From Candidatus Dormiibacterota bacterium (lineage in GTDB: Bacteria; Vulcanimicrobiota; Vulcanimicrobiia; Vulcanimicrobiales; Vulcanimicrobiaceae), in the NCBI GenBank assembly GCA_035532035.1, contig DATKRS010000011.1, forward strand, positions 62,001-126,000: 64,000 nt of DNA, given 5' to 3'. The stretch's first letter is position 1. Each line of letters begins with the position of its first letter. The notes beneath the pieces are model-generated. The model saw only the letters and a program-made list of their open reading frames with translations. It was not told where the DNA came from and ran no database searches. The position numbers were made by a program, and so were the translations under genes. Positions 1-64,000 of this stretch are shown piece by piece.

Positions 1-110
1 GCACGTTTACTGCGGGAAGTGACGTCGTTCGATTCGACGTCGTCGCGGGCGGGAAAACGCAGCGCATGCGCGTGGACGACATCGATCTGTATCGCGTCGA
101 GCTTCCGTAG
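1..110 (+). CDS. 3' end of an unrecognised protein (partial)
   Basis: The reading frame is open from the window edge to a TAG at 108-110 and encodes about 35 residues ending in DDIDLYRVELP. It lies 5 bases before the start of the oxidoreductase gene, so the two could be co-transcribed. The visible tail is a short polar beta-strand-like segment and is too short to name a family. The frame is supported only by its position and by codon use like that of the neighbours. Confidence 0.5.
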   Translation, partial: TFTAGSDVVRFDVVAGGKTQRMRVDDIDLYRVELP

Positions 111-115
111 CCGTC

Positions 116-1057
116 ATGAAAGCCGTCGTCGTCGAGCACCGCGGTTCGCCGGGAGCGCTCAAGGAGATGCCGGATCCTCAGCCGGGAGTGCACGAGGTCC
201 TCGTCCACGTCTGCGCGGCCGGCGTGAACCCGGTGGACTGGAAAGTGCGCGATGCCGGCACGCGCCCGATGCCGTACGTTCTCGGACAGGATTTCTCCGG
301 CACGGTCGCCGCAGTCGGGAGCGCGGTGCGGCGATACCGCTACGGAGAACGCATCTTCGGGGTCGCGCACGATCGCGGCGCGTTCGCCGAGTACACGCTC
401 GTTCCGGAGGAGAGCACCTCGCAGCCCGCAGCAAAGATTCCCGACGACGTCGGCTACGCCGATGCGGCGGCGCTTCCAACCGCCGGAATCACGGCGCTGG
501 GATCGCTCGATGCTCTCCAGGCCGCCAAGGGAACGACGCTCGTCGTCGTCGGCGCGACGGGCGGCGTCGGCACCTTTGCGGTGCAGATCGCGCGGGATCG
601 CGGCGCGCACGTGATTGCCAGCGGACGCGCGTCCAACGAGCGGCTCGCGCGCGAGCTCGGGGCCGACGAGTACGTGGCGTACGACCGCGAAGACGTCTTC
701 GCGGCGATTGCGCGCGCACATCCCGGCGGCGTCGACGCGGTACTCGACCTCGTCGACGACGCCGACGCCATCGGGCGCACCGCCGGCATCATACGCGAGG
801 GCGGCAGAATCGTTTCGACGATCCATGCCGCGGACGCGGCGTGGTTCTCAGCGCGCAAGATTCTCGCGGAGAATCTTCGCATGACCCATACGGCGGCATC
901 GTCGCACGAAGGGCTGCGTACGCTGGTCAAAATGCTCGAAGAAGGCCGCCTCCGCACGGTCATCGCCGCCGAGCGACCGCTGTCGGAGGCGGTTGACGCG
1001 CTCGAGGAGAGCAAGCGCGGCGCAGTGGCCGGCAAGCTCGTCCTCATGGTCGAGTAA
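116..1057 (+). CDS. NADP-dependent zinc-free alcohol dehydrogenase / quinone oxidoreductase-like protein
   Basis: A 313-residue medium-chain dehydrogenase/reductase. The N-terminal GroES-like domain (about 1-110) carries the family pattern GVNPVDWKVRDG-like 'AAGVNPVDWKVRD' and lacks the zinc-binding Cys/His set. The Rossmann domain begins near residue 140, with the dinucleotide loop GATGGVG at 146-152. This architecture fits soluble NAD(P)H-dependent quinone or enal reductases of the QOR/YhdH type. The substrate cannot be told from the sequence. Start is the ATG at 116, directly after the upstream stop. The length is normal for the family. Confidence 0.9.
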   Translation: MKAVVVEHRGSPGALKEMPDPQPGVHEVLVHVCAAGVNPVDWKVRDAGTRPMPYVLGQDFSGTVAAVGSAVRRYRYGERIFGVAHDRGAFAEYTLVPEESTSQPAAKIPDDVGYADAAALPTAGITALGSLDALQAAKGTTLVVVGATGGVGTFAVQIARDRGAHVIASGRASNERLARELGADEYVAYDREDVFAAIARAHPGGVDAVLDLVDDADAIGRTAGIIREGGRIVSTIHAADAAWFSARKILAENLRMTHTAASSHEGLRTLVKMLEEGRLRTVIAAERPLSEAVDALEESKRGAVAGKLVLMVE

Positions 1058-1122
1058 CCTTCCCCGGCACGTTGAGAAGCGAGAAGCGGAGCGCGGTGCA
1101 CCCACGACGAACCGACGCCCTC

Positions 1123-1533
1123 ATGCCCAAACGGTTGCTCTTCGCTCTGGGGGTCCTTGTGTTGGTCCTCGTGGCCTGCAAGTCCGCCGCAACGATCACG
1201 CCCAAACCGACGCCGAGCCCTACTCCAACGGCGAATCCGACGGCGAACACCGCGACGGTCAATGCCCAGTACAACGGAAGCGCGTACCTCGGAACGATCT
1301 ACGCGAACGCCGCAGCGTCGGGATGCCCGGGATCGACGGTCGTCAGCGGCTCGACGGTGTCGGCAACGCCGACCCTCACAACCGTGAACGGTCAATCGGT
1401 GGGCCAAGCGACGCTCTCGCCGCTCACGCCGAATACCTATTACACGTTCTTCTACGTCGTCGGCGGCGGACCGACGGTCTCCTCGTGCACCCTGAACTGG
1501 ACGTACGGCCCCGTCACGCTGAAGTATCCTTAA
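1123..1533 (+). CDS. small lipoprotein, function unknown
   Basis: A 136-residue protein starting with a basic n-region (MPKRLLF), a hydrophobic stretch and a lipobox ending VLVAC, so it is probably lipid-anchored at Cys18. The mature N-terminus is a Pro/Thr-rich linker (KPTPSPTPTANPTAN), followed by about 90 residues of small, Thr/Ser-rich beta-type sequence that looks like one immunoglobulin-like domain. The ATG at 1123 is preferred over an upstream in-frame ATG at 1072 because it gives a proper signal peptide. It is convergent with the following gene. No catalytic motif is visible. Confidence 0.75.
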   Translation: MPKRLLFALGVLVLVLVACKSAATITPKPTPSPTPTANPTANTATVNAQYNGSAYLGTIYANAAASGCPGSTVVSGSTVSATPTLTTVNGQSVGQATLSPLTPNTYYTFFYVVGGGPTVSSCTLNWTYGPVTLKYP

Positions 1534-1550
1534 GGGAGCCTCTTAGCTTA
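1531..1550. other. short intergenic hairpin between convergent stops
   Basis: The 14 bases between the lipoprotein stop (TAA 1531-1533) and the convergent dehydrogenase stop (TTA on the plus strand, 1548-1550) form an imperfect palindrome, TAAGGGAGCCTCTTA, which overlaps the first stop. No T-tract follows, so a terminator role is uncertain. Confidence 0.3.
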
Positions 1551-3116
1551 CAGCTCCGCGTTCGGTAGCCACGATGCGTCGTTCGCGGGCATCGCAGGAG
1601 CGCTCTCCTCGTCGACGTCGAGAACCCAGAGCGCACGGTGCGGAAGAAACGCCGCTCCGTCACGCGCCGCGACGCGCCGGAGAATGCGCGAGATGCGGTG
1701 GCCGCCGATCTCGCGCCCCCACGCGATCGGACCGCGCGGGTAGTTCGTCCCCAGACGCATCGCAGCGTCGACGTCGTCGGCCACGGCGACGCCCTCCTCG
1801 ACGGCAATCACCGCTTCGTTGACGATCGCACCGATGGTGCGCCCGAGAAAGAGCCCGGGGACGTTCTCCACGAGAACGACACCGTGGCCAATCGCTTCGA
1901 AGCTCTCTTGCGCGAGCTCGAGCATCTCGTCCGAGGTCGCGTCCGCATCGACGATCTCGACGCCGTCCTGCTCCGCGAGCGAGCCGAGGATGCCGTATCC
2001 CACGAGGCGATCCGGATGCTGCATCCTCGCCGCGCATCGGTCGAGATCGGTTGCGTATGCATCGACGAAGATCGCACAGGCGGGATCGAGGAGCGCGTCG
2101 AGCCGCGCGACGGCGACGCCGCGATCGCTCTCTCCGTCCCCGACGTCGAAAAGGAGGGTCGGCTGAACGTCGAGATGCTCGACCTCCTCGTCGTGTGTGA
2201 AGCGCGTCACGGGTGCGCAATGCGCGTCGAGTGCCGCCGCGAGCTCGTCGGCGAGGCCGCCGGCACCCAACACTGCAGCGTGCTCGTCCTCGCTGCGTCG
2301 GACCCGCGGCTTCGTGCGAAGGTCGAGGCGCGGCGGCGGCCCCGCATAGGAGTAAAAGCCGGCTCCCGATTTGCGGCCGAGACGGCCCTGCGCGACCAGT
2401 GCGCGCTGCAGTGCAACCGGCGCAAGACGCTCGGCCTGCAAGCGCGCGTACACCGATTCGCTCGTCGCAAGGTTGACGTCGAGGCCGATGAAGTCCATGA
2501 GCTCGAAGGGACCCATGCGAAAACCGGCTCCGCGAGCGAGCGCGTCGAGCTCCTCGACGCGTGCGACGCCGGCGTCGAGTGCGCGCATCGCTTGCAGGTA
2601 GAACGGCCGGGCCACGCGATTCACGATGAATCCCGGCGTGTCCGCCGTGGCGACGCCCGTCTTGCCGATACGCTCGACGAACGCGCGCCCGCGCTCGAGT
2701 GCGTCGTCTGCGCTCTGCGGCGCGCGCACGATCTCGACCAACCGCATCTTCTCCGGCGGATTGAAGAAATGCAGGCCGATGACGCGTTCGGGCGCCGACG
2801 TCGCGCGCGCAATCTCCGCCACCGAAAGCGATGACGTGTTCGTGGCGAGCACGGCGCCAGGCAGAGAGCGTTCCATCTGGGCGAAGACATGCTCTTTGAG
2901 ATCGAGCCGCTCCGGCACGGCCTCGATCGCGATCTCCACGCCGTCGTCGCTCGGAATCTCTGCGACGACCTGCGCGCTTCCAGCACGCGCGGCGGCACGC
3001 TCGCGCGCCTCGGCATGTGGCTCGACGAGGATGACCGCGTAGCCGCTCGAGGCTGCTACGGCCGCGATCCCGGCACCCATGCTGCCGCCGCCGACGACGA
3101 CGATGCGATCCGCCAC
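1548..3116 (-). CDS. 3-hydroxyacyl-CoA dehydrogenase with two C-terminal domains
   Basis: 522 residues. The N-terminal Rossmann domain starts with the NAD loop VVVGGGSMGAGIA (about 6-18). It includes the family segments ATNTSSLS and GLHFFNPPEKMRLVEI (near 91-125), where the motif His-Phe-Phe-Asn-Pro-Pro is typical of HCDH enzymes. A first 3HCDH C-terminal domain follows (about 165-265, ending RKSGAGFYSY). A second, more divergent copy occupies the last 110 residues (VENVPGLFLGRTIGAIVNEA). This two-copy, PaaH-like arrangement of roughly 500 residues is known in bacteria. The enzyme oxidises (S)-3-hydroxyacyl-CoA to 3-ketoacyl-CoA in fatty-acid or aromatic degradation. No thiolase or hydratase gene is adjacent. 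Confidence 0.93.
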   Translation of the reverse strand: MADRIVVVGGGSMGAGIAAVAASSGYAVILVEPHAEARERAAARAGSAQVVAEIPSDDGVEIAIEAVPERLDLKEHVFAQMERSLPGAVLATNTSSLSVAEIARATSAPERVIGLHFFNPPEKMRLVEIVRAPQSADDALERGRAFVERIGKTGVATADTPGFIVNRVARPFYLQAMRALDAGVARVEELDALARGAGFRMGPFELMDFIGLDVNLATSESVYARLQAERLAPVALQRALVAQGRLGRKSGAGFYSYAGPPPRLDLRTKPRVRRSEDEHAAVLGAGGLADELAAALDAHCAPVTRFTHDEEVEHLDVQPTLLFDVGDGESDRGVAVARLDALLDPACAIFVDAYATDLDRCAARMQHPDRLVGYGILGSLAEQDGVEIVDADATSDEMLELAQESFEAIGHGVVLVENVPGLFLGRTIGAIVNEAVIAVEEGVAVADDVDAAMRLGTNYPRGPIAWGREIGGHRISRILRRVAARDGAAFLPHRALWVLDVDEESAPAMPANDASWLPNAEL

Positions 3117-3157
3117 GGGGCCGCCTTCGCGAGAGGGGCAGCCGATGCTTCGTCGGT

Positions 3158-3733
3158 ATGGCAGCGATGATGGACAAGCCGCACTGGCGCAGGGTCGCGT
3201 CGCGCTACGTCGTCGACTCGCGATTCCTTCGCATTCGGCAGGACACGATCGAGTTGCCGGACGGCACCCTCGTGCCGGAGTACTTCGTGCGCGAAGCGGC
3301 TGGGTTCGTGATGGTCTTCGCGCTCACGGTCGACGAGCGCGTCGTTCTCGTGCGCCAGTACCGCTACGGCACGGACAGCGTCGGTCTCGAGCTCCCAGCC
3401 GGCATGCTCGAGCCCGGGGAAGACCCCGAGGCATGCGCGCGGCGGGAGCTGCTCGAGGAGACCGGCTTCTCCGCGGAGTCGATCCAGCCGCTCGGCGAGT
3501 ATGCGGTCGAAGCCGTGCGCTCGACCGCGAAGGCCTACATCTTTACAGCCGCGGAAGCGCGTCGCACGAGCGAGCCGCATCTCGATCCCACCGAGCACAT
3601 CGAGGTCGAGCTCCCGTCTATCGCAGAGTTCGCCAGGATGCTCGAAGACGGCCGGATCGACAACCTCGCCTCGATTGCCGCTGGGTACCGGGCGCTCGCG
3701 GCGCGAACTCCTGTTCGATGCCCCAAGCCCTGA
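3158..3733 (+). CDS. NUDIX hydrolase, ADP-ribose pyrophosphatase type
   Basis: 191 residues. A complete Nudix box lies at residues 82-104 (Gly82, Glu88-region, Arg96-Glu97-Leu-Leu-Glu100-Glu101-Thr-Gly103), matching the consensus GX5EX7REUXEEXGU. The preceding segment LPAGMLEPGE and the pattern VRQYRYG are typical of ADP-ribose pyrophosphatases (NudF class), which hydrolyse ADP-ribose to AMP and ribose-5-phosphate. It may start at the ATG at 3158 or at the ATG at 3170. Its 3' end overlaps the start of the helicase gene by 16 bases, so translational coupling is likely. Confidence 0.9.
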   Translation: MAAMMDKPHWRRVASRYVVDSRFLRIRQDTIELPDGTLVPEYFVREAAGFVMVFALTVDERVVLVRQYRYGTDSVGLELPAGMLEPGEDPEACARRELLEETGFSAESIQPLGEYAVEAVRSTAKAYIFTAAEARRTSEPHLDPTEHIEVELPSIAEFARMLEDGRIDNLASIAAGYRALAARTPVRCPKP

Positions 3734-6700
3734 TCCCGGAGCTCCATCCCCTCGTCGGGGAGTGGTTCTCGCAGCGCTACGGCGCTCCGACCGATCCGCA
3801 ACGACTCGGCTGGCCGCTCGTACGCGCCGGCGAAGACGTGCTCGTCTGCGCGCCCACCGGCTCCGGAAAGACGTTGGCCGCGTTCACCGTCTGCCTCGAC
3901 GATCTCGTCCGGCGTGCGGAGCGCGGCGATCTGCCCGACGGGACGCTTGCGGTCTACGTCTCGCCGCTCAAGGCGCTGAGCAACGACGTTCGCAAGAACC
4001 TGGAGTTACCGCTGCGTGAGCTGACGGTGCGCGCCCTCGAGCGCGGCATCCGTCTCGAAACGATCCGCACGGCGGTGCGGACGGGAGACTCAACGCAAGC
4101 CGAACGCGCGCGGATGCTTCGCACGCCGCCGCACGTACTCGTCACGACGCCGGAATCGCTCTACATTCTCCTGACCGCGGAGAAGTCGCGGCGTCTCTTC
4201 GGCGGCGTCACGACGGTCATCGTCGATGAGATCCACGCGATAGCGGGCGACAAGCGCGGCGCGCACCTGGCGCTCACCCTCGCACGCCTCGACGCGCTCG
4301 TCGAGCGTGAGAGCGGCAAGAAGCCGCAGCGCATCGGTCTCTCGGCGACCGTTCGACCGATCGAGACGGTGGCACGCTTCCTCAGCCCGAAAACGCGCGT
4401 CGTGGACGTCGGCGCGCGCCGCGAGATGGACGTCCGCGTCGAGGTACCGCGCGACGAGCTCGGCGCGGTAGCGAGCACGGCCATGTGGGACGAGGTCTAC
4501 GATCGCATCGCGGAGCACATTCGCGCGCACCGCACGACGCTGGTCTTCGTCGGAACGCGGCGCATGAGCGAGCGCGTCGCGTTCGCGCTCACGCAGCGAC
4601 TGGGCGAAGGCGTGCTGCTGCCGCATCATGGCAGTCTCTCGCGCGACGCGCGCTTCGAAGCCGAACGGCGCTTGAAAGGCGGAGAGCTCCGAGCCGTCGT
4701 TGCGACGGCCTCGCTCGAGCTCGGCATCGACATCGGCACGATCGATCTCGTCGTCCAGCTCGGTACGCCGCGCGCCGTCGCCGTCGCCCTGCAACGCATC
4801 GGACGCTCCGGGCACTGGGTCGGCGCAAAGCCCAAGGGCATCATCTATGCGACGACGCGCGACGAGCTCGTGGAGTGCGCGGCGCTCGTGCACGCGCTAC
4901 GCGCCGGATCGATCGACGCGCTGACGATCCCTCGCTCGCCTCTCGACATCCTCGCGCAGCAGCTCGTCGCGGCGTGCTCCGCAGGCGAGTGGGAAGCCGA
5001 CGAACTCTACGCGCTCGTACGGGGCAGTTACTCGTACCGCGATCTCTCGCGCACCGATTTCGATGACGTGCTTGCGATGCTCGCCGACGGCGTCGCGACC
5101 TCACGAGGGCGCAGCGGCACGTTCTTGCACTACGATCGCGTCAACGGCCGCCTGCGCGCGAGGCGCGGCGCCCGCCTTGCGGCGATCACGTGTGGTGGCG
5201 CGATTCCTGACACCGCGAACTACAACGTGATCGTCGAGCCGGAAGGGCAGATCATCGGTACGCTCGACGAGGATTTCGCCATCGAATCCATGGCCGGCGA
5301 CATCTTTCTGCTTGGCACTAACTCGTGGCGCGTTCGGAAGATCGAGGCCGGGGCCGTGCGCGTCGAGGACGCGCGCGGCGCACCGCCCTCAATTCCGTTT
5401 TGGAACGGCGAGGGACTTGGCCGCACGATCGAGCTCTCGCGCGAAGTCTGCGCGGTGCGCGAGCGCATCGAGACGAGCGACGACGGTGCGGCCCGCGCGT
5501 TTCTCGCGGCCGAGTGCGGCCTCGACGATGCCGGCGCCGCCCAGGCCGTAGCGTACGTGCGCGCCGGACGTGCCGCGCTCGCCGCCCTCCCGACGCATCG
5601 CACCGTAGTCGCGGAGCGTTTCTTCGACGACGGGGGAGGCATGCAGCTCGTCTTGCACACGCCCTTTGGCGCACGCATCAACCGCGCGTGGGGGCTGGCG
5701 CTGCGCAAGCGATTCTGCCGTTCGTTCAATCTCGAGCTGCAAGCTGCGGCGACCGACAACGGCATCGTGCTCTCGCTCACCGACCAGCATGCCTTTCCAC
5801 TCGAAATCGTCTTCGAGTTCGTGAAGTCCGCCAGCGCAGAAGACGTCTTGACCCAGGCTCTGCTGCCGGCGCCGATGTTCGCCGCCCGCTGGCGATGGAA
5901 CGTCACGCGGTCGCTCGCTGTGCTGCGCCGCCGCGGCGGGAAAAAGGTTCCGCCGCAGATTCTGCGCATGCGCTCCGACGATCTGCTCGCGTCCGTCTTC
6001 CCGGATCAGGCCGCGTGCGCGGAAAACTTGACCGGGCCGATCCGCGTTCCCGATCACGTCCTCGTCCGCGAGACGATCGGCAACTGCCTCCACGAAGCGA
6101 TGGACGTCGACGGACTGCTCGACGTCTTGCGCGGCATCGAGCGAGGCGAGATCGCGACGCATGCGATCGACACGGCGGAGCCCTCGCCGTTCTCGCACGA
6201 GATTCTCAACGCCAATCCGTACGCGTTCCTCGACGACGCGCCGCTCGAGGAACGCCGGACGCGCGCGGTGCAGCTGCGGCGAACGCTCCGCGACGACGAC
6301 GCCGGCGCGGGGCTGCTCGATGCCGCCGCGATCGACGAGGTCGCGGGGCAGGTATGGCCGGTCGTGCGCGACGCCGACGAGCTGCACGACGCGCTGACGA
6401 CGCTCGTCGTCCTCCCGCCCGTCGACGCTTGGCAGCCGTGGTTCGAACGCCTCTGCGCAGATCGCCGGGCGCTCGTCCTCACGCATGGCGAGCGCCGGTT
6501 CTGGGTCTGCGCCGAGCGTGCCGAGCTCGCGCGGCGTGCGTACCCGCAACCGCCGGACGAGCGCGAGGGCGGAGCGGTGACCGAGGTTTTGCGCGGGTGG
6601 CTCGAGTGCAGCGGACCGGCGAGCATCGGCGATCTCTGCGAGCGCCTCGCCCTCGACGCGCAATCGGTCGAAAGCGCATTGCTGCGGCTGGAGACTGAAG

Positions 6701-7884
6701 GCCAACTCCTGCGCGGCACGTTCACGGCAACAAGCAAACCGGCGAAATCAGGCAACGGTGGGCCCACCGCAGGCGCTGCAGCATCATCGGAGCAGTACTG
6801 CAACCGGCGAGTGCTCGCGAGAATTCATCGCCTGACGATCGGGCGGCTGCGCCGAGAGATCGAGCCCGTCTCGGCGGCCGAGTACGTTGCCTTCCTCCAT
6901 CGCTGGCAGCACGTGACGCTCGCGACGCGGCTCTACGGTGTCGACGGGACGCTGCAGATCGTGCGGCAGCTCGAAGGGTTCGAAGCCTCCGCCGCCGCGT
7001 GGGAGACGCAGATTCTTCCGGCGCGCATCGCCGGCTACAAGCCCGAGTACCTGGATCGCCTCTGCTACTCGGGAGACGTGATGTGGGGACGGCTCTCTCC
7101 TCACCCGGCTCTTGCTCGGTCGGACGAGGACGCGACGCTCCCCTCGACTCGACTCAGGACTCGCGTGCGCCCGACGAAGCTGGCACCGATCGCGCTGCTG
7201 CTGCGCGAAAGCGCCGAGCAGCTGGTGGTACGCTCGCCGGCTCCGCTTGGCGACGACGCGGGGCTCTCGCACGCCTCCCGTGAGGTCCTCGCGGAGATCG
7301 AGCATCGCGGCGCCCCGTTCTTCGCCGACATCGTACGAGCCACGAAACGCTTGCCGAGCGAGGTCGAAGAGGCCCTGTGGCAGTTGGTCGCCGCCGGTTG
7401 CGTCACGGCCGACGGGTTCGACGCGCTTCGCTCGCTCATCGACGCAAAGCGCCGGCTCGGTGAAAAGGGTGTGCGTTCGCGTCCGCGTTCCTCGAGCGGG
7501 CGCTGGACGCTGCTTGCGGGAGCGCGCGAGCGGATCGACCCCGCTGCGTTCGCATCTCGGCTCCTTGCGCGCTGGGGTGTCGTCTGCCGGGACGTGACCG
7601 CTCGGGAGAGTCTCGCGCCGCCGTGGCGCGAGCTCGTCGTCGTGCTGCGCAGAATGGAGGCGCGCGGAGAGATTCGCGGCGGACGCTTCGTCGCCGGGGT
7701 CGGCGGCGAACAGTTTGCGCTCCCAGAGGCGCTCGACGCACTTCGCGCTGCACGGCGCAGCGCCTACGCCGACGACGCTCGCGTCGGCGATTACGATCCG
7801 CTCTCGCTCGCCGGTGCGATCCTTCCGATGAACGCGCAGAGTGCCGCAGTGATGAACGCAGGCTCTTCCAGCATCGGGAGGTGA
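3718..7884 (+). CDS. lhr: Lhr-type superfamily 2 DNA helicase
   Basis: 1388 residues, close to the size of Lhr proteins. RecA domain 1 has a Q-motif-like region, Walker A APTGSGKT (44-51), and motif II DEIH (about 170-173), followed by GDKRGAHLALTLARL, which is diagnostic of Lhr, and motif III GLSATV. RecA domain 2 includes ATASLELGIDIG and the QRIGRSGH motif VI. The large C-terminal part carries the winged-helix and Lhr-specific domains and ends with DYDPLSLAGAILP, a version of the conserved Lhr terminus. Lhr translocates on ssDNA and unwinds RNA:DNA hybrids in repair. The ATG at 3718 is chosen because the conserved N-terminus begins there. The long open stretch upstream in this frame is antisense shadow over the NUDIX gene. 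Confidence 0.95.
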   Translation: MPQALIPELHPLVGEWFSQRYGAPTDPQRLGWPLVRAGEDVLVCAPTGSGKTLAAFTVCLDDLVRRAERGDLPDGTLAVYVSPLKALSNDVRKNLELPLRELTVRALERGIRLETIRTAVRTGDSTQAERARMLRTPPHVLVTTPESLYILLTAEKSRRLFGGVTTVIVDEIHAIAGDKRGAHLALTLARLDALVERESGKKPQRIGLSATVRPIETVARFLSPKTRVVDVGARREMDVRVEVPRDELGAVASTAMWDEVYDRIAEHIRAHRTTLVFVGTRRMSERVAFALTQRLGEGVLLPHHGSLSRDARFEAERRLKGGELRAVVATASLELGIDIGTIDLVVQLGTPRAVAVALQRIGRSGHWVGAKPKGIIYATTRDELVECAALVHALRAGSIDALTIPRSPLDILAQQLVAACSAGEWEADELYALVRGSYSYRDLSRTDFDDVLAMLADGVATSRGRSGTFLHYDRVNGRLRARRGARLAAITCGGAIPDTANYNVIVEPEGQIIGTLDEDFAIESMAGDIFLLGTNSWRVRKIEAGAVRVEDARGAPPSIPFWNGEGLGRTIELSREVCAVRERIETSDDGAARAFLAAECGLDDAGAAQAVAYVRAGRAALAALPTHRTVVAERFFDDGGGMQLVLHTPFGARINRAWGLALRKRFCRSFNLELQAAATDNGIVLSLTDQHAFPLEIVFEFVKSASAEDVLTQALLPAPMFAARWRWNVTRSLAVLRRRGGKKVPPQILRMRSDDLLASVFPDQAACAENLTGPIRVPDHVLVRETIGNCLHEAMDVDGLLDVLRGIERGEIATHAIDTAEPSPFSHEILNANPYAFLDDAPLEERRTRAVQLRRTLRDDDAGAGLLDAAAIDEVAGQVWPVVRDADELHDALTTLVVLPPVDAWQPWFERLCADRRALVLTHGERRFWVCAERAELARRAYPQPPDEREGGAVTEVLRGWLECSGPASIGDLCERLALDAQSVESALLRLETEGQLLRGTFTATSKPAKSGNGGPTAGAAASSEQYCNRRVLARIHRLTIGRLRREIEPVSAAEYVAFLHRWQHVTLATRLYGVDGTLQIVRQLEGFEASAAAWETQILPARIAGYKPEYLDRLCYSGDVMWGRLSPHPALARSDEDATLPSTRLRTRVRPTKLAPIALLLRESAEQLVVRSPAPLGDDAGLSHASREVLAEIEHRGAPFFADIVRATKRLPSEVEEALWQLVAAGCVTADGFDALRSLIDAKRRLGEKGVRSRPRSSSGRWTLLAGARERIDPAAFASRLLARWGVVCRDVTARESLAPPWRELVVVLRRMEARGEIRGGRFVAGVGGEQFALPEALDALRAARRSAYADDARVGDYDPLSLAGAILPMNAQSAAVMNAGSSSIGR

Positions 7885-8612
7885 CCGCTGCGTTGCGCAA
7901 CGACGAGCGCAGCATGAGGAAACGCCGCGGCGACGCTGCGCGCTTCGTCGAGCGAAACGACCGCGTCGTGCGCGCCGGCGATGACGAGCACGGGCATCGT
8001 CAACTCCGGCGCGATGTCGTCGGACGCGCTGCGCATCGCCATTCCGCGTAAGAGCGCCGCTGCGCCTCGCGGGCCCGTGCGGCGGGCGATTGCGGTTACT
8101 CGAGCGACGATCTCCGGCGCATCCGCCAGCGTTTGTGGCGCGAGAAGACGCGCAACGTACGCATCGACGACTGCGTCGATGCTCGCCTCACGCTCGACGC
8201 GCGCGGCGAGCGTTTCACGCTCTCGCGCCTGGGCGGGAGCGTCGGCGGCGAGACGGCTGCAGACGAACGCGAGCCCGCGCACGCGTTCCGCGAACATGCG
8301 CGCGAAGGCGAGCGCCACGTATCCGCCGGCGGAGTGACCGACGATCGTTGCGCGCTCCTCGCCGAGCGCATCGAGCACCGCCGCCAGATCACCGGCGAGC
8401 GATTCCATGAGATACGGTCCGTCCGCGACACCCGACGCACCCATCCCGCGCAGGTCGGGAAGTACGACGCGACACTGCGCCGACAGCTCCCGCGCCGTCG
8501 CATCCCAAATCTCGCGCGAGAGTGGAAATCCCGCTAGTAACACGACGGTGTGCGCGCCGGATCCGGCGACGCTGACGTCGAGCGCGATACCGCCGTCGAC
8601 CAAAACTTGCAT
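7791..8612 (-). CDS. alpha/beta hydrolase
   Basis: 273 residues with a classical alpha/beta-hydrolase layout: oxyanion region LLAGFPLS, the nucleophile elbow GHSAGG with Ser94, an acid residue in IAGAHDAVV (about Asp225), and the catalytic His in QRSGHLPMLEEP (about His250). Such proteins hydrolyse small esters, lactones or amides; the substrate is not predictable. The start ATG (8610-8612) lies inside the -35 box of the divergent histone-like gene promoter. The 3' end overlaps the convergent lhr gene by 94 bases, and both protein ends in the overlap look conserved. Confidence 0.9.
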   Translation of the reverse strand: MQVLVDGGIALDVSVAGSGAHTVVLLAGFPLSREIWDATARELSAQCRVVLPDLRGMGASGVADGPYLMESLAGDLAAVLDALGEERATIVGHSAGGYVALAFARMFAERVRGLAFVCSRLAADAPAQARERETLAARVEREASIDAVVDAYVARLLAPQTLADAPEIVARVTAIARRTGPRGAAALLRGMAMRSASDDIAPELTMPVLVIAGAHDAVVSLDEARSVAAAFPHAALVVAQRSGHLPMLEEPAFITAALCAFIGRIAPASESGS

Positions 8613-8635
8613 AAATCGCGCTAATACTGTATAAG
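8607..8635 (+). promoter_or_regulatory. sigma-70-like promoter of the histone-like gene
   Basis: A -35 element TTGCAT (8607-8612) and a -10 element TATAAG (8630-8635) are separated by exactly 17 bases and lie about 55 bases before the start codon of the Lys/Arg-rich protein. This is one of the clearest promoter matches in the window. Confidence 0.7.
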
Positions 8636-8689
8636 GTAGGCAACAACCCTGGTCGCTCCTCGCGACCGGAGAAAGGATAGTTGCATATA

Positions 8690-8878
8690 ATGGCAGCTAA
8701 GAGACGGAGAAAGAAAGCCGCGTCCAAGGCGGCAGCTCCGAAGAAGACGACGCGCCGCAAGAAAGCTCGCAAGGGCGCAGCGCGTAAGACCACGCGCCGC
8801 AAGGCTGCGCGCAAGACCACTCGCAAGAAGGCAGCGCGCAAGACCACGCGTCGCCGTCGTCGGAAAAAGGCCGCCTAA
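8690..8878 (+). CDS. histone H1-like Lys/Arg-rich DNA-binding protein
   Basis: 62 residues, of which 17 are Lys and 17 Arg; almost all the rest are Ala and Thr. The core consists of repeats of the unit AARKTTRRK (about residues 30-58), like the SPKK/AKKA tails of eukaryotic H1 and of bacterial H1-like proteins such as Chlamydia Hc1/Hc2. It probably coats or compacts DNA or binds RNA. The ATG at 8690 follows the purine-rich stretch GGAGAAAGGA. The gene is isolated, with its own promoter and two consecutive terminators, which suggests strong expression of a separate transcript. No globular domain is present. Confidence 0.85.
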   Translation: MAAKRRRKKAASKAAAPKKTTRRKKARKGAARKTTRRKAARKTTRKKAARKTTRRRRRKKAA

Positions 8879-8894
8879 AAGGCTCGGCCTTTTT
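8864..8894. terminator. bidirectional intrinsic terminator overlapping the histone-like stop codon
   Basis: AAAAAGGCC (8864-8872) pairs with GGCCTTTTT (8886-8894). The histone-like stop codon (8876-8878) sits in the loop. The A-tract on one side and T-tract on the other make it usable in both directions. Confidence 0.85.
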
Positions 8895-8909
8895 CGTTCT
8901 CTAACCCAT

Positions 8910-8950
8910 GCGAGTTTGCGCATCGAATATGCGCAAACTCGCTTTCTTTA
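8910..8950 (+). terminator. second intrinsic terminator after the histone-like gene
   Basis: A perfect 14-bp stem pairs 8910-8923 with 8929-8942 around a 5-base loop (CGAAT) and is followed by TTTCTTTAT. Together with the hairpin just upstream it forms a tandem terminator before the convergent MFS gene, whose stop codon is at 8948. Confidence 0.85.
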
Positions 8951-10186
8951 TGCGGTTCTCACAACGGGCCGTAGGGCCCAAATCCCCAGTAATAGCAGCG
9001 CGCAGAGCGCACCGGCGACAAAGAACATCTCATGCAAGCCGATGAAGGCGGCGATCGTGCCGTCGAGCAACGATCCGAGCGGCACGACGCCGATCGCCAC
9101 CATCGTATACACGGAGATCGCACGCCCACGCACCTCGTCGGGCGCGAGCGTCTGGATCAGGACGTTCGTCGTTCCAAGAAAGGCGAGCGTTCCGACACCG
9201 ATCAAGGTCAGGACCGGTAAGGCGAGAGCGAGCGTCGGCACCACGCCTAAGAGGAGAACGCCGCAGGACATGGTGCAGCCGGCGATGAGCCAGAGGTACG
9301 AGCGGCGCTCCCGCTGCGCAAAATACGCGGTCACGAGCGCTCCGCCGAATCCGCCGATGCCCACCGCCGCCACCGCCCAGCCGAGCTGCTGCGCGTCGGC
9401 GTGAAGCAGGTTCACGGCGAACGCCGGGAGCAGCTGGCCGTACGGCCGCACGAGCAGCGCCGTGACCACGAACGACAGCATCACCCAGCGTAGAATCGGA
9501 TGGCGCAGCAGGAAGACGATCCCGAGCCGCAGCGCGCCGAAGAGCGATTCACCCCGCTGCGTGCTCGCTGGCGAAGGGCGCATGAGGAGAATCGCAACGA
9601 CGACCGCGAGCGTCATCACGGCGTTCGCGTAGAACGACCCGGCAACGCCGACCCAGACGATGAGCAGCCCCGCGATGGCCGGACCGATTACCGCGGGCGC
9701 GTTGAATGCGACAGAGTTCAGGCCGATCGCGTTCGGGACGTACGCGCGATCGACCAGCAGCGGAACCCAGCTCTGCCGCGATGGCGAATCGAACGCTGCT
9801 CCCGCGGAGTTGATCGCCGAGAGAACGATGAGGCTGGCAAGATCGAGATGCCCGAGCGTCGCCAGAACGGCCAGCGTCAACGCGACGAGCGACTCCACCG
9901 CATTGGTCACGAGGAGCGTCGCGCGCCGCGGCAGCGTGTCCGCGACGACGCCGGCAATGGGTGAGAGCAGCAGTACGGGAACGGCGCGCGCCGCTCCGAG
10001 AAATCCGAGATAGAGCGCGGCCCGATGCGGCGACCCGGCCATGCGCGCAACGAAGAATCCCATCGCGGTGAACTGCATCCACGTGCCGAGATTCGAGACG
10101 AGCAAGCCGCCCCACAGGAGGCGAAAATCGCGATACCGCAACGCCGCCAGGAGCGGCGCGCGCTTGGGGATCGGGCGGTCGATCAC
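8948..10186 (-). CDS. MFS transporter, EntS-like drug/siderophore exporter family
   Basis: 412 residues with about 12 hydrophobic segments. The N-terminus YRDFRLLWGGLLVSNLGTWM and the loop DTLPRRATLLVTN after TM3 are characteristic of the EntS/MFS_3 exporter family. It likely exports a small amphiphilic compound by proton antiport at the inner membrane. The GTG start at 10186 overlaps the stop codon of the upstream kinase-like gene (GTGA), so the two are translationally coupled. Longer in-frame extension upstream is Arg-rich antisense to the kinase-like gene and is rejected. Confidence 0.88.
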   Translation of the reverse strand: MIDRPIPKRAPLLAALRYRDFRLLWGGLLVSNLGTWMQFTAMGFFVARMAGSPHRAALYLGFLGAARAVPVLLLSPIAGVVADTLPRRATLLVTNAVESLVALTLAVLATLGHLDLASLIVLSAINSAGAAFDSPSRQSWVPLLVDRAYVPNAIGLNSVAFNAPAVIGPAIAGLLIVWVGVAGSFYANAVMTLAVVVAILLMRPSPASTQRGESLFGALRLGIVFLLRHPILRWVMLSFVVTALLVRPYGQLLPAFAVNLLHADAQQLGWAVAAVGIGGFGGALVTAYFAQRERRSYLWLIAGCTMSCGVLLLGVVPTLALALPVLTLIGVGTLAFLGTTNVLIQTLAPDEVRGRAISVYTMVAIGVVPLGSLLDGTIAAFIGLHEMFFVAGALCALLLLGIWALRPVVRTA

Positions 10187-10791
10187 GCGCGCGCGGCTGC
10201 AGCGATGAGGACGGCGCTGCCGTCGACGCCGAGCTCGGAGCTGTCCAGGCAGAGATCGTAGATGTGCGGGTCGCCGAAGTTGCATCCGAAGACGTCGCGC
10301 AGGTGCGCGCGCCGGGCAGCGTCGATTCGGTCGACCTCTTCGCTCGCACCGCCTTCCTCGACGCCGTAGGCCCGCGCAACGTGAGCGACGCGCCACGCAC
10401 GCGGTGCGTAAAGGAAGACGCGAAGCACGTCGGGGCGCCGCCCGAGGATTGCGCCGGCGCCCCGCCCGAGGATCACGACTCGCCCTCGAGCGGCGTATTC
10501 GAGGACGGCATTGCGCACCTCGGCGAGATATCGCTCGCCGAGCTCGGCCGCAACGCTCGGCTGCGCCAGCTCCGGCGTCGCACGCTCGAGCGCGGCGAGC
10601 ACCCTCTCGCCCATCGACCGCCGCGTGTCCTCGGCGGCCTCGACGTCCTCGGCGCTGATCTGAAGACGCCTGGCCACGACGACGGGAAGCTGATCGTCGA
10701 CGAGGTCGAAGCCGAGCAGCTCCGCGCTTCGACGGCCGACCCCGGTGCCGCCGGCGCCGAACTCGTTGCCGATCGTAACGATGGTGCGCAC
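10183..10791 (-). CDS. cytidylate kinase-like family protein
   Basis: 202 residues. The N-terminus VTIGNEFGAGGTGVGRRSAE matches the P-loop region of the cytidylate kinase-like family (Cytidylate_kin2), where a Gly-rich loop replaces the strict GxxxxGKS. The segment RVVILGRGAGAIL and the later Asp/Arg-rich helix region also fit the family. The true substrate of these proteins is not established. The GTG at 10791 places the P-loop at the usual distance from the N-terminus. It faces the ABC exporter operon divergently and overlaps the MFS gene downstream. Confidence 0.8.
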   Translation of the reverse strand: MRTIVTIGNEFGAGGTGVGRRSAELLGFDLVDDQLPVVVARRLQISAEDVEAAEDTRRSMGERVLAALERATPELAQPSVAAELGERYLAEVRNAVLEYAARGRVVILGRGAGAILGRRPDVLRVFLYAPRAWRVAHVARAYGVEEGGASEEVDRIDAARRAHLRDVFGCNFGDPHIYDLCLDSSELGVDGSAVLIAAAARA

Positions 10792-10836
10792 CGCAACGGG
10801 CTTCGGGACCGCGCGTTTTGAATACTGTGAGCACTC

Positions 10837-11847
10837 GTGCCGCCGATCATCGAGACCCGCGACCTGCGCAAGGTCTTCCGAACCGTACGCCGCAGACCGG
10901 GGGCGCTCGGCGCGCTGCGCACGCTCTTTTCGCGCGCCTACGAGGAGCGCGTCGCCGTTTCGCAGGTGACCATGGCGATCGAGCCGGGCGAACTCGTCGG
11001 GTACATTGGACCGAACGGCGCCGGGAAATCGACGACCATCAAGATGCTCACCGGCATCCTCGTCCCGACGAGCGGAAACGTGACCGTGGCCGGCGTCGTT
11101 CCGTACGCCTCCCGCGGCCGCAACGCTCGCAACATCGGCGTGGTCTTCGGACAACGCAGCCAGCTCTATTGGGATCTGCCGCTCGTCGAATCCTTCGAGC
11201 TGCTCCGCGCGATCTATGCGATTCCTCGCGACCGCTACCGCCGTAATCTCGATGCCTTCGTCGAGCTGCTCGAGATGGAAGACTTCATCCGTACGCCCGT
11301 GCGGCAGCTCTCTCTCGGTCAGCGAATGCGGGGCGATTTCGCGGCGGCGATGCTCCACGATCCGAAGATCATCTATCTCGACGAGCCGACGATTGGCCTC
11401 GACGTCGTGGCAAAGGAGGCGATACGCACCTTCATCGCGCGCGTCAACGCGGAGCGCGGAACGACGATCATCCTCACGACGCACGACCTCGCCGACGTCG
11501 AGCGGCTCTGCCGCCGCATCGTCTTGATCGACCGCGGCTCGATCATTTACGACGGCGACGTCGAGCGCATCAAGAACGAGTACGGCCGCTTTCGAACGCT
11601 CGTCGTCCACTTCGCGCAGCCCGTCGCACGGCCGCAGCTGGAAGGCGCGGAGCTGGTCTGCGTCGAGGGGTCCACGGCGCGGCTGCGCTTCGACCGCACG
11701 CGGGAGCGCGCCGACCGGCTCATTCGAGCGGCGAGCGAACGTTATGCGCTGGAGGACGTGAGCATCGAGGAGCCGGACTTGGAATCGATCATTCGCCGCA
11801 TCTACATCGAGGGCTACGACCGCTTGCCGGAGGAGGCATCGACGTGA
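10837..11847 (+). CDS. ABC transporter ATP-binding protein (ABC-2/DUF990-type exporter)
   Basis: 336 residues. It contains Walker A GPNGAGKST (58-66), the Q-loop region VFGQRSQLYWDLP, signature LSLGQRMRGD in place of LSGGQ, Walker B IIYLDEPTIGLD and H-loop TTHDLADV. The QRSQL(Y/W)WDLP segment and the roughly 85-residue C-terminal extension are typical of ATPases that pair with the two DUF990-type permeases of this operon. It energises export of an unknown substrate. Start is the GTG at 10837. Its TGA overlaps the GTG of the next gene. Confidence 0.93.
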   Translation: MPPIIETRDLRKVFRTVRRRPGALGALRTLFSRAYEERVAVSQVTMAIEPGELVGYIGPNGAGKSTTIKMLTGILVPTSGNVTVAGVVPYASRGRNARNIGVVFGQRSQLYWDLPLVESFELLRAIYAIPRDRYRRNLDAFVELLEMEDFIRTPVRQLSLGQRMRGDFAAAMLHDPKIIYLDEPTIGLDVVAKEAIRTFIARVNAERGTTIILTTHDLADVERLCRRIVLIDRGSIIYDGDVERIKNEYGRFRTLVVHFAQPVARPQLEGAELVCVEGSTARLRFDRTRERADRLIRAASERYALEDVSIEEPDLESIIRRIYIEGYDRLPEEAST

Positions 11848-12380
11848 TCTATTCCAGCGGGGCGAAGCGGCCGCGCATCGACCGGAGTGCGTACGTGGCT
11901 CCGACCGCCATCGTCAGCGGGGACGTGACGATCGCGGCAGGCTGCGCCGTTCTCCATGGCGCCGTCATCGTCGCCGAAGGCGCGCCCGTGGAGATTGGCG
12001 AGGAGTGCGTCGTCATGGAGCACGCGGTGCTGCGCGCCACGAGCAAGCGCCTCACGCTCGGCGAGCGCTGCGTCATCGCTCCGCACGCCTACGTCGTAGA
12101 CGCCTCGCTGCCGGCGGACTCGCATGTGCCGATCGCCGCCGCACAAGGCGAGAACGTCCGCTCGCGCAACGCGCAGACGTACGCGGACTTCCTTCGGAAA
12201 GCGCACGCCGACGACGCCGCCGTCGACACGCCGAAGCGCACGGCGCCGAAGCAGCCGAGCGTTCCGGAGGAGATTCCGGAGGCGCCGCATGTCGAGGGCG
12301 TGGACAACGCGATGATGCTCGAGCTCGCGGAGATGGAGCGCCGGCGGCAAGAAACGCTGCGCAAACGAGGCGGTAAGTAG
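11844..12380 (+). CDS. hexapeptide-repeat (left-handed beta-helix) protein within the ABC exporter operon
   Basis: 178 residues. Residues about 10-110 show the isoleucine-patch hexapeptide pattern of gamma-carbonic-anhydrase/acyltransferase beta-helices (RIDRSAYVAPTAIVSGDVTI, then GCAVLHGAVIV and CVVMEHAVLRA). Two His/Glu-containing turns could hold a metal, but the full three-His set of gamma-CA is not evident. The last ~70 residues are charged and probably form an alpha-helical tail with coiled-coil character. It overlaps the ATPase gene by GTGA and precedes the permeases by 14 bases, so it appears to be an integral part of the exporter operon. Its role there is unknown. Confidence 0.8.
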   Translation: MIYSSGAKRPRIDRSAYVAPTAIVSGDVTIAAGCAVLHGAVIVAEGAPVEIGEECVVMEHAVLRATSKRLTLGERCVIAPHAYVVDASLPADSHVPIAAAQGENVRSRNAQTYADFLRKAHADDAAVDTPKRTAPKQPSVPEEIPEAPHVEGVDNAMMLELAEMERRRQETLRKRGGK

Positions 12381-12394
12381 AAAGTAGTCGCCAC

Positions 12395-13192
12395 GTGACC
12401 GCGCTGGTTCTTCCGTATTGGGAGTTTGCGAAGAAAGCGTTCGCCCGTGAGGCGACGTATCGCTTCGAGGTCTTCACTAACGTCGGGTCGCTGATCCTGC
12501 GCGTATACCTGCTGCGTTGTCTATGGACGGCGCTCTACGCGCAGAACGCCGCGCCCATGAATCTCCCGCTGCATGCGATGATCACGTATGCAACGGTCGC
12601 GCTACTGATGTCGCTCGTGCTCGAGATCGACGGAACGCGGTTGATCCGCGAGAGACTGCGTGAAGGCACGATCGCGACGGACCTCATGAAGCCGATCAGC
12701 CTGCCGCTGTACTTCTTCTCGGACGGCGCGGGGCGCACGCTGCTCTATGCGGTCCTCGTGATACCGACGCTGCTGTGCGCGCTGCTGCTCGTCCACATCG
12801 ACGTGCCGCGGCCGGCCACGCTCGCCGTCTTTGCGCTTTCTTTCCTCGTCGCGTACTGCGTCAACTTCGCGCTGAACTTCTGCATGAATGCCATCGCCTT
12901 CTGGACGCTGGAGACGTTTGCGCTCCAGCTCATCGTCCGCTGGGTCTCCGACTTGCTCTCCGGGCAGATCATCCCCCTGACGCTCTTCCCGGGCTTGGCC
13001 GGCCGCGTGCTCTTCGCATTGCCTTTTGCCGCGATCTACTCGACGCCGCTCTTGATTTACATCGGTATAATCCCTCCGAGCGGCTGGCAAGAAGCCCTCG
13101 CCGTGCAAATCCTCTGGCTTGCAGCCTTCGGCTTGGCCGCATTCGGCGTCTGGCGCGCAGCGGCGCGGCGCATCGTCATCCAAGGGGGCTAA
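12395..13192 (+). CDS. ABC-2 type permease, DUF990 family (subunit 1)
   Basis: 265 residues with about six transmembrane segments. The pattern LIRERLREGTIATDLMKPISLPLYF in the first cytoplasmic loop is characteristic of the DUF990/COG4587-COG3694 permeases, in which the sequence 'G.(l/i).t.L.(r/k)P' follows TM2. It forms a heterodimer with the next gene product and the ATPase. The GTG start at 12395 lies 14 bases after the hexapeptide gene. Confidence 0.88.
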   Translation: MTALVLPYWEFAKKAFAREATYRFEVFTNVGSLILRVYLLRCLWTALYAQNAAPMNLPLHAMITYATVALLMSLVLEIDGTRLIRERLREGTIATDLMKPISLPLYFFSDGAGRTLLYAVLVIPTLLCALLLVHIDVPRPATLAVFALSFLVAYCVNFALNFCMNAIAFWTLETFALQLIVRWVSDLLSGQIIPLTLFPGLAGRVLFALPFAAIYSTPLLIYIGIIPPSGWQEALAVQILWLAAFGLAAFGVWRAAARRIVIQGG

Positions 13193-13219
13193 CGCGACGG
13201 TGCACGGAATCACGAGTTG

Positions 13220-14014
13220 ATGCTGGCGGCGTACGCGCAGTATTGGCGTATCAACGTCTTGACGATGCTCGAGTACCGAGCGAACTTCGTCATGTGGTTC
13301 GCGTTCACGATCGTCTATCACGCGGTCGCACTCGGAGCCCTCTACGTCACGATGCGGCAGTTCCCGTCCATGAACGGCTGGACGTTCCGTGAGATGTTCC
13401 TGCTCTACGCGCTCTGGATGACGGGACACGAGCTGCACAACGCGTTCTTCTTCCAAGTGGTCAGCGTGCCCGATTTCGTCCGCGAGGGACGCTTCGACCG
13501 ATTCCTCATCCGCCCGCTCGACGCGCTCTTCCAGGTGCTGATCGTTCCGCAACAGCTGATTCCCGACGGCCTCGTGCTCGCGTTGGTGACGCTCGGCCTG
13601 GCCATTCCGGTCGCGGGCCTGCACGTCACCCCGTTGCTGCTGCTCTTGATCGCGCTCGTCGTGTCGGGAGGGGCGCTGATCGATCTCGGCATCTCACTGG
13701 TCATTGCGACGCTCTCGTTTTGGTTCGTTCGGGTCGATACGCTGCGATGGGCGGTGATGTCGCTCGAACAGGATTTTACGCGCTATCCGATCAGCATCTA
13801 CGCGCGCGGCGTGCGCCTCGTCCTCGCCTTCGTGCTGCCGTTTGCCTTCATGAACTACTTTCCAGCGACGTTCTTGCTCGCGAAACAGGAGACGGGATTG
13901 GGATTGAATCCGGCGGTCGGGCTGCTCACGCCGGCGATCGGCGTTGCGTGGGCCGGCGTTGCGTACGGCTTTTGGCACGTCGGGCTGCGCCGGTACCAAG
14001 GAACGGGATCGTGA
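13220..14014 (+). CDS. ABC-2 type permease, DUF990 family (subunit 2)
   Basis: 264 residues, about six transmembrane segments, with the matching loop VREGRFDRFLIRPLDALFQ, the DUF990 signature. It is the partner of the preceding permease. The ATG at 13220 is preferred to the TTG one codon upstream. Its TGA overlaps the GTG start of the serine hydrolase (GTGA), so all five genes from 10837 to 14892 form one operon. Confidence 0.88.
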   Translation: MLAAYAQYWRINVLTMLEYRANFVMWFAFTIVYHAVALGALYVTMRQFPSMNGWTFREMFLLYALWMTGHELHNAFFFQVVSVPDFVREGRFDRFLIRPLDALFQVLIVPQQLIPDGLVLALVTLGLAIPVAGLHVTPLLLLLIALVVSGGALIDLGISLVIATLSFWFVRVDTLRWAVMSLEQDFTRYPISIYARGVRLVLAFVLPFAFMNYFPATFLLAKQETGLGLNPAVGLLTPAIGVAWAGVAYGFWHVGLRRYQGTGS

Positions 14015-14892
14015 AGCGCGGTGGATTCATCGGCACGGCGCTCGCGGCGGCGGCAGCCGCCGTGCTGCCGAGGGGCGCGCGCGGGCAAGAGCTCGAGCAG
14101 CAAATCTCCGACCTGCTCGCGCAAGGAGACGGCACCTTCGGGGTCTTCGCCAGAACGATGGCCACCGGACCGGCGCTCTATGCGATCAACGCGTACGAGC
14201 GCTTCCCCTGCGCCTCGACCATCAAAGTGCTCGTCATGACGACGGCGTTCTACGCCGAAGAACGCGCGCCGGGCGCGCTGGCCGAACGCGTTCGGTTCGA
14301 CCGCGCTCGCCTCATCGGAGGATCCGACTACATGCAGACCCTCCCAGACGGCGAACGCCTGCGCGTCGGAGATCTCATCAGGCCCATGATTCTCTACAGC
14401 GACAACACCGCCGCGAACATGCTCATGAGCCACTTCGGCATGGAGCTCATCAACGCGGTCGGGGTACAGGCCGGCATGCTCGACACCCATCTCGCGAGGC
14501 TGTTCATCGACGTTCCGTGGAAAGTGCACGACCTCAACGTCACGACGCCGTACGACATGGCCACCCTCCTGTATCAGATCGAGTACGGCGCGCGAGAGGC
14601 CGTGCCGACGATCGTGCAGCCGCGGCACTGCCGTCACATGGTCGGCCTGATGCTCCACCAGCAAGACCGCGACAAGATCCCGGCCGGGCTACCGCCGGGG
14701 ACCCCCGTTGCGGACAAGGACGGCGAGCTTGACGGGACGCGCAACGACGCCGGCATCGTCGAGCCGTTCGGCGACTCCCCGTTCATCCTGTCGATTTTCA
14801 CGAAGGGCATCGGCGATTACGCGAGGTGCTTGCACACGATTCGCCGCGTCGCGCGGCTTACGTACGATTCGGTGGCCGGCAGCGATCTTTAG
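14011..14892 (+). CDS. exported serine hydrolase, beta-lactamase/PBP-like
   Basis: 293 residues. The leader KRGGFIGTALAAAAAAVLP resembles a Sec or weak Tat signal, with cleavage near residue 25. It has the three class A-type motifs at canonical spacing: Ser69-Thr-Ile-Lys72, Ser130-Asp-Asn132, and Lys236-Asp-Gly238 in place of KTG. No Glu occurs between residues 157 and 190, where the deacylating omega-loop Glu166 should be. True beta-lactamase activity is therefore doubtful, and a peptidase or esterase of the penicillin-binding fold is more likely. It is the last gene of the ABC exporter operon, with its stop codon inside the following repeat. Confidence 0.85.
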   Translation: MKRGGFIGTALAAAAAAVLPRGARGQELEQQISDLLAQGDGTFGVFARTMATGPALYAINAYERFPCASTIKVLVMTTAFYAEERAPGALAERVRFDRARLIGGSDYMQTLPDGERLRVGDLIRPMILYSDNTAANMLMSHFGMELINAVGVQAGMLDTHLARLFIDVPWKVHDLNVTTPYDMATLLYQIEYGAREAVPTIVQPRHCRHMVGLMLHQQDRDKIPAGLPPGTPVADKDGELDGTRNDAGIVEPFGDSPFILSIFTKGIGDYARCLHTIRRVARLTYDSVAGSDL

Positions 14893-15171
14893 GGAAGCTC
14901 TGAAGAAGTCCATGTACCGATCGTTTGACGCCCTGAGGGTTCGGATGGTAGGAGACCGCGAGGAAGCATACTCGTGGCAGTCTGTGACCGAGCGGGCGAC
15001 GCCGCAGACGAGCCCTCAGGGCGCAAACCCAATGGGCAACGGCGTTTTTGCCGTAGCTCGTCGTCGCTGCGTCGGTCACAGAGCGCCCGGGCTATGCTCC
15101 CTCCTCGCTCCTCGATCTCCGGCCAAAACGCTCGTTGCGCTCGGTGCAGCGACTTCTTCAGAGCTTCCCTA
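14890..15171. repeat. long imperfect palindromic repeat element, copy A
   Basis: The ends are a perfect 21-bp inverted repeat (14890-14910 and 15151-15171, tip TAGGGAAGCTCT). Further inside, an 11-bp perfect pair TCTGTGACCGA (14981-14991) and its complement (15072-15082) lie in register, with partly matching sequence between, so the whole 282 bp could fold into one long hairpin with a central loop near 15030. The TAG stops of both convergent neighbours (14890-14892 plus strand; 15169-15171 minus strand) are made by the repeat tips. Two modules, 14932-14952 (21 bp) and 15100-15121 (22 bp), recur exactly at 24788-24808 and 24763-24784 in inverted orientation. No coding gene is seen inside. Confidence 0.8.
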
Positions 15172-16005
15172 GCGCGGCTCGACGCGCACCGAGCGCATGG
15201 TGTCGCCGCGACGAATCGCATCGAGCGCCTCGAACCCGTCGGTCATCTGCCCGAAGACGGTGTATTGGCCGTCGAGAAAGCGCGCGTCGTCCAAGCAGAT
15301 GTAGAACTGCGAGCCTGCGGAGTCCGGTTGCGACGCACGCGCCATCGCGACCGTCCCGCGCAGGTGCGGGCGCGCGTTGAACTCCGCCTTGAGCTGGTAT
15401 CCCGGGCCGCCGGTTCCGTCACCGCGCGGATCGCCACCCTGCACGACGAATCCCGGCTCGACGCGATGAAACGCGAGACCGTCGTAAAACCCGGCGTCGG
15501 CCAGTTTCACGAACGCAGCCGCGTGCAGCGGCGCGTCGTCGGGGAAGAGCTCGAAGACGATGTCGCCGTGGTCGGTGGCGATGCGCACGCGCGACGTGTT
15601 CGCGCGCTGCGCGCTCTGCGCGATCTCCGACGGATCTGGTGGGGTCATGCTCATGTTCTCAGTTACCTGTGCGGGCGTCGTAAGAGCCGGTGCTTTGTGC
15701 AGCGGACAGCCAAAGGCCTCGTCACGAGCGAGTAGGGCAAGCTTAGCCGGCCGGTCGAGGCGCTTGAAGCGCGCTTCGTGCGAGCGGGCGGTATTGAGCC
15801 CGCGCGTGTACCACCAGGCCAGCAATGCGACCGGCAAGCGGCTGCGCGTGTACCGCGCACCGGTACCGCGGGAATGTGCTCGTAGACGCCGGGCCAAGTG
15901 CGTCGAGCATCCTGTATAGAGGGTGCCGTCGGCGCACGCGAGCACGTATACGACGGCCTGGGGTTTAGCGCATGCTCCCTGATGGGATATATGGTTAATT
16001 GCCAT
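15169..16005 (-). CDS. GIY-YIG nuclease domain fused to a cyclophilin-type peptidyl-prolyl isomerase
   Basis: 278 residues in one uninterrupted frame. Residues 18-105 match the UPF0213/YhbQ GIY-YIG domain: Y20-V-L as the GIY part, Y30-T-G as YIG, Arg39-Arg40, and Glu77 in the HEARFKRL helix. Residues about 138-278 are a short bacterial cyclophilin (PpiB-like) with FHRV (179-182), FVVQGGDP (186-193) and GSQFYI (231-236). Two Met codons lie between the domains (residues 118 and 120, nt 15654 and 15648), so a separate PPIase could also be made from the same mRNA; a convincing ribosome binding site there is not seen. The start ATG shares two bases with the divergent ATPase start. Confidence 0.85.
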   Translation of the reverse strand: MAINHISHQGACAKPQAVVYVLACADGTLYTGCSTHLARRLRAHSRGTGARYTRSRLPVALLAWWYTRGLNTARSHEARFKRLDRPAKLALLARDEAFGCPLHKAPALTTPAQVTENMSMTPPDPSEIAQSAQRANTSRVRIATDHGDIVFELFPDDAPLHAAAFVKLADAGFYDGLAFHRVEPGFVVQGGDPRGDGTGGPGYQLKAEFNARPHLRGTVAMARASQPDSAGSQFYICLDDARFLDGQYTVFGQMTDGFEALDAIRRGDTMRSVRVEPR

Positions 16006-16465
16006 GAGTTGGGGAAAGCCGGAGGTCGGCGACGGAAGCGACCGTGTGCTTCGGGTCTGTATACCGCCCGACGCGCGTCACGTTCCAGGCGTCCGCAAGA
16101 CGCTGGCAGGCTTTGCCCGCCGACACCACGTCGCGTCGCGCGATCTGGACACGCTGCTGCTCGCCGTGGGAGAAGCGGTGACCAATGCCGTCGAGCATTC
16201 CGAGACGACGCACGACATCGAGGTCCAATGCCGCATCGACGAGCGGGAGATCATCGCGACGATCATCGACAGCGGACGCGGCGTCGATCGCTCGGCAGTC
16301 GACCGCATCCTGCCGCTTCCCGAGCCGATGTCCGAAGGCGGCCGCGGCATCCCGCTGATGCAGCGCTGCACCGACATGTTCTCCCTGCGCCGGCTCCCGG
16401 GAGGAGGAACCGCCGTCGTGCTCGGGCTCCTGCGCCGGATTCAGGAGAATGACTTGGCTTCGTGA
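16004..16465 (+). CDS. anti-sigma factor-type serine kinase (RsbW/SpoIIAB-like HATPase)
   Basis: 153 residues of the GHKL ATPase fold. The N-box is AVGEAVTNAVEHS (about 52-64), the G1 box DSGRGVD (about 89-95), and the G2 region EGGRGIPLMQ (about 108-117). Stand-alone domains like this act as anti-sigma factors or switch kinases that phosphorylate STAS anti-anti-sigma proteins. No STAS or sigma gene is next to it. The ATG at 16004 overlaps the ATG of the divergent fusion gene in the tetranucleotide CATG. A GTG about 13 codons downstream is an alternative start. Confidence 0.85.
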   Translation: MSWGKPEVGDGSDRVLRVCIPPDARHVPGVRKTLAGFARRHHVASRDLDTLLLAVGEAVTNAVEHSETTHDIEVQCRIDEREIIATIIDSGRGVDRSAVDRILPLPEPMSEGGRGIPLMQRCTDMFSLRRLPGGGTAVVLGLLRRIQENDLAS

Positions 16466-16477
16466 AATGCAGTAGCC

Positions 16478-17851
16478 ATGAAGGCTCCCTGCACCGCACT
16501 CTTCGCCGTGGCGCTCCTCGCCGCGGTACCCACCGCCGGCGCCATCCCTCATCTTCTTCCCGATCCTCGCGTTGCTGCGCTGGTGGCACAGGTCAGCGCC
16601 GCACGGGTCGGCGCCGACGATCGCCGCCTCGTCGCGTTCGGGACGCGCAACGATTTCTCGGAGACGACGTCGACGAGGACGCACGGCGTGTTCGCGGCGC
16701 GCGATTGGATCGCCGGTGAGTTTCGTGCCGTCGCCGCGACCACGCACGGTCGCATGAGCGTGGCACTGGACACGTACGTGCAGCCGAAGACGCCGCGCAC
16801 CCCGCGCGCCGTCACGGAATCGAGCGTGATCGCGACGTTGCACGGTGACGAACCCGGCCGCATCTACGTCATGTCGAGCCACTACGACGATTGCAACGGC
16901 GATTGCACCAACGGCTCGCGCGTAGCGCCCGGCGCCGACGACAACGGTTCGGCGGTCTCGGCGGTGCTCGAGGCGGCGCGCGTCATGGCACGCACGCACT
17001 TCCACGGCACGATCGTTTTCGCATGCTTCGACGGCGAAGAGCTCGGCTTGTGGGGTTCGAATCACTACGCGCACGAGCTCGCCTCGGCGCGCGCGCCGGT
17101 GCTGGCCGTCCTCAACAACGACATCATCGGCTCGATCGACGGCGGCGGCGGGCTCTCCGAGCCCGGCATCGTGCGCGTCTTCAGCGAAGCGCTGCCCACC
17201 GGCACGGTGGACGCGCGCGTCAACGCCATCGGCTCGGAGAACGATTCCCCCTCGCGCGAGCTGTCGCGCTTCGTCGCGGAGATCGTTCCCGTCTACGTTC
17301 CCGGTTTGCGGGTGCGCCAGATCTATCGTGCGGACCGCTTTCTGCGCGGCGGCGACCAGCAGTCGTTTCAGGCCGTCGGCTACCCCGCCGTGCGCTTCGT
17401 CGAAGCGCACGAGAACTTCACGCATCAGCATCAGGACGTGCGCGTCGAGAACGGCGTCCGGTACGGCGACTTGCCGCAGTACATCGATCCCGCCTACCTC
17501 GCCCGCGTGACGAAGGCCAACGTAGCCGCGCTCGCAACGCTCGCACTCGGCCCGGCGCCACCCGGCAACGCGCAGATGGTGCTCAGGCACCTCAGCTACA
17601 CGACGACTCTGCGCTGGCGACCGGCTGCGGACGCCGTGGGGTACGAGATTCTCTGGCGCGCGACGGACGCGTCGACGTGGCAGTACGCCCATCGTGTCGG
17701 CGACGTTCTCTCGGCAACCATCGACGCCTCGAAGGACGACTACATCTTCGGCGTGCGTAGCATCGATGCGCGCGGCGTACGCAGCCCGGCGGTCTACCCG
17801 ACGCCGGTCAGAGAGCGCGTCCCGCCGCTCAAGGGGAGCTCGTTACCGTAA
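16478..17851 (+). CDS. secreted M28-family zinc aminopeptidase with C-terminal Fn3-like domain
   Basis: 457 residues with a Sec signal (MKAPCTALFAVALLAAVPTAGA). The metallopeptidase part shows the M28 metal ligands in order: His in SSHYDD (about 131), Asp in APGADDNGSA (about 150), Glu-Glu in DGEELGLWGSN (about 189), Asp in NNDIIG, and His in EAHENFTHQHQD (about 310). A stretch from about 365 (LSYTTTLRWRPAADAVGYEI) is a fibronectin type III-like domain. It probably releases amino acids from peptides outside the cytoplasm. The arrangement M28 plus Fn3 is common in secreted peptidases of heterotrophs. Confidence 0.9.
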   Translation: MKAPCTALFAVALLAAVPTAGAIPHLLPDPRVAALVAQVSAARVGADDRRLVAFGTRNDFSETTSTRTHGVFAARDWIAGEFRAVAATTHGRMSVALDTYVQPKTPRTPRAVTESSVIATLHGDEPGRIYVMSSHYDDCNGDCTNGSRVAPGADDNGSAVSAVLEAARVMARTHFHGTIVFACFDGEELGLWGSNHYAHELASARAPVLAVLNNDIIGSIDGGGGLSEPGIVRVFSEALPTGTVDARVNAIGSENDSPSRELSRFVAEIVPVYVPGLRVRQIYRADRFLRGGDQQSFQAVGYPAVRFVEAHENFTHQHQDVRVENGVRYGDLPQYIDPAYLARVTKANVAALATLALGPAPPGNAQMVLRHLSYTTTLRWRPAADAVGYEILWRATDASTWQYAHRVGDVLSATIDASKDDYIFGVRSIDARGVRSPAVYPTPVRERVPPLKGSSLP

Positions 17852-17902
17852 GGTTTCATCCCAACGTCGCGGGCGACATTTCGCGAATATGCGGATGGCT
17901 TG

Positions 17903-17911
17903 TGCTATACT
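17903..17911 (+). promoter_or_regulatory. extended -10 promoter ahead of the predicted small RNA
   Basis: TGC followed by TATACT (17906-17911) is an extended -10 element. No recognisable -35 hexamer sits 16-18 bases upstream, which extended -10 promoters tolerate. A start site near 17918 would give a transcript ending at the terminator 17949-17976. Confidence 0.5.
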
Positions 17912-17917
17912 ATCCAT

Positions 17918-17976
17918 GCGTCTTGCGAAAACGTGACCGGTTGGACGAAGAGAGACCTCAGTAGGTCTCTCTTTTT
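17918..17976 (+). ncRNA. predicted ~59-nt small RNA with complementarity to the nearby tRNA anticodon arm
   Basis: The interval between an extended -10 promoter and a strong intrinsic terminator has no start codon with a usable frame. Its first bases (17919-17933) are the exact reverse complement of CGTTTTCGCAAGACG. The downstream tRNA-like gene contains CGTTTTTCGCAAGACG as its anticodon arm (18055-18070), so the two differ by a single T. The RNA could therefore pair with the tRNA anticodon arm with one bulge. This is a prediction from sequence only; it could also be a leader of the tRNA transcript. Confidence 0.45.
17949..17976 (+). terminator. strong intrinsic terminator upstream of the tRNA-like gene
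   Basis: AGAGAGACCT (17949-17958) pairs perfectly with AGGTCTCTCT (17963-17972) around the tetraloop CAGT and is followed by a T run (17972-17976). Confidence 0.9.
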
Positions 17977-18027
17977 GTCTCGTTAGGCCTTGCGGGCCGC
18001 CGCTTTCGAGTGAAGGTAGACTTGGGT

Positions 18028-18099
18028 GCCCCTGTAGTTCAACTGGATAGAACGCGTTTTTCGCAAGACGTGGATTCGGGTTCGAGCCCCGACAGGGGC
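18028..18099 (+). tRNA. tRNA-like gene with irregular anticodon arm, specificity unresolved
   Basis: The acceptor stem GCCCCTG/CAGGGGC (18028-18034/18093-18099), D-arm GTTC...GAAC with a GG-containing loop, and T-arm TCGGG-TTCGAGC-CCCGA are all perfect. The anticodon arm (18055-18070) is one base short: the simplest stem leaves a 6-base loop TTCGCA. If T57 is bulged, a normal loop TTCGCAA appears with anticodon CGC, which would be Ala, yet the acceptor lacks the G3:U70 pair required for Ala. CCA is not encoded. It may be a working tRNA with an unusual arm, or a decaying copy. Confidence 0.65.
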
Positions 18100-18192
18100 C
18101 CCCGGCGGCATGCCGCTGGATTCGCGCGGGAGCTTTCGGCCGGGGTTGCGACCGGGTCTAGACCGATAGCGCCCCGCGACAGCAACGCTCGT

Positions 18193-19470
18193 TCACGACG
18201 CAAGAGCCTCCTCGGCGGCCGCGAGCGTCTCGTCCACGTCTTGCGCCGTGTGCGCGGTCGAGAGGAACATCACTTCGTTCTGCGACGGCGGGAGCAGAAT
18301 GCCGCGCTCGAGCATAGCGCGGTAGTACGCCGCGTACCGTTGCCTGTCCGCGGCCCGCGCATCGTCGTAGTTGCGAGTCGGCGGGCCGGGGCGAAACGCG
18401 AAGTCAACGATGGATTCTTCTTGTACGACGGCATATGGTAAGCCGCGTTCGGCGAAGATCGAGCGAAGGCCATCAGCGAGCCGCCGCGCGAGCGCGTCCA
18501 TCTGCGCGTAGTACTCCGGATGCGCTTCGAGAAGATCGAGCACGCGGTGCGCCATTGCAACGCAGAACGGGTTCCCCGCGTGCGTCCCGCCCGTGAAAAC
18601 GGCGCCGTCCGGAGCGAGCACGTCCATCACGTCCGCGCGCCCACCGAAGGCTGCGATCGGTACGCCTCCGCCCATGATCTTTCCGAGTGTCGTGAGATCC
18701 GGCACGACGCCGTGTCGCCCTTGCGCTCCACCAAGACCGAGGCGCAGCCACGTAACGACCTCGTCGAAAAGGAGCAGCGCGCCGTACCGGTCGCAGCGCT
18801 CCCGCAATCCTTCGAGAAAGCCAACCGCCGGGGGGACCCATCCCATGTTGCCGCAGACCGGCTCGACGAGAACCGCGGCGAGCTCGCCTTCGCGCCCACG
18901 CAGCAGCGCATCCACCGAATCGAGATCGTTGTAGCGCGTGACCACTACGTCGCGCGTCACGCCTTGCGGAATCCCGCTCTGCCGCGCATCGCGCGTCTGC
19001 GCCGACGCCCCGGCATCGAGAAGCGCGAGGTCGAAATGCCCGTGGTAGTTGCCGGCAAACTTGAGCACGAGATCGCGTCCCGTGAACGCGCGAGCGACGC
19101 GCACCGCGCTCATCACGGCCTCGCTTCCGGTGGTTACGAATCGCATGCGCTGCATCGAGGGGAGATGGGTGCGAATGCGCTCGGCGAGGCGCACCTCGAG
19201 CGGATGCGTCGCTCCCCAGACGAACCCGGCGCTTGCGAGCTCGTCGAGGCGTTCGATCAAGGCGGGATGCGTGTGACCGAAGAGCAGAGGGCCGTACCCC
19301 ATGACGTAGTCGACGTAGCGCCGTCCGCGCTCGTCATATGCGTACGCGCCGCTCGCCGACGCCTGCACGAACATCGCCTCGCCGATCGACCAACCGGAGC
19401 GCACCGGAGAGTCGCAGCCGCCCGCGAGCACGTCGCGAGCGCGCTCGGAAAGATCGGCGAGGGCGCGCAT
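18193..19470 (-). CDS. hemL: glutamate-1-semialdehyde 2,1-aminomutase
   Basis: 425 residues, the normal HemL length. Features include GYGPLLFGHTHP near the N-terminus, the cofactor-binding TTGSEAVMSAVRVARAFTG, FAGNYHGHFD, the LLFDEVVTWLRLGLGGAQ strand with the PLP-contacting Asp, and the PLP lysine in LGKIMGGGVP. It converts glutamate-1-semialdehyde to 5-aminolevulinate in tetrapyrrole synthesis, using PLP/PMP. The ATG at 19470 starts the conserved region; open frame upstream of it is shadow. No other heme genes are adjacent. It is divergent from the Mrp gene. Confidence 0.93.
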   Translation of the reverse strand: MRALADLSERARDVLAGGCDSPVRSGWSIGEAMFVQASASGAYAYDERGRRYVDYVMGYGPLLFGHTHPALIERLDELASAGFVWGATHPLEVRLAERIRTHLPSMQRMRFVTTGSEAVMSAVRVARAFTGRDLVLKFAGNYHGHFDLALLDAGASAQTRDARQSGIPQGVTRDVVVTRYNDLDSVDALLRGREGELAAVLVEPVCGNMGWVPPAVGFLEGLRERCDRYGALLLFDEVVTWLRLGLGGAQGRHGVVPDLTTLGKIMGGGVPIAAFGGRADVMDVLAPDGAVFTGGTHAGNPFCVAMAHRVLDLLEAHPEYYAQMDALARRLADGLRSIFAERGLPYAVVQEESIVDFAFRPGPPTRNYDDARAADRQRYAAYYRAMLERGILLPPSQNEVMFLSTAHTAQDVDETLAAAEEALAS

Positions 19471-19537
19471 GCTCTTGCGACTTCGGTCGGTTACGGGTAC
19501 GGCCCTCTGCGCCCGCGAAGGTATGCTGATACGTCGT

Positions 19538-20623
19538 ATGTCGCAGATTGAAATCGCCCCGCAAACGAACATCAAGGATCTCGTTGCAGCGCTACCGCTT
19601 GCCGCCGGCGTGCTCGAGCAGTTCGGTCTCGGCTGCCCCGGTTGCGGGGTGAGCAGCAACGAGACGATCGAGCAAGGTGCGCGGGCGCACGGTCTGCGCG
19701 TCGAGCCGATTCTCACCGCGCTGCTCATTGCACGTCAATCGGGCAGAGTGCCGGCGGTCGCGCAGGCCGATCGAACGCCGCAGCGCCGCGCACCGGGTCC
19801 CTTCACCGGCCGAGCGAAGATCGCGCACATCGTTCCCGTCATGTCGGGCAAAGGCGGCGTCGGCAAGTCGCTCGTCACCGCGCTGCTAGCACTTGGACTG
19901 CGACGGCGGCACCAGCGCGTCGGTATCCTCGATGCCGATATCACCGGCCCGTCGATTCCAAAGATCTTCGGTCTGCACGCCCCGATGCTCATCGAGGCGG
20001 ATCCGCACCGTACGACCCCGCAGGGCCAGCCGCAGCCGTTGATGACGCCCGCGCTCTCGCGCAGCGCGATCGAGATCGTCAGCGCGAACCTTCTGACGGA
20101 TAAGGAAGATACCGCCATGATTTGGCGCGGACCGATTCTCTCCGGCGTCATCCGTCAGTTCTACGAGCAGGCGATCTGGAGCGAGCTCGACGTTCTGCTC
20201 GTCGACCTGCCGCCCGGCACGTCCGATGCGCCGCTGACCGTTCTTCAGTCGCTCGATATCGCCGGCGTCGTGCTCGTCACGACGCCGCAGGCCCTCGCCA
20301 CGATGATCGTGCGCAAAGCGGCGAACCTCGTGCACCAACTGAAGAAGCCCGTCCTCGGCGTCATCGAGAACATGTCGTACTTCATCGCCCCCGACACGGG
20401 GAAGCGGTACGACATCTTCGGCCCGTCGTATGCGGATGCCGTCGCCGAAATCGCGCGCGCTCCCGTGCTTGCCCGGATTCCGATCGATTCACGCAAGGCC
20501 GAGCTGGCGGATGCGGGACGCGTCGAGGAGATCGACGATCCGATCTGCGACACGCTCGCGGCTGCGCTTCTCGACGCGATCGCGGCGCACCCGAAAGAAC
20601 CCGCGACGATCTCGCTGATCTAG
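19538..20623 (+). CDS. Mrp/NBP35-type iron-sulfur cluster carrier with N-terminal DUF1858 domain
   Basis: 361 residues. Residues 8-66 match DUF1858 (NIKDLVAALPLAAGVLEQFG, then Cys33-Pro-Gly-Cys36 and ETIEQGARAHG), a small helical domain with two cysteines. From about 95 follows the Mrp P-loop ATPase with a deviant Walker A MSGKGGVGKS (102-111), switch region DADITGPSIPKIFG, and DLPPGTSDAPLT. The usual CxxC at the Mrp C-terminus is not seen; the DUF1858 cysteines may take its place as cluster ligands. It probably transfers Fe-S clusters to apoproteins. An in-frame ATG at 19523 is an alternative start. Confidence 0.9.
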   Translation: MSQIEIAPQTNIKDLVAALPLAAGVLEQFGLGCPGCGVSSNETIEQGARAHGLRVEPILTALLIARQSGRVPAVAQADRTPQRRAPGPFTGRAKIAHIVPVMSGKGGVGKSLVTALLALGLRRRHQRVGILDADITGPSIPKIFGLHAPMLIEADPHRTTPQGQPQPLMTPALSRSAIEIVSANLLTDKEDTAMIWRGPILSGVIRQFYEQAIWSELDVLLVDLPPGTSDAPLTVLQSLDIAGVVLVTTPQALATMIVRKAANLVHQLKKPVLGVIENMSYFIAPDTGKRYDIFGPSYADAVAEIARAPVLARIPIDSRKAELADAGRVEEIDDPICDTLAAALLDAIAAHPKEPATISLI

Positions 20624-20642
20624 GAGTTTGTCGGGCTCCTAG
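20620..20642. terminator. hairpin containing both stop codons of a convergent pair
   Basis: CTAGGAG (20620-20626) pairs with CTCCTAG (20636-20642). The TAG of the Mrp gene and the TAG of the convergent amidohydrolase both lie in the stem. There is no clear T-tract, so it is a possible, not proven, terminator. Confidence 0.45.
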
Positions 20643-22156
20643 GCACGGTAGACGACCGCGCCGTCGCTCCACGTCTCGAGCACCGTGCAACGCTCGAAGC
20701 CGTCCTCGAACGGATCGTGGTCGAGCACGACGAGATCGGCCGCGAGGCCGGGCTCGAGGTTTCCGGTCTGTGTCTCCGCGTAGGCCAGCCGCGCCGCATT
20801 CACCGTGTAGGCGGCGAGCGCGTCGTGCGGCGTCAATCGCTCGGTAGCCTCGTGATGCTCGACGCACGCGCGCATGCCCGCCAAAGGATCGAGCGGGCAG
20901 ACGGGCGCGTCGTCCCCACCGCAGAGCACCGCTCCGGCCCGAACGATGCTCGCGAGCGCGTTCATCCTACGCATGCGCGCCGTTCCGAGCCGCCCCTCGT
21001 ACATGCCGCCCGCCCCGCCCCACTGCGCGTCGAAGAGCGGCTGCATCGAAAGATGGAGCTTCATGCGCGCGCACGCCTCGATGTGTTCGGGGCGCGCGCA
21101 CTCGAAGTGTTCGATGAAGTGACGAGCACCGCGAGCCGACGGCTTGCCGCTCAGTACGCGCTCCCACGCGGCCACGCACTGATCGATCGCCGCGTCGCCG
21201 ATCGCATGCACGCCGGCAGCGACTCCGAGCCGCTCGGCATCGGCGAAGAACGCCGCGAGCTCGTCGTCGCGGAACTGCAGCGCCCCGCACGTCGGGGCGT
21301 CCGCATACGGCTGCGTGAGGGCCGCGGTGCGGCTGCCGATCGACCCGTCGGCGAAGACGTCTCCGCCGACGAACGGCAGCCCGAGCTCGACGGCGAGGGC
21401 CGGGTCGGGTTCGCAGATCTTCGGAACGATTTTTGCCGGCAGCCGGCGCAGCGCATCGATCTCGCGCGCATACTGCTCGCGCGCAAAACCGCACAACTGC
21501 GCGTGCAGGTGAAGTGCGCCGCGCGAGAGCGCGAGATCGACCGCTCGGCGCTCCGCCTCCCGGCGTTGCTCGACCGCAATGGCGTTGAGGAAGCGCGACT
21601 GCGCGAGCCAATTGGCGGCGAGCGTGAGCCTGCCTGTCGGTTCTGCGCGCTCGTCGCGCTCGAGACCTTCGACGTGCGAGGGCAGCGCGAGCCACTGCAG
21701 CGTCGCCCGATTCACCAGACACGAGTGCCCGTCGATGCGCACGAGCATCGCGCGCGCGTCCGCGTGCAGCCGCTCGAGCGGGCGCGCGTCGGCGGACGCA
21801 CCGTCGAGCCAGTGCGATTCGTCGTATTGGCCAGCGTACACCATGCCGCCGTCGCGCGGGATCTTTGCAACCGCGCGCTCGAACGACGCGTAATCCGTCG
21901 TCGTCGCGAGATCGCGCGGACCGAGGAAGTATCCGACGTCGGTGAGATGCACGTGGCAATCGGCAAACGCCGGCAGCACGGTCGCGCCGCGAAGATCGAC
22001 GCGTGGCACGCCGGTTCCTGCGTCGCGCGCATCGAGCGAGCGTATTTTCCCTTCGTCGACGATCATTGCGTCGTGACGCACGAAACGCGCCGATCGAGCA
22101 TCGAAGCGGTAAAACCGGGCGCCGTCGAGAATCTGCACGCGATGCGAGGATACCAT
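20639..22156 (-). CDS. YtcJ-like amidohydrolase (amidohydrolase family 3)
   Basis: 505 residues. The N-terminal metal motif is ADCHVHL, preceded by VDLRGATVLPAF. The pattern GGDVFADGSIGSRTAAL, the later metal-binding region AAGVHAIGDAAIDQ, HFIEHFE, and GGDDAPVCPLDPLAGM are typical of the YtcJ/AepA-type hydrolases that cleave formyl- or acyl-amide bonds on unknown substrates. The C-terminal ETQTGNLEPGLAADLVVLDHDP closes the composite beta-sandwich. The start ATG shares the CATG with the divergent M48 protease start, although a GTG six codons in is also possible. Confidence 0.9.
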   Translation of the reverse strand: MVSSHRVQILDGARFYRFDARSARFVRHDAMIVDEGKIRSLDARDAGTGVPRVDLRGATVLPAFADCHVHLTDVGYFLGPRDLATTTDYASFERAVAKIPRDGGMVYAGQYDESHWLDGASADARPLERLHADARAMLVRIDGHSCLVNRATLQWLALPSHVEGLERDERAEPTGRLTLAANWLAQSRFLNAIAVEQRREAERRAVDLALSRGALHLHAQLCGFAREQYAREIDALRRLPAKIVPKICEPDPALAVELGLPFVGGDVFADGSIGSRTAALTQPYADAPTCGALQFRDDELAAFFADAERLGVAAGVHAIGDAAIDQCVAAWERVLSGKPSARGARHFIEHFECARPEHIEACARMKLHLSMQPLFDAQWGGAGGMYEGRLGTARMRRMNALASIVRAGAVLCGGDDAPVCPLDPLAGMRACVEHHEATERLTPHDALAAYTVNAARLAYAETQTGNLEPGLAADLVVLDHDPFEDGFERCTVLETWSDGAVVYRA

Positions 22157-23351
22157 GCGCGGCCGTGAGGTTCTTCTCGGCCTAGCCGCGGGTTTCGCCG
22201 CCGGGTACCTCGGTGCGCGCAGCTACGAGGCATGGTGCGAGCTGCGCGCGCCGGAGACGCGCCATCGCGACGGCGCCGCGAGCTACGGGCGCGTGCGCCG
22301 GGCATTGGAAGTCGCGGATACGCTGCAGGGCATCTGCGGAGCGATCGCCGTCGCGTACGGGCCGGTAGGAGAGAGCGTCGACCGCGCGACTCTGCGCGCG
22401 CCGGCGTGGCTGCGCCCAGCGCTTTTCGTGATCCCCCTCTCCTTTTGCAGCGCCGCCGTTGAGCTTCCGGCGTCCTTCGTCGCGGATCATCTCCTCGAGC
22501 GGCGCTATCGGCTGACGGAGCAGCAGCCCGCAGCGTGGTTAAGCGACTACGTGAAGGGCGCGGTCATCTCGACCGTCATCACGGCCGTCGGCGCGCTGTT
22601 GCTCGGCGCCACCGTGCGGCGGTCGCCGCGATGGTGGCCGCTCTTCGCAACGCTCGGCGCCCTGCCGCTCTTCGTCGCCGGAAACCTCATCGTTCCCATC
22701 TACGTGCTGCCCATGTTCAACCGCTTCGATCCGCTCGACGGAGCGCTCGAGAAGAGGCTCCGCGCCCTGGCCTCTCGGTACGGGGTGGGCGACGCCGACA
22801 TCCTGAAGATGGACATGAGCCGCCAGACGCGCAAGGCAAACGCCTTCGTCGTCGGCGTCGCGCGAACGCACCGCATCGTCCTCGGCGACACCCTCGTCGA
22901 TAGCTTTCCGGACGACGAAACCGAGTTCGTCGTCGCTCACGAACTCGGCCACTACGTTTCGAAGGACGTCTGGCGGCTGACCGCCCTCGGCGACGCGCTC
23001 GCCGGCGCGCTCTTCTTCATCGCGAATGCCGCGAGCGGGCCGCGAAGCGGCATGCGCGACCGTCCGATCGTCCTCGCGCGCCTGTACGCCGCGATGCTCG
23101 TCGCGACGCAAGCCGTGCGCCCGCTGCTCTTCGCATTCACGCGCGCGCGCGAAGCCGCTGCCGATCGCTTCGCGGTCGAAGCCACGCGCAACCCTCGCGC
23201 CGGCGCGTCGGCCTTTCGCCGGCTACGCGATCAAAATCTCGCCGAAGACGAGGTCCCGCGGTGGTACGAGCTCTTCTTCAGCTCGCACCCGTCGCTCAAG
23301 TCCCGCATCGGCGCCCTCGAAGCCATGCCCCAAGATCCGTCTTCGGCATAA
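22155..23351 (+). CDS. M48-family membrane zinc protease (Ste24/CAAX protease 1-like)
   Basis: 398 residues. About four to six transmembrane segments surround the catalytic site. The zinc motif HELGHY gives His262, Glu263 and His266; the third ligand is the Glu in AREAAADRFA (about 330). The N-terminal domain with LPASFVADHLLERRYRL and SDYVKGA is the Ste24 prenyl-protease-type region (Peptidase_M48_N). In bacteria these act in membrane protein quality control. The GAGGA ribosome binding site lies within the upstream divergent gene's first codons. The end overlaps the FolK-FolE2 gene by 56 bases. Confidence 0.92.
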   Translation: MRGREVLLGLAAGFAAGYLGARSYEAWCELRAPETRHRDGAASYGRVRRALEVADTLQGICGAIAVAYGPVGESVDRATLRAPAWLRPALFVIPLSFCSAAVELPASFVADHLLERRYRLTEQQPAAWLSDYVKGAVISTVITAVGALLLGATVRRSPRWWPLFATLGALPLFVAGNLIVPIYVLPMFNRFDPLDGALEKRLRALASRYGVGDADILKMDMSRQTRKANAFVVGVARTHRIVLGDTLVDSFPDDETEFVVAHELGHYVSKDVWRLTALGDALAGALFFIANAASGPRSGMRDRPIVLARLYAAMLVATQAVRPLLFAFTRAREAAADRFAVEATRNPRAGASAFRRLRDQNLAEDEVPRWYELFFSSHPSLKSRIGALEAMPQDPSSA

Positions 23352-24711
23352 CCTCTTCCGTCTCTCGCAGCTCGCGCCGAAACTCACCGAAGCACCCGAA
23401 GGCCTCCGCGAAGGCGTCGTGTTTGTGGATGGACTCTTCGTTGCGTTGGCTCGCGAAGACGAAGGCATCGTCGTCGAAACGCTCGTACGCCTCGAGCGCC
23501 CGCGCGACGATGCCCCGAACGACGTCTTCGACGAACTTCGGGTTGTGGTGGGCCTTGTTGACGACAAAGAACTCGTCGGGACGCTTCAACAGATCGTAGG
23601 TCTCGCTCGACATCGCGCTCTCGACGATCTCCACGAGGTCCGCAACGTCGATGCCGGGCTCCAGGTTGCCCGCGGTGCCCAGGAGCAGCGAGCCGCGCCC
23701 GCGCTGGTTGTGCGTAGCGATCGGGAGCACGCCGAGCGCGCGACGCGCTTGCTCCTGCGTGAACCCCGCCTCTTCGAGCTGTGCGAGCGAATGCTCGCGC
23801 ACCATGTCTTGCGCGCACGGGCACGCCGTCATCCCCTCAGCCTCGACGCCGACGACGTGCCGCACGCCATCGTCGCCTGCGTGCGCGATGCCGACGAGCG
23901 TGTACGTCTCCTCACCCCGCTTCGCACTTACCGGCGTCCAGCGCTCCAACGCGAAATCGGCGCGCAGGCGCACGTCGGCTTCCCTCGTCTGCTGCGTCGC
24001 GACGATCTCGCGCGCGATCGCTCCCGCGAGCCGCTCGACCCGCATCGGCGTCGTTTCCCGCGAGAGCACCTCGAGCGTCGCCTCCTCCAAGTTCTCGACG
24101 AAGCGCGACATGTGCAGGCCGGCACGATGCGGCCCGAGATCCGCCACCATCGTGAACTCGCCGTTGAAGACGCCCGGGCGCCCGTCGATCTCGAGGTGGA
24201 CGATGCGGCGAAGGCTCGTCACCCCGGCCCTGTTCAGCGCGATGCGTACCTCCGGAACCTCTTCCTGGCGGTCGGTACGGAAACGAAGATCGCTCTCCAA
24301 GCGGCGAACGCTGCCGTTCGCACGACGCGCGCGCGCGGCGTACGCCGGAGCGATCTCGGCCAGCGGCACGAGATCGTACCAACGCGCATCGAGCTGCGGG
24401 CGCTCCCACGCATCGAAGACGAGGAGGTCGACGTCGATCGGCCGCGCGGCGAGGCGGCGCATCGCGACGCGTCCGACCGAACGCTGCACGTCTTCTAACC
24501 GGCGTGAGAACGATTCGCGATCCTCGTCGACGTCGAGCTGCGCGGCGACGTTGAGAAACGCGGGCCCTTCCGCACCGTCGGCCGGAGCGGTCTCGTAGAA
24601 CGCGGAGACCACGAGCACGCGCGCCTGCGCGCGCAAGCGCTGCAGCGCAGCAAGGATGTTTGCACGCCGGTCCCCGAGATTCGAACCCAGAGCGACGTAA
24701 GCCCGATGCAT
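23296..24711 (-). CDS. fusion of 6-hydroxymethyl-pterin pyrophosphokinase (FolK) and GTP cyclohydrolase FolE2
   Basis: 471 residues. Residues 1-135 are FolK: VALGSNLGDRRANI, FYETAP and the signature RRLAARPIDVDLL (85-97). Residues about 148-455 are the metal-flexible GTP cyclohydrolase IB (FolE2): LEIDGRPGVFNGEFTMVADL, ACPCAQDM (296-303) and THNQRG (333-338). FolE2 makes 7,8-dihydroneopterin triphosphate from GTP; FolK pyrophosphorylates 6-hydroxymethyl-dihydropterin two steps later, so the fused steps are not consecutive. There is no stop or start between domains. The 3' end overlaps the convergent M48 gene, and the dispersed repeat copy B lies just upstream of the ATG. Confidence 0.9.
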   Translation of the reverse strand: MHRAYVALGSNLGDRRANILAALQRLRAQARVLVVSAFYETAPADGAEGPAFLNVAAQLDVDEDRESFSRRLEDVQRSVGRVAMRRLAARPIDVDLLVFDAWERPQLDARWYDLVPLAEIAPAYAARARRANGSVRRLESDLRFRTDRQEEVPEVRIALNRAGVTSLRRIVHLEIDGRPGVFNGEFTMVADLGPHRAGLHMSRFVENLEEATLEVLSRETTPMRVERLAGAIAREIVATQQTREADVRLRADFALERWTPVSAKRGEETYTLVGIAHAGDDGVRHVVGVEAEGMTACPCAQDMVREHSLAQLEEAGFTQEQARRALGVLPIATHNQRGRGSLLLGTAGNLEPGIDVADLVEIVESAMSSETYDLLKRPDEFFVVNKAHHNPKFVEDVVRGIVARALEAYERFDDDAFVFASQRNEESIHKHDAFAEAFGCFGEFRRELRETEEVMPKTDLGAWLRGRRCGT

Positions 24712-24749
24712 GTTGCGGCCCTAGAGAAGACCCGACGAGGCCGCTGCAT

Positions 24750-24808
24750 GGAGCGTTTTCATCGGAGATCGAGGAGCGAGGAGGAAGCCTACCATCCGAA
24801 CCCTCAGG
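24750..24808. repeat. dispersed repeat element, copy B (short form)
   Basis: Two modules, 24763-24784 (22 bp) and 24788-24808 (21 bp), are exact reverse complements of modules 15100-15121 and 14932-14952 of the long palindromic element. In copy A they are about 150 bp apart; here they are nearly adjacent. The flank GAGCGTTTT (24751-24759) also matches copy A. It lies between the divergent FolK-FolE2 and ManA genes and may hold their promoters. Confidence 0.75.
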
Positions 24809-24845
24809 ATTCCGACACCGTTTGGGCGTACCTCCAGCAGGTATC

Positions 24846-25853
24846 ATGGCGAGCGAACCGCTCTACCCGTACCTGCTCGAACCAAAGGAGACGACCGCGA
24901 TCTGGGGCGGTGAGTCCTGGAAATGCTGGGACGAGAACCGCGTGCGCAACGGCGCTCTCGCCGGCATGCGCGTTGCGCAGCTGCGCGAGTCGCTCGGCAG
25001 CCGGCTCCTCGGTACGATCGATTCCGGCCGGATCTTTCCGATCCTCACGAAGATCATCACCGCGCGCGATTGGCTCTCGGTTCAAGTTCACCCCGACGAC
25101 GCGTACGCGCAGCGCGTCGAGCATCAGGCGAACGGCAAGGTCGAGTGCTGGTACGTCTTCAGCGCGCAGCAGGACGCACAGATCGTGCTTGGCTGGACGC
25201 GCGACACGTCGCGTGAGGAGTACGAGCGGCGCGTCGCGGACGGAACGCTCGGCGAGCTGCTGCGGCGCGTACCGGTGAAGGCCGGGGACGCGTTTTACCT
25301 GCCCGCCGGAACGTTGCACGCGATCGGCGGCGGCATCGTGCTCTTCGAAACGCAGCAGGCCAGCGATCTCACGTATCGCATCTTCGACTGGAACCGCGTC
25401 GGCCTCGACGGCGTACCGCGCCCTCTGCACGTACGTAAAGCCGCCGACGTCCTCGAATACCGCGCGGAGACGCGGGGAGCCGTCGAACCGGTAAAGTACG
25501 TCTTCGAGTCGCTGCAGCGCACGATCTTCATCGCGGATCCGCGCTTCCTCGTCGAGCGCATCGTTGCGCGCGACGAACCGTCGTCGGTGGCGACGCACGA
25601 CCGGCCACTCGTCATCATGGCACTGGAACGCAGCCTGACGATTTCGTGCGGCGACTCCGATGTGACGCTCGCGCCGTTCGACACCGCCCTCGTACCGGCC
25701 GGTGCCGGCCGCTGCGCGATATGCGCGAACGAAGGCGACGAAGCGCCCTTTATGTTCGTGACGCCCCCTCCCGACGAGCGGTTCGTCGCCGCGCAGCTCC
25801 TGGCCGCCGGAATCGAGCAGACGCGAGTCGATCGCTTCCTGGAGCAGTTTTGA
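24846..25853 (+). CDS. manA: mannose-6-phosphate isomerase, class I
   Basis: 335 residues, the short form of type I phosphomannose isomerase. The cupin metal ligands are in VQVHPDD (Gln/His), the Glu of KVECWYVF, and the His of LPAGTLHAIGGG. The active-site pattern VQVHPDDAYA and LFETQQASDLTYRIFDW are typical. It interconverts fructose-6-phosphate and mannose-6-phosphate, supplying GDP-mannose for glycans. The ATG at 24846 opens the conserved N-terminus. The TGA overlaps the TTG start of lysA (TTGA). Confidence 0.92.
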   Translation: MASEPLYPYLLEPKETTAIWGGESWKCWDENRVRNGALAGMRVAQLRESLGSRLLGTIDSGRIFPILTKIITARDWLSVQVHPDDAYAQRVEHQANGKVECWYVFSAQQDAQIVLGWTRDTSREEYERRVADGTLGELLRRVPVKAGDAFYLPAGTLHAIGGGIVLFETQQASDLTYRIFDWNRVGLDGVPRPLHVRKAADVLEYRAETRGAVEPVKYVFESLQRTIFIADPRFLVERIVARDEPSSVATHDRPLVIMALERSLTISCGDSDVTLAPFDTALVPAGAGRCAICANEGDEAPFMFVTPPPDERFVAAQLLAAGIEQTRVDRFLEQF

Positions 25854-27085
25854 ACTTCGCCGCGCTCGCCGATCGGTATGGCACGCCGCTCGTCGCGATC
25901 GACCTCGACGCGTTCGGCGCGGCGATCGAGTACTGCAATAGCGCCTGCGCTCCGTACGACGTCGAGGTCTCGTACGCCGGCAAAGCGCTCCTGCTCGTCG
26001 AGATCGCGCGCTTCGTCGCCGAGCGCGGACTCGGGCTCGATGTCTGCTCGCTCGGGGAGCTTCTCACGGCCGAGCGCGCCGGCTTTCCGCACGAGCGCAT
26101 CACGCTCCACGGCTGTGGCAAGAGCGACGAAGAGCTGCGCGCGGCAGCCGACGGGCGCGTCGGCCGCATCGTGGTGGATGGGCTCGAGGAGCTCGAGCGT
26201 CTGGGACGGATCGCGTCGGGTAGAGCGCCCGTCAACGTGCTCTTGCGCCTCAACCCCGGAATCGAGGCGCACACGCACGCCTTCGTGCGTACCGGCGGCG
26301 AGGACACGAAGTTCGGAGTTACTCCGAAGGACGAAGATGCGGCGCGGGCGATGCTCGGCGGCGCGAAGGAGCTACGCTTTCGCGGGCTGCACGCGCACGT
26401 CGGCTCGCAGATCTACGAGCCGGGCGCGTACGTTGCCGTCGCCGAAGCACTGATCCAAGCCTCCGCGCGCTTTGCGCGGGACGGCCTGGGCGTCGACGAA
26501 ATCGTCGTGGGCGGGGGTTTCGGCGTGACGACGCATCCCGATCGGCCGAACGAGCGCATCGACTTCCCGGCAACGATCGCATCCGTCGATCGCGCCACGC
26601 GCGCGGCCGCGGCGCGCGTCCGCGTTCCGGTGCCCAGGATCGGCATCGAGCCGGGACGCATGCTGATCGGCGCGGCCGGCACGACGATCTATCGCGTCTG
26701 CGCCGTGAAACGTCAGGCGCGCCGAACCTTCGTCGTGGTCGATGGAGGCTTGTATGAGAATCCTCGGCCCGCGCTCTACGGTGCGTACCACCACGCGGTT
26801 GCGGTCTCGCGCCCGAATCTCGATCTCCAGGAGGTCACCATCTGCGGCCGTTCCTGCGAGAACGACGAGCTCGGGCGCGCCATGCTTCCACACGCGCTGC
26901 GTGAAGGCGATCTCGTCGCGATGACGGTCACCGGAGCGTACACCTACAGCATGGCGGGCAACTACAACCGTTTCGCGCGCCCGGCGGTTGTAGGAGTCGA
27001 GCAGGGTAAGGAGCGTCTTCTCGCGCGGCGCGAGTCGTTGGAAGACGTCTTGAAAAACGACGTAATGGAGAACGCAGGATCATGA
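25850..27085 (+). CDS. lysA: diaminopimelate decarboxylase
   Basis: 411 residues of the PLP fold III decarboxylases. The PLP lysine is Lys45 in SYAGKALLL. It shows [10 protein letters not shown], the barrel strands [13 protein letters not shown] and [19 protein letters not shown], and the second-domain active-site segment CGRSCENDE together with [10 protein letters not shown]. It removes CO2 from meso-diaminopimelate to give lysine. The TTG at 25850 overlaps the manA stop and is the only start that keeps the complete N-terminal strand. The stop overlaps msrA by ATGA. Confidence 0.93.
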
Positions 27086-27555
27086 CGGAAAAGGCAACGT
27101 TCGCGGCGGGGTGCTTCTGGGGCACGGAGGCGGCCTTTCGCCCAGTGCCGGGCGTCGTAGACGTCGTCGTCGGCTACACGGGCGGTCACGCGGAGCGCCC
27201 GACGTACGAGCAGGTCTGCGGCCATCGCACCGGTCACGCTGAGGCGGCGGAGATCGCCTTCGACCCGGCGCGCGTCTCATACGATCGCCTGCTCGAAATC
27301 TTCTGGAAGATCCACGATCCGACGCAAGTCGATCGTCAAGGCCCCGATGTCGGCACGCAGTACCGCTCGGCGATCTTCGTCCACTCACCCGAGCAGGATG
27401 CTGCGGCGCGCGCTTCGCTGGCGCGCGAACGAGAGACGCTCGGCAAGCCGATTGCGACGGAGATCGTATCCGCCCCGGCGTTCTGGCCCGCCGAAGCCTA
27501 CCATCAACGCTATTTCGAGCGGCATAACGTCGCCTGCCACGTCCCGCAACGATGA
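27082..27555 (+). CDS. msrA: peptide methionine (S)-sulfoxide reductase
   Basis: 157 residues. The catalytic motif GCFWG has Cys11, and GYTGGH, the acidic [14 protein letters not shown], and [19 protein letters not shown] are all canonical MsrA. There is no signal peptide, so it is cytoplasmic. It reduces methionine-S-sulfoxide in proteins. Cys residues near the C-terminus (NVACHVPQR) can resolve the sulfenic acid. It overlaps lysA and msrB by ATGA, placing oxidative repair in the lysine/mannose operon. Confidence 0.96.
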
Positions 27556-28031
27556 ACCGCACGGTCTTTCTCGGCGCACTTGCGGCTGCCGGCGCGGTGG
27601 CGCTCTCTCGTCTCGGCGCGGCGAAGCCTGCAGCAGCCGCAGGGTATCCGGTCCGGCACAGCGATGCCGAATGGCTACGGATTCTGGGCCGAGACCGCTA
27701 TTGGATATTGCGCCAAGGCGGAACCGAGCAGCCATTCTCGAGTCCGCTCAATGCGGAGCGCCGCGCCGGCATCTATCATTGCGCCGGCTGCGATCTCCGC
27801 CTCTTCGACTCCCGCACGAAATACGATGCCGGTGAAGGCTGGCCGTCCTTCTGGGACGTGCTCCCGAATGCCGTCCGCAGGCAAGCAGACTACGCGCTCG
27901 TGGATCCGCGCACGGAAGTGCACTGCCGCCAGTGCGGCGGCCATCTCGGCCATCGCTTCGACGATGGCCCGCCGCCGACGCACCTTCGCTACTGCATCGA
28001 CGGCTTGGCGCTGCGCTTCGCTCCTGCCTGA
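27552..28031 (+). CDS. msrB: peptide methionine (R)-sulfoxide reductase, exported
   Basis: 159 residues. Unlike MsrA it begins with a hydrophobic leader ([22 protein letters not shown]), so it likely acts outside the cytoplasm or anchored to the membrane. The structural zinc site is Cys77/Cys80 (CAGC) with Cys125/Cys128 (CRQC). The catalytic Cys148 is in [10 protein letters not shown], where Ile-Asp replaces the common Val/Ile-Asn. It reduces methionine-R-sulfoxide. ATGA overlap with msrA suggests co-translation, with the two enzymes ending in different compartments. Confidence 0.95.
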
Positions 28032-28033
28032 AG

Positions 28034-28948
28034 CTACGGGCGGTAGACGAATCTTCCGACGAACGATCCGCGGGGATTCGACCAGACTGCGAAGATCGTT
28101 CCGTTTGCCGGATCGATCCCGCACGTGTGCACGCCCTGGATATGGCCGGTCTGCGCGAGGATGTGCGGCGGCCCGTGCCCGTCGAACGCGACGAGCGTGA
28201 TGACGTCGCCCGCGCAGGCGAGCCAGCCGCGCGACGCGTCGTAGCCGCACTGATCGACGCGATGCGGATACGCCATGTGGTAGAGCCGCCTGCCCGCAAG
28301 ACTGTACACGTCGAGCCAGTTATTCTCTCCAGCGACGAGCAAGACGCGGTGCACGGGATCGAATTGGAGCGGATGATCCATCTGGAGGTCGGGCGTCGGA
28401 ATCGTGCGCACGACGCGAAGCCGGTGCGGGTCGATGACCGCAATCGCGCTGACGCGCGGATTCGCATCGGAGATATTCTGATAGACAGCATGCGTGACCG
28501 GATCGATCGCGAGGTACTCGGGCTTGTGGCCCGGGAGCGGAATGACGGCGATCTCTTTGAACGTGCGCGAGTCGATAACGAATACCCGCGTTCCGTCGTC
28601 TTCACCGGCATAGATGCGATGGAACGCCGGATCGTAAGCGATCGCGTCGACGTGGCCTTGCACCTTGACGGTGCGTAGCACCCGCCCGGCGACGGGATCC
28701 ACCTCGGAGAGGGAATCGTCGTCACCGTTGCCGGTGTAGACATGCCCGTTCGTCGGATCGACCGCGGAGCCGGCTATATGTCCGACCGTCACCTGTCTGA
28801 GCACCGCGCCCGTATCGGCGTCAACGATGAGAAGTTTTTGCGCGCGACCGTGCGCGGCATAAACGCGATGATGGACCGCGTCGACGGTGACGTAATCGAA
28901 GCCCGCGGGTGGCCCGACACGCTGCGGGGGAAGTGCAATGATCGGCAT
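28034..28948 (-). CDS. YncE-like beta-propeller protein
   Basis: 304 residues built from about seven repeats of the type 'DP..h.vYt....d..v.viD..t.....i', for example GHIAGSAVDPTNGHVYTGNG and HKPEYLAIDPVTHAVYQN. This is the YncE/40-residue-repeat beta-propeller, usually a periplasmic or binding protein. No signal peptide is visible from the ATG at 28948. Open frame upstream (to 29002) runs through a perfect hairpin and is rejected as start. It lies directly downstream of the two sedolisin genes on the same strand. Ligand unknown. Confidence 0.8.
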   Translation of the reverse strand: MPIIALPPQRVGPPAGFDYVTVDAVHHRVYAAHGRAQKLLIVDADTGAVLRQVTVGHIAGSAVDPTNGHVYTGNGDDDSLSEVDPVAGRVLRTVKVQGHVDAIAYDPAFHRIYAGEDDGTRVFVIDSRTFKEIAVIPLPGHKPEYLAIDPVTHAVYQNISDANPRVSAIAVIDPHRLRVVRTIPTPDLQMDHPLQFDPVHRVLLVAGENNWLDVYSLAGRRLYHMAYPHRVDQCGYDASRGWLACAGDVITLVAFDGHGPPHILAQTGHIQGVHTCGIDPANGTIFAVWSNPRGSFVGRFVYRP

Positions 28949-28961
28949 GCGCGCTCTCTTC

Positions 28962-28994
28962 GATGGGGGTGCCGGTAAACCCGGCACCCCCATC
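28962..28994 (-). other. perfect 14-bp hairpin between sedolisin and beta-propeller genes
   Basis: 28962-28975 pairs perfectly with 28981-28994 (stem GATGGGGGTGCCGG) around a 5-base loop. No T-run follows on either strand. On the minus strand it sits about 14 bases before the beta-propeller ATG, just ahead of its GAAGAGAG ribosome binding site. It may be a transcript-processing or stabilising hairpin, or a weak terminator that separates expression of the two genes. Confidence 0.65.
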
Positions 28995-29022
28995 TGTACC
29001 AACGTTTGGCGCTAGGAAAGCG

Positions 29023-30882
29023 CTACAGCTGGCTTCGAAGCACGTTTACGTCGAACGATCCCAGACCAGTCGTGTAGTCGTACCCCGGCAGCGCGGTATA
29101 CATGCCGTCACCGCCGACGAGGACGTCGTGAAACCCGCCGTCGGGCTGCCACGGAGGTGGGCCGGTCTGCTGCGCGCCGGCGGCGTGAGACGCGAAGTTG
29201 CCATACAGCACCGGGGCGGCGAAGCCGAGACTCCGATTCAAGCTCAGCATGTGCGCCCAGACTCCCGCCGCGAGCGGAGACGATAGGCTCGTCCCACCGA
29301 CGATCGTCCAGCCGCCGTAATCTTGCGAATACAAGATCGCGCCGGTCTGCAAATCGCCGTCCATTGCCATATCAGGAACGCCGCGGAAGCTTCCGCCGAG
29401 CGGCTGAACCGTCTGCCAGTAGGGCGAGTATTCGAACTGGCTGACACCGCCGCCACCGGAGTACCAGGACGCTTCGCCCTGATAGTTCCCCGCATTGTCG
29501 GTGAGGAGCGTCGTACCGCCGACCGCAACGACGTACGGCGAAGCGGCCGGCCAGTTCACGAACGGAACGCCGGCGGGCACACCGTTTGCGCCGACCGCAA
29601 CCGGGCAGAACGAGCCAGTGTCCCCAGCCGAGGCGAACATCGTTTGCCCCTGAGCCGCCCCTTCGAGGAATATCTCGTCGGCTAACACCATCGCTCCGTC
29701 GAGATACGGAAACGCCTCGCATTCTCCGAACGACGAATTCGCGACCTTGGCAAGGTCGTTCGTAACCCAGCGATTGTACATGAGCACGACGTCAGAATCC
29801 GATCCTGAGGTCGTGTTGTAGAGGTAGAGCTGCTGCATGTGGACGGCCATGCCGCTGGATTCGGTCATGTCGAGCGTCCATTCGCCCGGGCCGTCGGTGA
29901 TGGGAGGCGCTCCCGCAAGACCGACTTGCTCGATCGTCACAGGTACTTGCGGTACGTTGTCGGCCTGTTCGTTAACGTGAAGGTCGCTGACGGCGGTTCC
30001 GACGCCGCCGAAGCTCATGATCGCGACGTCCACGCCGGCCGATTGCATGCGCGAGACGGGTTCGTCGTAGGCGCGCCAGAAGTCCGCAGGCCGGTAGTTG
30101 CGCAGACAGCCGACGGTCGACGATGCAGGTTCCGGTAATGGCGTCGGAGCGCCGAGGATCTCGAGGCCGTAGAGCGTGCACGGCGACTCCGGCGTACCTG
30201 GAGGCGTGGGAGCCGGTCTGGGATCACCCTTGCCGTCGCAGCCGCCGCAATGCTCGTAGTGCCGCTTCTCGCGCCCGGCCAACTGCATGTCGTTGAGCCC
30301 GAGAACGGCGACGACGACGCCACCGAGCGTCTGCGGGACGTACGCTGCGGTCTGATTTGCATAGAGCGTCGTGCCGCCCAGAGAGTAGCTCTCGAGTTTC
30401 GTATTGAACGCCTTCTCGATCTGCGTCGCCGTGCCGGTGGCACTGACGATGAGGTGATTCGGCTCGACGGTGACGTCGGTCAGTCCTTGCGACTGCAGAT
30501 ACGAGCTCACTTGCGAGACCTGCGCGCTCGTCGGCGCGTACGACGCCATGAACGTCGCGATAGAGACGGTCTGCCCCGACGCGACGGCCGCCTTCAGCGC
30601 CGAGGCGTTGTTGAGCTGGAGCCCGACGTGCACGGTGATCGACTGCGACGGCGCGAGCGCGCCCAAATCGCTCGCGCCCGAGAGCGCGAGCGGCAGGGTC
30701 GACGTCGGCGCCCAGCCCGCAGGCGCCGCGATTGCGATGGCCGTGACGCGGGTCGCTCCCGTGCCGACGTTACTCGCGTGACCCATCGTACCGGCAGAAG
30801 GGATCAGCGAGGTGCTGCCGTGTCCGGAGCATGCCGCGGTTATGGTCGCGGCGACGAATCCGAGCCAAAGGAATCTGCGCAT
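29023..30882 (-). CDS. sedolisin (S53) protease lipoprotein, second of a tandem pair
   Basis: 619 residues. The leader ends in a lipobox-like TAACSG, so it is probably a lipoprotein. Residues about 60-220 are the pro-kumamolisin activation domain (LNNASALKAAVASGQTVS; TLGGVVVAVLGLNDMQ). The catalytic domain has the Glu/Asp pair in GEWTLDMTE, a central Asp region and the Ser in GGTSLSSPLAAG. The calcium-site end is YDYTTGLGSFDVNVL. Sedolisins are acid-active serine-carboxyl peptidases that work outside the cell. Start codon follows the upstream sedolisin stop by one base, and an AGGAG ribosome binding site lies in that gene's end. Confidence 0.92.
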   Translation of the reverse strand: MRRFLWLGFVAATITAACSGHGSTSLIPSAGTMGHASNVGTGATRVTAIAIAAPAGWAPTSTLPLALSGASDLGALAPSQSITVHVGLQLNNASALKAAVASGQTVSIATFMASYAPTSAQVSQVSSYLQSQGLTDVTVEPNHLIVSATGTATQIEKAFNTKLESYSLGGTTLYANQTAAYVPQTLGGVVVAVLGLNDMQLAGREKRHYEHCGGCDGKGDPRPAPTPPGTPESPCTLYGLEILGAPTPLPEPASSTVGCLRNYRPADFWRAYDEPVSRMQSAGVDVAIMSFGGVGTAVSDLHVNEQADNVPQVPVTIEQVGLAGAPPITDGPGEWTLDMTESSGMAVHMQQLYLYNTTSGSDSDVVLMYNRWVTNDLAKVANSSFGECEAFPYLDGAMVLADEIFLEGAAQGQTMFASAGDTGSFCPVAVGANGVPAGVPFVNWPAASPYVVAVGGTTLLTDNAGNYQGEASWYSGGGGVSQFEYSPYWQTVQPLGGSFRGVPDMAMDGDLQTGAILYSQDYGGWTIVGGTSLSSPLAAGVWAHMLSLNRSLGFAAPVLYGNFASHAAGAQQTGPPPWQPDGGFHDVLVGGDGMYTALPGYDYTTGLGSFDVNVLRSQL

Positions 30883-30883
30883 C

Positions 30884-32656
30884 TCAGATCGCTCCTGCAG
30901 TCTTCGAAACGTCGAAGCTGCCGAGACCGGTCGTCATGTCGTAGCGAGGAAGCGCCGTGTAGAGTCCGTTCGTTCCGGTCAGGATGTCGTGGAATCCGCC
31001 GACGAGCTCCCATGCGCCAAGCCCGGTGCTGTCCTCGCTTGCGTTCGGGTTCTGCTGGTAGATGTTGTAGAACTGGATCGGCCCGAAACCGAGCGCGTTG
31101 TTCTTCGCGCTCTGAAGGCGCGCGTAGGTTCCCGCCGCCAGCGGCGACGCGAGGCTCGTGCCCCCGGTGATGCAGGGCGTGCACGACCCGTTCACGGCAG
31201 AGCCGGACGTGTAGAGCTCGGCACCGGTTTCGATGGCGGCGTCCATCGCGACGTCGGGCAGGCCGCGGAACGATTCACCTTGCCCCGCGACAGGCTGTGC
31301 CTCGGCCTCCCAGTACGGCGCGTATTCGAACTGGCTCAAGCCGCCGCCGCCTGCCTCCCAGGCGACTTCGCCTTGATAGCTTCCATCGGCGTTGGTCAGC
31401 AGATCGGTTCCGCCGACGGACGTCACGTATGGCGACGCCGACGGGTACGCGACCATGGGCACGCCGCCCGGAACGCCGTTGGTGTCACCCTCGACGTTGC
31501 AGTAGCCGCCCCAATCGCCGGATGAGGCGAAGAGGGTCTGGCCCTGCGCTGCCGCCTGCACGAGGATCTCGTCGTCGAGCACCATGGCGCCGTCGACGTA
31601 CGGGAACGCCTCGCACTCACCGAACGACGCGTTGCCCACCTGGGCGAGATCGTCGGTCATCCACTTGTCGAACTCGAGCGCGATGTCGGAATCCGTCAAC
31701 GACGTCGTCGCGTAAACGTAGAGCATCTTGACGTTGCCGGCCATCGCAGTCGAATAGGTCATGTCGAGGGTCCACTCGTCGTTCCCGGCAGTGTCCGGAC
31801 TCGCCAAGCCGACCTGCCGCACCGTCAGCGGCACCTGCGGTTGATGGAACTGCGACTCGTTGGTGCGGAAATCGGCGACCGCCTGCGACACGTTGCCTTC
31901 GGCCATGATTGCGATCGACGTGTTCCTTGCCGGCGGCAGAGATCCGACGTCGTACGCGCTCTGGAAGGTCGCGGGATCGTAGAAGCGCACGCACGGGACG
32001 GTGACGCCCTGTTCGCACGCCGTGGCTTGCGTCGCCATCTTCGGCTTGTCGCTGAACGCGCTCACGTCGTTGAGGCCGAGCACCGCGACGACGACGCCGC
32101 CGAGCGACGTGGGCACGTACGCGGGAGAGACGTTGCCGAACGCGACCTTGCCGTTCCACGAAAACGAATGCAACGTCGTGTTGAAGGCCTTTTGCATCTG
32201 CGCCGCAGTGCCGGTCGCGCTCACCAGTAGGTTGTCCGGCGTCGCCTTGACGTTCGTCAGGCCGGCGCTCTGCAGATAGGATTCGACCTGCTGCACCTGA
32301 TCCGGCGTGGGATCGGCCATCGCAGCGATATCCGCGCGCGAGAGCACTTGTCCAGCCTTGAGCGCCGACTGCAGCTGCGCGGCGTTGCGTAACTGCAGCC
32401 CGACGACGACCGTGAGCTGCGTGGACGCCGCGAGTGTCCCGAGGTCCGACGCGCCTGAAAGCGAGAGCGCTCGCGTGTTTGTCGTCGACCATCCCGACGG
32501 AGCCGTGAGCGACGCGGTCGACATTCGCGTGGTCCCGAGGCCGCCGCCGTGCGCCGACTGCATCGGCATCGAAGGCACGACGCCGGAATTGGCGCCGTTG
32601 CCCGAACAAGACGCCGTCAACAACCCGACGGCGAGGATCCAGGTGATCTTCTGCAT
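30884..32656 (-). CDS. sedolisin (S53) protease lipoprotein, first of a tandem pair
   Basis: 590 residues, a clear paralogue of the downstream protein with the same layout: lipobox leader MQKITWILAVGLLTASCSG, activation domain (LRNAAQLQSALKAGQVLS; SLGGVVVAVLGLNDVS), catalytic Glu/Asp in DEWTLDMTYS, and the Ser in GGTSLASPLAAG. The end YDMTTGLGSFDVSK holds the calcium-binding Asp. The ATG at 32656, after GAGAG, gives a proper signal peptide; 20 upstream codons are rejected. The two genes likely arose by tandem duplication and are expressed as one mRNA. Confidence 0.92.
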   Translation of the reverse strand: MQKITWILAVGLLTASCSGNGANSGVVPSMPMQSAHGGGLGTTRMSTASLTAPSGWSTTNTRALSLSGASDLGTLAASTQLTVVVGLQLRNAAQLQSALKAGQVLSRADIAAMADPTPDQVQQVESYLQSAGLTNVKATPDNLLVSATGTAAQMQKAFNTTLHSFSWNGKVAFGNVSPAYVPTSLGGVVVAVLGLNDVSAFSDKPKMATQATACEQGVTVPCVRFYDPATFQSAYDVGSLPPARNTSIAIMAEGNVSQAVADFRTNESQFHQPQVPLTVRQVGLASPDTAGNDEWTLDMTYSTAMAGNVKMLYVYATTSLTDSDIALEFDKWMTDDLAQVGNASFGECEAFPYVDGAMVLDDEILVQAAAQGQTLFASSGDWGGYCNVEGDTNGVPGGVPMVAYPSASPYVTSVGGTDLLTNADGSYQGEVAWEAGGGGLSQFEYAPYWEAEAQPVAGQGESFRGLPDVAMDAAIETGAELYTSGSAVNGSCTPCITGGTSLASPLAAGTYARLQSAKNNALGFGPIQFYNIYQQNPNASEDSTGLGAWELVGGFHDILTGTNGLYTALPRYDMTTGLGSFDVSKTAGAI

Positions 32657-32850
32657 TGTGTTTCTCTCTCCGATAGTGGCGTAGCAAGGAAAACCGGGCG
32701 AGAGATACCCAAACAAGCGACTGGCCTACACCTATGCGTGCACTTCTTTCCGTCGCTATGTCACGAACGAAGATTGCTCGTTTTAATAGCTGCGGGCTTA
32801 GGAATAAGAAGTAAACATCATGCAGGCGTCCAATGCCTGGCGGTACTGCA

Positions 32851-33891
32851 ATGGATAAAACTGCCGCACTGAGAACCGCCGTGCTCTGCTCGTTCTTGCT
32901 CGCTGCAATCGGCACACGCTCGCCGGCATCGGCCTGGGGAGCGAAAGGCCATTATCTCATCAACCGCCTTGCGGCGCAGTCGCTCCCGGCGACGATGCCG
33001 GCATTCATGCGGACGCCTTCTGCGACCGACGAGCTCACCTATCTCGGCCTCGAGCTAGACCTTCTCAAGGGTGCCGGGCCGGAATGGGACTCGGAGCTGG
33101 ACCCCGGGCACTACCTGGATCTGACGGATGACGGAAAGATTGTAGGCAACCTCTCACTCGACGCTCTTCCGCCGACCCGTGAAGCGTACGACACCGCGCT
33201 ACGCGCGCGCGGCACCGACCAATATAAGGCTGGATATCTCCCGTATTCTATCGTGCAGGGCTGGGAGCAGCTGCGCATGGTGTTTGCCTACTGGCGCGTT
33301 GACAGCTACGAGGCCACGCACGCGAGCACCGCGCGTTTGCGCGCGACCGCGGCAATGCGCGAGAACGTCGACGAGCAGCTCGCTCGTCGCGACGCGGGCG
33401 TCTGGGGTCATTACGTCGCCGACGCCTCGCAGCCGCTGCACGTCACCGTCCACTTCAACGGCTGGGGCAAGTACCCCAACCCACACGGATACTCGAACTC
33501 CACCCACCTGCACGATCTGTTCGAAACGCAGTTCGTCGATCGGTTCGTCCGTCGCTCCGCGGTAGCCGCGCGTATGGCGCCGCTGCATCTGCGCGCGCCC
33601 ACGCAACTCACAGATCAAGGCCGCGTGATGGCAGCGGTGGTGCGATATCTGCGAACGTCGAACGCCACCGTGCCGCAACTCTACCGCATTGCGCGATCCG
33701 GCGGCTTCAACACCGGTACGCCGCAGGCAAAGACCTTCGTGGAGGAGCGCCTCGCGTTCGGCGCGAGCGAGCTTCGCACGCTGATGGTCTGGGCGTGGGA
33801 CGATAGCGTGAACGAAACCATCGGCGACGACGTCCCGCAACGGGTGCGCGACATCGTGAGCGGCAAAGTCCGGTACGCGGGTCTGCGCTAG
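32851..33891 (+). CDS. secreted S1/P1-type nuclease / zinc phospholipase C-like protein
   Basis: 346 residues. After the signal peptide (ending SPASA) the mature chain starts with Trp-Gly-x-x-Gly-His, as in S1/P1 nucleases and phospholipase C, where the N-terminal Trp binds zinc. Other ligands lie in WGHYVADASQPLHVTVHFN (His, Asp, His) and in STHLHDLFET. Such enzymes cut single-stranded nucleic acid or phospholipids outside the cell. The ATG at 32851 (MDKTAAL) gives a normal leader; the in-frame ATG at 32833 is an alternative. It is divergent from the sedolisins. Confidence 0.85.
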   Translation: MDKTAALRTAVLCSFLLAAIGTRSPASAWGAKGHYLINRLAAQSLPATMPAFMRTPSATDELTYLGLELDLLKGAGPEWDSELDPGHYLDLTDDGKIVGNLSLDALPPTREAYDTALRARGTDQYKAGYLPYSIVQGWEQLRMVFAYWRVDSYEATHASTARLRATAAMRENVDEQLARRDAGVWGHYVADASQPLHVTVHFNGWGKYPNPHGYSNSTHLHDLFETQFVDRFVRRSAVAARMAPLHLRAPTQLTDQGRVMAAVVRYLRTSNATVPQLYRIARSGGFNTGTPQAKTFVEERLAFGASELRTLMVWAWDDSVNETIGDDVPQRVRDIVSGKVRYAGLR

Positions 33892-33919
33892 GGCTCCTAG
33901 GCCTCCTAGCCGCCCGTCC

Positions 33920-33995
33920 TGGAGCCGACGATCGGACTCGAACCGATGACCTGCGGTTTACGAAACCGCTGCTCTACCAACTGAGCTACGTCGGC
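33920..33995 (-). tRNA. tRNA-Thr (anticodon CGT)
   Basis: On the minus strand: acceptor GCCGACG/CGTCGGC, D-arm GCTC...GAGC, anticodon loop TTCGTAA (anticodon CGT, reads ACG), T-arm with TTCGAGT loop, discriminator T, and encoded CCA (plus strand TGG, 33920-33922). All stems pair normally. Confidence 0.97.
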
Positions 33996-34058
33996 GTTTG
34001 AAGCGAGGCGAGCATCCGTTCGTGCGCGACGGCGCCGCGTCTTCCTGCTTTGGGTTTG

Positions 34059-34310
34059 TCACTCCTCGGAGTCGTGGAACGTGCCTCGCTCGGCGGTGGG
34101 ATCGAGCTCCAGATCCTCCAGATAGTAGTAGACGATCTTGCGGTCCTTGAAGCCGACCTTGGCAAGCTCGCGCCCGCCGACCTCGACCACCTCGTGGATG
34201 CTCCCCTCCTGGCCGGCGTACCGGTAGTTGACGGGGGAGTAACCGGGCTCGTCCGATTTCGGCCGGGGGACGGCCTTGACGCCGCGTAGGGGGGTACGGT
34301 GGCGGTGCAT
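34059..34310 (-). CDS. small conserved-looking protein, unknown function
   Basis: 83 residues starting MHRHRTPLRGVKAV. The second half, with GSIHEVVEVGGRELAKVGF and KIVYYYLEDLELD, has the alternating pattern of a small SH3-like or KOW-like beta barrel ending in an acidic strand. The product is soluble with no signal. Frame continuing upstream of 34310 is antisense to the TPR gene and rejected. It lies between tRNA-Thr and the divergent TPR gene. I do not recognise the family. Confidence 0.6.
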   Translation of the reverse strand: MHRHRTPLRGVKAVPRPKSDEPGYSPVNYRYAGQEGSIHEVVEVGGRELAKVGFKDRKIVYYYLEDLELDPTAERGTFHDSEE

Positions 34311-34343
34311 GCTAGTGGCTTCGGCGCGGCGAAGTAGGATTCC

Positions 34344-35525
34344 ATGAAGCAGGGGCACCGGCTTCTGACCCTCGCCCTGGCGGCGGGGGCGCTGACATGG
34401 TGTGCCGCCGCAGCCGCCAAGGCCGACGACATTACGTTTCAAAATGCTGCCATTTCCACGATCTCGGATCCGAACCACGCGTTGCGCTTCGCGCGCGATC
34501 GCATAGCCGCGCACGATCTGCCCGGCGCCGTCCTCGCGCTTCAGCGATATATCATCAACCATCCCGAGGAGGGCGCCGTCGAGGGATTCCTCGGCGATCT
34601 CTACGTCAGTAACGGCGACTTCCACGATGCCGAGCTGCTCTACCGGCAGATGCTGGTCGAGTATCCGCTGGATCGCAGCCTGCACACGAGCCTCGGGAAG
34701 CTCTACACGGTCGAAAATCGCGTCGACGAAGCGATCGCGCAGTTTCAAGAGAGCCTTCCGGACATCGAATCGGCCTACTATCTCGTTCTGCTGCATCAGC
34801 GCAAGGGCGACCTCGTGGCGTTTCGCGAGCAGATGCGCCGCAACGCGCAGCAGCATCCAAATGACGTGAACGCGCAACTGGATGCAGCACAGCTCTTCGG
34901 AGCGCTCTACCTTCCGCGCGATGCCGCGCTCGAGTTCCAGCGCGCGGTCGCGATCGATCCGAACTCTCTCGAAGCGCTCGAGGGCCTCGGCCTCGCGCAG
35001 GTCGCAGAACGCGCCAACGACGCTGCCGAGCAGACGCTGACGCACTGCCTTACGCTCGACCCCTCGAACTACGGCTGCCTCGATGCGCTCGGGCTGCTCG
35101 AGATTCAGGAGCGCAACTACGACCAAGCACAGGCTGCGCTCGATCACGCCTACCGCTTGGCACCCGAGGCGCCCGAAGCGCTTCTGAGCATGGGCCGGCT
35201 CAACGATGCACGCGGTGAGTGGCAGGCGGCGGTTACCGACTACGAGCGCGCGCTGTACGTCTGGCCGTACGGAGCCGATGCGTACGTCAACATCGCGTTC
35301 GACGACGAGGAGCACGGCATGCTCGCGCAGGCGCAGCAGGAGGCGCTCAAGGGGCTGTCGCTGGCTCCGGCAGATGCCCGGTTGCATTACATGCTGGGGT
35401 ATCTCTACCGCAAGGTAGGCCGCCGCGACCTCGCCGTTGCGCAGTTCCTCGCAGCGGAGGAGTCGCTCGACCCGCAGATCGTGCAGTTCGCGAAGGAGAG
35501 CGTGGAGGAACTGCAGCAGCCCTAG
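34344..35525 (+). CDS. exported tetratricopeptide-repeat protein
   Basis: 393 residues with a Sec leader (MKQGHRLLTLALAAGALTWCAAAAAKA). From about residue 45 to the end it contains about nine degenerate TPR units, for example EGFLGDLYVSNGDFHDAELLY and EALEGLGLAQVAERANDAAE. TPRs mediate protein-protein contact, so a scaffold or assembly role at the envelope is likely. The stop is three bases from the start of the next gene, suggesting an operon with the gamma-CA-like and YbjN-like genes. Confidence 0.88.
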   Translation: MKQGHRLLTLALAAGALTWCAAAAAKADDITFQNAAISTISDPNHALRFARDRIAAHDLPGAVLALQRYIINHPEEGAVEGFLGDLYVSNGDFHDAELLYRQMLVEYPLDRSLHTSLGKLYTVENRVDEAIAQFQESLPDIESAYYLVLLHQRKGDLVAFREQMRRNAQQHPNDVNAQLDAAQLFGALYLPRDAALEFQRAVAIDPNSLEALEGLGLAQVAERANDAAEQTLTHCLTLDPSNYGCLDALGLLEIQERNYDQAQAALDHAYRLAPEAPEALLSMGRLNDARGEWQAAVTDYERALYVWPYGADAYVNIAFDDEEHGMLAQAQQEALKGLSLAPADARLHYMLGYLYRKVGRRDLAVAQFLAAEESLDPQIVQFAKESVEELQQP

Positions 35526-35527
35526 GC

Positions 35528-36067
35528 ATGTATCTGGAGTATCGCGGTAAGCGGCCGCGCGTACATCCCTCGGCTTTCGTGGCCCCTACTGCCACGCTGA
35601 TCGGCGACGTCGAGGTCGGCGAGGAATCGAGCATCTGGTTCGGGACGGTGCTGCGCGGGGACAATGGTCCGATACGCGTCGGGGCGCGCACATCGATCCA
35701 GGATAATGCCGTGATCCACGTGAGCGAAGGCTGCACCACGCGCATCGGCAACGACGTGACGATCGGCCATGCAGCGGTGATGGAAGACTGCGTCATCGAG
35801 GACCGCGCGCTGATCGGCAGCAACGCCGTCGTGCTCAACGGCGCGCGCATCGGCGCCGGCGCGTTGATCGGCGCGGGAAGCGTCGTCGCCGCCAACGACC
35901 AGGTTCCCGACCACGTCGTCGCCGCCGGCGCGCCGGCAAAAGTCAAAAAGTCTCTCGGCGGCGATGCGGCGCACTGGATCGAGCTCGCCGCAGAAGAGTA
36001 CGTCGCGCTGTCGCGGTCGTATCTTGAAGAAGGACTGGGCGCTTCCGAGGCGCGCTGCCGCGAATGA
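35528..36067 (+). CDS. gamma-carbonic anhydrase-like hexapeptide protein
   Basis: 179 residues of left-handed beta-helix. The order VHPSAFVAPTATLIGDVEVG, SSIWFGTVLRGDNGPIRVG, TSIQDNAVIHV, IGHAAVMEDC and ALIGSNAVVLNGARIG is typical of the YrdA/CaiE/PaaY branch of gamma carbonic anhydrases. Metal-binding histidines are expected in the strand around IGHAAVMEDC and just before; one (His in IGHAA) is clear and others are partly replaced (VIHV). Catalytic activity is thus uncertain. It overlaps the next gene by ATGA. Confidence 0.9.
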   Translation: MYLEYRGKRPRVHPSAFVAPTATLIGDVEVGEESSIWFGTVLRGDNGPIRVGARTSIQDNAVIHVSEGCTTRIGNDVTIGHAAVMEDCVIEDRALIGSNAVVLNGARIGAGALIGAGSVVAANDQVPDHVVAAGAPAKVKKSLGGDAAHWIELAAEEYVALSRSYLEEGLGASEARCRE

Positions 36068-36525
36068 CGCTCCTGCGCGAAGAACTGGCGCGCTTCATCC
36101 AGATAGAGGGGCATCGCGTCGAGGTCGCCCCGGTGGGCGACGGCGCGGCGGCTGAGCTGCTGTTCCGTTCGCGCGGATACGTCTTCTCCGTCGGCGCGCG
36201 CGAGGGCGAGCCGCCGCATTTCGCGATCGCAACCGCATACGAGATCCCACCGTGGGCGCGCGAGCGGGCGCAGAATGCGGTGACGCTCCAAGACGTTGCG
36301 AACGACGTTGGGGACGTGCACTTCGTCCTGGCGCCAAACGGAAAGAACTTCGTCGTCAGGCTCGACTGCGCGGGCGCGTCGCTGCAAGAGTTTCAGCGCG
36401 ACTTCTGGACGAGCGTGGCGCGCGTGCGGGAAGCCGGCGTCGCCGCCTTGGAGCGCATCCTCGATCGCAGCGAGAGCCGCGCCGCCGCCAACAAGTTCAT
36501 CAAGTCCTTGACGCGGGGGGACTAG
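36064..36525 (+). CDS. YbjN-like protein (type III secretion chaperone fold), copy 1
   Basis: 153 residues, no signal. The alternation of an N-terminal helix, beta strands (AAELLFRSRGYVFSVGARE; DVHFVLAPNGKNFVVRLD) and C-terminal helices (FQRDFWTSVARVREAGVAALERIL) resembles the YbjN/T3SS-chaperone fold. Such proteins are often regulators or chaperones; function here is unknown. It is followed after 10 bases by a second gene of the same kind. Its stop codon begins the motif TAGGGAAGCTCT, which also forms the tips of the long palindrome at 14890. Confidence 0.6.
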   Translation: MTLLREELARFIQIEGHRVEVAPVGDGAAAELLFRSRGYVFSVGAREGEPPHFAIATAYEIPPWARERAQNAVTLQDVANDVGDVHFVLAPNGKNFVVRLDCAGASLQEFQRDFWTSVARVREAGVAALERILDRSESRAAANKFIKSLTRGD

Positions 36526-36535
36526 GGAAGCTCTA

Positions 36536-36937
36536 GTGGATTCCGACCGGCTGGCTCCGCTCGAGCTCGCGCTCGAGGAGGAAGGACTGTTCTCCACGCG
36601 CGACGACGACGACGAGGCGTTACGCGTCGCGTTCAAGAGCGAAGGCGACCGCTACTTCATCGTCAGCTATCGCGACGATCCGAACTTCGTGATGATTGGC
36701 TCGGGCTGGTCTCTGCCGGAGGGCGCCGAGCGCGAACGCGTCATGCGCATCATCAACGCGCTCAACGCGCGTAAGAAGTTCGTCAAGTCGGCACTCTGGG
36801 AGGAAGAGAACGACGTCCTCTTCACGATCGAGCTGTGCGTCGTGACGCCGGAGGAAATCCGCCCGCACTTCGGGCGGCTGCTCGATGTCTTGCGCGACAG
36901 CGCGTCGGAGTTCTTCGCGGAGCTGCGCGCCGGCTGA
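36536..36937 (+). CDS. YbjN-like protein (type III secretion chaperone fold), copy 2
   Basis: 133 residues, GTG start at 36536 after GGGAAG. The pattern ALRVAFKSEGDRYFIVSYRDDPNFVMIGSGWSL-like strands (about 28-58), then VMRIINALNARKKFVKSALW and the late FGRLLDVLRDSASEFFAEL helix match the YbjN fold better than the upstream copy. It is convergent with dnaB, 6 bases apart. The two adjacent YbjN-like products could form a heterodimer, as T3SS-type chaperones do. Confidence 0.65.
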   Translation: MDSDRLAPLELALEEEGLFSTRDDDDEALRVAFKSEGDRYFIVSYRDDPNFVMIGSGWSLPEGAERERVMRIINALNARKKFVKSALWEEENDVLFTIELCVVTPEEIRPHFGRLLDVLRDSASEFFAELRAG

Positions 36938-36943
36938 CGAGCC

Positions 36944-38308
36944 TTACGGCGCGGGGTAGCGCGATTCGTCGCCGTACGGGACGAAGAGCGTGTACTGCTG
37001 CTCGAAGCGTAGGCGCACCGTCCCGGTTGGCCCGTTACGGTGCTTGGCGATGATGAACTCGGTCGCCGTCGGATCGGGGCCTTCCGGATTGTAGTATCCG
37101 TCGCGATAGAGAAACGCGACCACGTCCGATTCTTGCTCCAAACTCCCGGAGTCGCGCAAGTCTGCAAGCAGCGGACGCTTGTCGTTGCGCGTTTCCACGG
37201 CGCGGTTCAACTGAGCGCATGCGACGATCGGGACCTCGAGATCCTTCGCCGTCACCTTCAGCGTCCGGCAGATGTCGGAGAGCTCTTCGTTCCGGTTGAC
37301 GTTGCGCGCGAGCTGGCCCGGACGCAGGAGCTGAAGATAGTCGACGAAGATCGCGGCAAGACCGCCCGTCGTTTTCAGACGCCGCGCGCGCGAGCGAAGC
37401 TCGGTGACCGTGAGGGCGCCTGAGTCGTCGAGATAGATCGGGAGATCGTTCAGCACGCCCATCGCGCGCGAGATGTCTTCCCATTGGTGCGTCTTGATGT
37501 TGCCACGCCGCAGGTCGTGCATCGAGAGCCGCGCCTCGGAGCAAATCAACCGCTGCAGCAGCTCGTTGTTCGACATCTCGAGCGAGAAGAACGCCACCGG
37601 TTCCTCGGCCTCGCGCGCAGCCGCAACCGCCATGTTGAGCGCGAACGACGTCTTGCCCATGCCGGGGCGCGCCGCGATGAGGATGAGATTGCCGGGCTGG
37701 AACCCCGTCGTCATCTCGTCGATGTCGCGAAAACCGGCCGTGAGGCCCGTGCGCTCGCCGCGCATGTGGTAAAGGCGGTCGATGTAATCGAACGCGTCTT
37801 TCATGAGGTGCTTGACGGGCGTGAAGTCCGCGTGCCCGCGGTGCTCGCTGATATCGTAGACGATCTGCTGCGAGCGGTCCAGCGCTCCTTCGACGTCTTC
37901 CTCCGCTTCGTACCCGAGCCGCCCGATCTCCGTGCCGGCGTGAATCAGCGCGCGCAGGACCGCCTTCTCGCGCACGATCTTCGCGTAATACGACGCCGAC
38001 GCCGCGGTTTGAACCGTGTCCATCAGGGTGTTGAGATACGGAAGACCACCGACGCGTTCGAGCGCGTCGCGTCGGCGCAGCTCCTCGGCAAGGGCGATCT
38101 TGTCCATCGGCTCGCCGCGGTCGAAGAGATCCTGCAGCGCTCCAAAGATCGCTTCGTGCACGTGCGCGTAGAAATCCGCGGCCTTGACGATCTCGCCGAC
38201 GACGGCCATCATCTCGCGATCGACCAGCACGGATCCGATGACGCCCATCTCCGCTTCGAGATTGTGCGGCGGAATGCGATCGACGACGGAAAGGCTGGTA
38301 ACGCTCAT
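36944..38308 (-). CDS. dnaB: replicative DNA helicase
   Basis: 454 residues. The N-terminal domain begins with IPPHNLEAEMGVIGSVL, typical of DnaB. The RecA-like domain has Walker A ARPGMGKTSFAL, followed by EEPVAFFSLEMSN, Walker B IFVDYLQLL, and VACAQLNRAVE, with the arginine-finger region KHRNGPTG near the C-terminus. It unwinds DNA at the fork as a hexamer. It starts inside the stop of lonC (ATGA), the usual end of the rpsF-ssb-rpsR-rplI-dnaB operon. Confidence 0.96.
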   Translation of the reverse strand: MSVTSLSVVDRIPPHNLEAEMGVIGSVLVDREMMAVVGEIVKAADFYAHVHEAIFGALQDLFDRGEPMDKIALAEELRRRDALERVGGLPYLNTLMDTVQTAASASYYAKIVREKAVLRALIHAGTEIGRLGYEAEEDVEGALDRSQQIVYDISEHRGHADFTPVKHLMKDAFDYIDRLYHMRGERTGLTAGFRDIDEMTTGFQPGNLILIAARPGMGKTSFALNMAVAAAREAEEPVAFFSLEMSNNELLQRLICSEARLSMHDLRRGNIKTHQWEDISRAMGVLNDLPIYLDDSGALTVTELRSRARRLKTTGGLAAIFVDYLQLLRPGQLARNVNRNEELSDICRTLKVTAKDLEVPIVACAQLNRAVETRNDKRPLLADLRDSGSLEQESDVVAFLYRDGYYNPEGPDPTATEFIIAKHRNGPTGTVRLRFEQQYTLFVPYGDESRYPAP

Positions 38309-40278
38309 GATCGTGTGCCGACTCTGCGCCGCCGCTCGGTGGACCGCCTTGTGGATGGCCTGTGGAGATGCAAACGCCGCAGCACCTGCTGCACCGAGTC
38401 GAGCGGTATGACGCGCATGCCGGCGAGCGTGGCGTCGATCTCACGCAGATTCTCTCGCGGGATGAACGCGACGCGCATGCCGGCCTGGCGCGCCGCGTAG
38501 AGTTTTTCGATCACGCCGCCGACACCGCGCACTTTGCCCTGAATGGAGAGCTCGCCCGTGATCGCCACGTCCTGCGGAAGCGGCCGCTTGAGAATCGCCG
38601 AGTAGAGCGCGAGAAAGATCGCCAAACCCGCCGAAGGCCCGTCGATGTTGCCGCCGCCGACGACGTTGATGTGAATGTCGTAATCGCCGGTATCGATGCC
38701 GGTGACGGCCCGCAGCACGCTCGTCGCGTTGAAGACGGAGTCCTTGGCCATCGAGCCCGCCGTCTGATTGAAGCGCACGGTGCCTTTGCCGGGCTGCCCC
38801 GCACGGAACGCGACCGCCTCGATCTCGATGAGACTACCCGTATAGTGCAGCACGCCGAGGCCGAAGCTCTTCCCGACCTCACGCGTGGCGCGCGCGCGGA
38901 CGGGCGTGTGCCGTACCAGGCGGCTCGTCTGGACGACCGCGCGAACGTCGTCTTCGGCGATCGTCAGCGCTTTGGCCGCCGGCGTGCGCCCCTTACGGGG
39001 CGATGCTGGTAGACGAAAGAGCGCTTGGCCGTACGCATCCGCGACGATCTGTACCGCCTTGCGACCCTCGATCGTGTACGATGCGATCAGCGGCGCCACG
39101 CCTCGCGCAGCCTTCGCGTTGAGGCGTTTGATCGCGCCGCGCACGATGGTGACGATCTGCGCCTGCGTCAGCGGCGCGAAGAATATCTCGGCGCAGCGCG
39201 ACCGGATCGCGGGATCGATCTCGTCCGGCTCGCGCGTCGTCGCGCCGATCAAAAGAAAATCGGCCGGCGCGCCCTCTCGAAAGAGCCGCTTGACGAACTC
39301 CGGGACGTTCGGAGCGTTCTCGTCGTAATAGGACGACTCGAAGGTGACCTTGCGGTCCTCGAGGACCTTCAGCAGGCGCGTTTGCAGCAGCGGGTCCATC
39401 TCACCGATCTCGTCGATGAAGAGCACGCCGCCGTGCGCGCGCGAGACGAGCCCGAGTTTGGGCTCCGGAATGCCCGACTCCGCGAACTCACGGCGGCTGC
39501 CCTGATAGATCGGATCGTGGACGCTGCCGAGCAACGGGTTCGTCGTCTCGCGCGGGTCCCAGCGTAGCGTCGTCCCGCTCGCTTCGACGAACGGTGCGTC
39601 CTTTGCGAACGGCGTATTCGGCCGCGCCTTGGAGATCTCGAGCACGAGGCGCGCCACCGTCGTCTTGCCGACGCCGGGCGGACCGTAGAGGATGACGTGC
39701 TGCGGAAACGGCGAGCTGATCTTTGCGAGTAGCGCTTGCACGGCCGCCTCCTGTCCGACGATCTCGCGCAGCGCCTGCGGCCGCAAGCGCTGGAGCGCGG
39801 AGGCGGCGAGGCTGCGTCCTGACAGCGCGTTGAGTTCCTCGAGCTTCGCGCGCGTCGCCGGCGTCTCGGGATCTCCGCTCTCGCGAAGCGTTTCGAGCTT
39901 GAGGTCTTTGAGGTACTCGTGGTGGCGCTCGTTCATCTTCGAGTTCACGCGCCGCTCGATCTCGTCTTCGACGCTCTTCTGCGCGATGAGGCTCGCCATC
40001 GTCTCCTCGATCTCGCCGATTGCCTTGCGCTGCTGCGCTCGCGTCGTCGCGCGCTCGACCGTAGGGTCTTCGAAAACGAGGCGCTGGAGCGCGCAGAGGC
40101 GGTCGGGGAGGCTGGACGAACGCATCATCTTCAGCGCGCCCACCTTTCCGGCTCGTAGGACGAGCTTGTCCTGGCCGACGACGCTCGAGAGCATCTCGTA
40201 GAGGGCCGTTACGTAGCGGTTCAGCTCGTCTTCGACGCCGTATTTTCGACGAAGACGCGCTCGATACGGATGCTCCAC
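38305..40278 (-). CDS. lonC: LonC-type ATP-dependent protease
   Basis: 657 residues. The N-terminal ~170 residues are helical, with the LonC-type arrangement in place of the Lon substrate domain. The AAA+ module has Walker A YGPPGVGKTT, Walker B GGVLFIDEIGEM, and sensor 1/arginine-finger areas (LIGATTREPDEIDPAIRSRC). The protease domain carries the catalytic Ser in NIDGPSAGLAIF and the Lys in VRGVGGVIEKLYAARQAG. It degrades unfolded or damaged proteins. It sits between rplI and dnaB and overlaps dnaB by ATGA. Confidence 0.93.
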   Translation of the reverse strand: MEHPYRARLRRKYGVEDELNRYVTALYEMLSSVVGQDKLVLRAGKVGALKMMRSSSLPDRLCALQRLVFEDPTVERATTRAQQRKAIGEIEETMASLIAQKSVEDEIERRVNSKMNERHHEYLKDLKLETLRESGDPETPATRAKLEELNALSGRSLAASALQRLRPQALREIVGQEAAVQALLAKISSPFPQHVILYGPPGVGKTTVARLVLEISKARPNTPFAKDAPFVEASGTTLRWDPRETTNPLLGSVHDPIYQGSRREFAESGIPEPKLGLVSRAHGGVLFIDEIGEMDPLLQTRLLKVLEDRKVTFESSYYDENAPNVPEFVKRLFREGAPADFLLIGATTREPDEIDPAIRSRCAEIFFAPLTQAQIVTIVRGAIKRLNAKAARGVAPLIASYTIEGRKAVQIVADAYGQALFRLPASPRKGRTPAAKALTIAEDDVRAVVQTSRLVRHTPVRARATREVGKSFGLGVLHYTGSLIEIEAVAFRAGQPGKGTVRFNQTAGSMAKDSVFNATSVLRAVTGIDTGDYDIHINVVGGGNIDGPSAGLAIFLALYSAILKRPLPQDVAITGELSIQGKVRGVGGVIEKLYAARQAGMRVAFIPRENLREIDATLAGMRVIPLDSVQQVLRRLHLHRPSTRRSTERRRRVGTRS

Positions 40279-40288
40279 GTCCGCGTCC

Positions 40289-40735
40289 TTACGACGCGAC
40301 GACGTCGACCGTGGTTTTCGCGACGACGCTCTTGTGCAGTTTTACCTCGACGGGATACGAGCCGAGGCTCTTGATCTGACGCTTGATCTCGACCTTATGC
40401 TTGTCGATCGGAACCGAGACGGCAGCGGCAATCGCCGCCGCGACGTCCGCATTCGTCACGGCGCCGAAGAGCTTGCCGTTTCCGCCCGCACGTGCCGCCA
40501 CCGCGAGCGTCGCCGCCTCGATTCGGCTCGCGAGCTCGCGCGCGTCCGCGAGCACTTGCGCGTCCCGCTTGTCCTTCGCTTTCTTCTGCTCGCCGAGCAT
40601 CGCGAGCGCGCCTTTGCTGGCCTCCTGCGCGAGACTCCGCGGTAAGAGGAAGTTGCGCGCGTAGCCCTCGGCGACGTCCACGACGTCGCCTTTGCGCCCG
40701 AGCGATGCGACGTCGCCGAGCAGTATCACTTTCAT
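40289..40735 (-). CDS. rplI: 50S ribosomal protein L9
   Basis: 148 residues. The N-terminus MKVILLGDVASLGRKGDVVDVAEGYARNFLLPR is classic L9 (seen here in shorter pieces MKVILLGDV, EGYARNFLLPR). The long linking helix and the C-terminal domain with IKRQIKSLGSYPVEVKLH follow. The ATG at 40735 gives the conserved start; 17 further upstream codons are rejected. It lies 10 bases after rpsR and 10 before lonC. Confidence 0.97.
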   Translation of the reverse strand: MKVILLGDVASLGRKGDVVDVAEGYARNFLLPRSLAQEASKGALAMLGEQKKAKDKRDAQVLADARELASRIEAATLAVAARAGGNGKLFGAVTNADVAAAIAAAVSVPIDKHKVEIKRQIKSLGSYPVEVKLHKSVVAKTTVDVVAS

Positions 40736-40745
40736 GGAGCGGGCT

Positions 40746-40991
40746 TCACTCCGAAACAAACGGGAGAAATGCGATGAGGCGCGCACGCTTTACCGCGACC
40801 GTGAGCATGCGCTGGTGTTTCGCGCAGTTGCCCGAGATGCGCCGCGGTACGATCTTCCCGCGTTCGGAGACGTATTTGCGCAGACGATTGACGTCGCGAT
40901 AGCTCACGTCGACCGCCTTCTCGATGCAGAAACTGCACGGCTTTCGTTTTGTGCGGCGTTCTTTCGTCGCGCGCTTAGGCTTACCGGGCAT
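40746..40991 (-). CDS. rpsR: 30S ribosomal protein S18
   Basis: 81 residues with the S18 core: KPCSFCIEK, the basic helix [19 protein letters not shown] and [22 protein letters not shown]. The three cysteines (CSFC and the later Cys in GNCAKHQ) make this the zinc-capable C+ form. It binds S6 in the 30S platform. The gene for its usual upstream neighbour ssb is 9.6 kb away. Confidence 0.97.
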
Positions 40992-41117
40992 CGTTCTTCC
41001 TTTCGACTAGGTGGATCGTGCGGTCGCGTCGCTCGGTGGGCGCGCGACCCTAGCCATGTCCCCTGAGGGACGGTTGGGAGAACGTCTGTTCGCCGCGTCC
41101 GGCGGCTCTCCTTCGCG

Positions 41118-42635
41118 CTACGTATTGTCCTTGATGAACAGCAAGCCGTCGTTGTAATCCAAATAGAAGAGGTACTCTTTAAGCACGTTGCGCCCGATGA
41201 TGCCGTCGTAATCGGGATCCTGGAAGGTCTGGTTGCTGTCCGGAACGACCACTTGCCCGGTGCGGTACCCAAGCGGCCCGAAGATCATGTTCTGGACGTC
41301 GTAGATCTGGCTGTGCACGTCGCCGGCGACCGATTCGAAGATGAGATCCTGCGGCGACGCCTCTCCGGTCCGCAGCGCGACGCCGGCCCGCGGCAGCCTG
41401 TCGAGGTAATGGTGGTAGAGAAGGGTTCCGAAGCCGCCGGTATCGAGCAAGAACGAGCCCGCAACGCCCTCGAAGCTCGCGCCGACGCGGGGCACGCAGT
41501 CGTCCATTTGTATCGGCATCGCGCGTACGCCGAGGGCATGCGGATCGAAGCCCGACCAGGGGTTGAGCGTTACTTGCCGCGTCTTGAAATCGAAGCCGAC
41601 GATGGCGCTCGCGAGAAAATCACATCCGAGAAGTCCGACCACGTGAGCGTGCGGGCCCGAGCTGAGCGTCATCGGGGCGACCGAGAACGCGACGCGGTGG
41701 ACGTGGACGTTGCCGAACGTGACGTCGGATGCGACGGCTTCGCCGCCGGAGATCGTCAAACCCAGCCGGCGCGCCGCCCCTTCATCGAGGAGCAGCTCCG
41801 ACGATCCCGTGTCTAGCGTAAAGTCGAGCGTCTGGCCGTTGATCTGCACGCCGACGACGAAGCCGTCGTCGTGCGTAAAACGTGCGGCTAAGCGAACCGG
41901 ACCGTTCTGCAGGCTAAACATGGGCGTCGTGGTGGGCATGGTGACGGCGGCCGGATCAACGGTAGGCGTGCTCGCGAACGACGTCGTGCGCACCTCTTCG
42001 TCGTCCGCCGGATCCCCGTCGCTGAGGTGCAGGTCGAATGCAACGGTCTTTCCGAACGCCGTGCGGTAATCCGCGTACGTCGTGACGTGCCGGCGTCGAT
42101 CGACCTCGAACGTGACGACGCGATCGACCCGAAACGTCTGCGCGTTGATGTATTCGTACTGGTCTTGGCCTCCGGGCGGGTTCGCCTCGACGACGTACTC
42201 GCTCGGCGAGCCTTGCGTCAACCCGAGCACGCGCACGTGAAACTGGGGATCGGCGACGTGCTGCCATGCCAAGGAATTCGGATCGGCCGTGTCGTGGAAT
42301 CCGCTCTCGAGCATCACGATGCCGTTCTCGTCGCGAAACCAGTTCTGCCCGTGATACGTGCCCCAGGATTGCGTCAGACCCAAGCCTTCTTGCTCGATCG
42401 TGACCGAATCGTTCCCGACGATCTGCGTCATGCGCAGCATCTTCCAATCGCTTCCGCTCACCTGGCGTATAACGAGATACGATCCCGACGCCAACGTGCC
42501 CGCCGCCGCGTTCGCTTTTGCCAACAACTGCGCCGCCGTCACGGCGGTGGGGAGGTATGGGGTGTCGGCAGCCGTTCGCGAGAACGCGAGCGTGCCAAAA
42601 ACGACGATCAGCCCTGCTACGAACCCGATTCGCAC
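41118..42635 (-). CDS. exported aspartyl protease with two DTG motifs
   Basis: 505 residues. A leader (MRIGFVAGLIVVFGTLAFSRT) is followed by an N-terminal domain of about 220 residues of LolA/outer-membrane-like beta sheet (QQVSGSDW...; YRTAFGKTVAFD). Two pepsin-like halves follow: FTLDTGSSELLLD near residue 265, and SFLLDTGGFGTLL near 415, each with a downstream hydrophobic-hydrophobic-Gly (VGLLGCDFLA; DGIIGRNVL) as in retropepsins. A single chain with two DTG sites recalls eukaryotic pepsins. The GTG at 42635, after GGAG, is the best start because the leader begins there. Confidence 0.8.
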   Translation of the reverse strand: MRIGFVAGLIVVFGTLAFSRTAADTPYLPTAVTAAQLLAKANAAAGTLASGSYLVIRQVSGSDWKMLRMTQIVGNDSVTIEQEGLGLTQSWGTYHGQNWFRDENGIVMLESGFHDTADPNSLAWQHVADPQFHVRVLGLTQGSPSEYVVEANPPGGQDQYEYINAQTFRVDRVVTFEVDRRRHVTTYADYRTAFGKTVAFDLHLSDGDPADDEEVRTTSFASTPTVDPAAVTMPTTTPMFSLQNGPVRLAARFTHDDGFVVGVQINGQTLDFTLDTGSSELLLDEGAARRLGLTISGGEAVASDVTFGNVHVHRVAFSVAPMTLSSGPHAHVVGLLGCDFLASAIVGFDFKTRQVTLNPWSGFDPHALGVRAMPIQMDDCVPRVGASFEGVAGSFLLDTGGFGTLLYHHYLDRLPRAGVALRTGEASPQDLIFESVAGDVHSQIYDVQNMIFGPLGYRTGQVVVPDSNQTFQDPDYDGIIGRNVLKEYLFYLDYNDGLLFIKDNT

Positions 42636-42655
42636 GAGCGCCTCCAGTCTCTCGC

Positions 42656-43531
42656 TCAGGATACGCTCGCGGGCGCTCGCCTCCTCTCCCGCCGGATGCA
42701 GCGCTCGACGCCGTGCCACTCGGCCAGCCACGAGGAGCGCGCCTTCGCGACGGCGCGCCGCTCGACGGCGGCGATCGCCCCAGCGGCGAACGCGTGTTTC
42801 GGATCGGCGGAGAACTCACGCAGCCGCCGCGCCGCCCCTGCCGCGTCGTGCTCTTCGCCAAGTACGTCCTGCAGGCGCACGACGCACTTCGCCACGCGCC
42901 GCGGCGGAGACATGTCGATGGGGGCCAGCGCCTCGAGCGCATAGCGCAGATGCTTGGCCGCGATGCGCACTGCATGCAGCGCTTCGTCACTCGGTCCGGG
43001 CCCGCACCGGCGCACCCGCTTGCGCAAGCGCTTGTAGACGTCCTCGAGCACCGGCACAATCAGCGTCCTCGCCCGATCCGCCGCACGAGCCGCGAGCACC
43101 GGCGGCTCGGCTGCGCCCTGCAGCGCACGCATGACCTCGCCGTACTCTCTGCTGCGCCGCGTTGCAGCGATCCGGTCGTATGCCTCCCGGCGCCGTTGTT
43201 CGAAGAGCGCGAGAATCTCGCCGGCGCTGGGGCGATCGGCGGGGTCGATATCGGCGAGCGCCGCGCGCATGCGCTCGACCATGACGTCGGCGTCGCGCGC
43301 CTCCGAGAGCTCGTCGCTCAATCCGCGCAACGTCTCGCGCACGTTTCGCGCCCAGCCGGGATCGAGCGCGGTTTCGAACGTGCGCAACGCCGAGCGCAAC
43401 CGGCGCACCGCGACGCGAGCGTCGTGCACGATCTCGGGATCGGCGCTGCCGCGCTCGAGCTGCAGATCGCAGGCCGAAAAATCCTCGACGTAGCCCGAAA
43501 GCGTCGCGTGGAGGAACGCTCCGACGCGCAG
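42656..43531 (-). CDS. CHAD-domain protein (non-canonical start)
   Basis: Helical protein with the CHAD motif VHDARVAVRRLRSALRTFE, a second His-centred helix DEALHAVRIAAKHLRYALE and KCVVRLQDVLGEEHD, which bind polyphosphate. CHAD domains need about 30 residues before the first motif, and in-frame sequence with the expected helix (GAFLHATLSGYVEDFSA) continues upstream. No ATG/GTG/TTG occurs there before the thymidine kinase stop; the only plausible initiator is the CTG at 43531, three bases from that stop. Starting at the GTG 43429 would delete the first half-helix. The role may be polyphosphate granule binding. Confidence 0.75.
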   Translation of the reverse strand: MRVGAFLHATLSGYVEDFSACDLQLERGSADPEIVHDARVAVRRLRSALRTFETALDPGWARNVRETLRGLSDELSEARDADVMVERMRAALADIDPADRPSAGEILALFEQRRREAYDRIAATRRSREYGEVMRALQGAAEPPVLAARAADRARTLIVPVLEDVYKRLRKRVRRCGPGPSDEALHAVRIAAKHLRYALEALAPIDMSPPRRVAKCVVRLQDVLGEEHDAAGAARRLREFSADPKHAFAAGAIAAVERRAVAKARSSWLAEWHGVERCIRRERRRAPASVS

Positions 43532-43532
43532 A

Positions 43533-44096
43533 TCACGCTTCGCGATAGAAACAGCTCCCGCAGACTTGAACGTAGTGGTGCTTCCCTTCGATGCCGATCT
43601 GCTCTCCCTCGGTGACGCGTTTCCCCTGCGCGTCGATCCGCACGTTCATCGTCGCCTTCTTCCCGCACGCACATACGGTCTTGAGCTCCTCGATGCTATC
43701 TGCGAGCGTCAAGAGGTACGCGGAGCCGGGAAACGGCTCGCCGCGAAAATCGCTGCGCAAGCCGTAGCAGATCACGGGCACCCCCAGCTCGTGCGCGGCG
43801 CGATGAAGCTGGCGGACCTGCTCGGCCGTGAGAAACTGCGCTTCGTCGACGAGAATGCACGCCGCGTCGCTTGCCTCCTTGACGCCGGCGAAGAAATCGA
43901 ACGTCGTGTCGTACGTTGCCGCGCCGCGCTGCGGACCGAGACGAGACGTGATGATTCCCACGCCGTAGCGATCGTCCAAAACCGACGTGAAGATCCACAC
44001 CGGGCGGCCGTGCTCTCCGTAGTTGTACGCGACCTGCAGGAGTGCCGTCGACTTGCCGGCATTCATCGCCGAGTAGCGGAAGTAGAGTTTTGCCAT
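43533..44096 (-). CDS. tdk: thymidine kinase
   Basis: 187 residues of the type II bacterial/viral thymidine kinase. Walker A is YSAMNAGKST (8-17), Walker B ILVDEAQFL, the lasso region CYGLRSDFRGEPFPGSAYLL, and a zinc site in CACGKKAT and VCGSCFYREA. It phosphorylates thymidine with ATP. The ATG overlaps the preceding MFS gene stop (TAATG), so the two are likely co-translated. Confidence 0.95.
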   Translation of the reverse strand: MAKLYFRYSAMNAGKSTALLQVAYNYGEHGRPVWIFTSVLDDRYGVGIITSRLGPQRGAATYDTTFDFFAGVKEASDAACILVDEAQFLTAEQVRQLHRAAHELGVPVICYGLRSDFRGEPFPGSAYLLTLADSIEELKTVCACGKKATMNVRIDAQGKRVTEGEQIGIEGKHHYVQVCGSCFYREA

Positions 44097-45256
44097 TAGC
44101 CCCGCGCCTGCCCGCGGGCGCGCGCCGCGACGATGAAGAGCGGCAGCGAGGCGATCTGCAACGCGACCGAAAAGATCACGACCGCGAGCAGCGAGCGATC
44201 GTAGAGCGCCCCCATCGCCGCACTGCCGGCGAACCACGCGATACCGTAGATGCCGTCGAACGTGCCCAGCGCCGTCGCACGCTGCGCGGCCGGAATCAGC
44301 CCCGAGACGATCGACGGAAGCAGCGTCTCCTGGGCGGCCATGCCGAGCCCCCACAGGACCACGCCCGCGATCGCCATCGGCTCGTTGCCGAGAAAACACA
44401 GCGGCGCGAAAAACGCCGCCAGCGCAAAGGCGCCGAGCACCGTCGTAAGCGGGGAGCGGTCGTAGAACCGGCCGAAGAACGGCGCGCCAACGGCGCCGAC
44501 GAGCATCGCGACGGCATAAAGGATGGGAATGAAGTGGTTCGCGATGACGTGCGCTTTGCTAAAGTGGAACGACACGAGTGCGAAATCCGCGAACCCTGCC
44601 GCAACGCATGCTCCGGCTCCGGCGTAGATCCAATAGGCACGGCCGAAATGCTCGATGCGTGGCGCCGGGTGCGGCTCGAGATCGCGCGGTGAGGGATACT
44701 GCGCGCGCGCGAACGTCAGTGCGAGGAGCGCCAGGACGCCGGGGATCGCGAGCACGCCGAATGCGCCTGCGAATCCACCCTGGAATGCAAGCACCGCCGC
44801 GACGAGCAGCGGGCCGACCGTCGCCCCGGCTTGATCCATCGACTCGTGGAAGCCGAATACCCAGCCCTGGCCGATCTGCGAGCCGGCATGAGCGAGCATG
44901 GCCGAGACCGCCGGTTTGCGAATGCCGCGCCCGAAGCGCTCCCCGACGAGCAGCGCCCCGGCCGCCGGCCACGCGTGCGCGAGCGCGAGCGCAGGAACGC
45001 TGAGCACGTTGACCCCGTAGCCGAGAAACGTGATCGGCCAATACCGGCGCGTGCGGTCCGCCACGACTCCGCTGACGATGCGAAAGCCGTACCCGATGAG
45101 CTCTCCAAGGCCGGCGATGAGCCCGACGATCAACCCCGTCGCACCGAGGTGAGCGAGAAACGGGCCGGCGATGCTGCGACCGCCCTCGTACGTCATGTCG
45201 GCGAAGAGGCTGACGACGCCGATGATGAATACGAAGCGGAATGGCGTCGGCTTCAT
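44096..45256 (-). CDS. MFS transporter
   Basis: 386 residues with about 12 transmembrane segments. The N-terminal SLFADMTYEGGRSIAGPFLAHLG and the loop VSGVVADRTRRYW after TM2-3 mark a major facilitator, but no substrate motif is clear. The ATG at 45256 directly faces the divergent MFS start (CATATG). The stop overlaps tdk. Confidence 0.85.
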   Translation of the reverse strand: MKPTPFRFVFIIGVVSLFADMTYEGGRSIAGPFLAHLGATGLIVGLIAGLGELIGYGFRIVSGVVADRTRRYWPITFLGYGVNVLSVPALALAHAWPAAGALLVGERFGRGIRKPAVSAMLAHAGSQIGQGWVFGFHESMDQAGATVGPLLVAAVLAFQGGFAGAFGVLAIPGVLALLALTFARAQYPSPRDLEPHPAPRIEHFGRAYWIYAGAGACVAAGFADFALVSFHFSKAHVIANHFIPILYAVAMLVGAVGAPFFGRFYDRSPLTTVLGAFALAAFFAPLCFLGNEPMAIAGVVLWGLGMAAQETLLPSIVSGLIPAAQRATALGTFDGIYGIAWFAGSAAMGALYDRSLLAVVIFSVALQIASLPLFIVAARARGQARG

Positions 45257-45274
45257 ATGAAGAAGAGAGCTGCG

Positions 45275-46513
45275 ATGACGTCTCGCAGATACCTGGTCTT
45301 TGCACTGATGTTCGCGGGCATCTTCATCAACTATATGGACCGGGTGAACTTCTCCGTTTCGATTCCGGCGATTCGACACACGTTCGGCTTCACTCTTCAG
45401 CAAATCGGAGCGATCGGGTTCGCATGGGCGATCGTTTATGCAATCTTCAACTTTCCCGGCGGCTGGCTCGTCGACCGGCTCGGCCTGCGCTGGGGACTCG
45501 TGGTGACGCTCGGATGGTGGTCGGTCTTCACGATTCTCACGCCGTTCGCCGGATCGCTCGCGGCCTGGTACCTCGTGCGCGGCCTCATGGGCGCCGGTGA
45601 GGCGCCGATTTGGCCGCTCAACGCGAAGTGCGCAAATACATGGGCTCGGCCCTCAGAGCGATCGACGCTCTACACGTGGGCGGGCTCCGGCCAGTTCCTC
45701 GGGCCGGCGGTGGGGACGCTGCTCGCCGGCCTCATTCTCGTGAGGTTCGGCTGGCAGTGGACGTTCATCGTCTTCGGTGCGGCGGGATTGCTGCTTCTTC
45801 CGCTTTGGATCGGCATCGTTCGCGACCATCCCGATCACGCACATCAGCGCGCCGACTGGCCCGGCATCAAAGCCGTCATCTTTAGCCGGACCGGCCTCGG
45901 GATGCTGTTCGTCTATCTGACGTTCGGCTACATCCTCTTCACATTTTTGTATTGGGTGCCGAGCTACATGTACTACACGTTCCACATGAGCATTCTCAAG
46001 AGCTCGGCGTGGGCGAGCCTCGGCGGGTTGCTCGGCTTCCTCGGCTTCATCATCTCCGGCCCATTCAACGACTGGCTCGTTCGCCGCTTCGACCGCCTCA
46101 CCGCACGGCGCATCGGCTCGTGCCTTCCGATGATCTTCGCGGTCGCGTGCGTCGTCGCATCGCTCTTCAGCGCGCGCGCCGCGCTCGCGGGCGAGACCGC
46201 GGTTCTTCTCGGGCTGGCACAGCTCCTCATGAACGTCACCGTCGGTGCTTGGGCAGTCAACGTTCTCGACATCTCACCGAATCAAGCCTCGACGGGTTTC
46301 GTCTACGGCATCTACAACGGTGCGCTCAACGTCATGGGCGCGCTCAACTCGCTCATCCTGACGTGGCTCGCGACGCGCTACGGCTTTCCGATGGCGTTCG
46401 GCAGCGCGGTCGTCTTCATGCTCGTCTTCCTCGCGAGCATGCTCCTCGTGGTCGATCGCCGCAGTTACACGCGGCTGATCGATCACGCCGGGCTGGCGCG
46501 CGCTCCGCGTTGA
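45275..46513 (+). CDS. MFS transporter, anion:cation symporter (ACS) family
   Basis: 412 residues, 12 transmembrane segments. The pattern INYMDRVNFSVSIPAIR in TM1 and FNFPGGWLVDRLG after TM2 are typical of ACS members (glucarate, galactonate, hexuronate and phthalate carriers). It probably imports an organic anion with protons. The ATG at 45275 has GAAGAGAG upstream; the ATG at 45257 (in the CATATG with the divergent gene) is an alternative. Confidence 0.88.
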   Translation: MTSRRYLVFALMFAGIFINYMDRVNFSVSIPAIRHTFGFTLQQIGAIGFAWAIVYAIFNFPGGWLVDRLGLRWGLVVTLGWWSVFTILTPFAGSLAAWYLVRGLMGAGEAPIWPLNAKCANTWARPSERSTLYTWAGSGQFLGPAVGTLLAGLILVRFGWQWTFIVFGAAGLLLLPLWIGIVRDHPDHAHQRADWPGIKAVIFSRTGLGMLFVYLTFGYILFTFLYWVPSYMYYTFHMSILKSSAWASLGGLLGFLGFIISGPFNDWLVRRFDRLTARRIGSCLPMIFAVACVVASLFSARAALAGETAVLLGLAQLLMNVTVGAWAVNVLDISPNQASTGFVYGIYNGALNVMGALNSLILTWLATRYGFPMAFGSAVVFMLVFLASMLLVVDRRSYTRLIDHAGLARAPR

Positions 46514-46547
46514 AGAGTTGAGGAGCAACTGGCCTCTTGAGTCTCAA

Positions 46548-46979
46548 TCATCGCACCTCGACGACACGTAGTTCGGGGAATGCGCGCCGGTAAAACGCGG
46601 CGTCGCGCGTCACGAGGCTCCCGACAGCGTAGGCATGGGCACCGATGAGAAAGTCAGCGAGGATACGGCGAGGAATGCCTGCGCCCGATGCCTTGCGCCG
46701 GCAAGCGTACGCACCGAACGCGACGCCGGCGTGCGCCCAAACGTCGAGCGCGAGCGCAGTATCTATCGCAATTCCTGACAAACGCAACACCTCATCGATG
46801 TCGTTACGATGAACGGCCGGCGACGCACGCAGCTCCGCATAGACTGCTGCGCAGATCACGACGCCGCTATTTCGGCTCGCTGATTCGATCGCCCGCAACG
46901 CAGCGTCGGCGGCCAACGAGGTGCCGGCACCCAAATCGATCACGATGTTCGTGTCAAGCGCGGTCATCGTAGTCATCAT
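46548..46979 (-). CDS. vapC: PIN-domain toxin (VapC-like ribonuclease)
   Basis: About 143 residues. PIN acidic residues are Asp in MTALDTNIVIDL, Glu in AAVYAELRA, and Asp in RRILADFLIGAHA, which would coordinate Mg2+ and cut RNA. It overlaps the AbrB-type antitoxin gene by up to 26 bases. Three closely spaced in-frame ATGs (46979, 46976, 46967) leave the exact start open. It forms a VapBC toxin-antitoxin module. Confidence 0.88.
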   Translation of the reverse strand: MMTTMTALDTNIVIDLGAGTSLAADAALRAIESASRNSGVVICAAVYAELRASPAVHRNDIDEVLRLSGIAIDTALALDVWAHAGVAFGAYACRRKASGAGIPRRILADFLIGAHAYAVGSLVTRDAAFYRRAFPELRVVEVR

Positions 46980-47226
46980 GACCTCGGACGTCGCGAAGCC
47001 ACGTGTCAATTTCGGCGGCCTCCAAGCCTTCGCCGGCTCTCCATGTGCCGACGAGCGGGGCCAATCGCTCGCGAACGGCCGGAGGGGCCACCGTGACCGT
47101 GCCGTCGTCTTGAACCTCAAAGCGAAGATCGTCGCCGGGGCCGACGTGAAACAGAGCACTGATGCCGGCGGGCAGCGTCAACTGGTTCTTACTCGTAATC
47201 CTTGCTTTGAACTCCTTACCACTCAT
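46954..47226 (-). CDS. vapB: AbrB/SpoVT-type antitoxin (VapB-like)
   Basis: 90 residues. The swapped-hairpin DNA-binding domain is FKARITSKNQLTLPAGISA (about 6-24) with DLRFEVQDDGTVTV. The C-terminal half (EIDTWLRDVRGHDDYDDR) should wrap the toxin. It would repress its own promoter, lying in the 295-base region upstream. Confidence 0.9.
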   Translation of the reverse strand: MSGKEFKARITSKNQLTLPAGISALFHVGPGDDLRFEVQDDGTVTVAPPAVRERLAPLVGTWRAGEGLEAAEIDTWLRDVRGHDDYDDRA

Positions 47227-47521
47227 CCCTTACAAGATAGCCATTCTCGCTGCTGTCGTCAACGCCCCGGCGCGTCGTCGAGGTCGTCGCCACTGAAGGA
47301 CAGCTCCTCACGGAGGTGCATCGGCGCAACGTGCGCGATCCCGTGGGGGGGACGGCGCGCAAAAAAGTGAGCGCGTAAACGAGTGAACGTCTGCAGTTAA
47401 AGCGGCCTCCGCGGGCAGGACGCGCTGGCGCACAGGACGCGCGAGTGCATAAGCGAACAGGCGCCCTTCATGTGAGGCGTGCTAGCGTCAGCATTGCCTC
47501 GTTTGCGTGCGAGGAGGAGCA
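47227..47521. other. intergenic region between vapB and the lipoprotein gene
   Basis: No gene of its own is supported, apart from the short SSB-tail-like relic at 47259-47321. It probably carries the vapBC promoter (minus strand) and the promoter of the lipoprotein gene (plus strand), but no strong match to -35/-10 elements was found. The ribosome binding site GGAGGAGCA lies just before 47522. Confidence 0.5.
47259..47321 (-). pseudogene. short relic resembling the SSB acidic C-terminal tail
   Basis: On the minus strand this stretch would encode MHLREELSFSGDDLDDAPGR and stop. The core FSGDDLDD equals the tail of the ssb product in this window, and over the 30 bases compared (47271-47300 against 50651-50680) 25 match. 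It may be a leftover of recombination at ssb. Function as a gene is unlikely. Confidence 0.4.
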
Positions 47522-48925
47522 ATGAGGACCCGTTCTATCGTGGCCGGCGTCGTCGCTGCGGCGGTACTCGCAGCGTGTACGAGCACGGGCACGGCGTACA
47601 ATCCACCCTTCGGCGGGAACATCGTGACAGTCGTCATCTCGGGATCCGCGACCGTTGCATACCAGACGAGTCCGCATTCGCCGTGGAAGCTGCTCGCACC
47701 GGGCCAGACGACGTTCGAGACGACGAATGGCACGGCGTACGGCGTCGCCTATACCTGTCCCGATATACTTCCGGCGCAAAGGGGAACGGGAGTTCGCCCG
47801 CAACGAGTGGGGTGGCAGCCGACGGCCGTCATCCAATCGACGACGCAGGAGTTCAACACGGTTCCGATTCCCTGCAGCCTGCCGCAATACGCGACCCTTT
47901 CGGGAACGTACGACGCGACGGCAATCGCAAACACGGTCGGCGTCGACGTCGACGACCAGGCTACTCCAACCAACGCTACCAGCGGCAGCTACTCGATGAC
48001 CGTACCGGTCGCGACGCAGGACGTCCTCAGCTTTGCATATGACGTGAATCTCAACGTGCTCGCCGTCAAGACGTATCCGAACGTCGACGTTACGGCAAGC
48101 GGCGCGACGCAAAACATCGTATACTCGGCCGGCGACGCCGTCGGCGCGAACAAGACCGTGTCCTGGACGAATAATCCGCCCTGGACTGGCGAGACGCAGG
48201 GCTATACCGTCTCGTTCGGCGACCTCTGGCACCAGCTCAGCCTCGCAAACGCTCCTTACCCCACCCCGACGGTTACGTATCCGACAATCGCTGCCGGAGA
48301 CGTCAGCGCAAACGATTTCTACACCGCTGACGGAACAGCGTATATTTTCGGCTCAGGATCCACGAACCTCGTCGAGGCGATGCAATACGGGGCGTCGCTG
48401 CCGTCGAGCATGGAGATGCCGGACGTGTGGAACGCGAACGGCCCCGACGTCACCTCGCAGCCGCAGTATACGCTCGATTTCAACGGTCTGCACGCTCCGC
48501 GCGGCGGCGTCAGCGGTTACCTGATAAGTCAGCCGTGGTATTCAGGCAACGGTCAGGACGGCTGGAATCTCGCTTTCGTGTCCGACGGTTTCCTCAAAGC
48601 GACGCGGTCGACGTATACCTTTCCGAACATCACGCTCGCCGGCTTCTCATCGATGACCGTGCCGACAGGCGACACGATTTCGTGGCAGCTCTCCGCCGTC
48701 GACTTCTCCGGCGTTTTCCTCGGCGAACTCGTGTACGTCGCCGTGGTGCTCGACCAACGACACGGCGCCGGTGCGCAGTCGGTAAACGCGCACCATATGC
48801 CTGCGCCGCTCTCCGCAATGTATCCGCTCTCAAAAGGAAGCACGAACTCGACGTCAGGCATGGGCTACATTTCGGCAGCTAGCGGCTGTACGACGGAGGG
48901 CACCGGCGCCGCCTGCGGCCAGTAG
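47522..48925 (+). CDS. large lipoprotein, unknown function
   Basis: 467 residues. The leader MRTRSIVAGVVAAAVLAAC ends in a lipobox (LAAC). The mature part is rich in Thr, Ser, Gly and aromatic residues and predicted beta strands, with repeated segments such as SGSATVAYQTSP and ATLSGTYDATAIANTVG. No known catalytic motif was recognised. The two Cys near the C-terminus (SGCTTEGTGAACGQ) could form a disulfide. It has an unusually strong ribosome binding site (GGAGGAG). It may be a surface beta protein. Confidence 0.75.
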   Translation: MRTRSIVAGVVAAAVLAACTSTGTAYNPPFGGNIVTVVISGSATVAYQTSPHSPWKLLAPGQTTFETTNGTAYGVAYTCPDILPAQRGTGVRPQRVGWQPTAVIQSTTQEFNTVPIPCSLPQYATLSGTYDATAIANTVGVDVDDQATPTNATSGSYSMTVPVATQDVLSFAYDVNLNVLAVKTYPNVDVTASGATQNIVYSAGDAVGANKTVSWTNNPPWTGETQGYTVSFGDLWHQLSLANAPYPTPTVTYPTIAAGDVSANDFYTADGTAYIFGSGSTNLVEAMQYGASLPSSMEMPDVWNANGPDVTSQPQYTLDFNGLHAPRGGVSGYLISQPWYSGNGQDGWNLAFVSDGFLKATRSTYTFPNITLAGFSSMTVPTGDTISWQLSAVDFSGVFLGELVYVAVVLDQRHGAGAQSVNAHHMPAPLSAMYPLSKGSTNSTSGMGYISAASGCTTEGTGAACGQ

Positions 48926-48952
48926 GCGAGCCCACTCCTTGGCGTTGTCCCT

Positions 48953-48966
48953 AGAACGCTAGAACG
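48953..48966 (+). repeat. 14-bp direct repeat, left copy
   Basis: AGAACGCTAGAACG occurs here and again at 50633-50646, enclosing the Xre-RES module and its downstream non-coding region. A third partial unit (TAGAACGG) follows directly. Confidence 0.6.
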
Positions 48967-49128
48967 ATAGAACGGCGTTAGTCTCACGTTTTAGGCACAT
49001 TTCGTCCTAACTGGCGAGCACTAGCGGGGATCGCATCGTTAACTTTGTAATACAAAGTAAATAAGCTGTCTACGCCCGACCAAAGCCTAGCGGACCTCAA
49101 CCTTCTCGACCGGCCGGCCACGGGTGCA

Positions 49129-49157
49129 TGGCAATTCCGCCTATGTTGTGCTATATT
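49129..49157 (+). promoter_or_regulatory. promoter of the Xre-RES module
   Basis: TGGCAA (49129-49134) and TATATT (49152-49157) are separated by 17 bases, with TGTGC giving a partly extended -10. It lies 28 bases upstream of the antitoxin ATG at 49185. Confidence 0.5.
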
Positions 49158-49184
49158 ATGGCAGAACAGCCACCAGAGGAACCA

Positions 49185-49559
49185 ATGACAACCATCCTTG
49201 ATCCCGCCCTTGCGATCGCACCTGCTACGGCCCTCAAAGCTGCCGAGCGCGTCGCAGAGCGATGGCACCTCCACCGGCAAGACCTCCCGACGCTCTTAGG
49301 CAGCAAACCGCGCACCGTTCGCTCCTGGTACGAGAATACGCCGGCAGCCCTCGATCAAGACGTCCTCGAGCGCATTGGACACGTCGTCGGGATCTACGAC
49401 GCCCTTCACACCATCTTTGGCGATAGCGACTACGCCGATCGCTGGATTCAGGAGCCCAACCTAGCCTTCGGAGAGAAGAAACCCGCCGATCTCATGCTCT
49501 CGGGCAGCTTTACCGCACTCGTCGACGTGCACCGTTATTTGCAGCAGACATTCGCATGA
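49185..49559 (+). CDS. Xre/MbcA/ParS-type antitoxin
   Basis: 124 residues. The N-terminal half is an Xre-like helix-turn-helix (HRQDLPTLLGSKPRTVRSWYEN). The C-terminal half has the MbcA/ParS toxin-binding features (GIYDALHTIFGDSDYADRWIQEPN and ADLMLSGSFTALVDVHRYL). It should bind its operator as well as neutralise the RES toxin. The ATG at 49185 follows AGAGGA; longer versions from 49128 or 49158 would start inside or before the promoter. Overlaps the toxin gene by ATGA. Confidence 0.9.
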   Translation: MTTILDPALAIAPATALKAAERVAERWHLHRQDLPTLLGSKPRTVRSWYENTPAALDQDVLERIGHVVGIYDALHTIFGDSDYADRWIQEPNLAFGEKKPADLMLSGSFTALVDVHRYLQQTFA

Positions 49560-50185
49560 TCGTCACACTCAATGCACCGTTCATCCGTCTCGCATACCCG
49601 CTACGCAGCACTGCTGTCGAATCGCTCGTGGACAATCCCGATGAACTGAAAGCGCTCACCGGCCTCATTGGGCGTGCGCGCGGGACGTCATCCGACGAAA
49701 CCATCAAGGGGTACATCATGCGCCCCTTCGAGTTTCCAAACCCGAGCCGCTTCAGCGATGGGTCCTACGGGATATTGTACGCTGCAAATTCGATCACCAC
49801 CGCAGTTAGAGAAACAGCGCATCATCTTGCGCGCATATTCGCCGACGGCAATGCCCCCAAACAAGATTCACGGAAAAAGAAGCTCGCGATCGATGTAGCC
49901 GGCAAAGTCCACGATATTCGAGTCGCGGTCGACAAAGACGTCCCCACCGAGATATACGATCCGAACGACTATCGTGCAGCTCGCACATTCGGGCGATACC
50001 AACAGAAGCAAAGTATCCCGGGGCTACACTTCGACAGCGTGCGCAACACACACGGCGGCCACTGCGTCGGTGCCTTTACTCCGCATCTTGTCAAGCACGC
50101 GGCGATCGCCGGCGACGTGGCACTTGTTTGGGATGGGACGCGCTTCATAGAAGAGCACGACATCTCCCCAATCCCAGAATCCTAA
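49556..50185 (+). CDS. RES-domain NAD+-degrading toxin
   Basis: 209 residues. RES proteins degrade NAD+ by phosphorolysis; the conserved Arg (PFIRLAYP), Glu (TAVRETAHH) and Ser (FDSVRNTHGG) are present. The sequence is visibly less GC-rich than its neighbours, with codons such as ATA, AGA and TTA more frequent, which suggests recent transfer. Paired with the Xre antitoxin upstream. Confidence 0.9.
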   Translation: MIVTLNAPFIRLAYPLRSTAVESLVDNPDELKALTGLIGRARGTSSDETIKGYIMRPFEFPNPSRFSDGSYGILYAANSITTAVRETAHHLARIFADGNAPKQDSRKKKLAIDVAGKVHDIRVAVDKDVPTEIYDPNDYRAARTFGRYQQKQSIPGLHFDSVRNTHGGHCVGAFTPHLVKHAAIAGDVALVWDGTRFIEEHDISPIPES

Positions 50186-50435
50186 ACCCCAGACTGCATT
50201 AAAGCGGCGCGCTGCCCCGGGAGCTAGGGTCCGAAGATAAGGGGTTTTTCGAAGTCGGTCGACTGCGAGCTCTCCAGCGTCGTTGTATCCCGCTACTGCT
50301 CTTATCGAATGACCGTCGGATATCGCGATTCCTTGCGAATCGGCTTTCTTGACGATCGAATGTCCAGGCCCTTTTCGTTCGCCCAATCGAGTTCGATGGA
50401 AAATGCGGACGGCGAGTTAGATGGGAATTATCGCC

Positions 50436-50600
50436 CAGTTAGGTGGAAACTCGACCGATATCTGACACCCGCACTTGTTTGCATCGCAACCGCAATGATG
50501 CGAAAAACGCCCCGTTTGACGGGGCGTTTTTGCTTGTCTCACTTGTCTCAATTGGTGCCGTCGCGGCATTTACATTTTTAGAGCCATTTCCACCTAACTG
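50436..50600. repeat. 14-bp inverted repeat pair around a terminator
   Basis: CAGTTAGGTGGAAA at 50436-50449 is matched by its exact complement at 50587-50600. The 137 bases between include the bidirectional terminator at 50503-50531. Confidence 0.7.
50503..50531. terminator. bidirectional intrinsic terminator
   Basis: AAAAACGCCCC (50503-50513) pairs with GGGGCGTTTTT (50521-50531), with a short G-TTTGA-C extension in the loop. A and T tracts on either side allow it to end both the RES transcript and the minus-strand ssb transcript. Confidence 0.9.
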
Positions 50601-50632
50601 CCGGTTTTCGATAGTTAGGGTGAGTCAGCATC

Positions 50633-50646
50633 AGAACGCTAGAACG
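50633..50646 (+). repeat. 14-bp direct repeat, right copy, overlapping the ssb stop
   Basis: AGAACGCTAGAACG, identical to 48953-48966. Its CTA (50639-50641) is the TAG stop codon of ssb on the minus strand, so the ssb 3' end could have served as an insertion or recombination site. Confidence 0.6.
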
Positions 50647-51082
50647 GAATTTCGTCGTCGAGATCGTCGCCGCTGAAGGCGTCGCCCGTTCCGTTCGGGG
50701 CTGCCGCTGCGCGCGCACCGACGGGAGCGAACTCCTCCTCACCCGTACCGCCGCTTCCACCGTCGCGACGGCTTCCGAGCATCTGCATGTTGTCGATGAC
50801 GACTTCTGTTGCTTTGCGCTTGTTGCCATCCTTGTCATCGTAGGAACGAATGACGAGGCGCCCCTCGACGAGCGTGTTCTGCCCCTTCTTGAGGTACGTG
50901 TTGCAAGTCTCGCCGAGGCGATCCCACGCCACGATGTCCACGAACGTCGTCTCCTCTTTGTTGCGCGGGTTGTTGACCGCGAGCGAAAACTTCGTCACCG
51001 CTTTGCCCGACTGCGTGTACCGGATCTCCGGATCGCGCGTGAGGTTACCGACCAAAATCACCCGGTTATAGGATCCTGCCAT
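50639..51082 (-). CDS. ssb: single-stranded DNA-binding protein
   Basis: 147 residues. The OB fold starts with NRVILVGNLTRDPEIRYTQ and contains FSLAVNN and WDRLGETCNTYLKKGQ. A flexible Gly/Ala-rich linker leads to the acidic tail DDLDDEIPF, which recruits repair and replication partners. It follows rpsF by 81 bases and carries GAGAGAGAAA before the ATG. In most genomes rpsR would follow directly; here the next rpsR is 9.6 kb away. Confidence 0.96.
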   Translation of the reverse strand: MAGSYNRVILVGNLTRDPEIRYTQSGKAVTKFSLAVNNPRNKEETTFVDIVAWDRLGETCNTYLKKGQNTLVEGRLVIRSYDDKDGNKRKATEVVIDNMQMLGSRRDGGSGGTGEEEFAPVGARAAAAPNGTGDAFSGDDLDDEIPF

Positions 51083-51144
51083 GATGTTTCTCTCTCTTTC
51101 GCAGTGTCACGGTGCTAGTGCAGTCCGATCCTAGGACCAATCTA

Positions 51145-51160
51145 TGCCCACTGGTGGGCA
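51145..51160 (-). other. small hairpin between rpsF and ssb
   Basis: TGCCCA (51145-51150) pairs with TGGGCA (51155-51160). It lies 4 bases after the rpsF stop on the minus strand, with no T-run, and could tune read-through into ssb. Confidence 0.35.
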
Positions 51161-51163
51161 CTC

Positions 51164-51532
51164 TTAGGGAAGGGCCTCAGCGCTCTCCTCTGCCTCCTCC
51201 AGCCGGGGCTGGGCGGCCCTAGCGATCGCCATCTGTGCCAGGGCTTGTTTGTCGAGCCGGATCAGGAGCTCTCGCAGGACGTCCTCGTGCAATCGCAACT
51301 GGCGCTCCAGTTCCTTGGCCGCAGCCGGCGACGCGTTGAACTGCATCGCCACGTAGCTGCCCTCCCGCGCGTCCGCGATCTCGTAGGCGAGACGCTTCTT
51401 GCCGAGTTTCTCGACGGAGACGACTTGACCGCCCTGAGCACGAATGATCTCGGCAATGGCGTTCGAGCGCTCGTCGATCTCGGTCTCCTCGAGACTGGGA
51501 CGCAAAATGTACGTGACCTCATAGTCGTTCAT
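51164..51532 (-). CDS. rpsF: 30S ribosomal protein S6
   Basis: 122 residues beginning MNDYEVTYILRPSLEE, with GKKRLAYEIADAREGSYVAMQF and LRLHEDVLRELLIRLDK typical of S6, and an extended acidic C-terminus (EEAEESAEALP). It binds S18 in the 30S subunit. It is the first gene of the split rpsF-ssb / rpsR-rplI-lonC-dnaB set. Confidence 0.96.
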   Translation of the reverse strand: MNDYEVTYILRPSLEETEIDERSNAIAEIIRAQGGQVVSVEKLGKKRLAYEIADAREGSYVAMQFNASPAAAKELERQLRLHEDVLRELLIRLDKQALAQMAIARAAQPRLEEAEESAEALP

Positions 51533-51541
51533 AGCCTAGGT

Positions 51542-51571
51542 ATGCTATCACGCCGGTTTCGGCGCCGACAA
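51542..51571 (-). promoter_or_regulatory. possible promoter of rpsF-ssb
   Basis: On the minus strand TTGTCG (51566-51571) and TAGCAT (51542-51547) lie 18 bases apart, 10 bases upstream of the rpsF ATG. The -10 is close to the start codon, so the leader would be only a few bases long; treat as tentative. Confidence 0.35.
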
Positions 51572-51636
51572 GGCATGGGGCTCAAACGCCGGGGGCAAGC
51601 TTCTCAGACCGTTCGAAGGTCCTGCGGATAGCCTCT

Positions 51637-52872
51637 ATGGGTAAGATTTCGTCAGTGACCACTGCTCGCTTTGCACCTCGAAGGAGCCTGGGCCGGCCGC
51701 TTCTCGCATGCGCCGGACTCTCTTTCGTTATGCTCATGGCCGGGTGCGCAGGCCACGGCCGGGGCGGGGCGCAAGGGCCGGCAGCGCCCCCGTATGTCGC
51801 GACTTCGATCGCTACCTTCGGGGCGATTCACCCCGCCTCGCAGCTTGCGGGCATCATCGCCCCATACGAAAACGTTGCGATCCAGACCACACTCGTCGAG
51901 GCGGCCGACGGCGTCTACGTGCAAGAGGGCGACACCGTCTATCGCGGCGAGGTGCTCGCTCGGCTCGATACCGCCGACCTCCAGGCGCAGCTCGCCGCAG
52001 ACGAGGCGAACACGTCGCACGCCGTCTATCAGGGCGGCTTGTCGATCTCGCAAGCGGTCAATACCCTTCAACAAGCCGAAACGACGCTCCACACCGATCA
52101 GCTGAACCTGACCCGCGATCGTGCGCTGCTCAGCCACGGCTATCTCTCGCAACAGACCTACGACAATCAGCTCGAAGTCGTCCGTAACGACGAGCAAGCC
52201 GTTCGCACCGCCCAGGCCAACGTCCAAGCGAATGGCTCGATCGCGGGCAGCGGGCTCCAGGCGGCAGCCGTCGCGCAGGCGCGAGCGGCAGCCGAGCAAG
52301 TGCGCGTGCAGATGGCGAAGGCCACGATCGTATCGCCAATCGACGGCGTCGTCGTCAATCGCAACCTCAATCCCGGGGAGTACCCTGGCAATCGGCAGAT
52401 CTTCACGATCCAGCAGATCGATCCGGTCTACGCGGTCGTCCACGGCTCGGGCGTGCAGATCGCGCACGTCGCCGTCGGCGCTCCGGCGACCGTCGACGCA
52501 TCGGACCTCGGCCTGCGAGCGCCGGGAACGGTCGTCGGGGTCCTGAACGAAATCGTCCCCGGATCGACGGACTTCACCGTGAAGGTTCTGCTGCATAATC
52601 CGCAACGGCGGCTCCGGCCGGGCATGTCCGTGCAAGCATCCGTTGCGCTGCCGGCGCTGCGCGGCGTGCGCGTTCCGGAGAGCGCCTTCACGGACGAAAA
52701 CCACACGGCGATCATGACGGTGGACGCGCAGCACGTCATTCACGTCGCGCAGGTCAACGAGATCGGCAACGACGGCGTTACCTCGGTGGTAACGGGCATC
52801 GCGTCCGGCACGCGCGTGGTCAACAACGGCTTGGCCAGCGTCGGCAGCGGTCAGAAAGTCTCACTGCAGTGA
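51637..52872 (+). CDS. RND efflux periplasmic adaptor (HlyD/AcrA family) lipoprotein
   Basis: 411 residues. A leader with lipobox (VMLMAGC) is followed by the lipoyl half-motif VYVQEGDTVYRGEVLARLD, an alpha-hairpin (about 110-200), the second lipoyl part VQMAKATIVSPIDGVVVNRNLNPGEYPG, and the beta-barrel domain with LRPGMSVQASVAL. It connects the RND pump with an outer-membrane channel. The stop overlaps the pump gene by GTGA. Confidence 0.92.
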   Translation: MGKISSVTTARFAPRRSLGRPLLACAGLSFVMLMAGCAGHGRGGAQGPAAPPYVATSIATFGAIHPASQLAGIIAPYENVAIQTTLVEAADGVYVQEGDTVYRGEVLARLDTADLQAQLAADEANTSHAVYQGGLSISQAVNTLQQAETTLHTDQLNLTRDRALLSHGYLSQQTYDNQLEVVRNDEQAVRTAQANVQANGSIAGSGLQAAAVAQARAAAEQVRVQMAKATIVSPIDGVVVNRNLNPGEYPGNRQIFTIQQIDPVYAVVHGSGVQIAHVAVGAPATVDASDLGLRAPGTVVGVLNEIVPGSTDFTVKVLLHNPQRRLRPGMSVQASVALPALRGVRVPESAFTDENHTAIMTVDAQHVIHVAQVNEIGNDGVTSVVTGIASGTRVVNNGLASVGSGQKVSLQ

Positions 52873-55800
52873 ACCTGACGCGGCTCTTCCTGAAGCGGCC
52901 GACGCTCGTTTTCGTCATCGTATCGCTCATGCTCTTCGGCGGCATCGTCTCGCTCGCCACGATCGTCAAGGAGTACTTCCCGAACGTCTCTCGGCCGACG
53001 ATCACGGTCGAAGCCGGCTACAGCGGCGCCTCCGTAACGGAGATGCGCGACAACATCGTGGCGCCGATCGAAGAGAACCTCGCCGGAACGACCGGCCTCG
53101 ACAACATCAACTCGGTCGTTCAGCAAGGGCGGGCGCGAATCTCCGCAAGCTTCTCGCTGTCTTCCAACGAGGCGACCGATCTCGCGCTGACGGAGAAAGC
53201 CGTCCAAGCCGCCGAACGCCAGCTGCCGACGAACATGCAGGCGCCTACCGTCGACATCCGCGACCCTGGCGAAGAGACGGTCGTGACGCTCGCGATGTAC
53301 TCGGCAAAGCTCACGCCCGCGCAGCTGGCCCTCTACGCCAACAACGTCGTCGTTCCTCAGGTTCAGCAGATCCCGGGCATCTCGTACGCGGACGTCGGCG
53401 GCACCGTCACGCCCGCCTACGAGGTCGAGGTGGATCCTGCAAAGCTTGCCGCGCGTAACCTCACCATCAACGACGTCATCAACACCATCTCGGCCGAGAA
53501 CCAGCGCGTTCCCGGCGGATACGCGTACCAGCCCGGCCGCCAAACGATCATCGACGTCCGCGGTGACGTTCAGAACATCGATGAGGTCAAAGCGCTGCCG
53601 ATCATCACCGCGGGAAGTGCTGCGCGCTCCTCCCAGACCGCCGGCCAAACGCAGTCGTACGCGGCAGGCGTCTCCGGCCTTCCCGGAACCGTCGACCCTT
53701 GGACCGCCTCCGCTCAGGTCACCCGCGTCGGGGACGTCGCACGCGTCGTCGCGGGCAACGAGCCGCAGCTCCAGTACGCGCGCATCAACGGGCGCCGCGG
53801 CTTCTTCCTGTCGGTGCAGAAGACCGCCGACGCGAGCGAGGTCGACGCGTCGAACGCGTTCTTGCGTGCGCTGCCGCAGCTCGAACACGAGTTTCCCGCC
53901 ATTCAGTTCGAAGTCATCAACGTCGCGTCGCGCTTCACGCAGCAGCAGATCACTGCCGTCACGCACACGCTGTTGGAGGCGATCTTCCTCACGGCGATCG
54001 CGATGCTCTTCTTCTTGCGCTCGTGGCGCAGCGCGATCGTGGTCTGCATCGCCATCCCGACGTCGCTCGCGATCACGCTCACGGTGATGAAGATGATGGG
54101 CATGACGATCGACACGATCTCGATGCTCGCGATGACGCTCGTCATCGGCATCCTCGTCGACGACTCGACGGTCGTCCTGGAGAACATCGAGCGGCACTTC
54201 CGCGAGCTCAAGCAACCGCCGGAAGAAGCGGCCTATGAAGGCCGCATGGAGATCGGCGCCGCGGCGGTCGTCATCACGCTCGTCGACGTCGTCGTCTTCC
54301 TGCCGATCGCGTTCATCCCGGGGCAAGTCGGCCGCTTTCTCGTCGAGTTTGCCCTCGTGATCGTGATCTCGACGCTCACGTCGCTCTTCATCTCTTTCAC
54401 TATTACGCCGACGCTCGCCGGGTTGTGGGCGCTGAAGTCGCACTGGAAGCCCTGGCGCGTCGTCGAGGCGTTCGGCCGCGGATTCGACAACGTTCGCAGC
54501 TGGTACGCGCACAAAGCGCTGCCGTGGGCCTTCGACCACCGCGCAACGGTCGTCGTAGGCTGTTTCTTGAGCTTCGTTCTCTCGGTCGCACTCGTGCCGC
54601 TCGGCGTCGTCGGCGAGACGTTCATCCCGCCGGTCGATCGCGGCGAGATCTTCGTTCAGATCAACTACCCTGAGGGGACGCCGATCGATCGGGTGCGCGC
54701 CGGTGCGTATAGGCTCGAGGCCGCGATCGACAACACGTCCGATCTCCAGCACGAGACGACCGTCGCGGGCGCGTACTCCGCGTCGTTCGGCGGCTTCGTC
54801 GTGCAACCGGACGTCGCGCAGATCCACATCTTCCTCAAGGACGCGCGCAAACACTCGACCTACTACTGGGTGGCGCAGTACCGCACGCTGGCCCACCGCG
54901 TGTTACCGAACGTGCCCACGTCGGTGATTCCCGCCTCCGGAACCGGCGGCGGCAACGCGCAGCCGCTCGACTTCCTCGTCTCCGATCTCACCGGCGGCGA
55001 TCCGACGCCGTACGCGCAACGCGTGTTGGCGCTGCTGCACACGGTGCCGGGTGCGACGAGCGTCAACAGCTCCGCTCAGGATCTCGCGCCGGAGGTCTCG
55101 GTCATCTTCAACCGCCAGAAGGCCCAGGCGCTCGACGTCGACCTCGGCCAAGCCGCGGAGGCGGCCGGAGCGGCGTTCGGCGGCAACGTCGCGACGCAGT
55201 TCGAGACGCGCGCCGGCCTCGAGCAGGTGCAAGTGATCTATCCGCTCGCAGATCAAACCAGCCTCGCCACGCTCTCGGCAATCCCGATCCGCACGAACGC
55301 CGGCAACATCGTGCACCTCGGAGACTTCGCGTCCTTCGCGTGGACGCCAACGCCGCCGTTCATCACGCGCACGAACCGCAACACGGTCATTCACGTCGAC
55401 GCGAACGTCGCACCCGGGGCCTCACTCTCGAACGTCGAGCGGGCCTTCATGAAGCAGCTCCACTCGCTTCACCTGCCGCCGAACGTCGTCGTTCGGCCCG
55501 CACCGCTCGGGCAACAGGACTTCATGCACCAAACGCTGGTCGGCATGGGAACCTCTCTCGTGATCTCGGTCATCTTGGTCTTCTTGCTGATGATCGCACT
55601 GTACAACAGCTACAGCTCGCCGTTCATCATCATCTTCTCCGTACCGGTCGCCGCCGTGGGCGCGATCGGCGCCCTGCTGATCACGCATCAGACGCTCAAT
55701 CTCTTCTCGCTGATCGGCACGATCTTGCTGGTGGGCATCGCGACCAAGAACGGCATCTTGCTCGTCGATTACGCCAACACGCTGCGGGGGCGCGGGCGCG

Positions 55801-56093
55801 ACAAGCTCGCCGCGATCAAAGAGAGCGCGTTCACGCGATTCAGGCCAATCGTGATGACGAGCTTCTCGATCGTCGCGGCAATGTTGCCGCTGGCGATCGC
55901 GATCGAGCCGGGGTCTTCCACGCGCTCGAGCCTCGCGATCGTCGTCATCGGCGGCGTGCTGAGCTCGCTCGTCCTGACGCTGCTGCTGATTCCGATCATC
56001 TACATGCGCTTCGCGCCGGAGAGCATCACGGCATCGAACTGGCCGCCCGAAGCCGACGCGCGGCTCGCGCAAGAAGCGGCTGCCAGAGCTTAA
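52869..56093 (+). CDS. RND family efflux transporter permease
   Basis: 1074 residues, the normal RND length. It starts with NLTRLFLKRPTLVFVIVSLML. It includes porter-domain segments (GISYADVGG; DPAKLAARNLTINDVINTI), TM2-6, TM4 motif MTLVIGILVDDSTVVLENIERH with the proton-relay Asp pair, and the second half with VGIATKNGILLVDYANTLRGRGR. It exports drugs or lipids driven by protons. It ends 7 bases before the convergent XdhC gene. No outer-membrane factor gene is in the operon. Confidence 0.95.
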   Translation: MNLTRLFLKRPTLVFVIVSLMLFGGIVSLATIVKEYFPNVSRPTITVEAGYSGASVTEMRDNIVAPIEENLAGTTGLDNINSVVQQGRARISASFSLSSNEATDLALTEKAVQAAERQLPTNMQAPTVDIRDPGEETVVTLAMYSAKLTPAQLALYANNVVVPQVQQIPGISYADVGGTVTPAYEVEVDPAKLAARNLTINDVINTISAENQRVPGGYAYQPGRQTIIDVRGDVQNIDEVKALPIITAGSAARSSQTAGQTQSYAAGVSGLPGTVDPWTASAQVTRVGDVARVVAGNEPQLQYARINGRRGFFLSVQKTADASEVDASNAFLRALPQLEHEFPAIQFEVINVASRFTQQQITAVTHTLLEAIFLTAIAMLFFLRSWRSAIVVCIAIPTSLAITLTVMKMMGMTIDTISMLAMTLVIGILVDDSTVVLENIERHFRELKQPPEEAAYEGRMEIGAAAVVITLVDVVVFLPIAFIPGQVGRFLVEFALVIVISTLTSLFISFTITPTLAGLWALKSHWKPWRVVEAFGRGFDNVRSWYAHKALPWAFDHRATVVVGCFLSFVLSVALVPLGVVGETFIPPVDRGEIFVQINYPEGTPIDRVRAGAYRLEAAIDNTSDLQHETTVAGAYSASFGGFVVQPDVAQIHIFLKDARKHSTYYWVAQYRTLAHRVLPNVPTSVIPASGTGGGNAQPLDFLVSDLTGGDPTPYAQRVLALLHTVPGATSVNSSAQDLAPEVSVIFNRQKAQALDVDLGQAAEAAGAAFGGNVATQFETRAGLEQVQVIYPLADQTSLATLSAIPIRTNAGNIVHLGDFASFAWTPTPPFITRTNRNTVIHVDANVAPGASLSNVERAFMKQLHSLHLPPNVVVRPAPLGQQDFMHQTLVGMGTSLVISVILVFLLMIALYNSYSSPFIIIFSVPVAAVGAIGALLITHQTLNLFSLIGTILLVGIATKNGILLVDYANTLRGRGRDKLAAIKESAFTRFRPIVMTSFSIVAAMLPLAIAIEPGSSTRSSLAIVVIGGVLSSLVLTLLLIPIIYMRFAPESITASNWPPEADARLAQEAAARA

Positions 56094-56100
56094 AACCCGC

Positions 56101-57003
56101 TTACAAATGGATCGGGCCGTTGCCGCGTGAGAGCGGCTCGCCCGAGCGCTCCCGCTGCACCGCGATCATCTCGGCAAGAATCGAGACCGCGGTCTCGCCG
56201 TCGGTGACGCCGCCGAGATCGAGGCCGGCCGGTCCGCGGATGCGCGCGATCTGCACGCGTTCGTAGCCCTCTGCGAGCAATGCCGCGCGCCGCGCCGCCT
56301 GCACGCGCCGGTTCCCGAGAAGCCCGACGTACGCTGCGAGCGATCCCAGAGCCGTTCGCAGCGCCGGAAGATCGAGCTTGAGGTCGTGCGACACGACGGC
56401 AATCGCCACTGCCTCTTGCGCGCGCGCGACGGCAACGGGATCGTCGGGCCACGTGAGCAGCAGCTCGTCGGCGGTCGGATGGCGCTCTCGCGTCGCGAAC
56501 GGCGGACGCGGATCGACGACCGTCACGACGTAATCGGCGCGCTGCGCGAGCGCGGTCAGCTCTGCGGCGAGCGCCGTTGCACCGACGATGAGCAGACGTG
56601 GCCGGCGCCCGACGACGATCGTTTCACCGTCGAGGTCGAATGTGACGTCGCGCTCGCCGGCGGCGATCGCCTGAGCCGTCTCTTCGAAGGCGCGTTGCGG
56701 CCTCCAGACGACGACGTCGAGGGACGCCCCGCAGCCCGTTCCCGCCAAGAGCTCGTCGTCGAGCTCGAAGGGCAGCCGCACCGGAGCCGTACTGCTTTCG
56801 CCGAGCATCGCGAGCGCGCGCTCCACGATCGTTCCTTCGTGGCATCCGGCACCGATGTCCCCGGCGAACGATCCATCGGCGTCGACGACGAGCGACGTCC
56901 CTACTGCAGAGGCTTTCGCTCCTCGCGTCGCGATCAGCGTCGCAACCGCAAAAGGCTCTTCGTCGCGCAGACGCCGCGCGATCGTGCCGTAGATTTCGCG
57001 CAC
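56101..57003 (-). CDS. XdhC/CoxI family protein
   Basis: 300 residues. The N-terminal XdhC_CoxI part (PFAVATLIATRGAKASAVGTSLVVD, GSFAGDIGAGCHEG) is followed by the C-terminal Rossmann-like domain (RPRLLIVGATALAAELTALAQ; IAVVSHDLKLDLPAL; YVGLLGNRR). XdhC proteins insert sulfurated molybdenum cofactor into xanthine dehydrogenase-type enzymes. The GTG at 57003 overlaps the TAG of the upstream regulator gene (TAGTG). No molybdenum hydroxylase subunit is nearby. Confidence 0.9.
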   Translation of the reverse strand: MREIYGTIARRLRDEEPFAVATLIATRGAKASAVGTSLVVDADGSFAGDIGAGCHEGTIVERALAMLGESSTAPVRLPFELDDELLAGTGCGASLDVVVWRPQRAFEETAQAIAAGERDVTFDLDGETIVVGRRPRLLIVGATALAAELTALAQRADYVVTVVDPRPPFATRERHPTADELLLTWPDDPVAVARAQEAVAIAVVSHDLKLDLPALRTALGSLAAYVGLLGNRRVQAARRAALLAEGYERVQIARIRGPAGLDLGGVTDGETAVSILAEMIAVQRERSGEPLSRGNGPIHL

Positions 57004-58385
57004 TACGTCGCGTGCAGCCAGCGCGCGAAGAGCGGGTCGCCGCGCAATGCGTCCAGGCGCGGATCGTTCGCAAAGAGCCTTCGGCTCGGTACGTCGATGC
57101 GTGCGAGCCACGCCAGCGCCGTCGCCGATTCGTGCCGCACCGCGAGCGCTGCTGCCAGCGATACGATCGCCGACGGATCGCTCACGGAGCCCTGCTCTCG
57201 AACGGCTCGCTCAGCACGATCGAGAGCGGCCGACGCTTGCGGCCAGTCGCGATCCTCGCTCTCGTAGTAACTCAGCAGTGCGCTCACTGCGACGTCGCGG
57301 CGCGAACCGGCTTGCTCCAGCGCGATCAGCTCGCGCTCGGCTTTGCGCCGGTCGAGCTGCCCGTCCGCAAGGGCGAGCACGAACGCCGCGCCGCGGTCGC
57401 CCGGACTCTGCGCGAGCGACTGGCTCGCATAGGCGCGGCTTCGCACGTAATCGCGTCTCAAATACGCAAGCATGGCGAGATTATCTCCCGCTTCCGTCCA
57501 CGACCCGTTCAGGGCAAGCGCAGCGCGAAACTGCACCGCCGCGTCCCGCACGCTCCCCTGCGACATGAGCAGTTCGCCATACCACGTATGCGCCTCCACA
57601 AGCGTCGGATCGAGTTCGACCGCGCGATGCAACTCGCGCAACGCGATCGCAGGGTCGCCGAAGAGCGACTGCGCTTGGCCGTACGCCGCGTGAGCGTCCG
57701 CCGACGACGGATCGATCGCAAGCGCTTCTCGCGCGGCATGAAATCCAGAGCGCGCATCGGCGATCATGCGTGCGGTGCCGGCAGTGCGCACGGCGAGGCT
57801 GAGATAGGTGTCGGCCAAGCCCGCGTATCCGAGAGCGCTGTGCGGCTCTTCGCCGATGGCGCGATCGAAATACGCGATGGCTCGCTCGTCGTCGGCTATG
57901 TCCTTCGCATTGCTCCAGTAGTAATACCCCATCGCGTACGACGGCGGAACGCCGGCCGGAGGCCGCCGCGACAGGTGCCACCACGCCGCGCCTGCACTCA
58001 CCACCACCACCGCTACAACGAGGCCTCCCGCGAGCCATCGGCTCCACCGCCCGCCCGCCGCAACGCGTGGCTCCCCTGTGGGAGCACCGTCGACGAGCCG
58101 GTAGCCGCGGCGCGGAACCGTTTCGATCCGCACCGCCGGATCCCAACGCTGCAGCGCGCGCCGCAGCTGGTAGATGCTCTGCGTGAGATTCGACTCTTCG
58201 ATGCCGGCATGCCCCCAGACGGCGTCCATCAGCGCCGTCTTCGAAACCACGCCGCCGCGGCGTTCGAGAAGCGCCACGAGCACGTCGAGCGCCTTCGGAG
58301 GCAACGGCACGATGTCGTCGCCGCACCGCAGCACGCGTTCCTCCGCGTAAACGCAGCAGCGGTCGAGACGATACGTTTCGTTCAT
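57003..58385 (-). CDS. membrane-anchored winged-helix regulator with periplasmic TPRs (CadC/ToxR-like)
   Basis: 460 residues. Residues 1-98 are an OmpR/PhoB-type winged helix (LPPKALDVLVALLERRGGVV, NLTQSIYQLRRAL, ETVPRRGYRLV). A transmembrane helix (about 117-137) follows. The rest contains about five TPR-like repeats (AIAYFDRAIGEEPHSALGYAGLADTYL; ALRELHRAVELDPTLVEAHTWYGELL-like). Such one-component membrane regulators sense signals outside the cell and bind DNA at the membrane. The ATG at 58385 opens the winged helix. It is divergent from two exported-protein genes and coupled to xdhC. Confidence 0.88.
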   Translation of the reverse strand: MNETYRLDRCCVYAEERVLRCGDDIVPLPPKALDVLVALLERRGGVVSKTALMDAVWGHAGIEESNLTQSIYQLRRALQRWDPAVRIETVPRRGYRLVDGAPTGEPRVAAGGRWSRWLAGGLVVAVVVVSAGAAWWHLSRRPPAGVPPSYAMGYYYWSNAKDIADDERAIAYFDRAIGEEPHSALGYAGLADTYLSLAVRTAGTARMIADARSGFHAAREALAIDPSSADAHAAYGQAQSLFGDPAIALRELHRAVELDPTLVEAHTWYGELLMSQGSVRDAAVQFRAALALNGSWTEAGDNLAMLAYLRRDYVRSRAYASQSLAQSPGDRGAAFVLALADGQLDRRKAERELIALEQAGSRRDVAVSALLSYYESEDRDWPQASAALDRAERAVREQGSVSDPSAIVSLAAALAVRHESATALAWLARIDVPSRRLFANDPRLDALRGDPLFARWLHAT

Positions 58386-58480
58386 AATTTCATCATAGCT
58401 CGATGAGGGGTTCTTGGAGACTTCGCCGCCCCGCAGGCGAGATGATTCTCCCACGTGCCTCAGGCACAGGGAGGTAGTTC

Positions 58481-59116
58481 ATGCGCCATTGGATCGTCGT
58501 CGCCGGGCTTTGCGCCCTTCTCGCCGCCTGCGGCGGCGGAGGAGGCGGCGGCGGAACGCCCGGACCCAACCCCAGCCCGCCCGCTCCCGCGTACTACCAA
58601 CCGCTCGCGGTCGGCGATACCTGGACGTACACGTGCCACAACACGCACAACCCCGCCGAGCAGCAGTACGCGATCCAAAACTCGGTTCTCGGAACGACCA
58701 CGGTCGGCGGGCAGACGGTGTACGAGTTCTCCATCCAAATACCGAGCTCGCCGACGCAGAGCACGACCGTCATCCAGTTACTCGCCAACGACGCGCAGCG
58801 CAACACGTCGATCTACGGTTATCTCGTCGGGGGCACGCCGCAGACGATCGCGCCGACGATCATCGTCGCGGCAAACCCCGGCCCGACGGGTACCGCCTAC
58901 GACTACACCGGCCAAAACGCAAGCACGATCGACCGCATCTTCGAAGGCATCGAATCGAGCAATCCTACGCCGCTTGGAACGTTCACCGTAGCACCGTACT
59001 TTGAGAGCAGCTCGACGCACAACTACGGGTACGCGCTCGGCACCGGAATCGTCGAGGAGGACCATGGTCCGAGCTTTGAGTACGACTGCCTCGTCACGAG
59101 CATCGTGCTACACTGA
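58481..59116 (+). CDS. lipoprotein, unknown function
   Basis: 211 residues. The leader MRHWIVVAGLCALLAAC ends in a lipobox; a run of eight glycines and a Pro-rich linker follow. The rest is beta-rich with TYTCHNTHNPAEQQY and DCLVTSIVLH at the end. The motif YQPLAVGDTWTYTC is seen in many bacterial cell-surface lipoproteins of unknown role. Strong GGGAGG ribosome binding site. It overlaps the next gene by TGATG. Confidence 0.75.
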   Translation: MRHWIVVAGLCALLAACGGGGGGGGTPGPNPSPPAPAYYQPLAVGDTWTYTCHNTHNPAEQQYAIQNSVLGTTTVGGQTVYEFSIQIPSSPTQSTTVIQLLANDAQRNTSIYGYLVGGTPQTIAPTIIVAANPGPTGTAYDYTGQNASTIDRIFEGIESSNPTPLGTFTVAPYFESSSTHNYGYALGTGIVEEDHGPSFEYDCLVTSIVLH

Positions 59117-59565
59117 TGCTCGCGCTGGCGACCGTCGCATCCCTGTTCCTCAATGCTTTTGGGGGCCACTGGGACTGCGTCAACCATTCGCGCGGACAGC
59201 CGGCGACACGCCTGTCGTACGTTATTGCGGCCGGCCCGGGTCGTCACTGGACGATTGTCCGATGGAGCGTAGCGAGTACGGCCGAGGCCGGCACTGCGTA
59301 CGTCGAATATCTCCCCGCGATTCGTGTATGGATGTACGACGACTACCATGACGACGGCGGCTTCTATCGCGACTTCTCGACAGGCCCGGACGCGAGAGGG
59401 GTTTGGCGCTGGTACGGATCGCACGACCAGCTCCACGTCGATCGCACCGACGGGCCTGAGTCGTGGAGCGTCTCCGGCGGAATCTTCCGCCAGCTCTATC
59501 AGGGCGTGGAGCACGGCGCGCTCGTCACCTACGGGTCCGCGCGATGCGCCCGATCCACCTCCTAG
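59116..59565 (+). CDS. small exported protein, unknown function
   Basis: 149 residues with a short hydrophobic leader (MLALATVASLFLNAF). The mature part has aromatic-rich strands (GRHWTIVRWSV; AIRVWMYDDYHDDGGFYRDF; GVWRWYGSHDQLHVDR) that suggest a lipocalin-like beta barrel with a bound ligand. A Cys near each end (GGHWDCVNH, SARCARS) could form a disulfide. ATG overlaps the stop of the upstream lipoprotein, so the two are co-translated. Confidence 0.7.
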   Translation: MLALATVASLFLNAFGGHWDCVNHSRGQPATRLSYVIAAGPGRHWTIVRWSVASTAEAGTAYVEYLPAIRVWMYDDYHDDGGFYRDFSTGPDARGVWRWYGSHDQLHVDRTDGPESWSVSGGIFRQLYQGVEHGALVTYGSARCARSTS

Positions 59566-59580
59566 AGCCTTCCTGCCCGC

Positions 59581-60132
59581 CTACGACGGCCACTCGGCCG
59601 GCTCGTCGAAGTCGCGGAATGCACCGTCGTCGGCGACCTCGACGATTCTGCGTTGGAGCGATGGATCGTCGCGGACGACCGAGATCGTGTCGCCGTCCGG
59701 CAGCGCATCCACCAATCCGCGCGCGCGCGGACTGAAGAGTACGGGGTGTCCGGGCACCCCGGCCGCATCGACGGGGTAGGCGACGTCAAAGCCGTCGAGA
59801 GCGCGCTCCATCCGCTCGAGCGTCGAACGCCGAAGGAACGGCTTGTCGCCGAGCAACACGCCGAATGGCGAATCCTGCGGAACCGCTGCTAGGCCGAGCA
59901 GCAGCGAGTGCGTCATGCCGCGCTCCGGCTCGGCGTTGAGGACGACGCGCATGTCCGGTGCCATGCGCCGCGCGTCCGCACGACGCTCGGGCGGCACGAC
60001 GACGACCGCGCCGCGCGCTTCGAGCAGCGCGGCGATGCGCTCGAGCGGCGCGCCCGCGCCGGCGAGAGGCGTGAAGACTTTCGCGAATCCCATCCTGCGC
60101 GACTCTCCCGCAGCGAGCACGACATAGATCAC
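59581..60132 (-). CDS. MocA/MobA-like nucleotidyltransferase
   Basis: 183 residues. The nucleotide-binding N-terminus LAAGESRRMGFAK is the signature of the MobA/MocA/IspD-type NTP transferases, followed by GVLLGDKPFL with the metal-binding Asp and GVPGHPVLFSP. In the MocA group CTP (or GTP) is added to molybdopterin. The presence of an XdhC gene 2.6 kb away supports a molybdenum cofactor role. The GTG start overlaps the TSUP permease stop (GTGA). Confidence 0.88.
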   Translation of the reverse strand: MIYVVLAAGESRRMGFAKVFTPLAGAGAPLERIAALLEARGAVVVVPPERRADARRMAPDMRVVLNAEPERGMTHSLLLGLAAVPQDSPFGVLLGDKPFLRRSTLERMERALDGFDVAYPVDAAGVPGHPVLFSPRARGLVDALPDGDTISVVRDDPSLQRRIVEVADDGAFRDFDEPAEWPS

Positions 60133-60866
60133 CGGCGAAAGAAGACCGTGGTCATCACGGCGCCGATGACGATGACGACGACGCGCCCATAGATCGGCGG
60201 CAAGCGGCGAAAGAGATGCGCGCCCGCGTATCCGCCGACGAGCGCCATCGCCGCCATCGGTATCGCAAAGCGCCAATCGATGATGCCAACGATGATGAAT
60301 GGAACGAGCGCGACGCCGTTGATCGCAACCGAGAGCACGTTCTTCAGCGCGTTGGCAGCGTTGATTCCCGGAAAGCCGGTAAACGAGAGAATTGCGAGCA
60401 TCAGGATGCCCATTCCGGCGCCGAAATACCCGCCGTACACCGACACTGCGAACTGGGCGACGAGCTGCCACGGGGCGTTGCGGGGCGTACCGGAGGCGTG
60501 CCGCTTGACGAGTGGGCTTGCGGCGAAGGTCACGGTCGCGAAGAGCAGCAGCCACGGGATCATTCTGGTGAAGAGCAGCGCAGGCGTACGAATCAACAGC
60601 ACGGCCCCAAGCAGGCTCCCGGCAATGCTGACGGCGAGGATCGGAACGAGCAGCGCCCGAGTCGCACGCAGCTCCGGAGCGTAGCCGCGCGCGCCGCCGA
60701 TACTTCCCACCCAGAGCCCCGCGCTGTTCGTGGCATTTGCGGGAATCGGCGAGACGCCGGCGGCGATCAGTGCGGGAAACGAGAGAAAGCTTCCACCGCC
60801 CGCGACGCTGTTCATTGCACCGGCAACGAACGCCACCGCATCGGGAAGCAGCGGGCTCGCGCTCAA
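60129..60866 (-). CDS. TSUP-family (TauE/SafE) membrane permease
   Basis: 245 residues, about seven to eight transmembrane segments. The family motif FVAGAMNSVAGGGSFLSFPALIAAGV is at the N-terminus, with the second-half counterpart GGYFGAGMGILMLAIL and NALKNVLSVAING. TSUP proteins export or import sulfite, sulfonates or other organic acids. The TTG at 60866 lies 10 bases after the rel stop; an in-frame ATG further in would remove part of TM1. Confidence 0.85.
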   Translation of the reverse strand: MSASPLLPDAVAFVAGAMNSVAGGGSFLSFPALIAAGVSPIPANATNSAGLWVGSIGGARGYAPELRATRALLVPILAVSIAGSLLGAVLLIRTPALLFTRMIPWLLLFATVTFAASPLVKRHASGTPRNAPWQLVAQFAVSVYGGYFGAGMGILMLAILSFTGFPGINAANALKNVLSVAINGVALVPFIIVGIIDWRFAIPMAAMALVGGYAGAHLFRRLPPIYGRVVVIVIGAVMTTVFFRR

Positions 60867-60876
60867 GCGGCGGCGG

Positions 60877-63060
60877 TCACGAGCTCTGCGTGCGCTCGCG
60901 CTTGGTCACGCGATAGACGCGTCGCACGCCGTTCAAGCGCTCCAGCCGCGTGAGCAGCGTGTGGAGGTGGTCGAGATCGCGAATCTGCACCGTGAGGCTC
61001 GTCACCGCCAATCCATCGCGCCGCACGCGTGCGGTCACGGAGCTCACCTGCGTCTTGCGCTCGGCAAAGATCGCCATGATGTCTTGCAGCAGCTGCGGCC
61101 GGTCGGAGGCTTCGACCTCCACGTCCACCGCATGCGTGCTCTCCGTGCTGCCGCTCCACTGCGCTTGCAGAATGCGATCCGGCGTCGCGTTCATGTACGC
61201 GACGTTCGGACAGTCGGCACGGTGGACGCTGACGCCTCGCCCGATCGTGACGTAACCGATGATCGGGTCGCCGGGAACCGGCGAGCAGCACTTCGAGAGG
61301 CGCACCAGCACGTCGTCGATTCCAGCGATGCGCACGCCGCTGCCGCCGTGCGCGCTGCGCCGCGCCGGAGCGCGCCGCCCGATCTTCGTGAGATCGACGA
61401 CGTTGTCTGCGCGAATCTCGTCGCGCAAGCGTTTGACCACCGTCTGCAGCGAGACGTCGCCGAAGCCGATGGCGGCAAAGAGATCCGCAGCGGAGCCGTA
61501 GTTCATGCGCTTGGCGATGCGCTCGGTCACCTCGCCGCGCACGGCATCGAGACGCACCTGATGACGAACGAGCTCGGCCTCGAGTGCTTCCTGCCCCGAG
61601 AGCACGTTTTCGGAGCGCTGCTCGCGACGGAACCACTGCTTGATCTTGTGCTTCGCACTCGACGTCTTCACGATTGAGAGCCAGTCGAGCGACGGGCGGC
61701 CGCCGGCTTTGCTGACGAGAATTTCGCAGATGTCGCCGTTTTGCATTTGATAATCGAGTGGTACGATGCGGCCGTTGACCTTCGCGCCAACGCAATGATT
61801 GCCGACGTCGGTGTGAACGGCATAGGCGAAGTCGAGCGGCGATCCTGCCGCCGGCATGGGATAGACGTCGCCGCGCGGTGAGAACACGAAGACTTGCGAG
61901 TCGAAGAGGTCGAGGCGAAGGTTCTCCATGAACGTGCGCGAGTCGCGCATGTCCTTCTGCCACTCGAGCAGCGCGCGCAGCCACGACAGCTTGTTCTCGA
62001 ACTGATCCTGCTTGCCGCCTTCTTTATAGCGCCAGTGGGCGGCGATTCCGTACTCGCTCGTCCGGTGCATCTCGCGGGTGCGAATCTGAATCTCGAGCGG
62101 GTCGCCCTGCGAGCCGACGACGGTCGTATGCAGCGACTGATACATATTGGGTTTGGGCATCGCGATGTAATCTTTGAAGCGCCCGGGAAGCGGCGGCCAC
62201 ATCGCATGCACCGCGCCGAGCGCGGCGTAGCAGTCTTTGACGGATTCGACGATGATGCGGATCGCGGTCAAATCGTAGATCGACGAGAACTCGCGCCCGC
62301 GCTTGATCTTCGAGTAGATCGAGAAGAAATGCTTCGGACGTCCTTGGATCTCCGCCTCGATCTTCAGCGTTTTGAACTCCCGCTCGAGGCGGGCGATCGC
62401 CTCGGCAACGTCGGCTTCGCGTGAGTCGCGCGTCTTCGCGACGCGCTCCACGATGTCGCGATAGGCGTCGGGCTCGAGATACCGCAGGCAGAGATCTTCG
62501 ATCTCCCACTTGATGCGCCAAATGCCCAAGCGGTGCGCGATCGGTGCGTAGATATCGAGCGTTTCCCGCGCGATTGCCTGCTGCTTGGACGCCGCTAGGC
62601 TCGCGAGCGTGCGCATGTTGTGCAGCCGGTCCGCAAGCTTGATGATGATGACGCGGATGTCGCGCGCCATCGCCATGAACATCTTGCGAAGGTTCTCGAC
62701 CTGCGCGTCCTCTTTCGACTGATAGGGAATGCGCGTCAGCTTGGTGACGCCCTCGACGAGCTGCGCGATCTCCTCACCGAACGCCGCGGCGACTTGCTCG
62801 CTCGTGACGCTCGTGTCTTCGACGACGTCGTGCAGGAGGGCGGCGGCAATCGTCTGGCGGTCCATCTCGAGGTCGGCGAGAATTACCGCGACCGCCAGCG
62901 GATGGGCGATGTACGACTCCCCGGAGGCGCGGTGTTGGCCCTCGTGGGCGAGATCCGCCGTTTCGTAGACGCGCCGGAGCCACGCCCCGTCGAGTGACGG
63001 GTCGTACGAGCTTACCTTCGCGATCAGTTCGTCAACGGTCATGGGAGCCTGGGCCCCCAT
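60877..63060 (-). CDS. rel: bifunctional (p)ppGpp synthetase/hydrolase
   Basis: 727 residues in the Rel/SpoT order. The HD hydrolase domain has HDVVEDT (His77-Asp78) and further on ADRLHNMRTL. The synthetase domain has GRPKHFFSIYSKIKRG, YDLTAIRIIV and RFKDYIAMPKPNMYQSLHTTV. The TGS domain is near VFVFSPRGDVYPMPAAGSP, the zinc-finger/helical part has SKCCSPVPGDPIIGY and a late Cys in HRADCPNV, and the ACT domain is at the C-terminus (VEVEASDRPQLLQDIMAIF). Both activities look intact. It makes and degrades the stringent alarmone. Confidence 0.96.
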   Translation of the reverse strand: MGAQAPMTVDELIAKVSSYDPSLDGAWLRRVYETADLAHEGQHRASGESYIAHPLAVAVILADLEMDRQTIAAALLHDVVEDTSVTSEQVAAAFGEEIAQLVEGVTKLTRIPYQSKEDAQVENLRKMFMAMARDIRVIIIKLADRLHNMRTLASLAASKQQAIARETLDIYAPIAHRLGIWRIKWEIEDLCLRYLEPDAYRDIVERVAKTRDSREADVAEAIARLEREFKTLKIEAEIQGRPKHFFSIYSKIKRGREFSSIYDLTAIRIIVESVKDCYAALGAVHAMWPPLPGRFKDYIAMPKPNMYQSLHTTVVGSQGDPLEIQIRTREMHRTSEYGIAAHWRYKEGGKQDQFENKLSWLRALLEWQKDMRDSRTFMENLRLDLFDSQVFVFSPRGDVYPMPAAGSPLDFAYAVHTDVGNHCVGAKVNGRIVPLDYQMQNGDICEILVSKAGGRPSLDWLSIVKTSSAKHKIKQWFRREQRSENVLSGQEALEAELVRHQVRLDAVRGEVTERIAKRMNYGSAADLFAAIGFGDVSLQTVVKRLRDEIRADNVVDLTKIGRRAPARRSAHGGSGVRIAGIDDVLVRLSKCCSPVPGDPIIGYVTIGRGVSVHRADCPNVAYMNATPDRILQAQWSGSTESTHAVDVEVEASDRPQLLQDIMAIFAERKTQVSSVTARVRRDGLAVTSLTVQIRDLDHLHTLLTRLERLNGVRRVYRVTKRERTQSS

Positions 63061-63064
63061 TGTA

Positions 63065-63502
63065 TCACGGGGCCGGGGTCGGCGTGGCGAGCGTGTCGCG
63101 GAAGACGATCCCAGCGACCTTGCCGCTCGCGTCGAGCGCTAGTTGCTCGTAGATCGAGCCGTTCGAGCAGTTCATCTTATAGAGATAGACGCCGGCGCCC
63201 GGGGGGATGCCTGGAATCGGGACCGGTCCGAGGTACTGCAAGCCGAGCAGCGCTCCGAGCGCCCCGAGATCGGTCGATGTTTGCTGAACCTTCGCATCGT
63301 CGATCTGCGCGCTGAGCGAAGCCGTGTACTCGGTGCGGTCGATGCGTCCCGCCTGCCACAAGACGAACTGTCGCCGCGCCATCTGCGTCACCACGGGGTT
63401 CGCTGGAGGAACCGGCGTCGGCGACGGCGTCGGCGGCGCGTGGCGACGCGCCTGGACCGGCGACGTCACGATCGCGAGCGCGGCGATCGCGCAGAGCAGC
63501 AT
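63065..63502 (-). CDS. small exported protein between apt and rel, unknown function
   Basis: 145 residues. A leader (MLLCAIAALAIVTSPVQA) and Pro/Thr-rich linker (PPTPSPTPVPPANP) are followed by about 100 residues with QMARRQFVLWQAGRIDRTEY, TDLGALGALLGLQYLG and a C-terminal VFRDTLATPTPAP. The domain resembles small secreted 'DUF3887/Gly-rich' type folds, but no family is certain. The stop is 4 bases before the rel ATG, in an operon with apt. Confidence 0.65.
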   Translation of the reverse strand: MLLCAIAALAIVTSPVQARRHAPPTPSPTPVPPANPVVTQMARRQFVLWQAGRIDRTEYTASLSAQIDDAKVQQTSTDLGALGALLGLQYLGPVPIPGIPPGAGVYLYKMNCSNGSIYEQLALDASGKVAGIVFRDTLATPTPAP

Positions 63503-63525
63503 CGCGGAGAGCGCAGCCCCGCGCT

Positions 63526-64000
63526 TCAGTATCGTATGAATGAGACCACCTCCGCGCCCGGGAGAGCGTCGCGGCCTTTGAGCGCGTCGAGCTCGATGAG
63601 AAACGCGAACGACTCGACCTTCGCACCGAGCCGCTCGAGCAGCCGCCGCGTCGCGGAAGCCGTTCCACCGGTTGCAAGCAGATCGTCGACGACGATGACG
63701 CGATCGCCGTTCTCGAGCGCGTCGGCGTGGATCTCGAGCGAGTTCGTTCCGTACTCGAGCGCGTACGACTCGGAGAGCTTGCTGAAGGGGAGTTTGCCGG
63801 GCTTACGCACGGGGATGAATCCGGCGCCGATTCCGTAGGCGAGAGGCGCGCCCAGCATGTACCCACGGGCCTCGATGCCGACGACGTAGCCGATGCCGCG
63901 CCCTTTGAAGCGATCGACGAAGAGATCGATCGCGCTGCGGAAACCCTTCGCGTCCTTCAGCAGCGGCGTGATGTCGCGGAAGAGGATTCCGGGCAGCGGA
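63526..64000 (-). CDS. apt: adenine phosphoribosyltransferase (5' end beyond the window)
   Basis: At least 158 residues are visible; the start lies outside. It reads PLPGILFRDITPLLKD at the edge, then YVVGIEARGYMLGAPLAYG, and the PRPP-binding loop VIVVDDLLATGGT. It converts adenine and PRPP to AMP. The apt - rel arrangement is common in bacteria. Confidence 0.95.
   Translation of the reverse strand, partial: PLPGILFRDITPLLKDAKGFRSAIDLFVDRFKGRGIGYVVGIEARGYMLGAPLAYGIGAGFIPVRKPGKLPFSKLSESYALEYGTNSLEIHADALENGDRVIVVDDLLATGGTASATRRLLERLGAKVESFAFLIELDALKGRDALPGAEVVSFIRY

What the first reader, a model, noticed from the sequence alone, without database searches (positions are those of the whole stretch)
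17903..18099. Predicted small RNA whose 5' end is complementary to the anticodon arm of the adjacent tRNA
An extended -10 promoter (TGC-TATACT) and a strong terminator frame a ~59-nt transcript. Its first 15-16 bases (17919-17933) are the reverse complement of the tRNA anticodon arm at 18055-18070 apart from one extra T in the tRNA. The match continues weakly into the variable region (TGGAT). The RNA could be an anti-tRNA regulator, a decoy, or a leader that controls transcription of the tRNA; it might also be an inverted partial duplicate of the tRNA. I know of no described system with this layout.
Basis: partly seen in the sequence, partly recalled or inferred. Interest (0 to 1): 0.7.

Follow-up and report, generated by a model that had tools for sequence, protein, structure and literature searches.

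The report
Antisense RNA paired with odd tRNA
Next to an extra, odd tRNA gene this bacterium carries a tiny RNA gene that is complementary to that tRNA, and the same two-gene pair, with matching changes in both partners, recurs in distantly related bacteria, which suggests a previously undescribed RNA-only switch, possibly a toxin and antidote both made of RNA.

Summary
The window (an Eremiobacterota MAG) has an extra tRNA (18028-18100, tRNA-Arg-like body, 6-nt loop TTCGCA) and, upstream, a promoter-terminator gene for a ~60-nt RNA. Its 5' end is antisense to the anticodon arm, and a second block to the D-arm. The same pair lies at the orthologous locus of congener G004 with different but still complementary sequences; four other relatives with the same flanking genes have neither gene. 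I found about 20 such units: Eremiobacterota, Acidobacteriota, Electryoneota, Lysobacteraceae (including cultured Noviluteimonas/Lysobacter lactosilytica, divergent genes) and one IMG/VR contig. Three units were first located by the tRNA alone and then found to have the antisense partner. Cognate pairing beats swapped partners (0 of 200,000 permutations). The tRNAs keep A20, U33 and C36, carry Ala or Val anticodons on Arg-like bodies, and have weak promoters; the sRNA promoter is stronger in 16/16. One decayed unit lost its tRNA and kept the sRNA; the reverse was not seen. Best reading: an sRNA that sequesters its neighbouring tRNA, most likely an RNA-only toxin-antitoxin pair with a misdecoding tRNA as toxin. 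Pairing is well supported; toxicity and expression are untested.

The parts
17903..17911 (+). extended -10 promoter element TGC-TATACT of the sRNA gene
   Evidence: sequence; promoter scoring
17918..17978 (+). predicted antisense small RNA, about 55-60 nt, start inferred
   Evidence: sequence, fold, antisense scan, duplex
17918..17934 (+). antisense block 1, pairs with the anticodon arm of the tRNA at 18053-18071
   Evidence: covariation in relatives
17937..17946 (+). antisense block 2 (CCGGTTGGAC), pairs with the D-arm at 18037-18046
17948..17976 (+). intrinsic terminator of the sRNA (hairpin 17948-17973 plus T run)
18017..18022 (+). weak candidate -10 box (TAGACT) of the tRNA gene
   Evidence: score 2.4 versus 6.5 for the sRNA promoter
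18028..18100 (+). extra tRNA gene with an Arg-like body, 6-nt anticodon loop TTCGCA, anticodon read as CGC at 18062-18064

Best explanation
The unit is a two-gene, RNA-only module. One gene makes an unusual tRNA: Arg-like body with A20, and an Ala- or Val-type NNC anticodon. The other, with a stronger promoter, makes a short antisense RNA that starts pairing at the exposed anticodon loop, extends through the anticodon arm and often reaches the 5' D-stem, so the tRNA cannot be charged or used, or is degraded. Most likely the sRNA is an antitoxin. If the short-lived sRNA is lost (gene loss, transcription shut-off, phage infection), the stable tRNA is freed and misdecodes very common Ala or Val codons, arresting growth. 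Shown computationally: gene pair, complementarity, covariation, recurrence across phyla, joint presence and absence. Inferred: expression, duplex formation in the cell, misacylation, toxicity, and the trigger.
For: Antisense scan of 75 tRNAs puts the units on top. The orthologous locus in G004 has the same order with both partners changed; G003, G006, G007 and G008 have neither. All 14 matches of a tRNA-only pattern in 149 phylum genomes are units (13 intact, 1 with a truncated tRNA), including two blind predictions. Units occur in Acidobacteriota, Electryoneota, an IMG/VR contig and Lysobacteraceae, including one more blind hit. Swap tests: 0/200,000 for duplex energy, 0/5,000 for paired cells. 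sRNA promoter stronger in 16/16. U33, C36, G18G19A20 and T-loop conserved. GCG is the commonest codon in six window genes. G002a lost its tRNA and kept the sRNA. The window sRNA prefers its own tRNA (42 versus at most 27.5 for the host tRNAs held).
Against: No expression or toxicity data. The window and G018 tRNAs have 6-nt anticodon loops and C73, and G004 has an acceptor-stem defect, so these may not decode at all. The Arg anticodon determinant C35 is absent; Arg charging rests on A20 alone and is inferred. Flanking genes are ordinary chromosomal genes, not plasmids or defence islands. The search patterns were restricted to S-R-C anticodons, so the anticodon bias is partly built in.
Confidence: 0.55

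Rival explanations
1. The sRNA is a physiological off-switch for a specialised, non-toxic tRNA, for example one released under stress to change decoding or bind another partner. Same pairing, no addiction.
For: All the pairing and covariation evidence; chromosomal, non-mobile context; odd loops suggest a non-decoding role in some units.
Against: Sporadic presence (10 of 149 phylum genomes) and joint absence in close relatives do not fit a needed regulator; normal Ala-CGC and Val-GAC tRNAs are present in the host.
Confidence: 0.27
2. The sRNA regulates mRNAs and the tRNA-like RNA is its sponge or decoy.
For: The sRNA has promoter, 5' seed and terminator like ordinary trans-acting sRNAs.
Against: The seed differs in every genome and tracks only the neighbouring tRNA, so a conserved mRNA target is unlikely; the tRNA keeps U33, A20 and the T-loop.
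Confidence: 0.08
3. Leader or attenuator that controls transcription of the tRNA in cis.
For: In the window, G004 and Ca. Hatepunaea the sRNA lies upstream on the same strand.
Against: In most units the sRNA is downstream of the tRNA; in Lysobacteraceae it is divergent.
Confidence: 0.02
4. Inert inverted partial duplication of a tRNA, or an integrase attachment-site remnant.
For: The sRNA resembles the reverse complement of the tRNA 5' half; viral contigs L107-L109 carry 5' tRNA halves.
Against: Complementarity, promoter and terminator are kept while both partners diverge; units share architecture across phyla.
Confidence: 0.04

Closest known systems
Type VIII (RNA-RNA) toxin-antitoxin systems: creTA and SdsR/RyeA (PMC10767807, PMC12737573)
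   Same: Two closely linked RNA genes, one proposed to harm translation and the other to silence it; creTA also centres on tRNA function.
   Different: CreT is an mRNA-like RNA that sequesters a rare tRNA and CreA is a crRNA-like repressor needing Cas proteins; SdsR/RyeA lie on opposite strands with overlap. Here the candidate toxin is itself a tRNA and the partner is a separately encoded antisense of its anticodon and D arms.
Type I antisense antitoxins (e.g. hok/Sok; own knowledge)
   Same: Short antisense RNA antitoxin from its own, stronger promoter; a stable target RNA.
   Different: The target is a tRNA, not an mRNA for a peptide, and the antisense gene does not overlap its target.
T-box riboswitches (own knowledge)
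   Same: An RNA that pairs with a tRNA anticodon.
   Different: T-boxes are leaders of aaRS or amino-acid genes, pair three bases of the anticodon and sense charging; here a free RNA pairs ~15-20 nt of one dedicated tRNA.
tRNA family RF00005
   Same: Cloverleaf, T-loop, G18G19, U33.
   Different: Arg-like body with Ala or Val anticodon; some units have 6-nt loops or bulged stems.

Membership tests
Type VIII toxin-antitoxin system | both components are RNA, with no protein partner gene | tested here: met
   tRNA gene plus a ~60-nt terminator-bounded gene; neighbours are unrelated ordinary genes that differ between most units
Type VIII toxin-antitoxin system | the two RNA genes lie close together (TADB 3.0 uses up to 200 bp for creTA, PMC10767807) | tested here: met
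   start-to-start distance 110-189 nt
Type VIII toxin-antitoxin system | the antitoxin RNA acts specifically on the toxin RNA | tested here: inconclusive
   specific predicted pairing and covariation; action not measured
Type VIII toxin-antitoxin system | the toxin RNA stops growth when the antitoxin is absent | not testable with these tools
   needs expression in a laboratory strain; indirect sign only: G002a lost the tRNA and kept the sRNA
creTA | toxin is an mRNA-like RNA with strong RBS and rare codons | tested here: not met
   the candidate toxin is a tRNA
creTA | linked CRISPR-Cas locus | not tested
   no systematic cas search was run
SdsR/RyeA-type pair | the two RNAs are encoded overlapping on opposite strands | tested here: not met
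   separate, non-overlapping genes
T-box riboswitch | leader of an aaRS or amino-acid gene with a conserved T-box | tested here: not met
   no Rfam T-box match; own terminator, no downstream mRNA
tRNA (RF00005) | covariance-model score above gathering | tested here: met
   47.9 bits versus 29

The most novel reading that the evidence does not exclude
An addiction or abortive-infection module made only of RNA, in which the toxin is a chimeric tRNA that misdecodes abundant Ala or Val codons and the antitoxin is a dedicated antisense RNA to its anticodon and D arms, spread sporadically across at least four bacterial phyla.
Probability: 0.42. Interest if true: 0.93.

Novelty: categorically new. 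Interest (0 to 1): 0.85.

Why it matters
I found no report of a bacterial RNA dedicated to silencing a particular tRNA by base pairing. If it works as proposed, it is a new kind of RNA-only conflict module that gene-based searches cannot see, it hides in genomes as an 'extra tRNA', and it makes a natural case of controlled mistranslation testable. A culturable host (Noviluteimonas/Lysobacter lactosilytica A6) carries two copies.

Tried and rejected
Consensus promoter and terminator scan found nothing at its thresholds. Homology search with the whole unit finds only the tRNA part. Pattern hits outside tRNAs (L057-L060, L062, L063, L066, L071, L111-L138, L160) are chance. L103/L155 (Alphaproteobacteria, tRNA-Val) and L102 (Gribaldobacteria, Val-CAC) have no convincing partner. 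Rfam holds no family for the sRNA. No plasmid match, and the phage matches listed are ordinary tRNA-Trp genes. Leader and att-site readings rejected on gene order and covariation. A ~13-nt match of the tRNA arm inside the aminotransferase gene (about 18233-18250) is taken as chance. The six-codon ORF ATGCGTCTTGCGAAAACGTGA (17916-17936) has no evident counterpart in other units. A search centred directly on L104 was not accepted and was done through its genome handle later.

Full report
What is there. The window belongs to a 2.25-Mb Eremiobacterota MAG (phylum named by congeners). Between an M28 peptidase gene and a class-III aminotransferase gene (hemL/GSAM-like) lie a terminator-bounded small RNA gene (about 17918-17978) and a tRNA gene (18028-18100), both on the + strand. 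The genome has 51 tRNAs above cut-off. This one scores lowest (47.9 bits) and is surplus: a normal Ala-CGC tRNA and Arg tRNAs are elsewhere. Its body is closest to host Arg-CCT (75% outside the anticodon arm), but its loop is TTCGCA (anticodon read as CGC, 6 nt).

Pairing. The sRNA 5' end pairs with the anticodon arm and a second block (CCGGTTGGAC) with the D-arm, -39.6 kcal/mol as a duplex. Among the host tRNAs held, the sRNA prefers its own (42 versus at most 27.5). Taken alone the window match has p about 0.003, so the case rests on relatives.

Orthologous locus. Using hemL as anchor, congener G004 has the same unit in the same place and order: arm GGGGTTTCGCAACCCC with sRNA GGGGTTGCGAAACC, against CGTTTTTCGCAAGACG with GCGTCTTGCGAAAACG in the window. 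At least four pairs around the anticodon differ on both sides and remain paired. G003 (89% identical flanks), G006, G007 and G008 keep the flanking genes and have neither RNA gene.

A family. A tRNA-only pattern over 149 genomes of the phylum gave 14 hits in 10 genomes; all are units, two of them new and with an antisense partner found only afterwards. One, G002a, has a truncated tRNA with the sRNA retained. A scan of GTDB contigs and viral contigs gave units in Ca. Sulfotelmatobacter (L104), Ca. Hatepunaea (Electryoneota; L100) and IMG/VR contig L110; L110 also carries an IS1595-type transposase, so its viral nature is uncertain. Lysobacter (Noviluteimonas) lactosilytica A6 has two units 2.6 kb apart with the sRNA on the opposite strand, and another genome of its family has one. 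In the class of L104, the only other hit among 299 genomes was chance.

Architecture. The sRNA often reads: guide of about 16-20 nt, a small hairpin, GAGCTAC complementary to tRNA positions 8-13, terminator. Most Val-type units lack or shorten the D-arm block. Start-to-start distance is 110-139 nt in most same-strand units and 184-189 in G029 and G045. In several Eremiobacterota units the sRNA promoter carries a shared spacer motif (CTNGYCACC); scanning for it returned only units, six of six.

Statistics. In a 16 x 16 matrix the cognate duplex averages -40.8 kcal/mol against -26.1 for swapped partners; no permutation of 200,000 matched it; the cognate tRNA ranks first for 13 of 16 sRNAs and second for three. 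Anchored on the anticodon in 19 units, 269 of 323 cells pair against 183 with swapped partners (0 of 5,000), with up to four Watson-Crick pair types in a column. Caveats: the units share ancestry and loop sequence, sRNA offsets were chosen for best pairing before the swaps, and duplex energies ignore internal structure.

How it may work. The tRNAs keep U33, C36, G18G19A20 and the T-loop, so most look translation-competent. A20 is the classic bacterial Arg determinant (own knowledge); the Arg anticodon base C35 is missing. In ten of the 19 units the anticodon is CGC, in one GGC, in eight GAC; GCG, GCC and GTC are among the six commonest codons in six window genes. The sRNA promoter is stronger than the tRNA promoter in 16 of 16 units by a simple score. 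Excess antisense RNA over a stable target, loss of the tRNA before the sRNA, and sporadic all-or-nothing presence fit an RNA-only toxin-antitoxin pair. They also fit, less well, a regulated special tRNA. The odd loops in the window and G018, and C73 there, warn that some copies may not decode.

Known systems. Type VIII toxin-antitoxin systems are RNA-RNA (PMC10767807, PMC12737573), with creTA and SdsR/RyeA as validated cases; neither has a tRNA as toxin or an anti-tRNA RNA. Six literature searches gave nothing like this; subscription papers and preprints are mostly not held, so absence is not proof.

Noticed in passing
L107 4289 (same sequence in L108 8439); L109 4552: Viral contigs carry the 5' half of a similar tRNA ending at a TTCGCAC loop, with short or weak antisense stretches downstream; decayed units or integrase att sites.
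   Followed up: partly
L086 (G002:C77) 3634-3960: Two tandem units; in the first the tRNA is truncated into the sRNA promoter while the sRNA is kept.
   Followed up: partly
L139 and L148, between tRNA and sRNA: A long inverted repeat (CCGTTTCGGCC...GGGCCGAAACGG and similar) sits between tRNA and sRNA promoter in G029 and G045.
   Followed up: no
L089 1290-1410: G003 has two tandem copies of a repeat (GGCGATGGCATTGCCTGTGTCATCCTGAGCG...) where the unit lies in the window.
   Followed up: no
window 17916-17936: Six-codon ORF ATGCGTCTTGCGAAAACGTGA overlaps the sRNA start.
   Followed up: partly
window 18233-18250: About 13-nt match of the tRNA anticodon arm within the 3' end of the aminotransferase gene, probably chance.
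   Followed up: no
L155 (Alphaproteobacteria), tRNA 1460-1538: tRNA-Val (gac) with Arg-like D-arm but no convincing antisense partner within 600 nt.
   Followed up: partly
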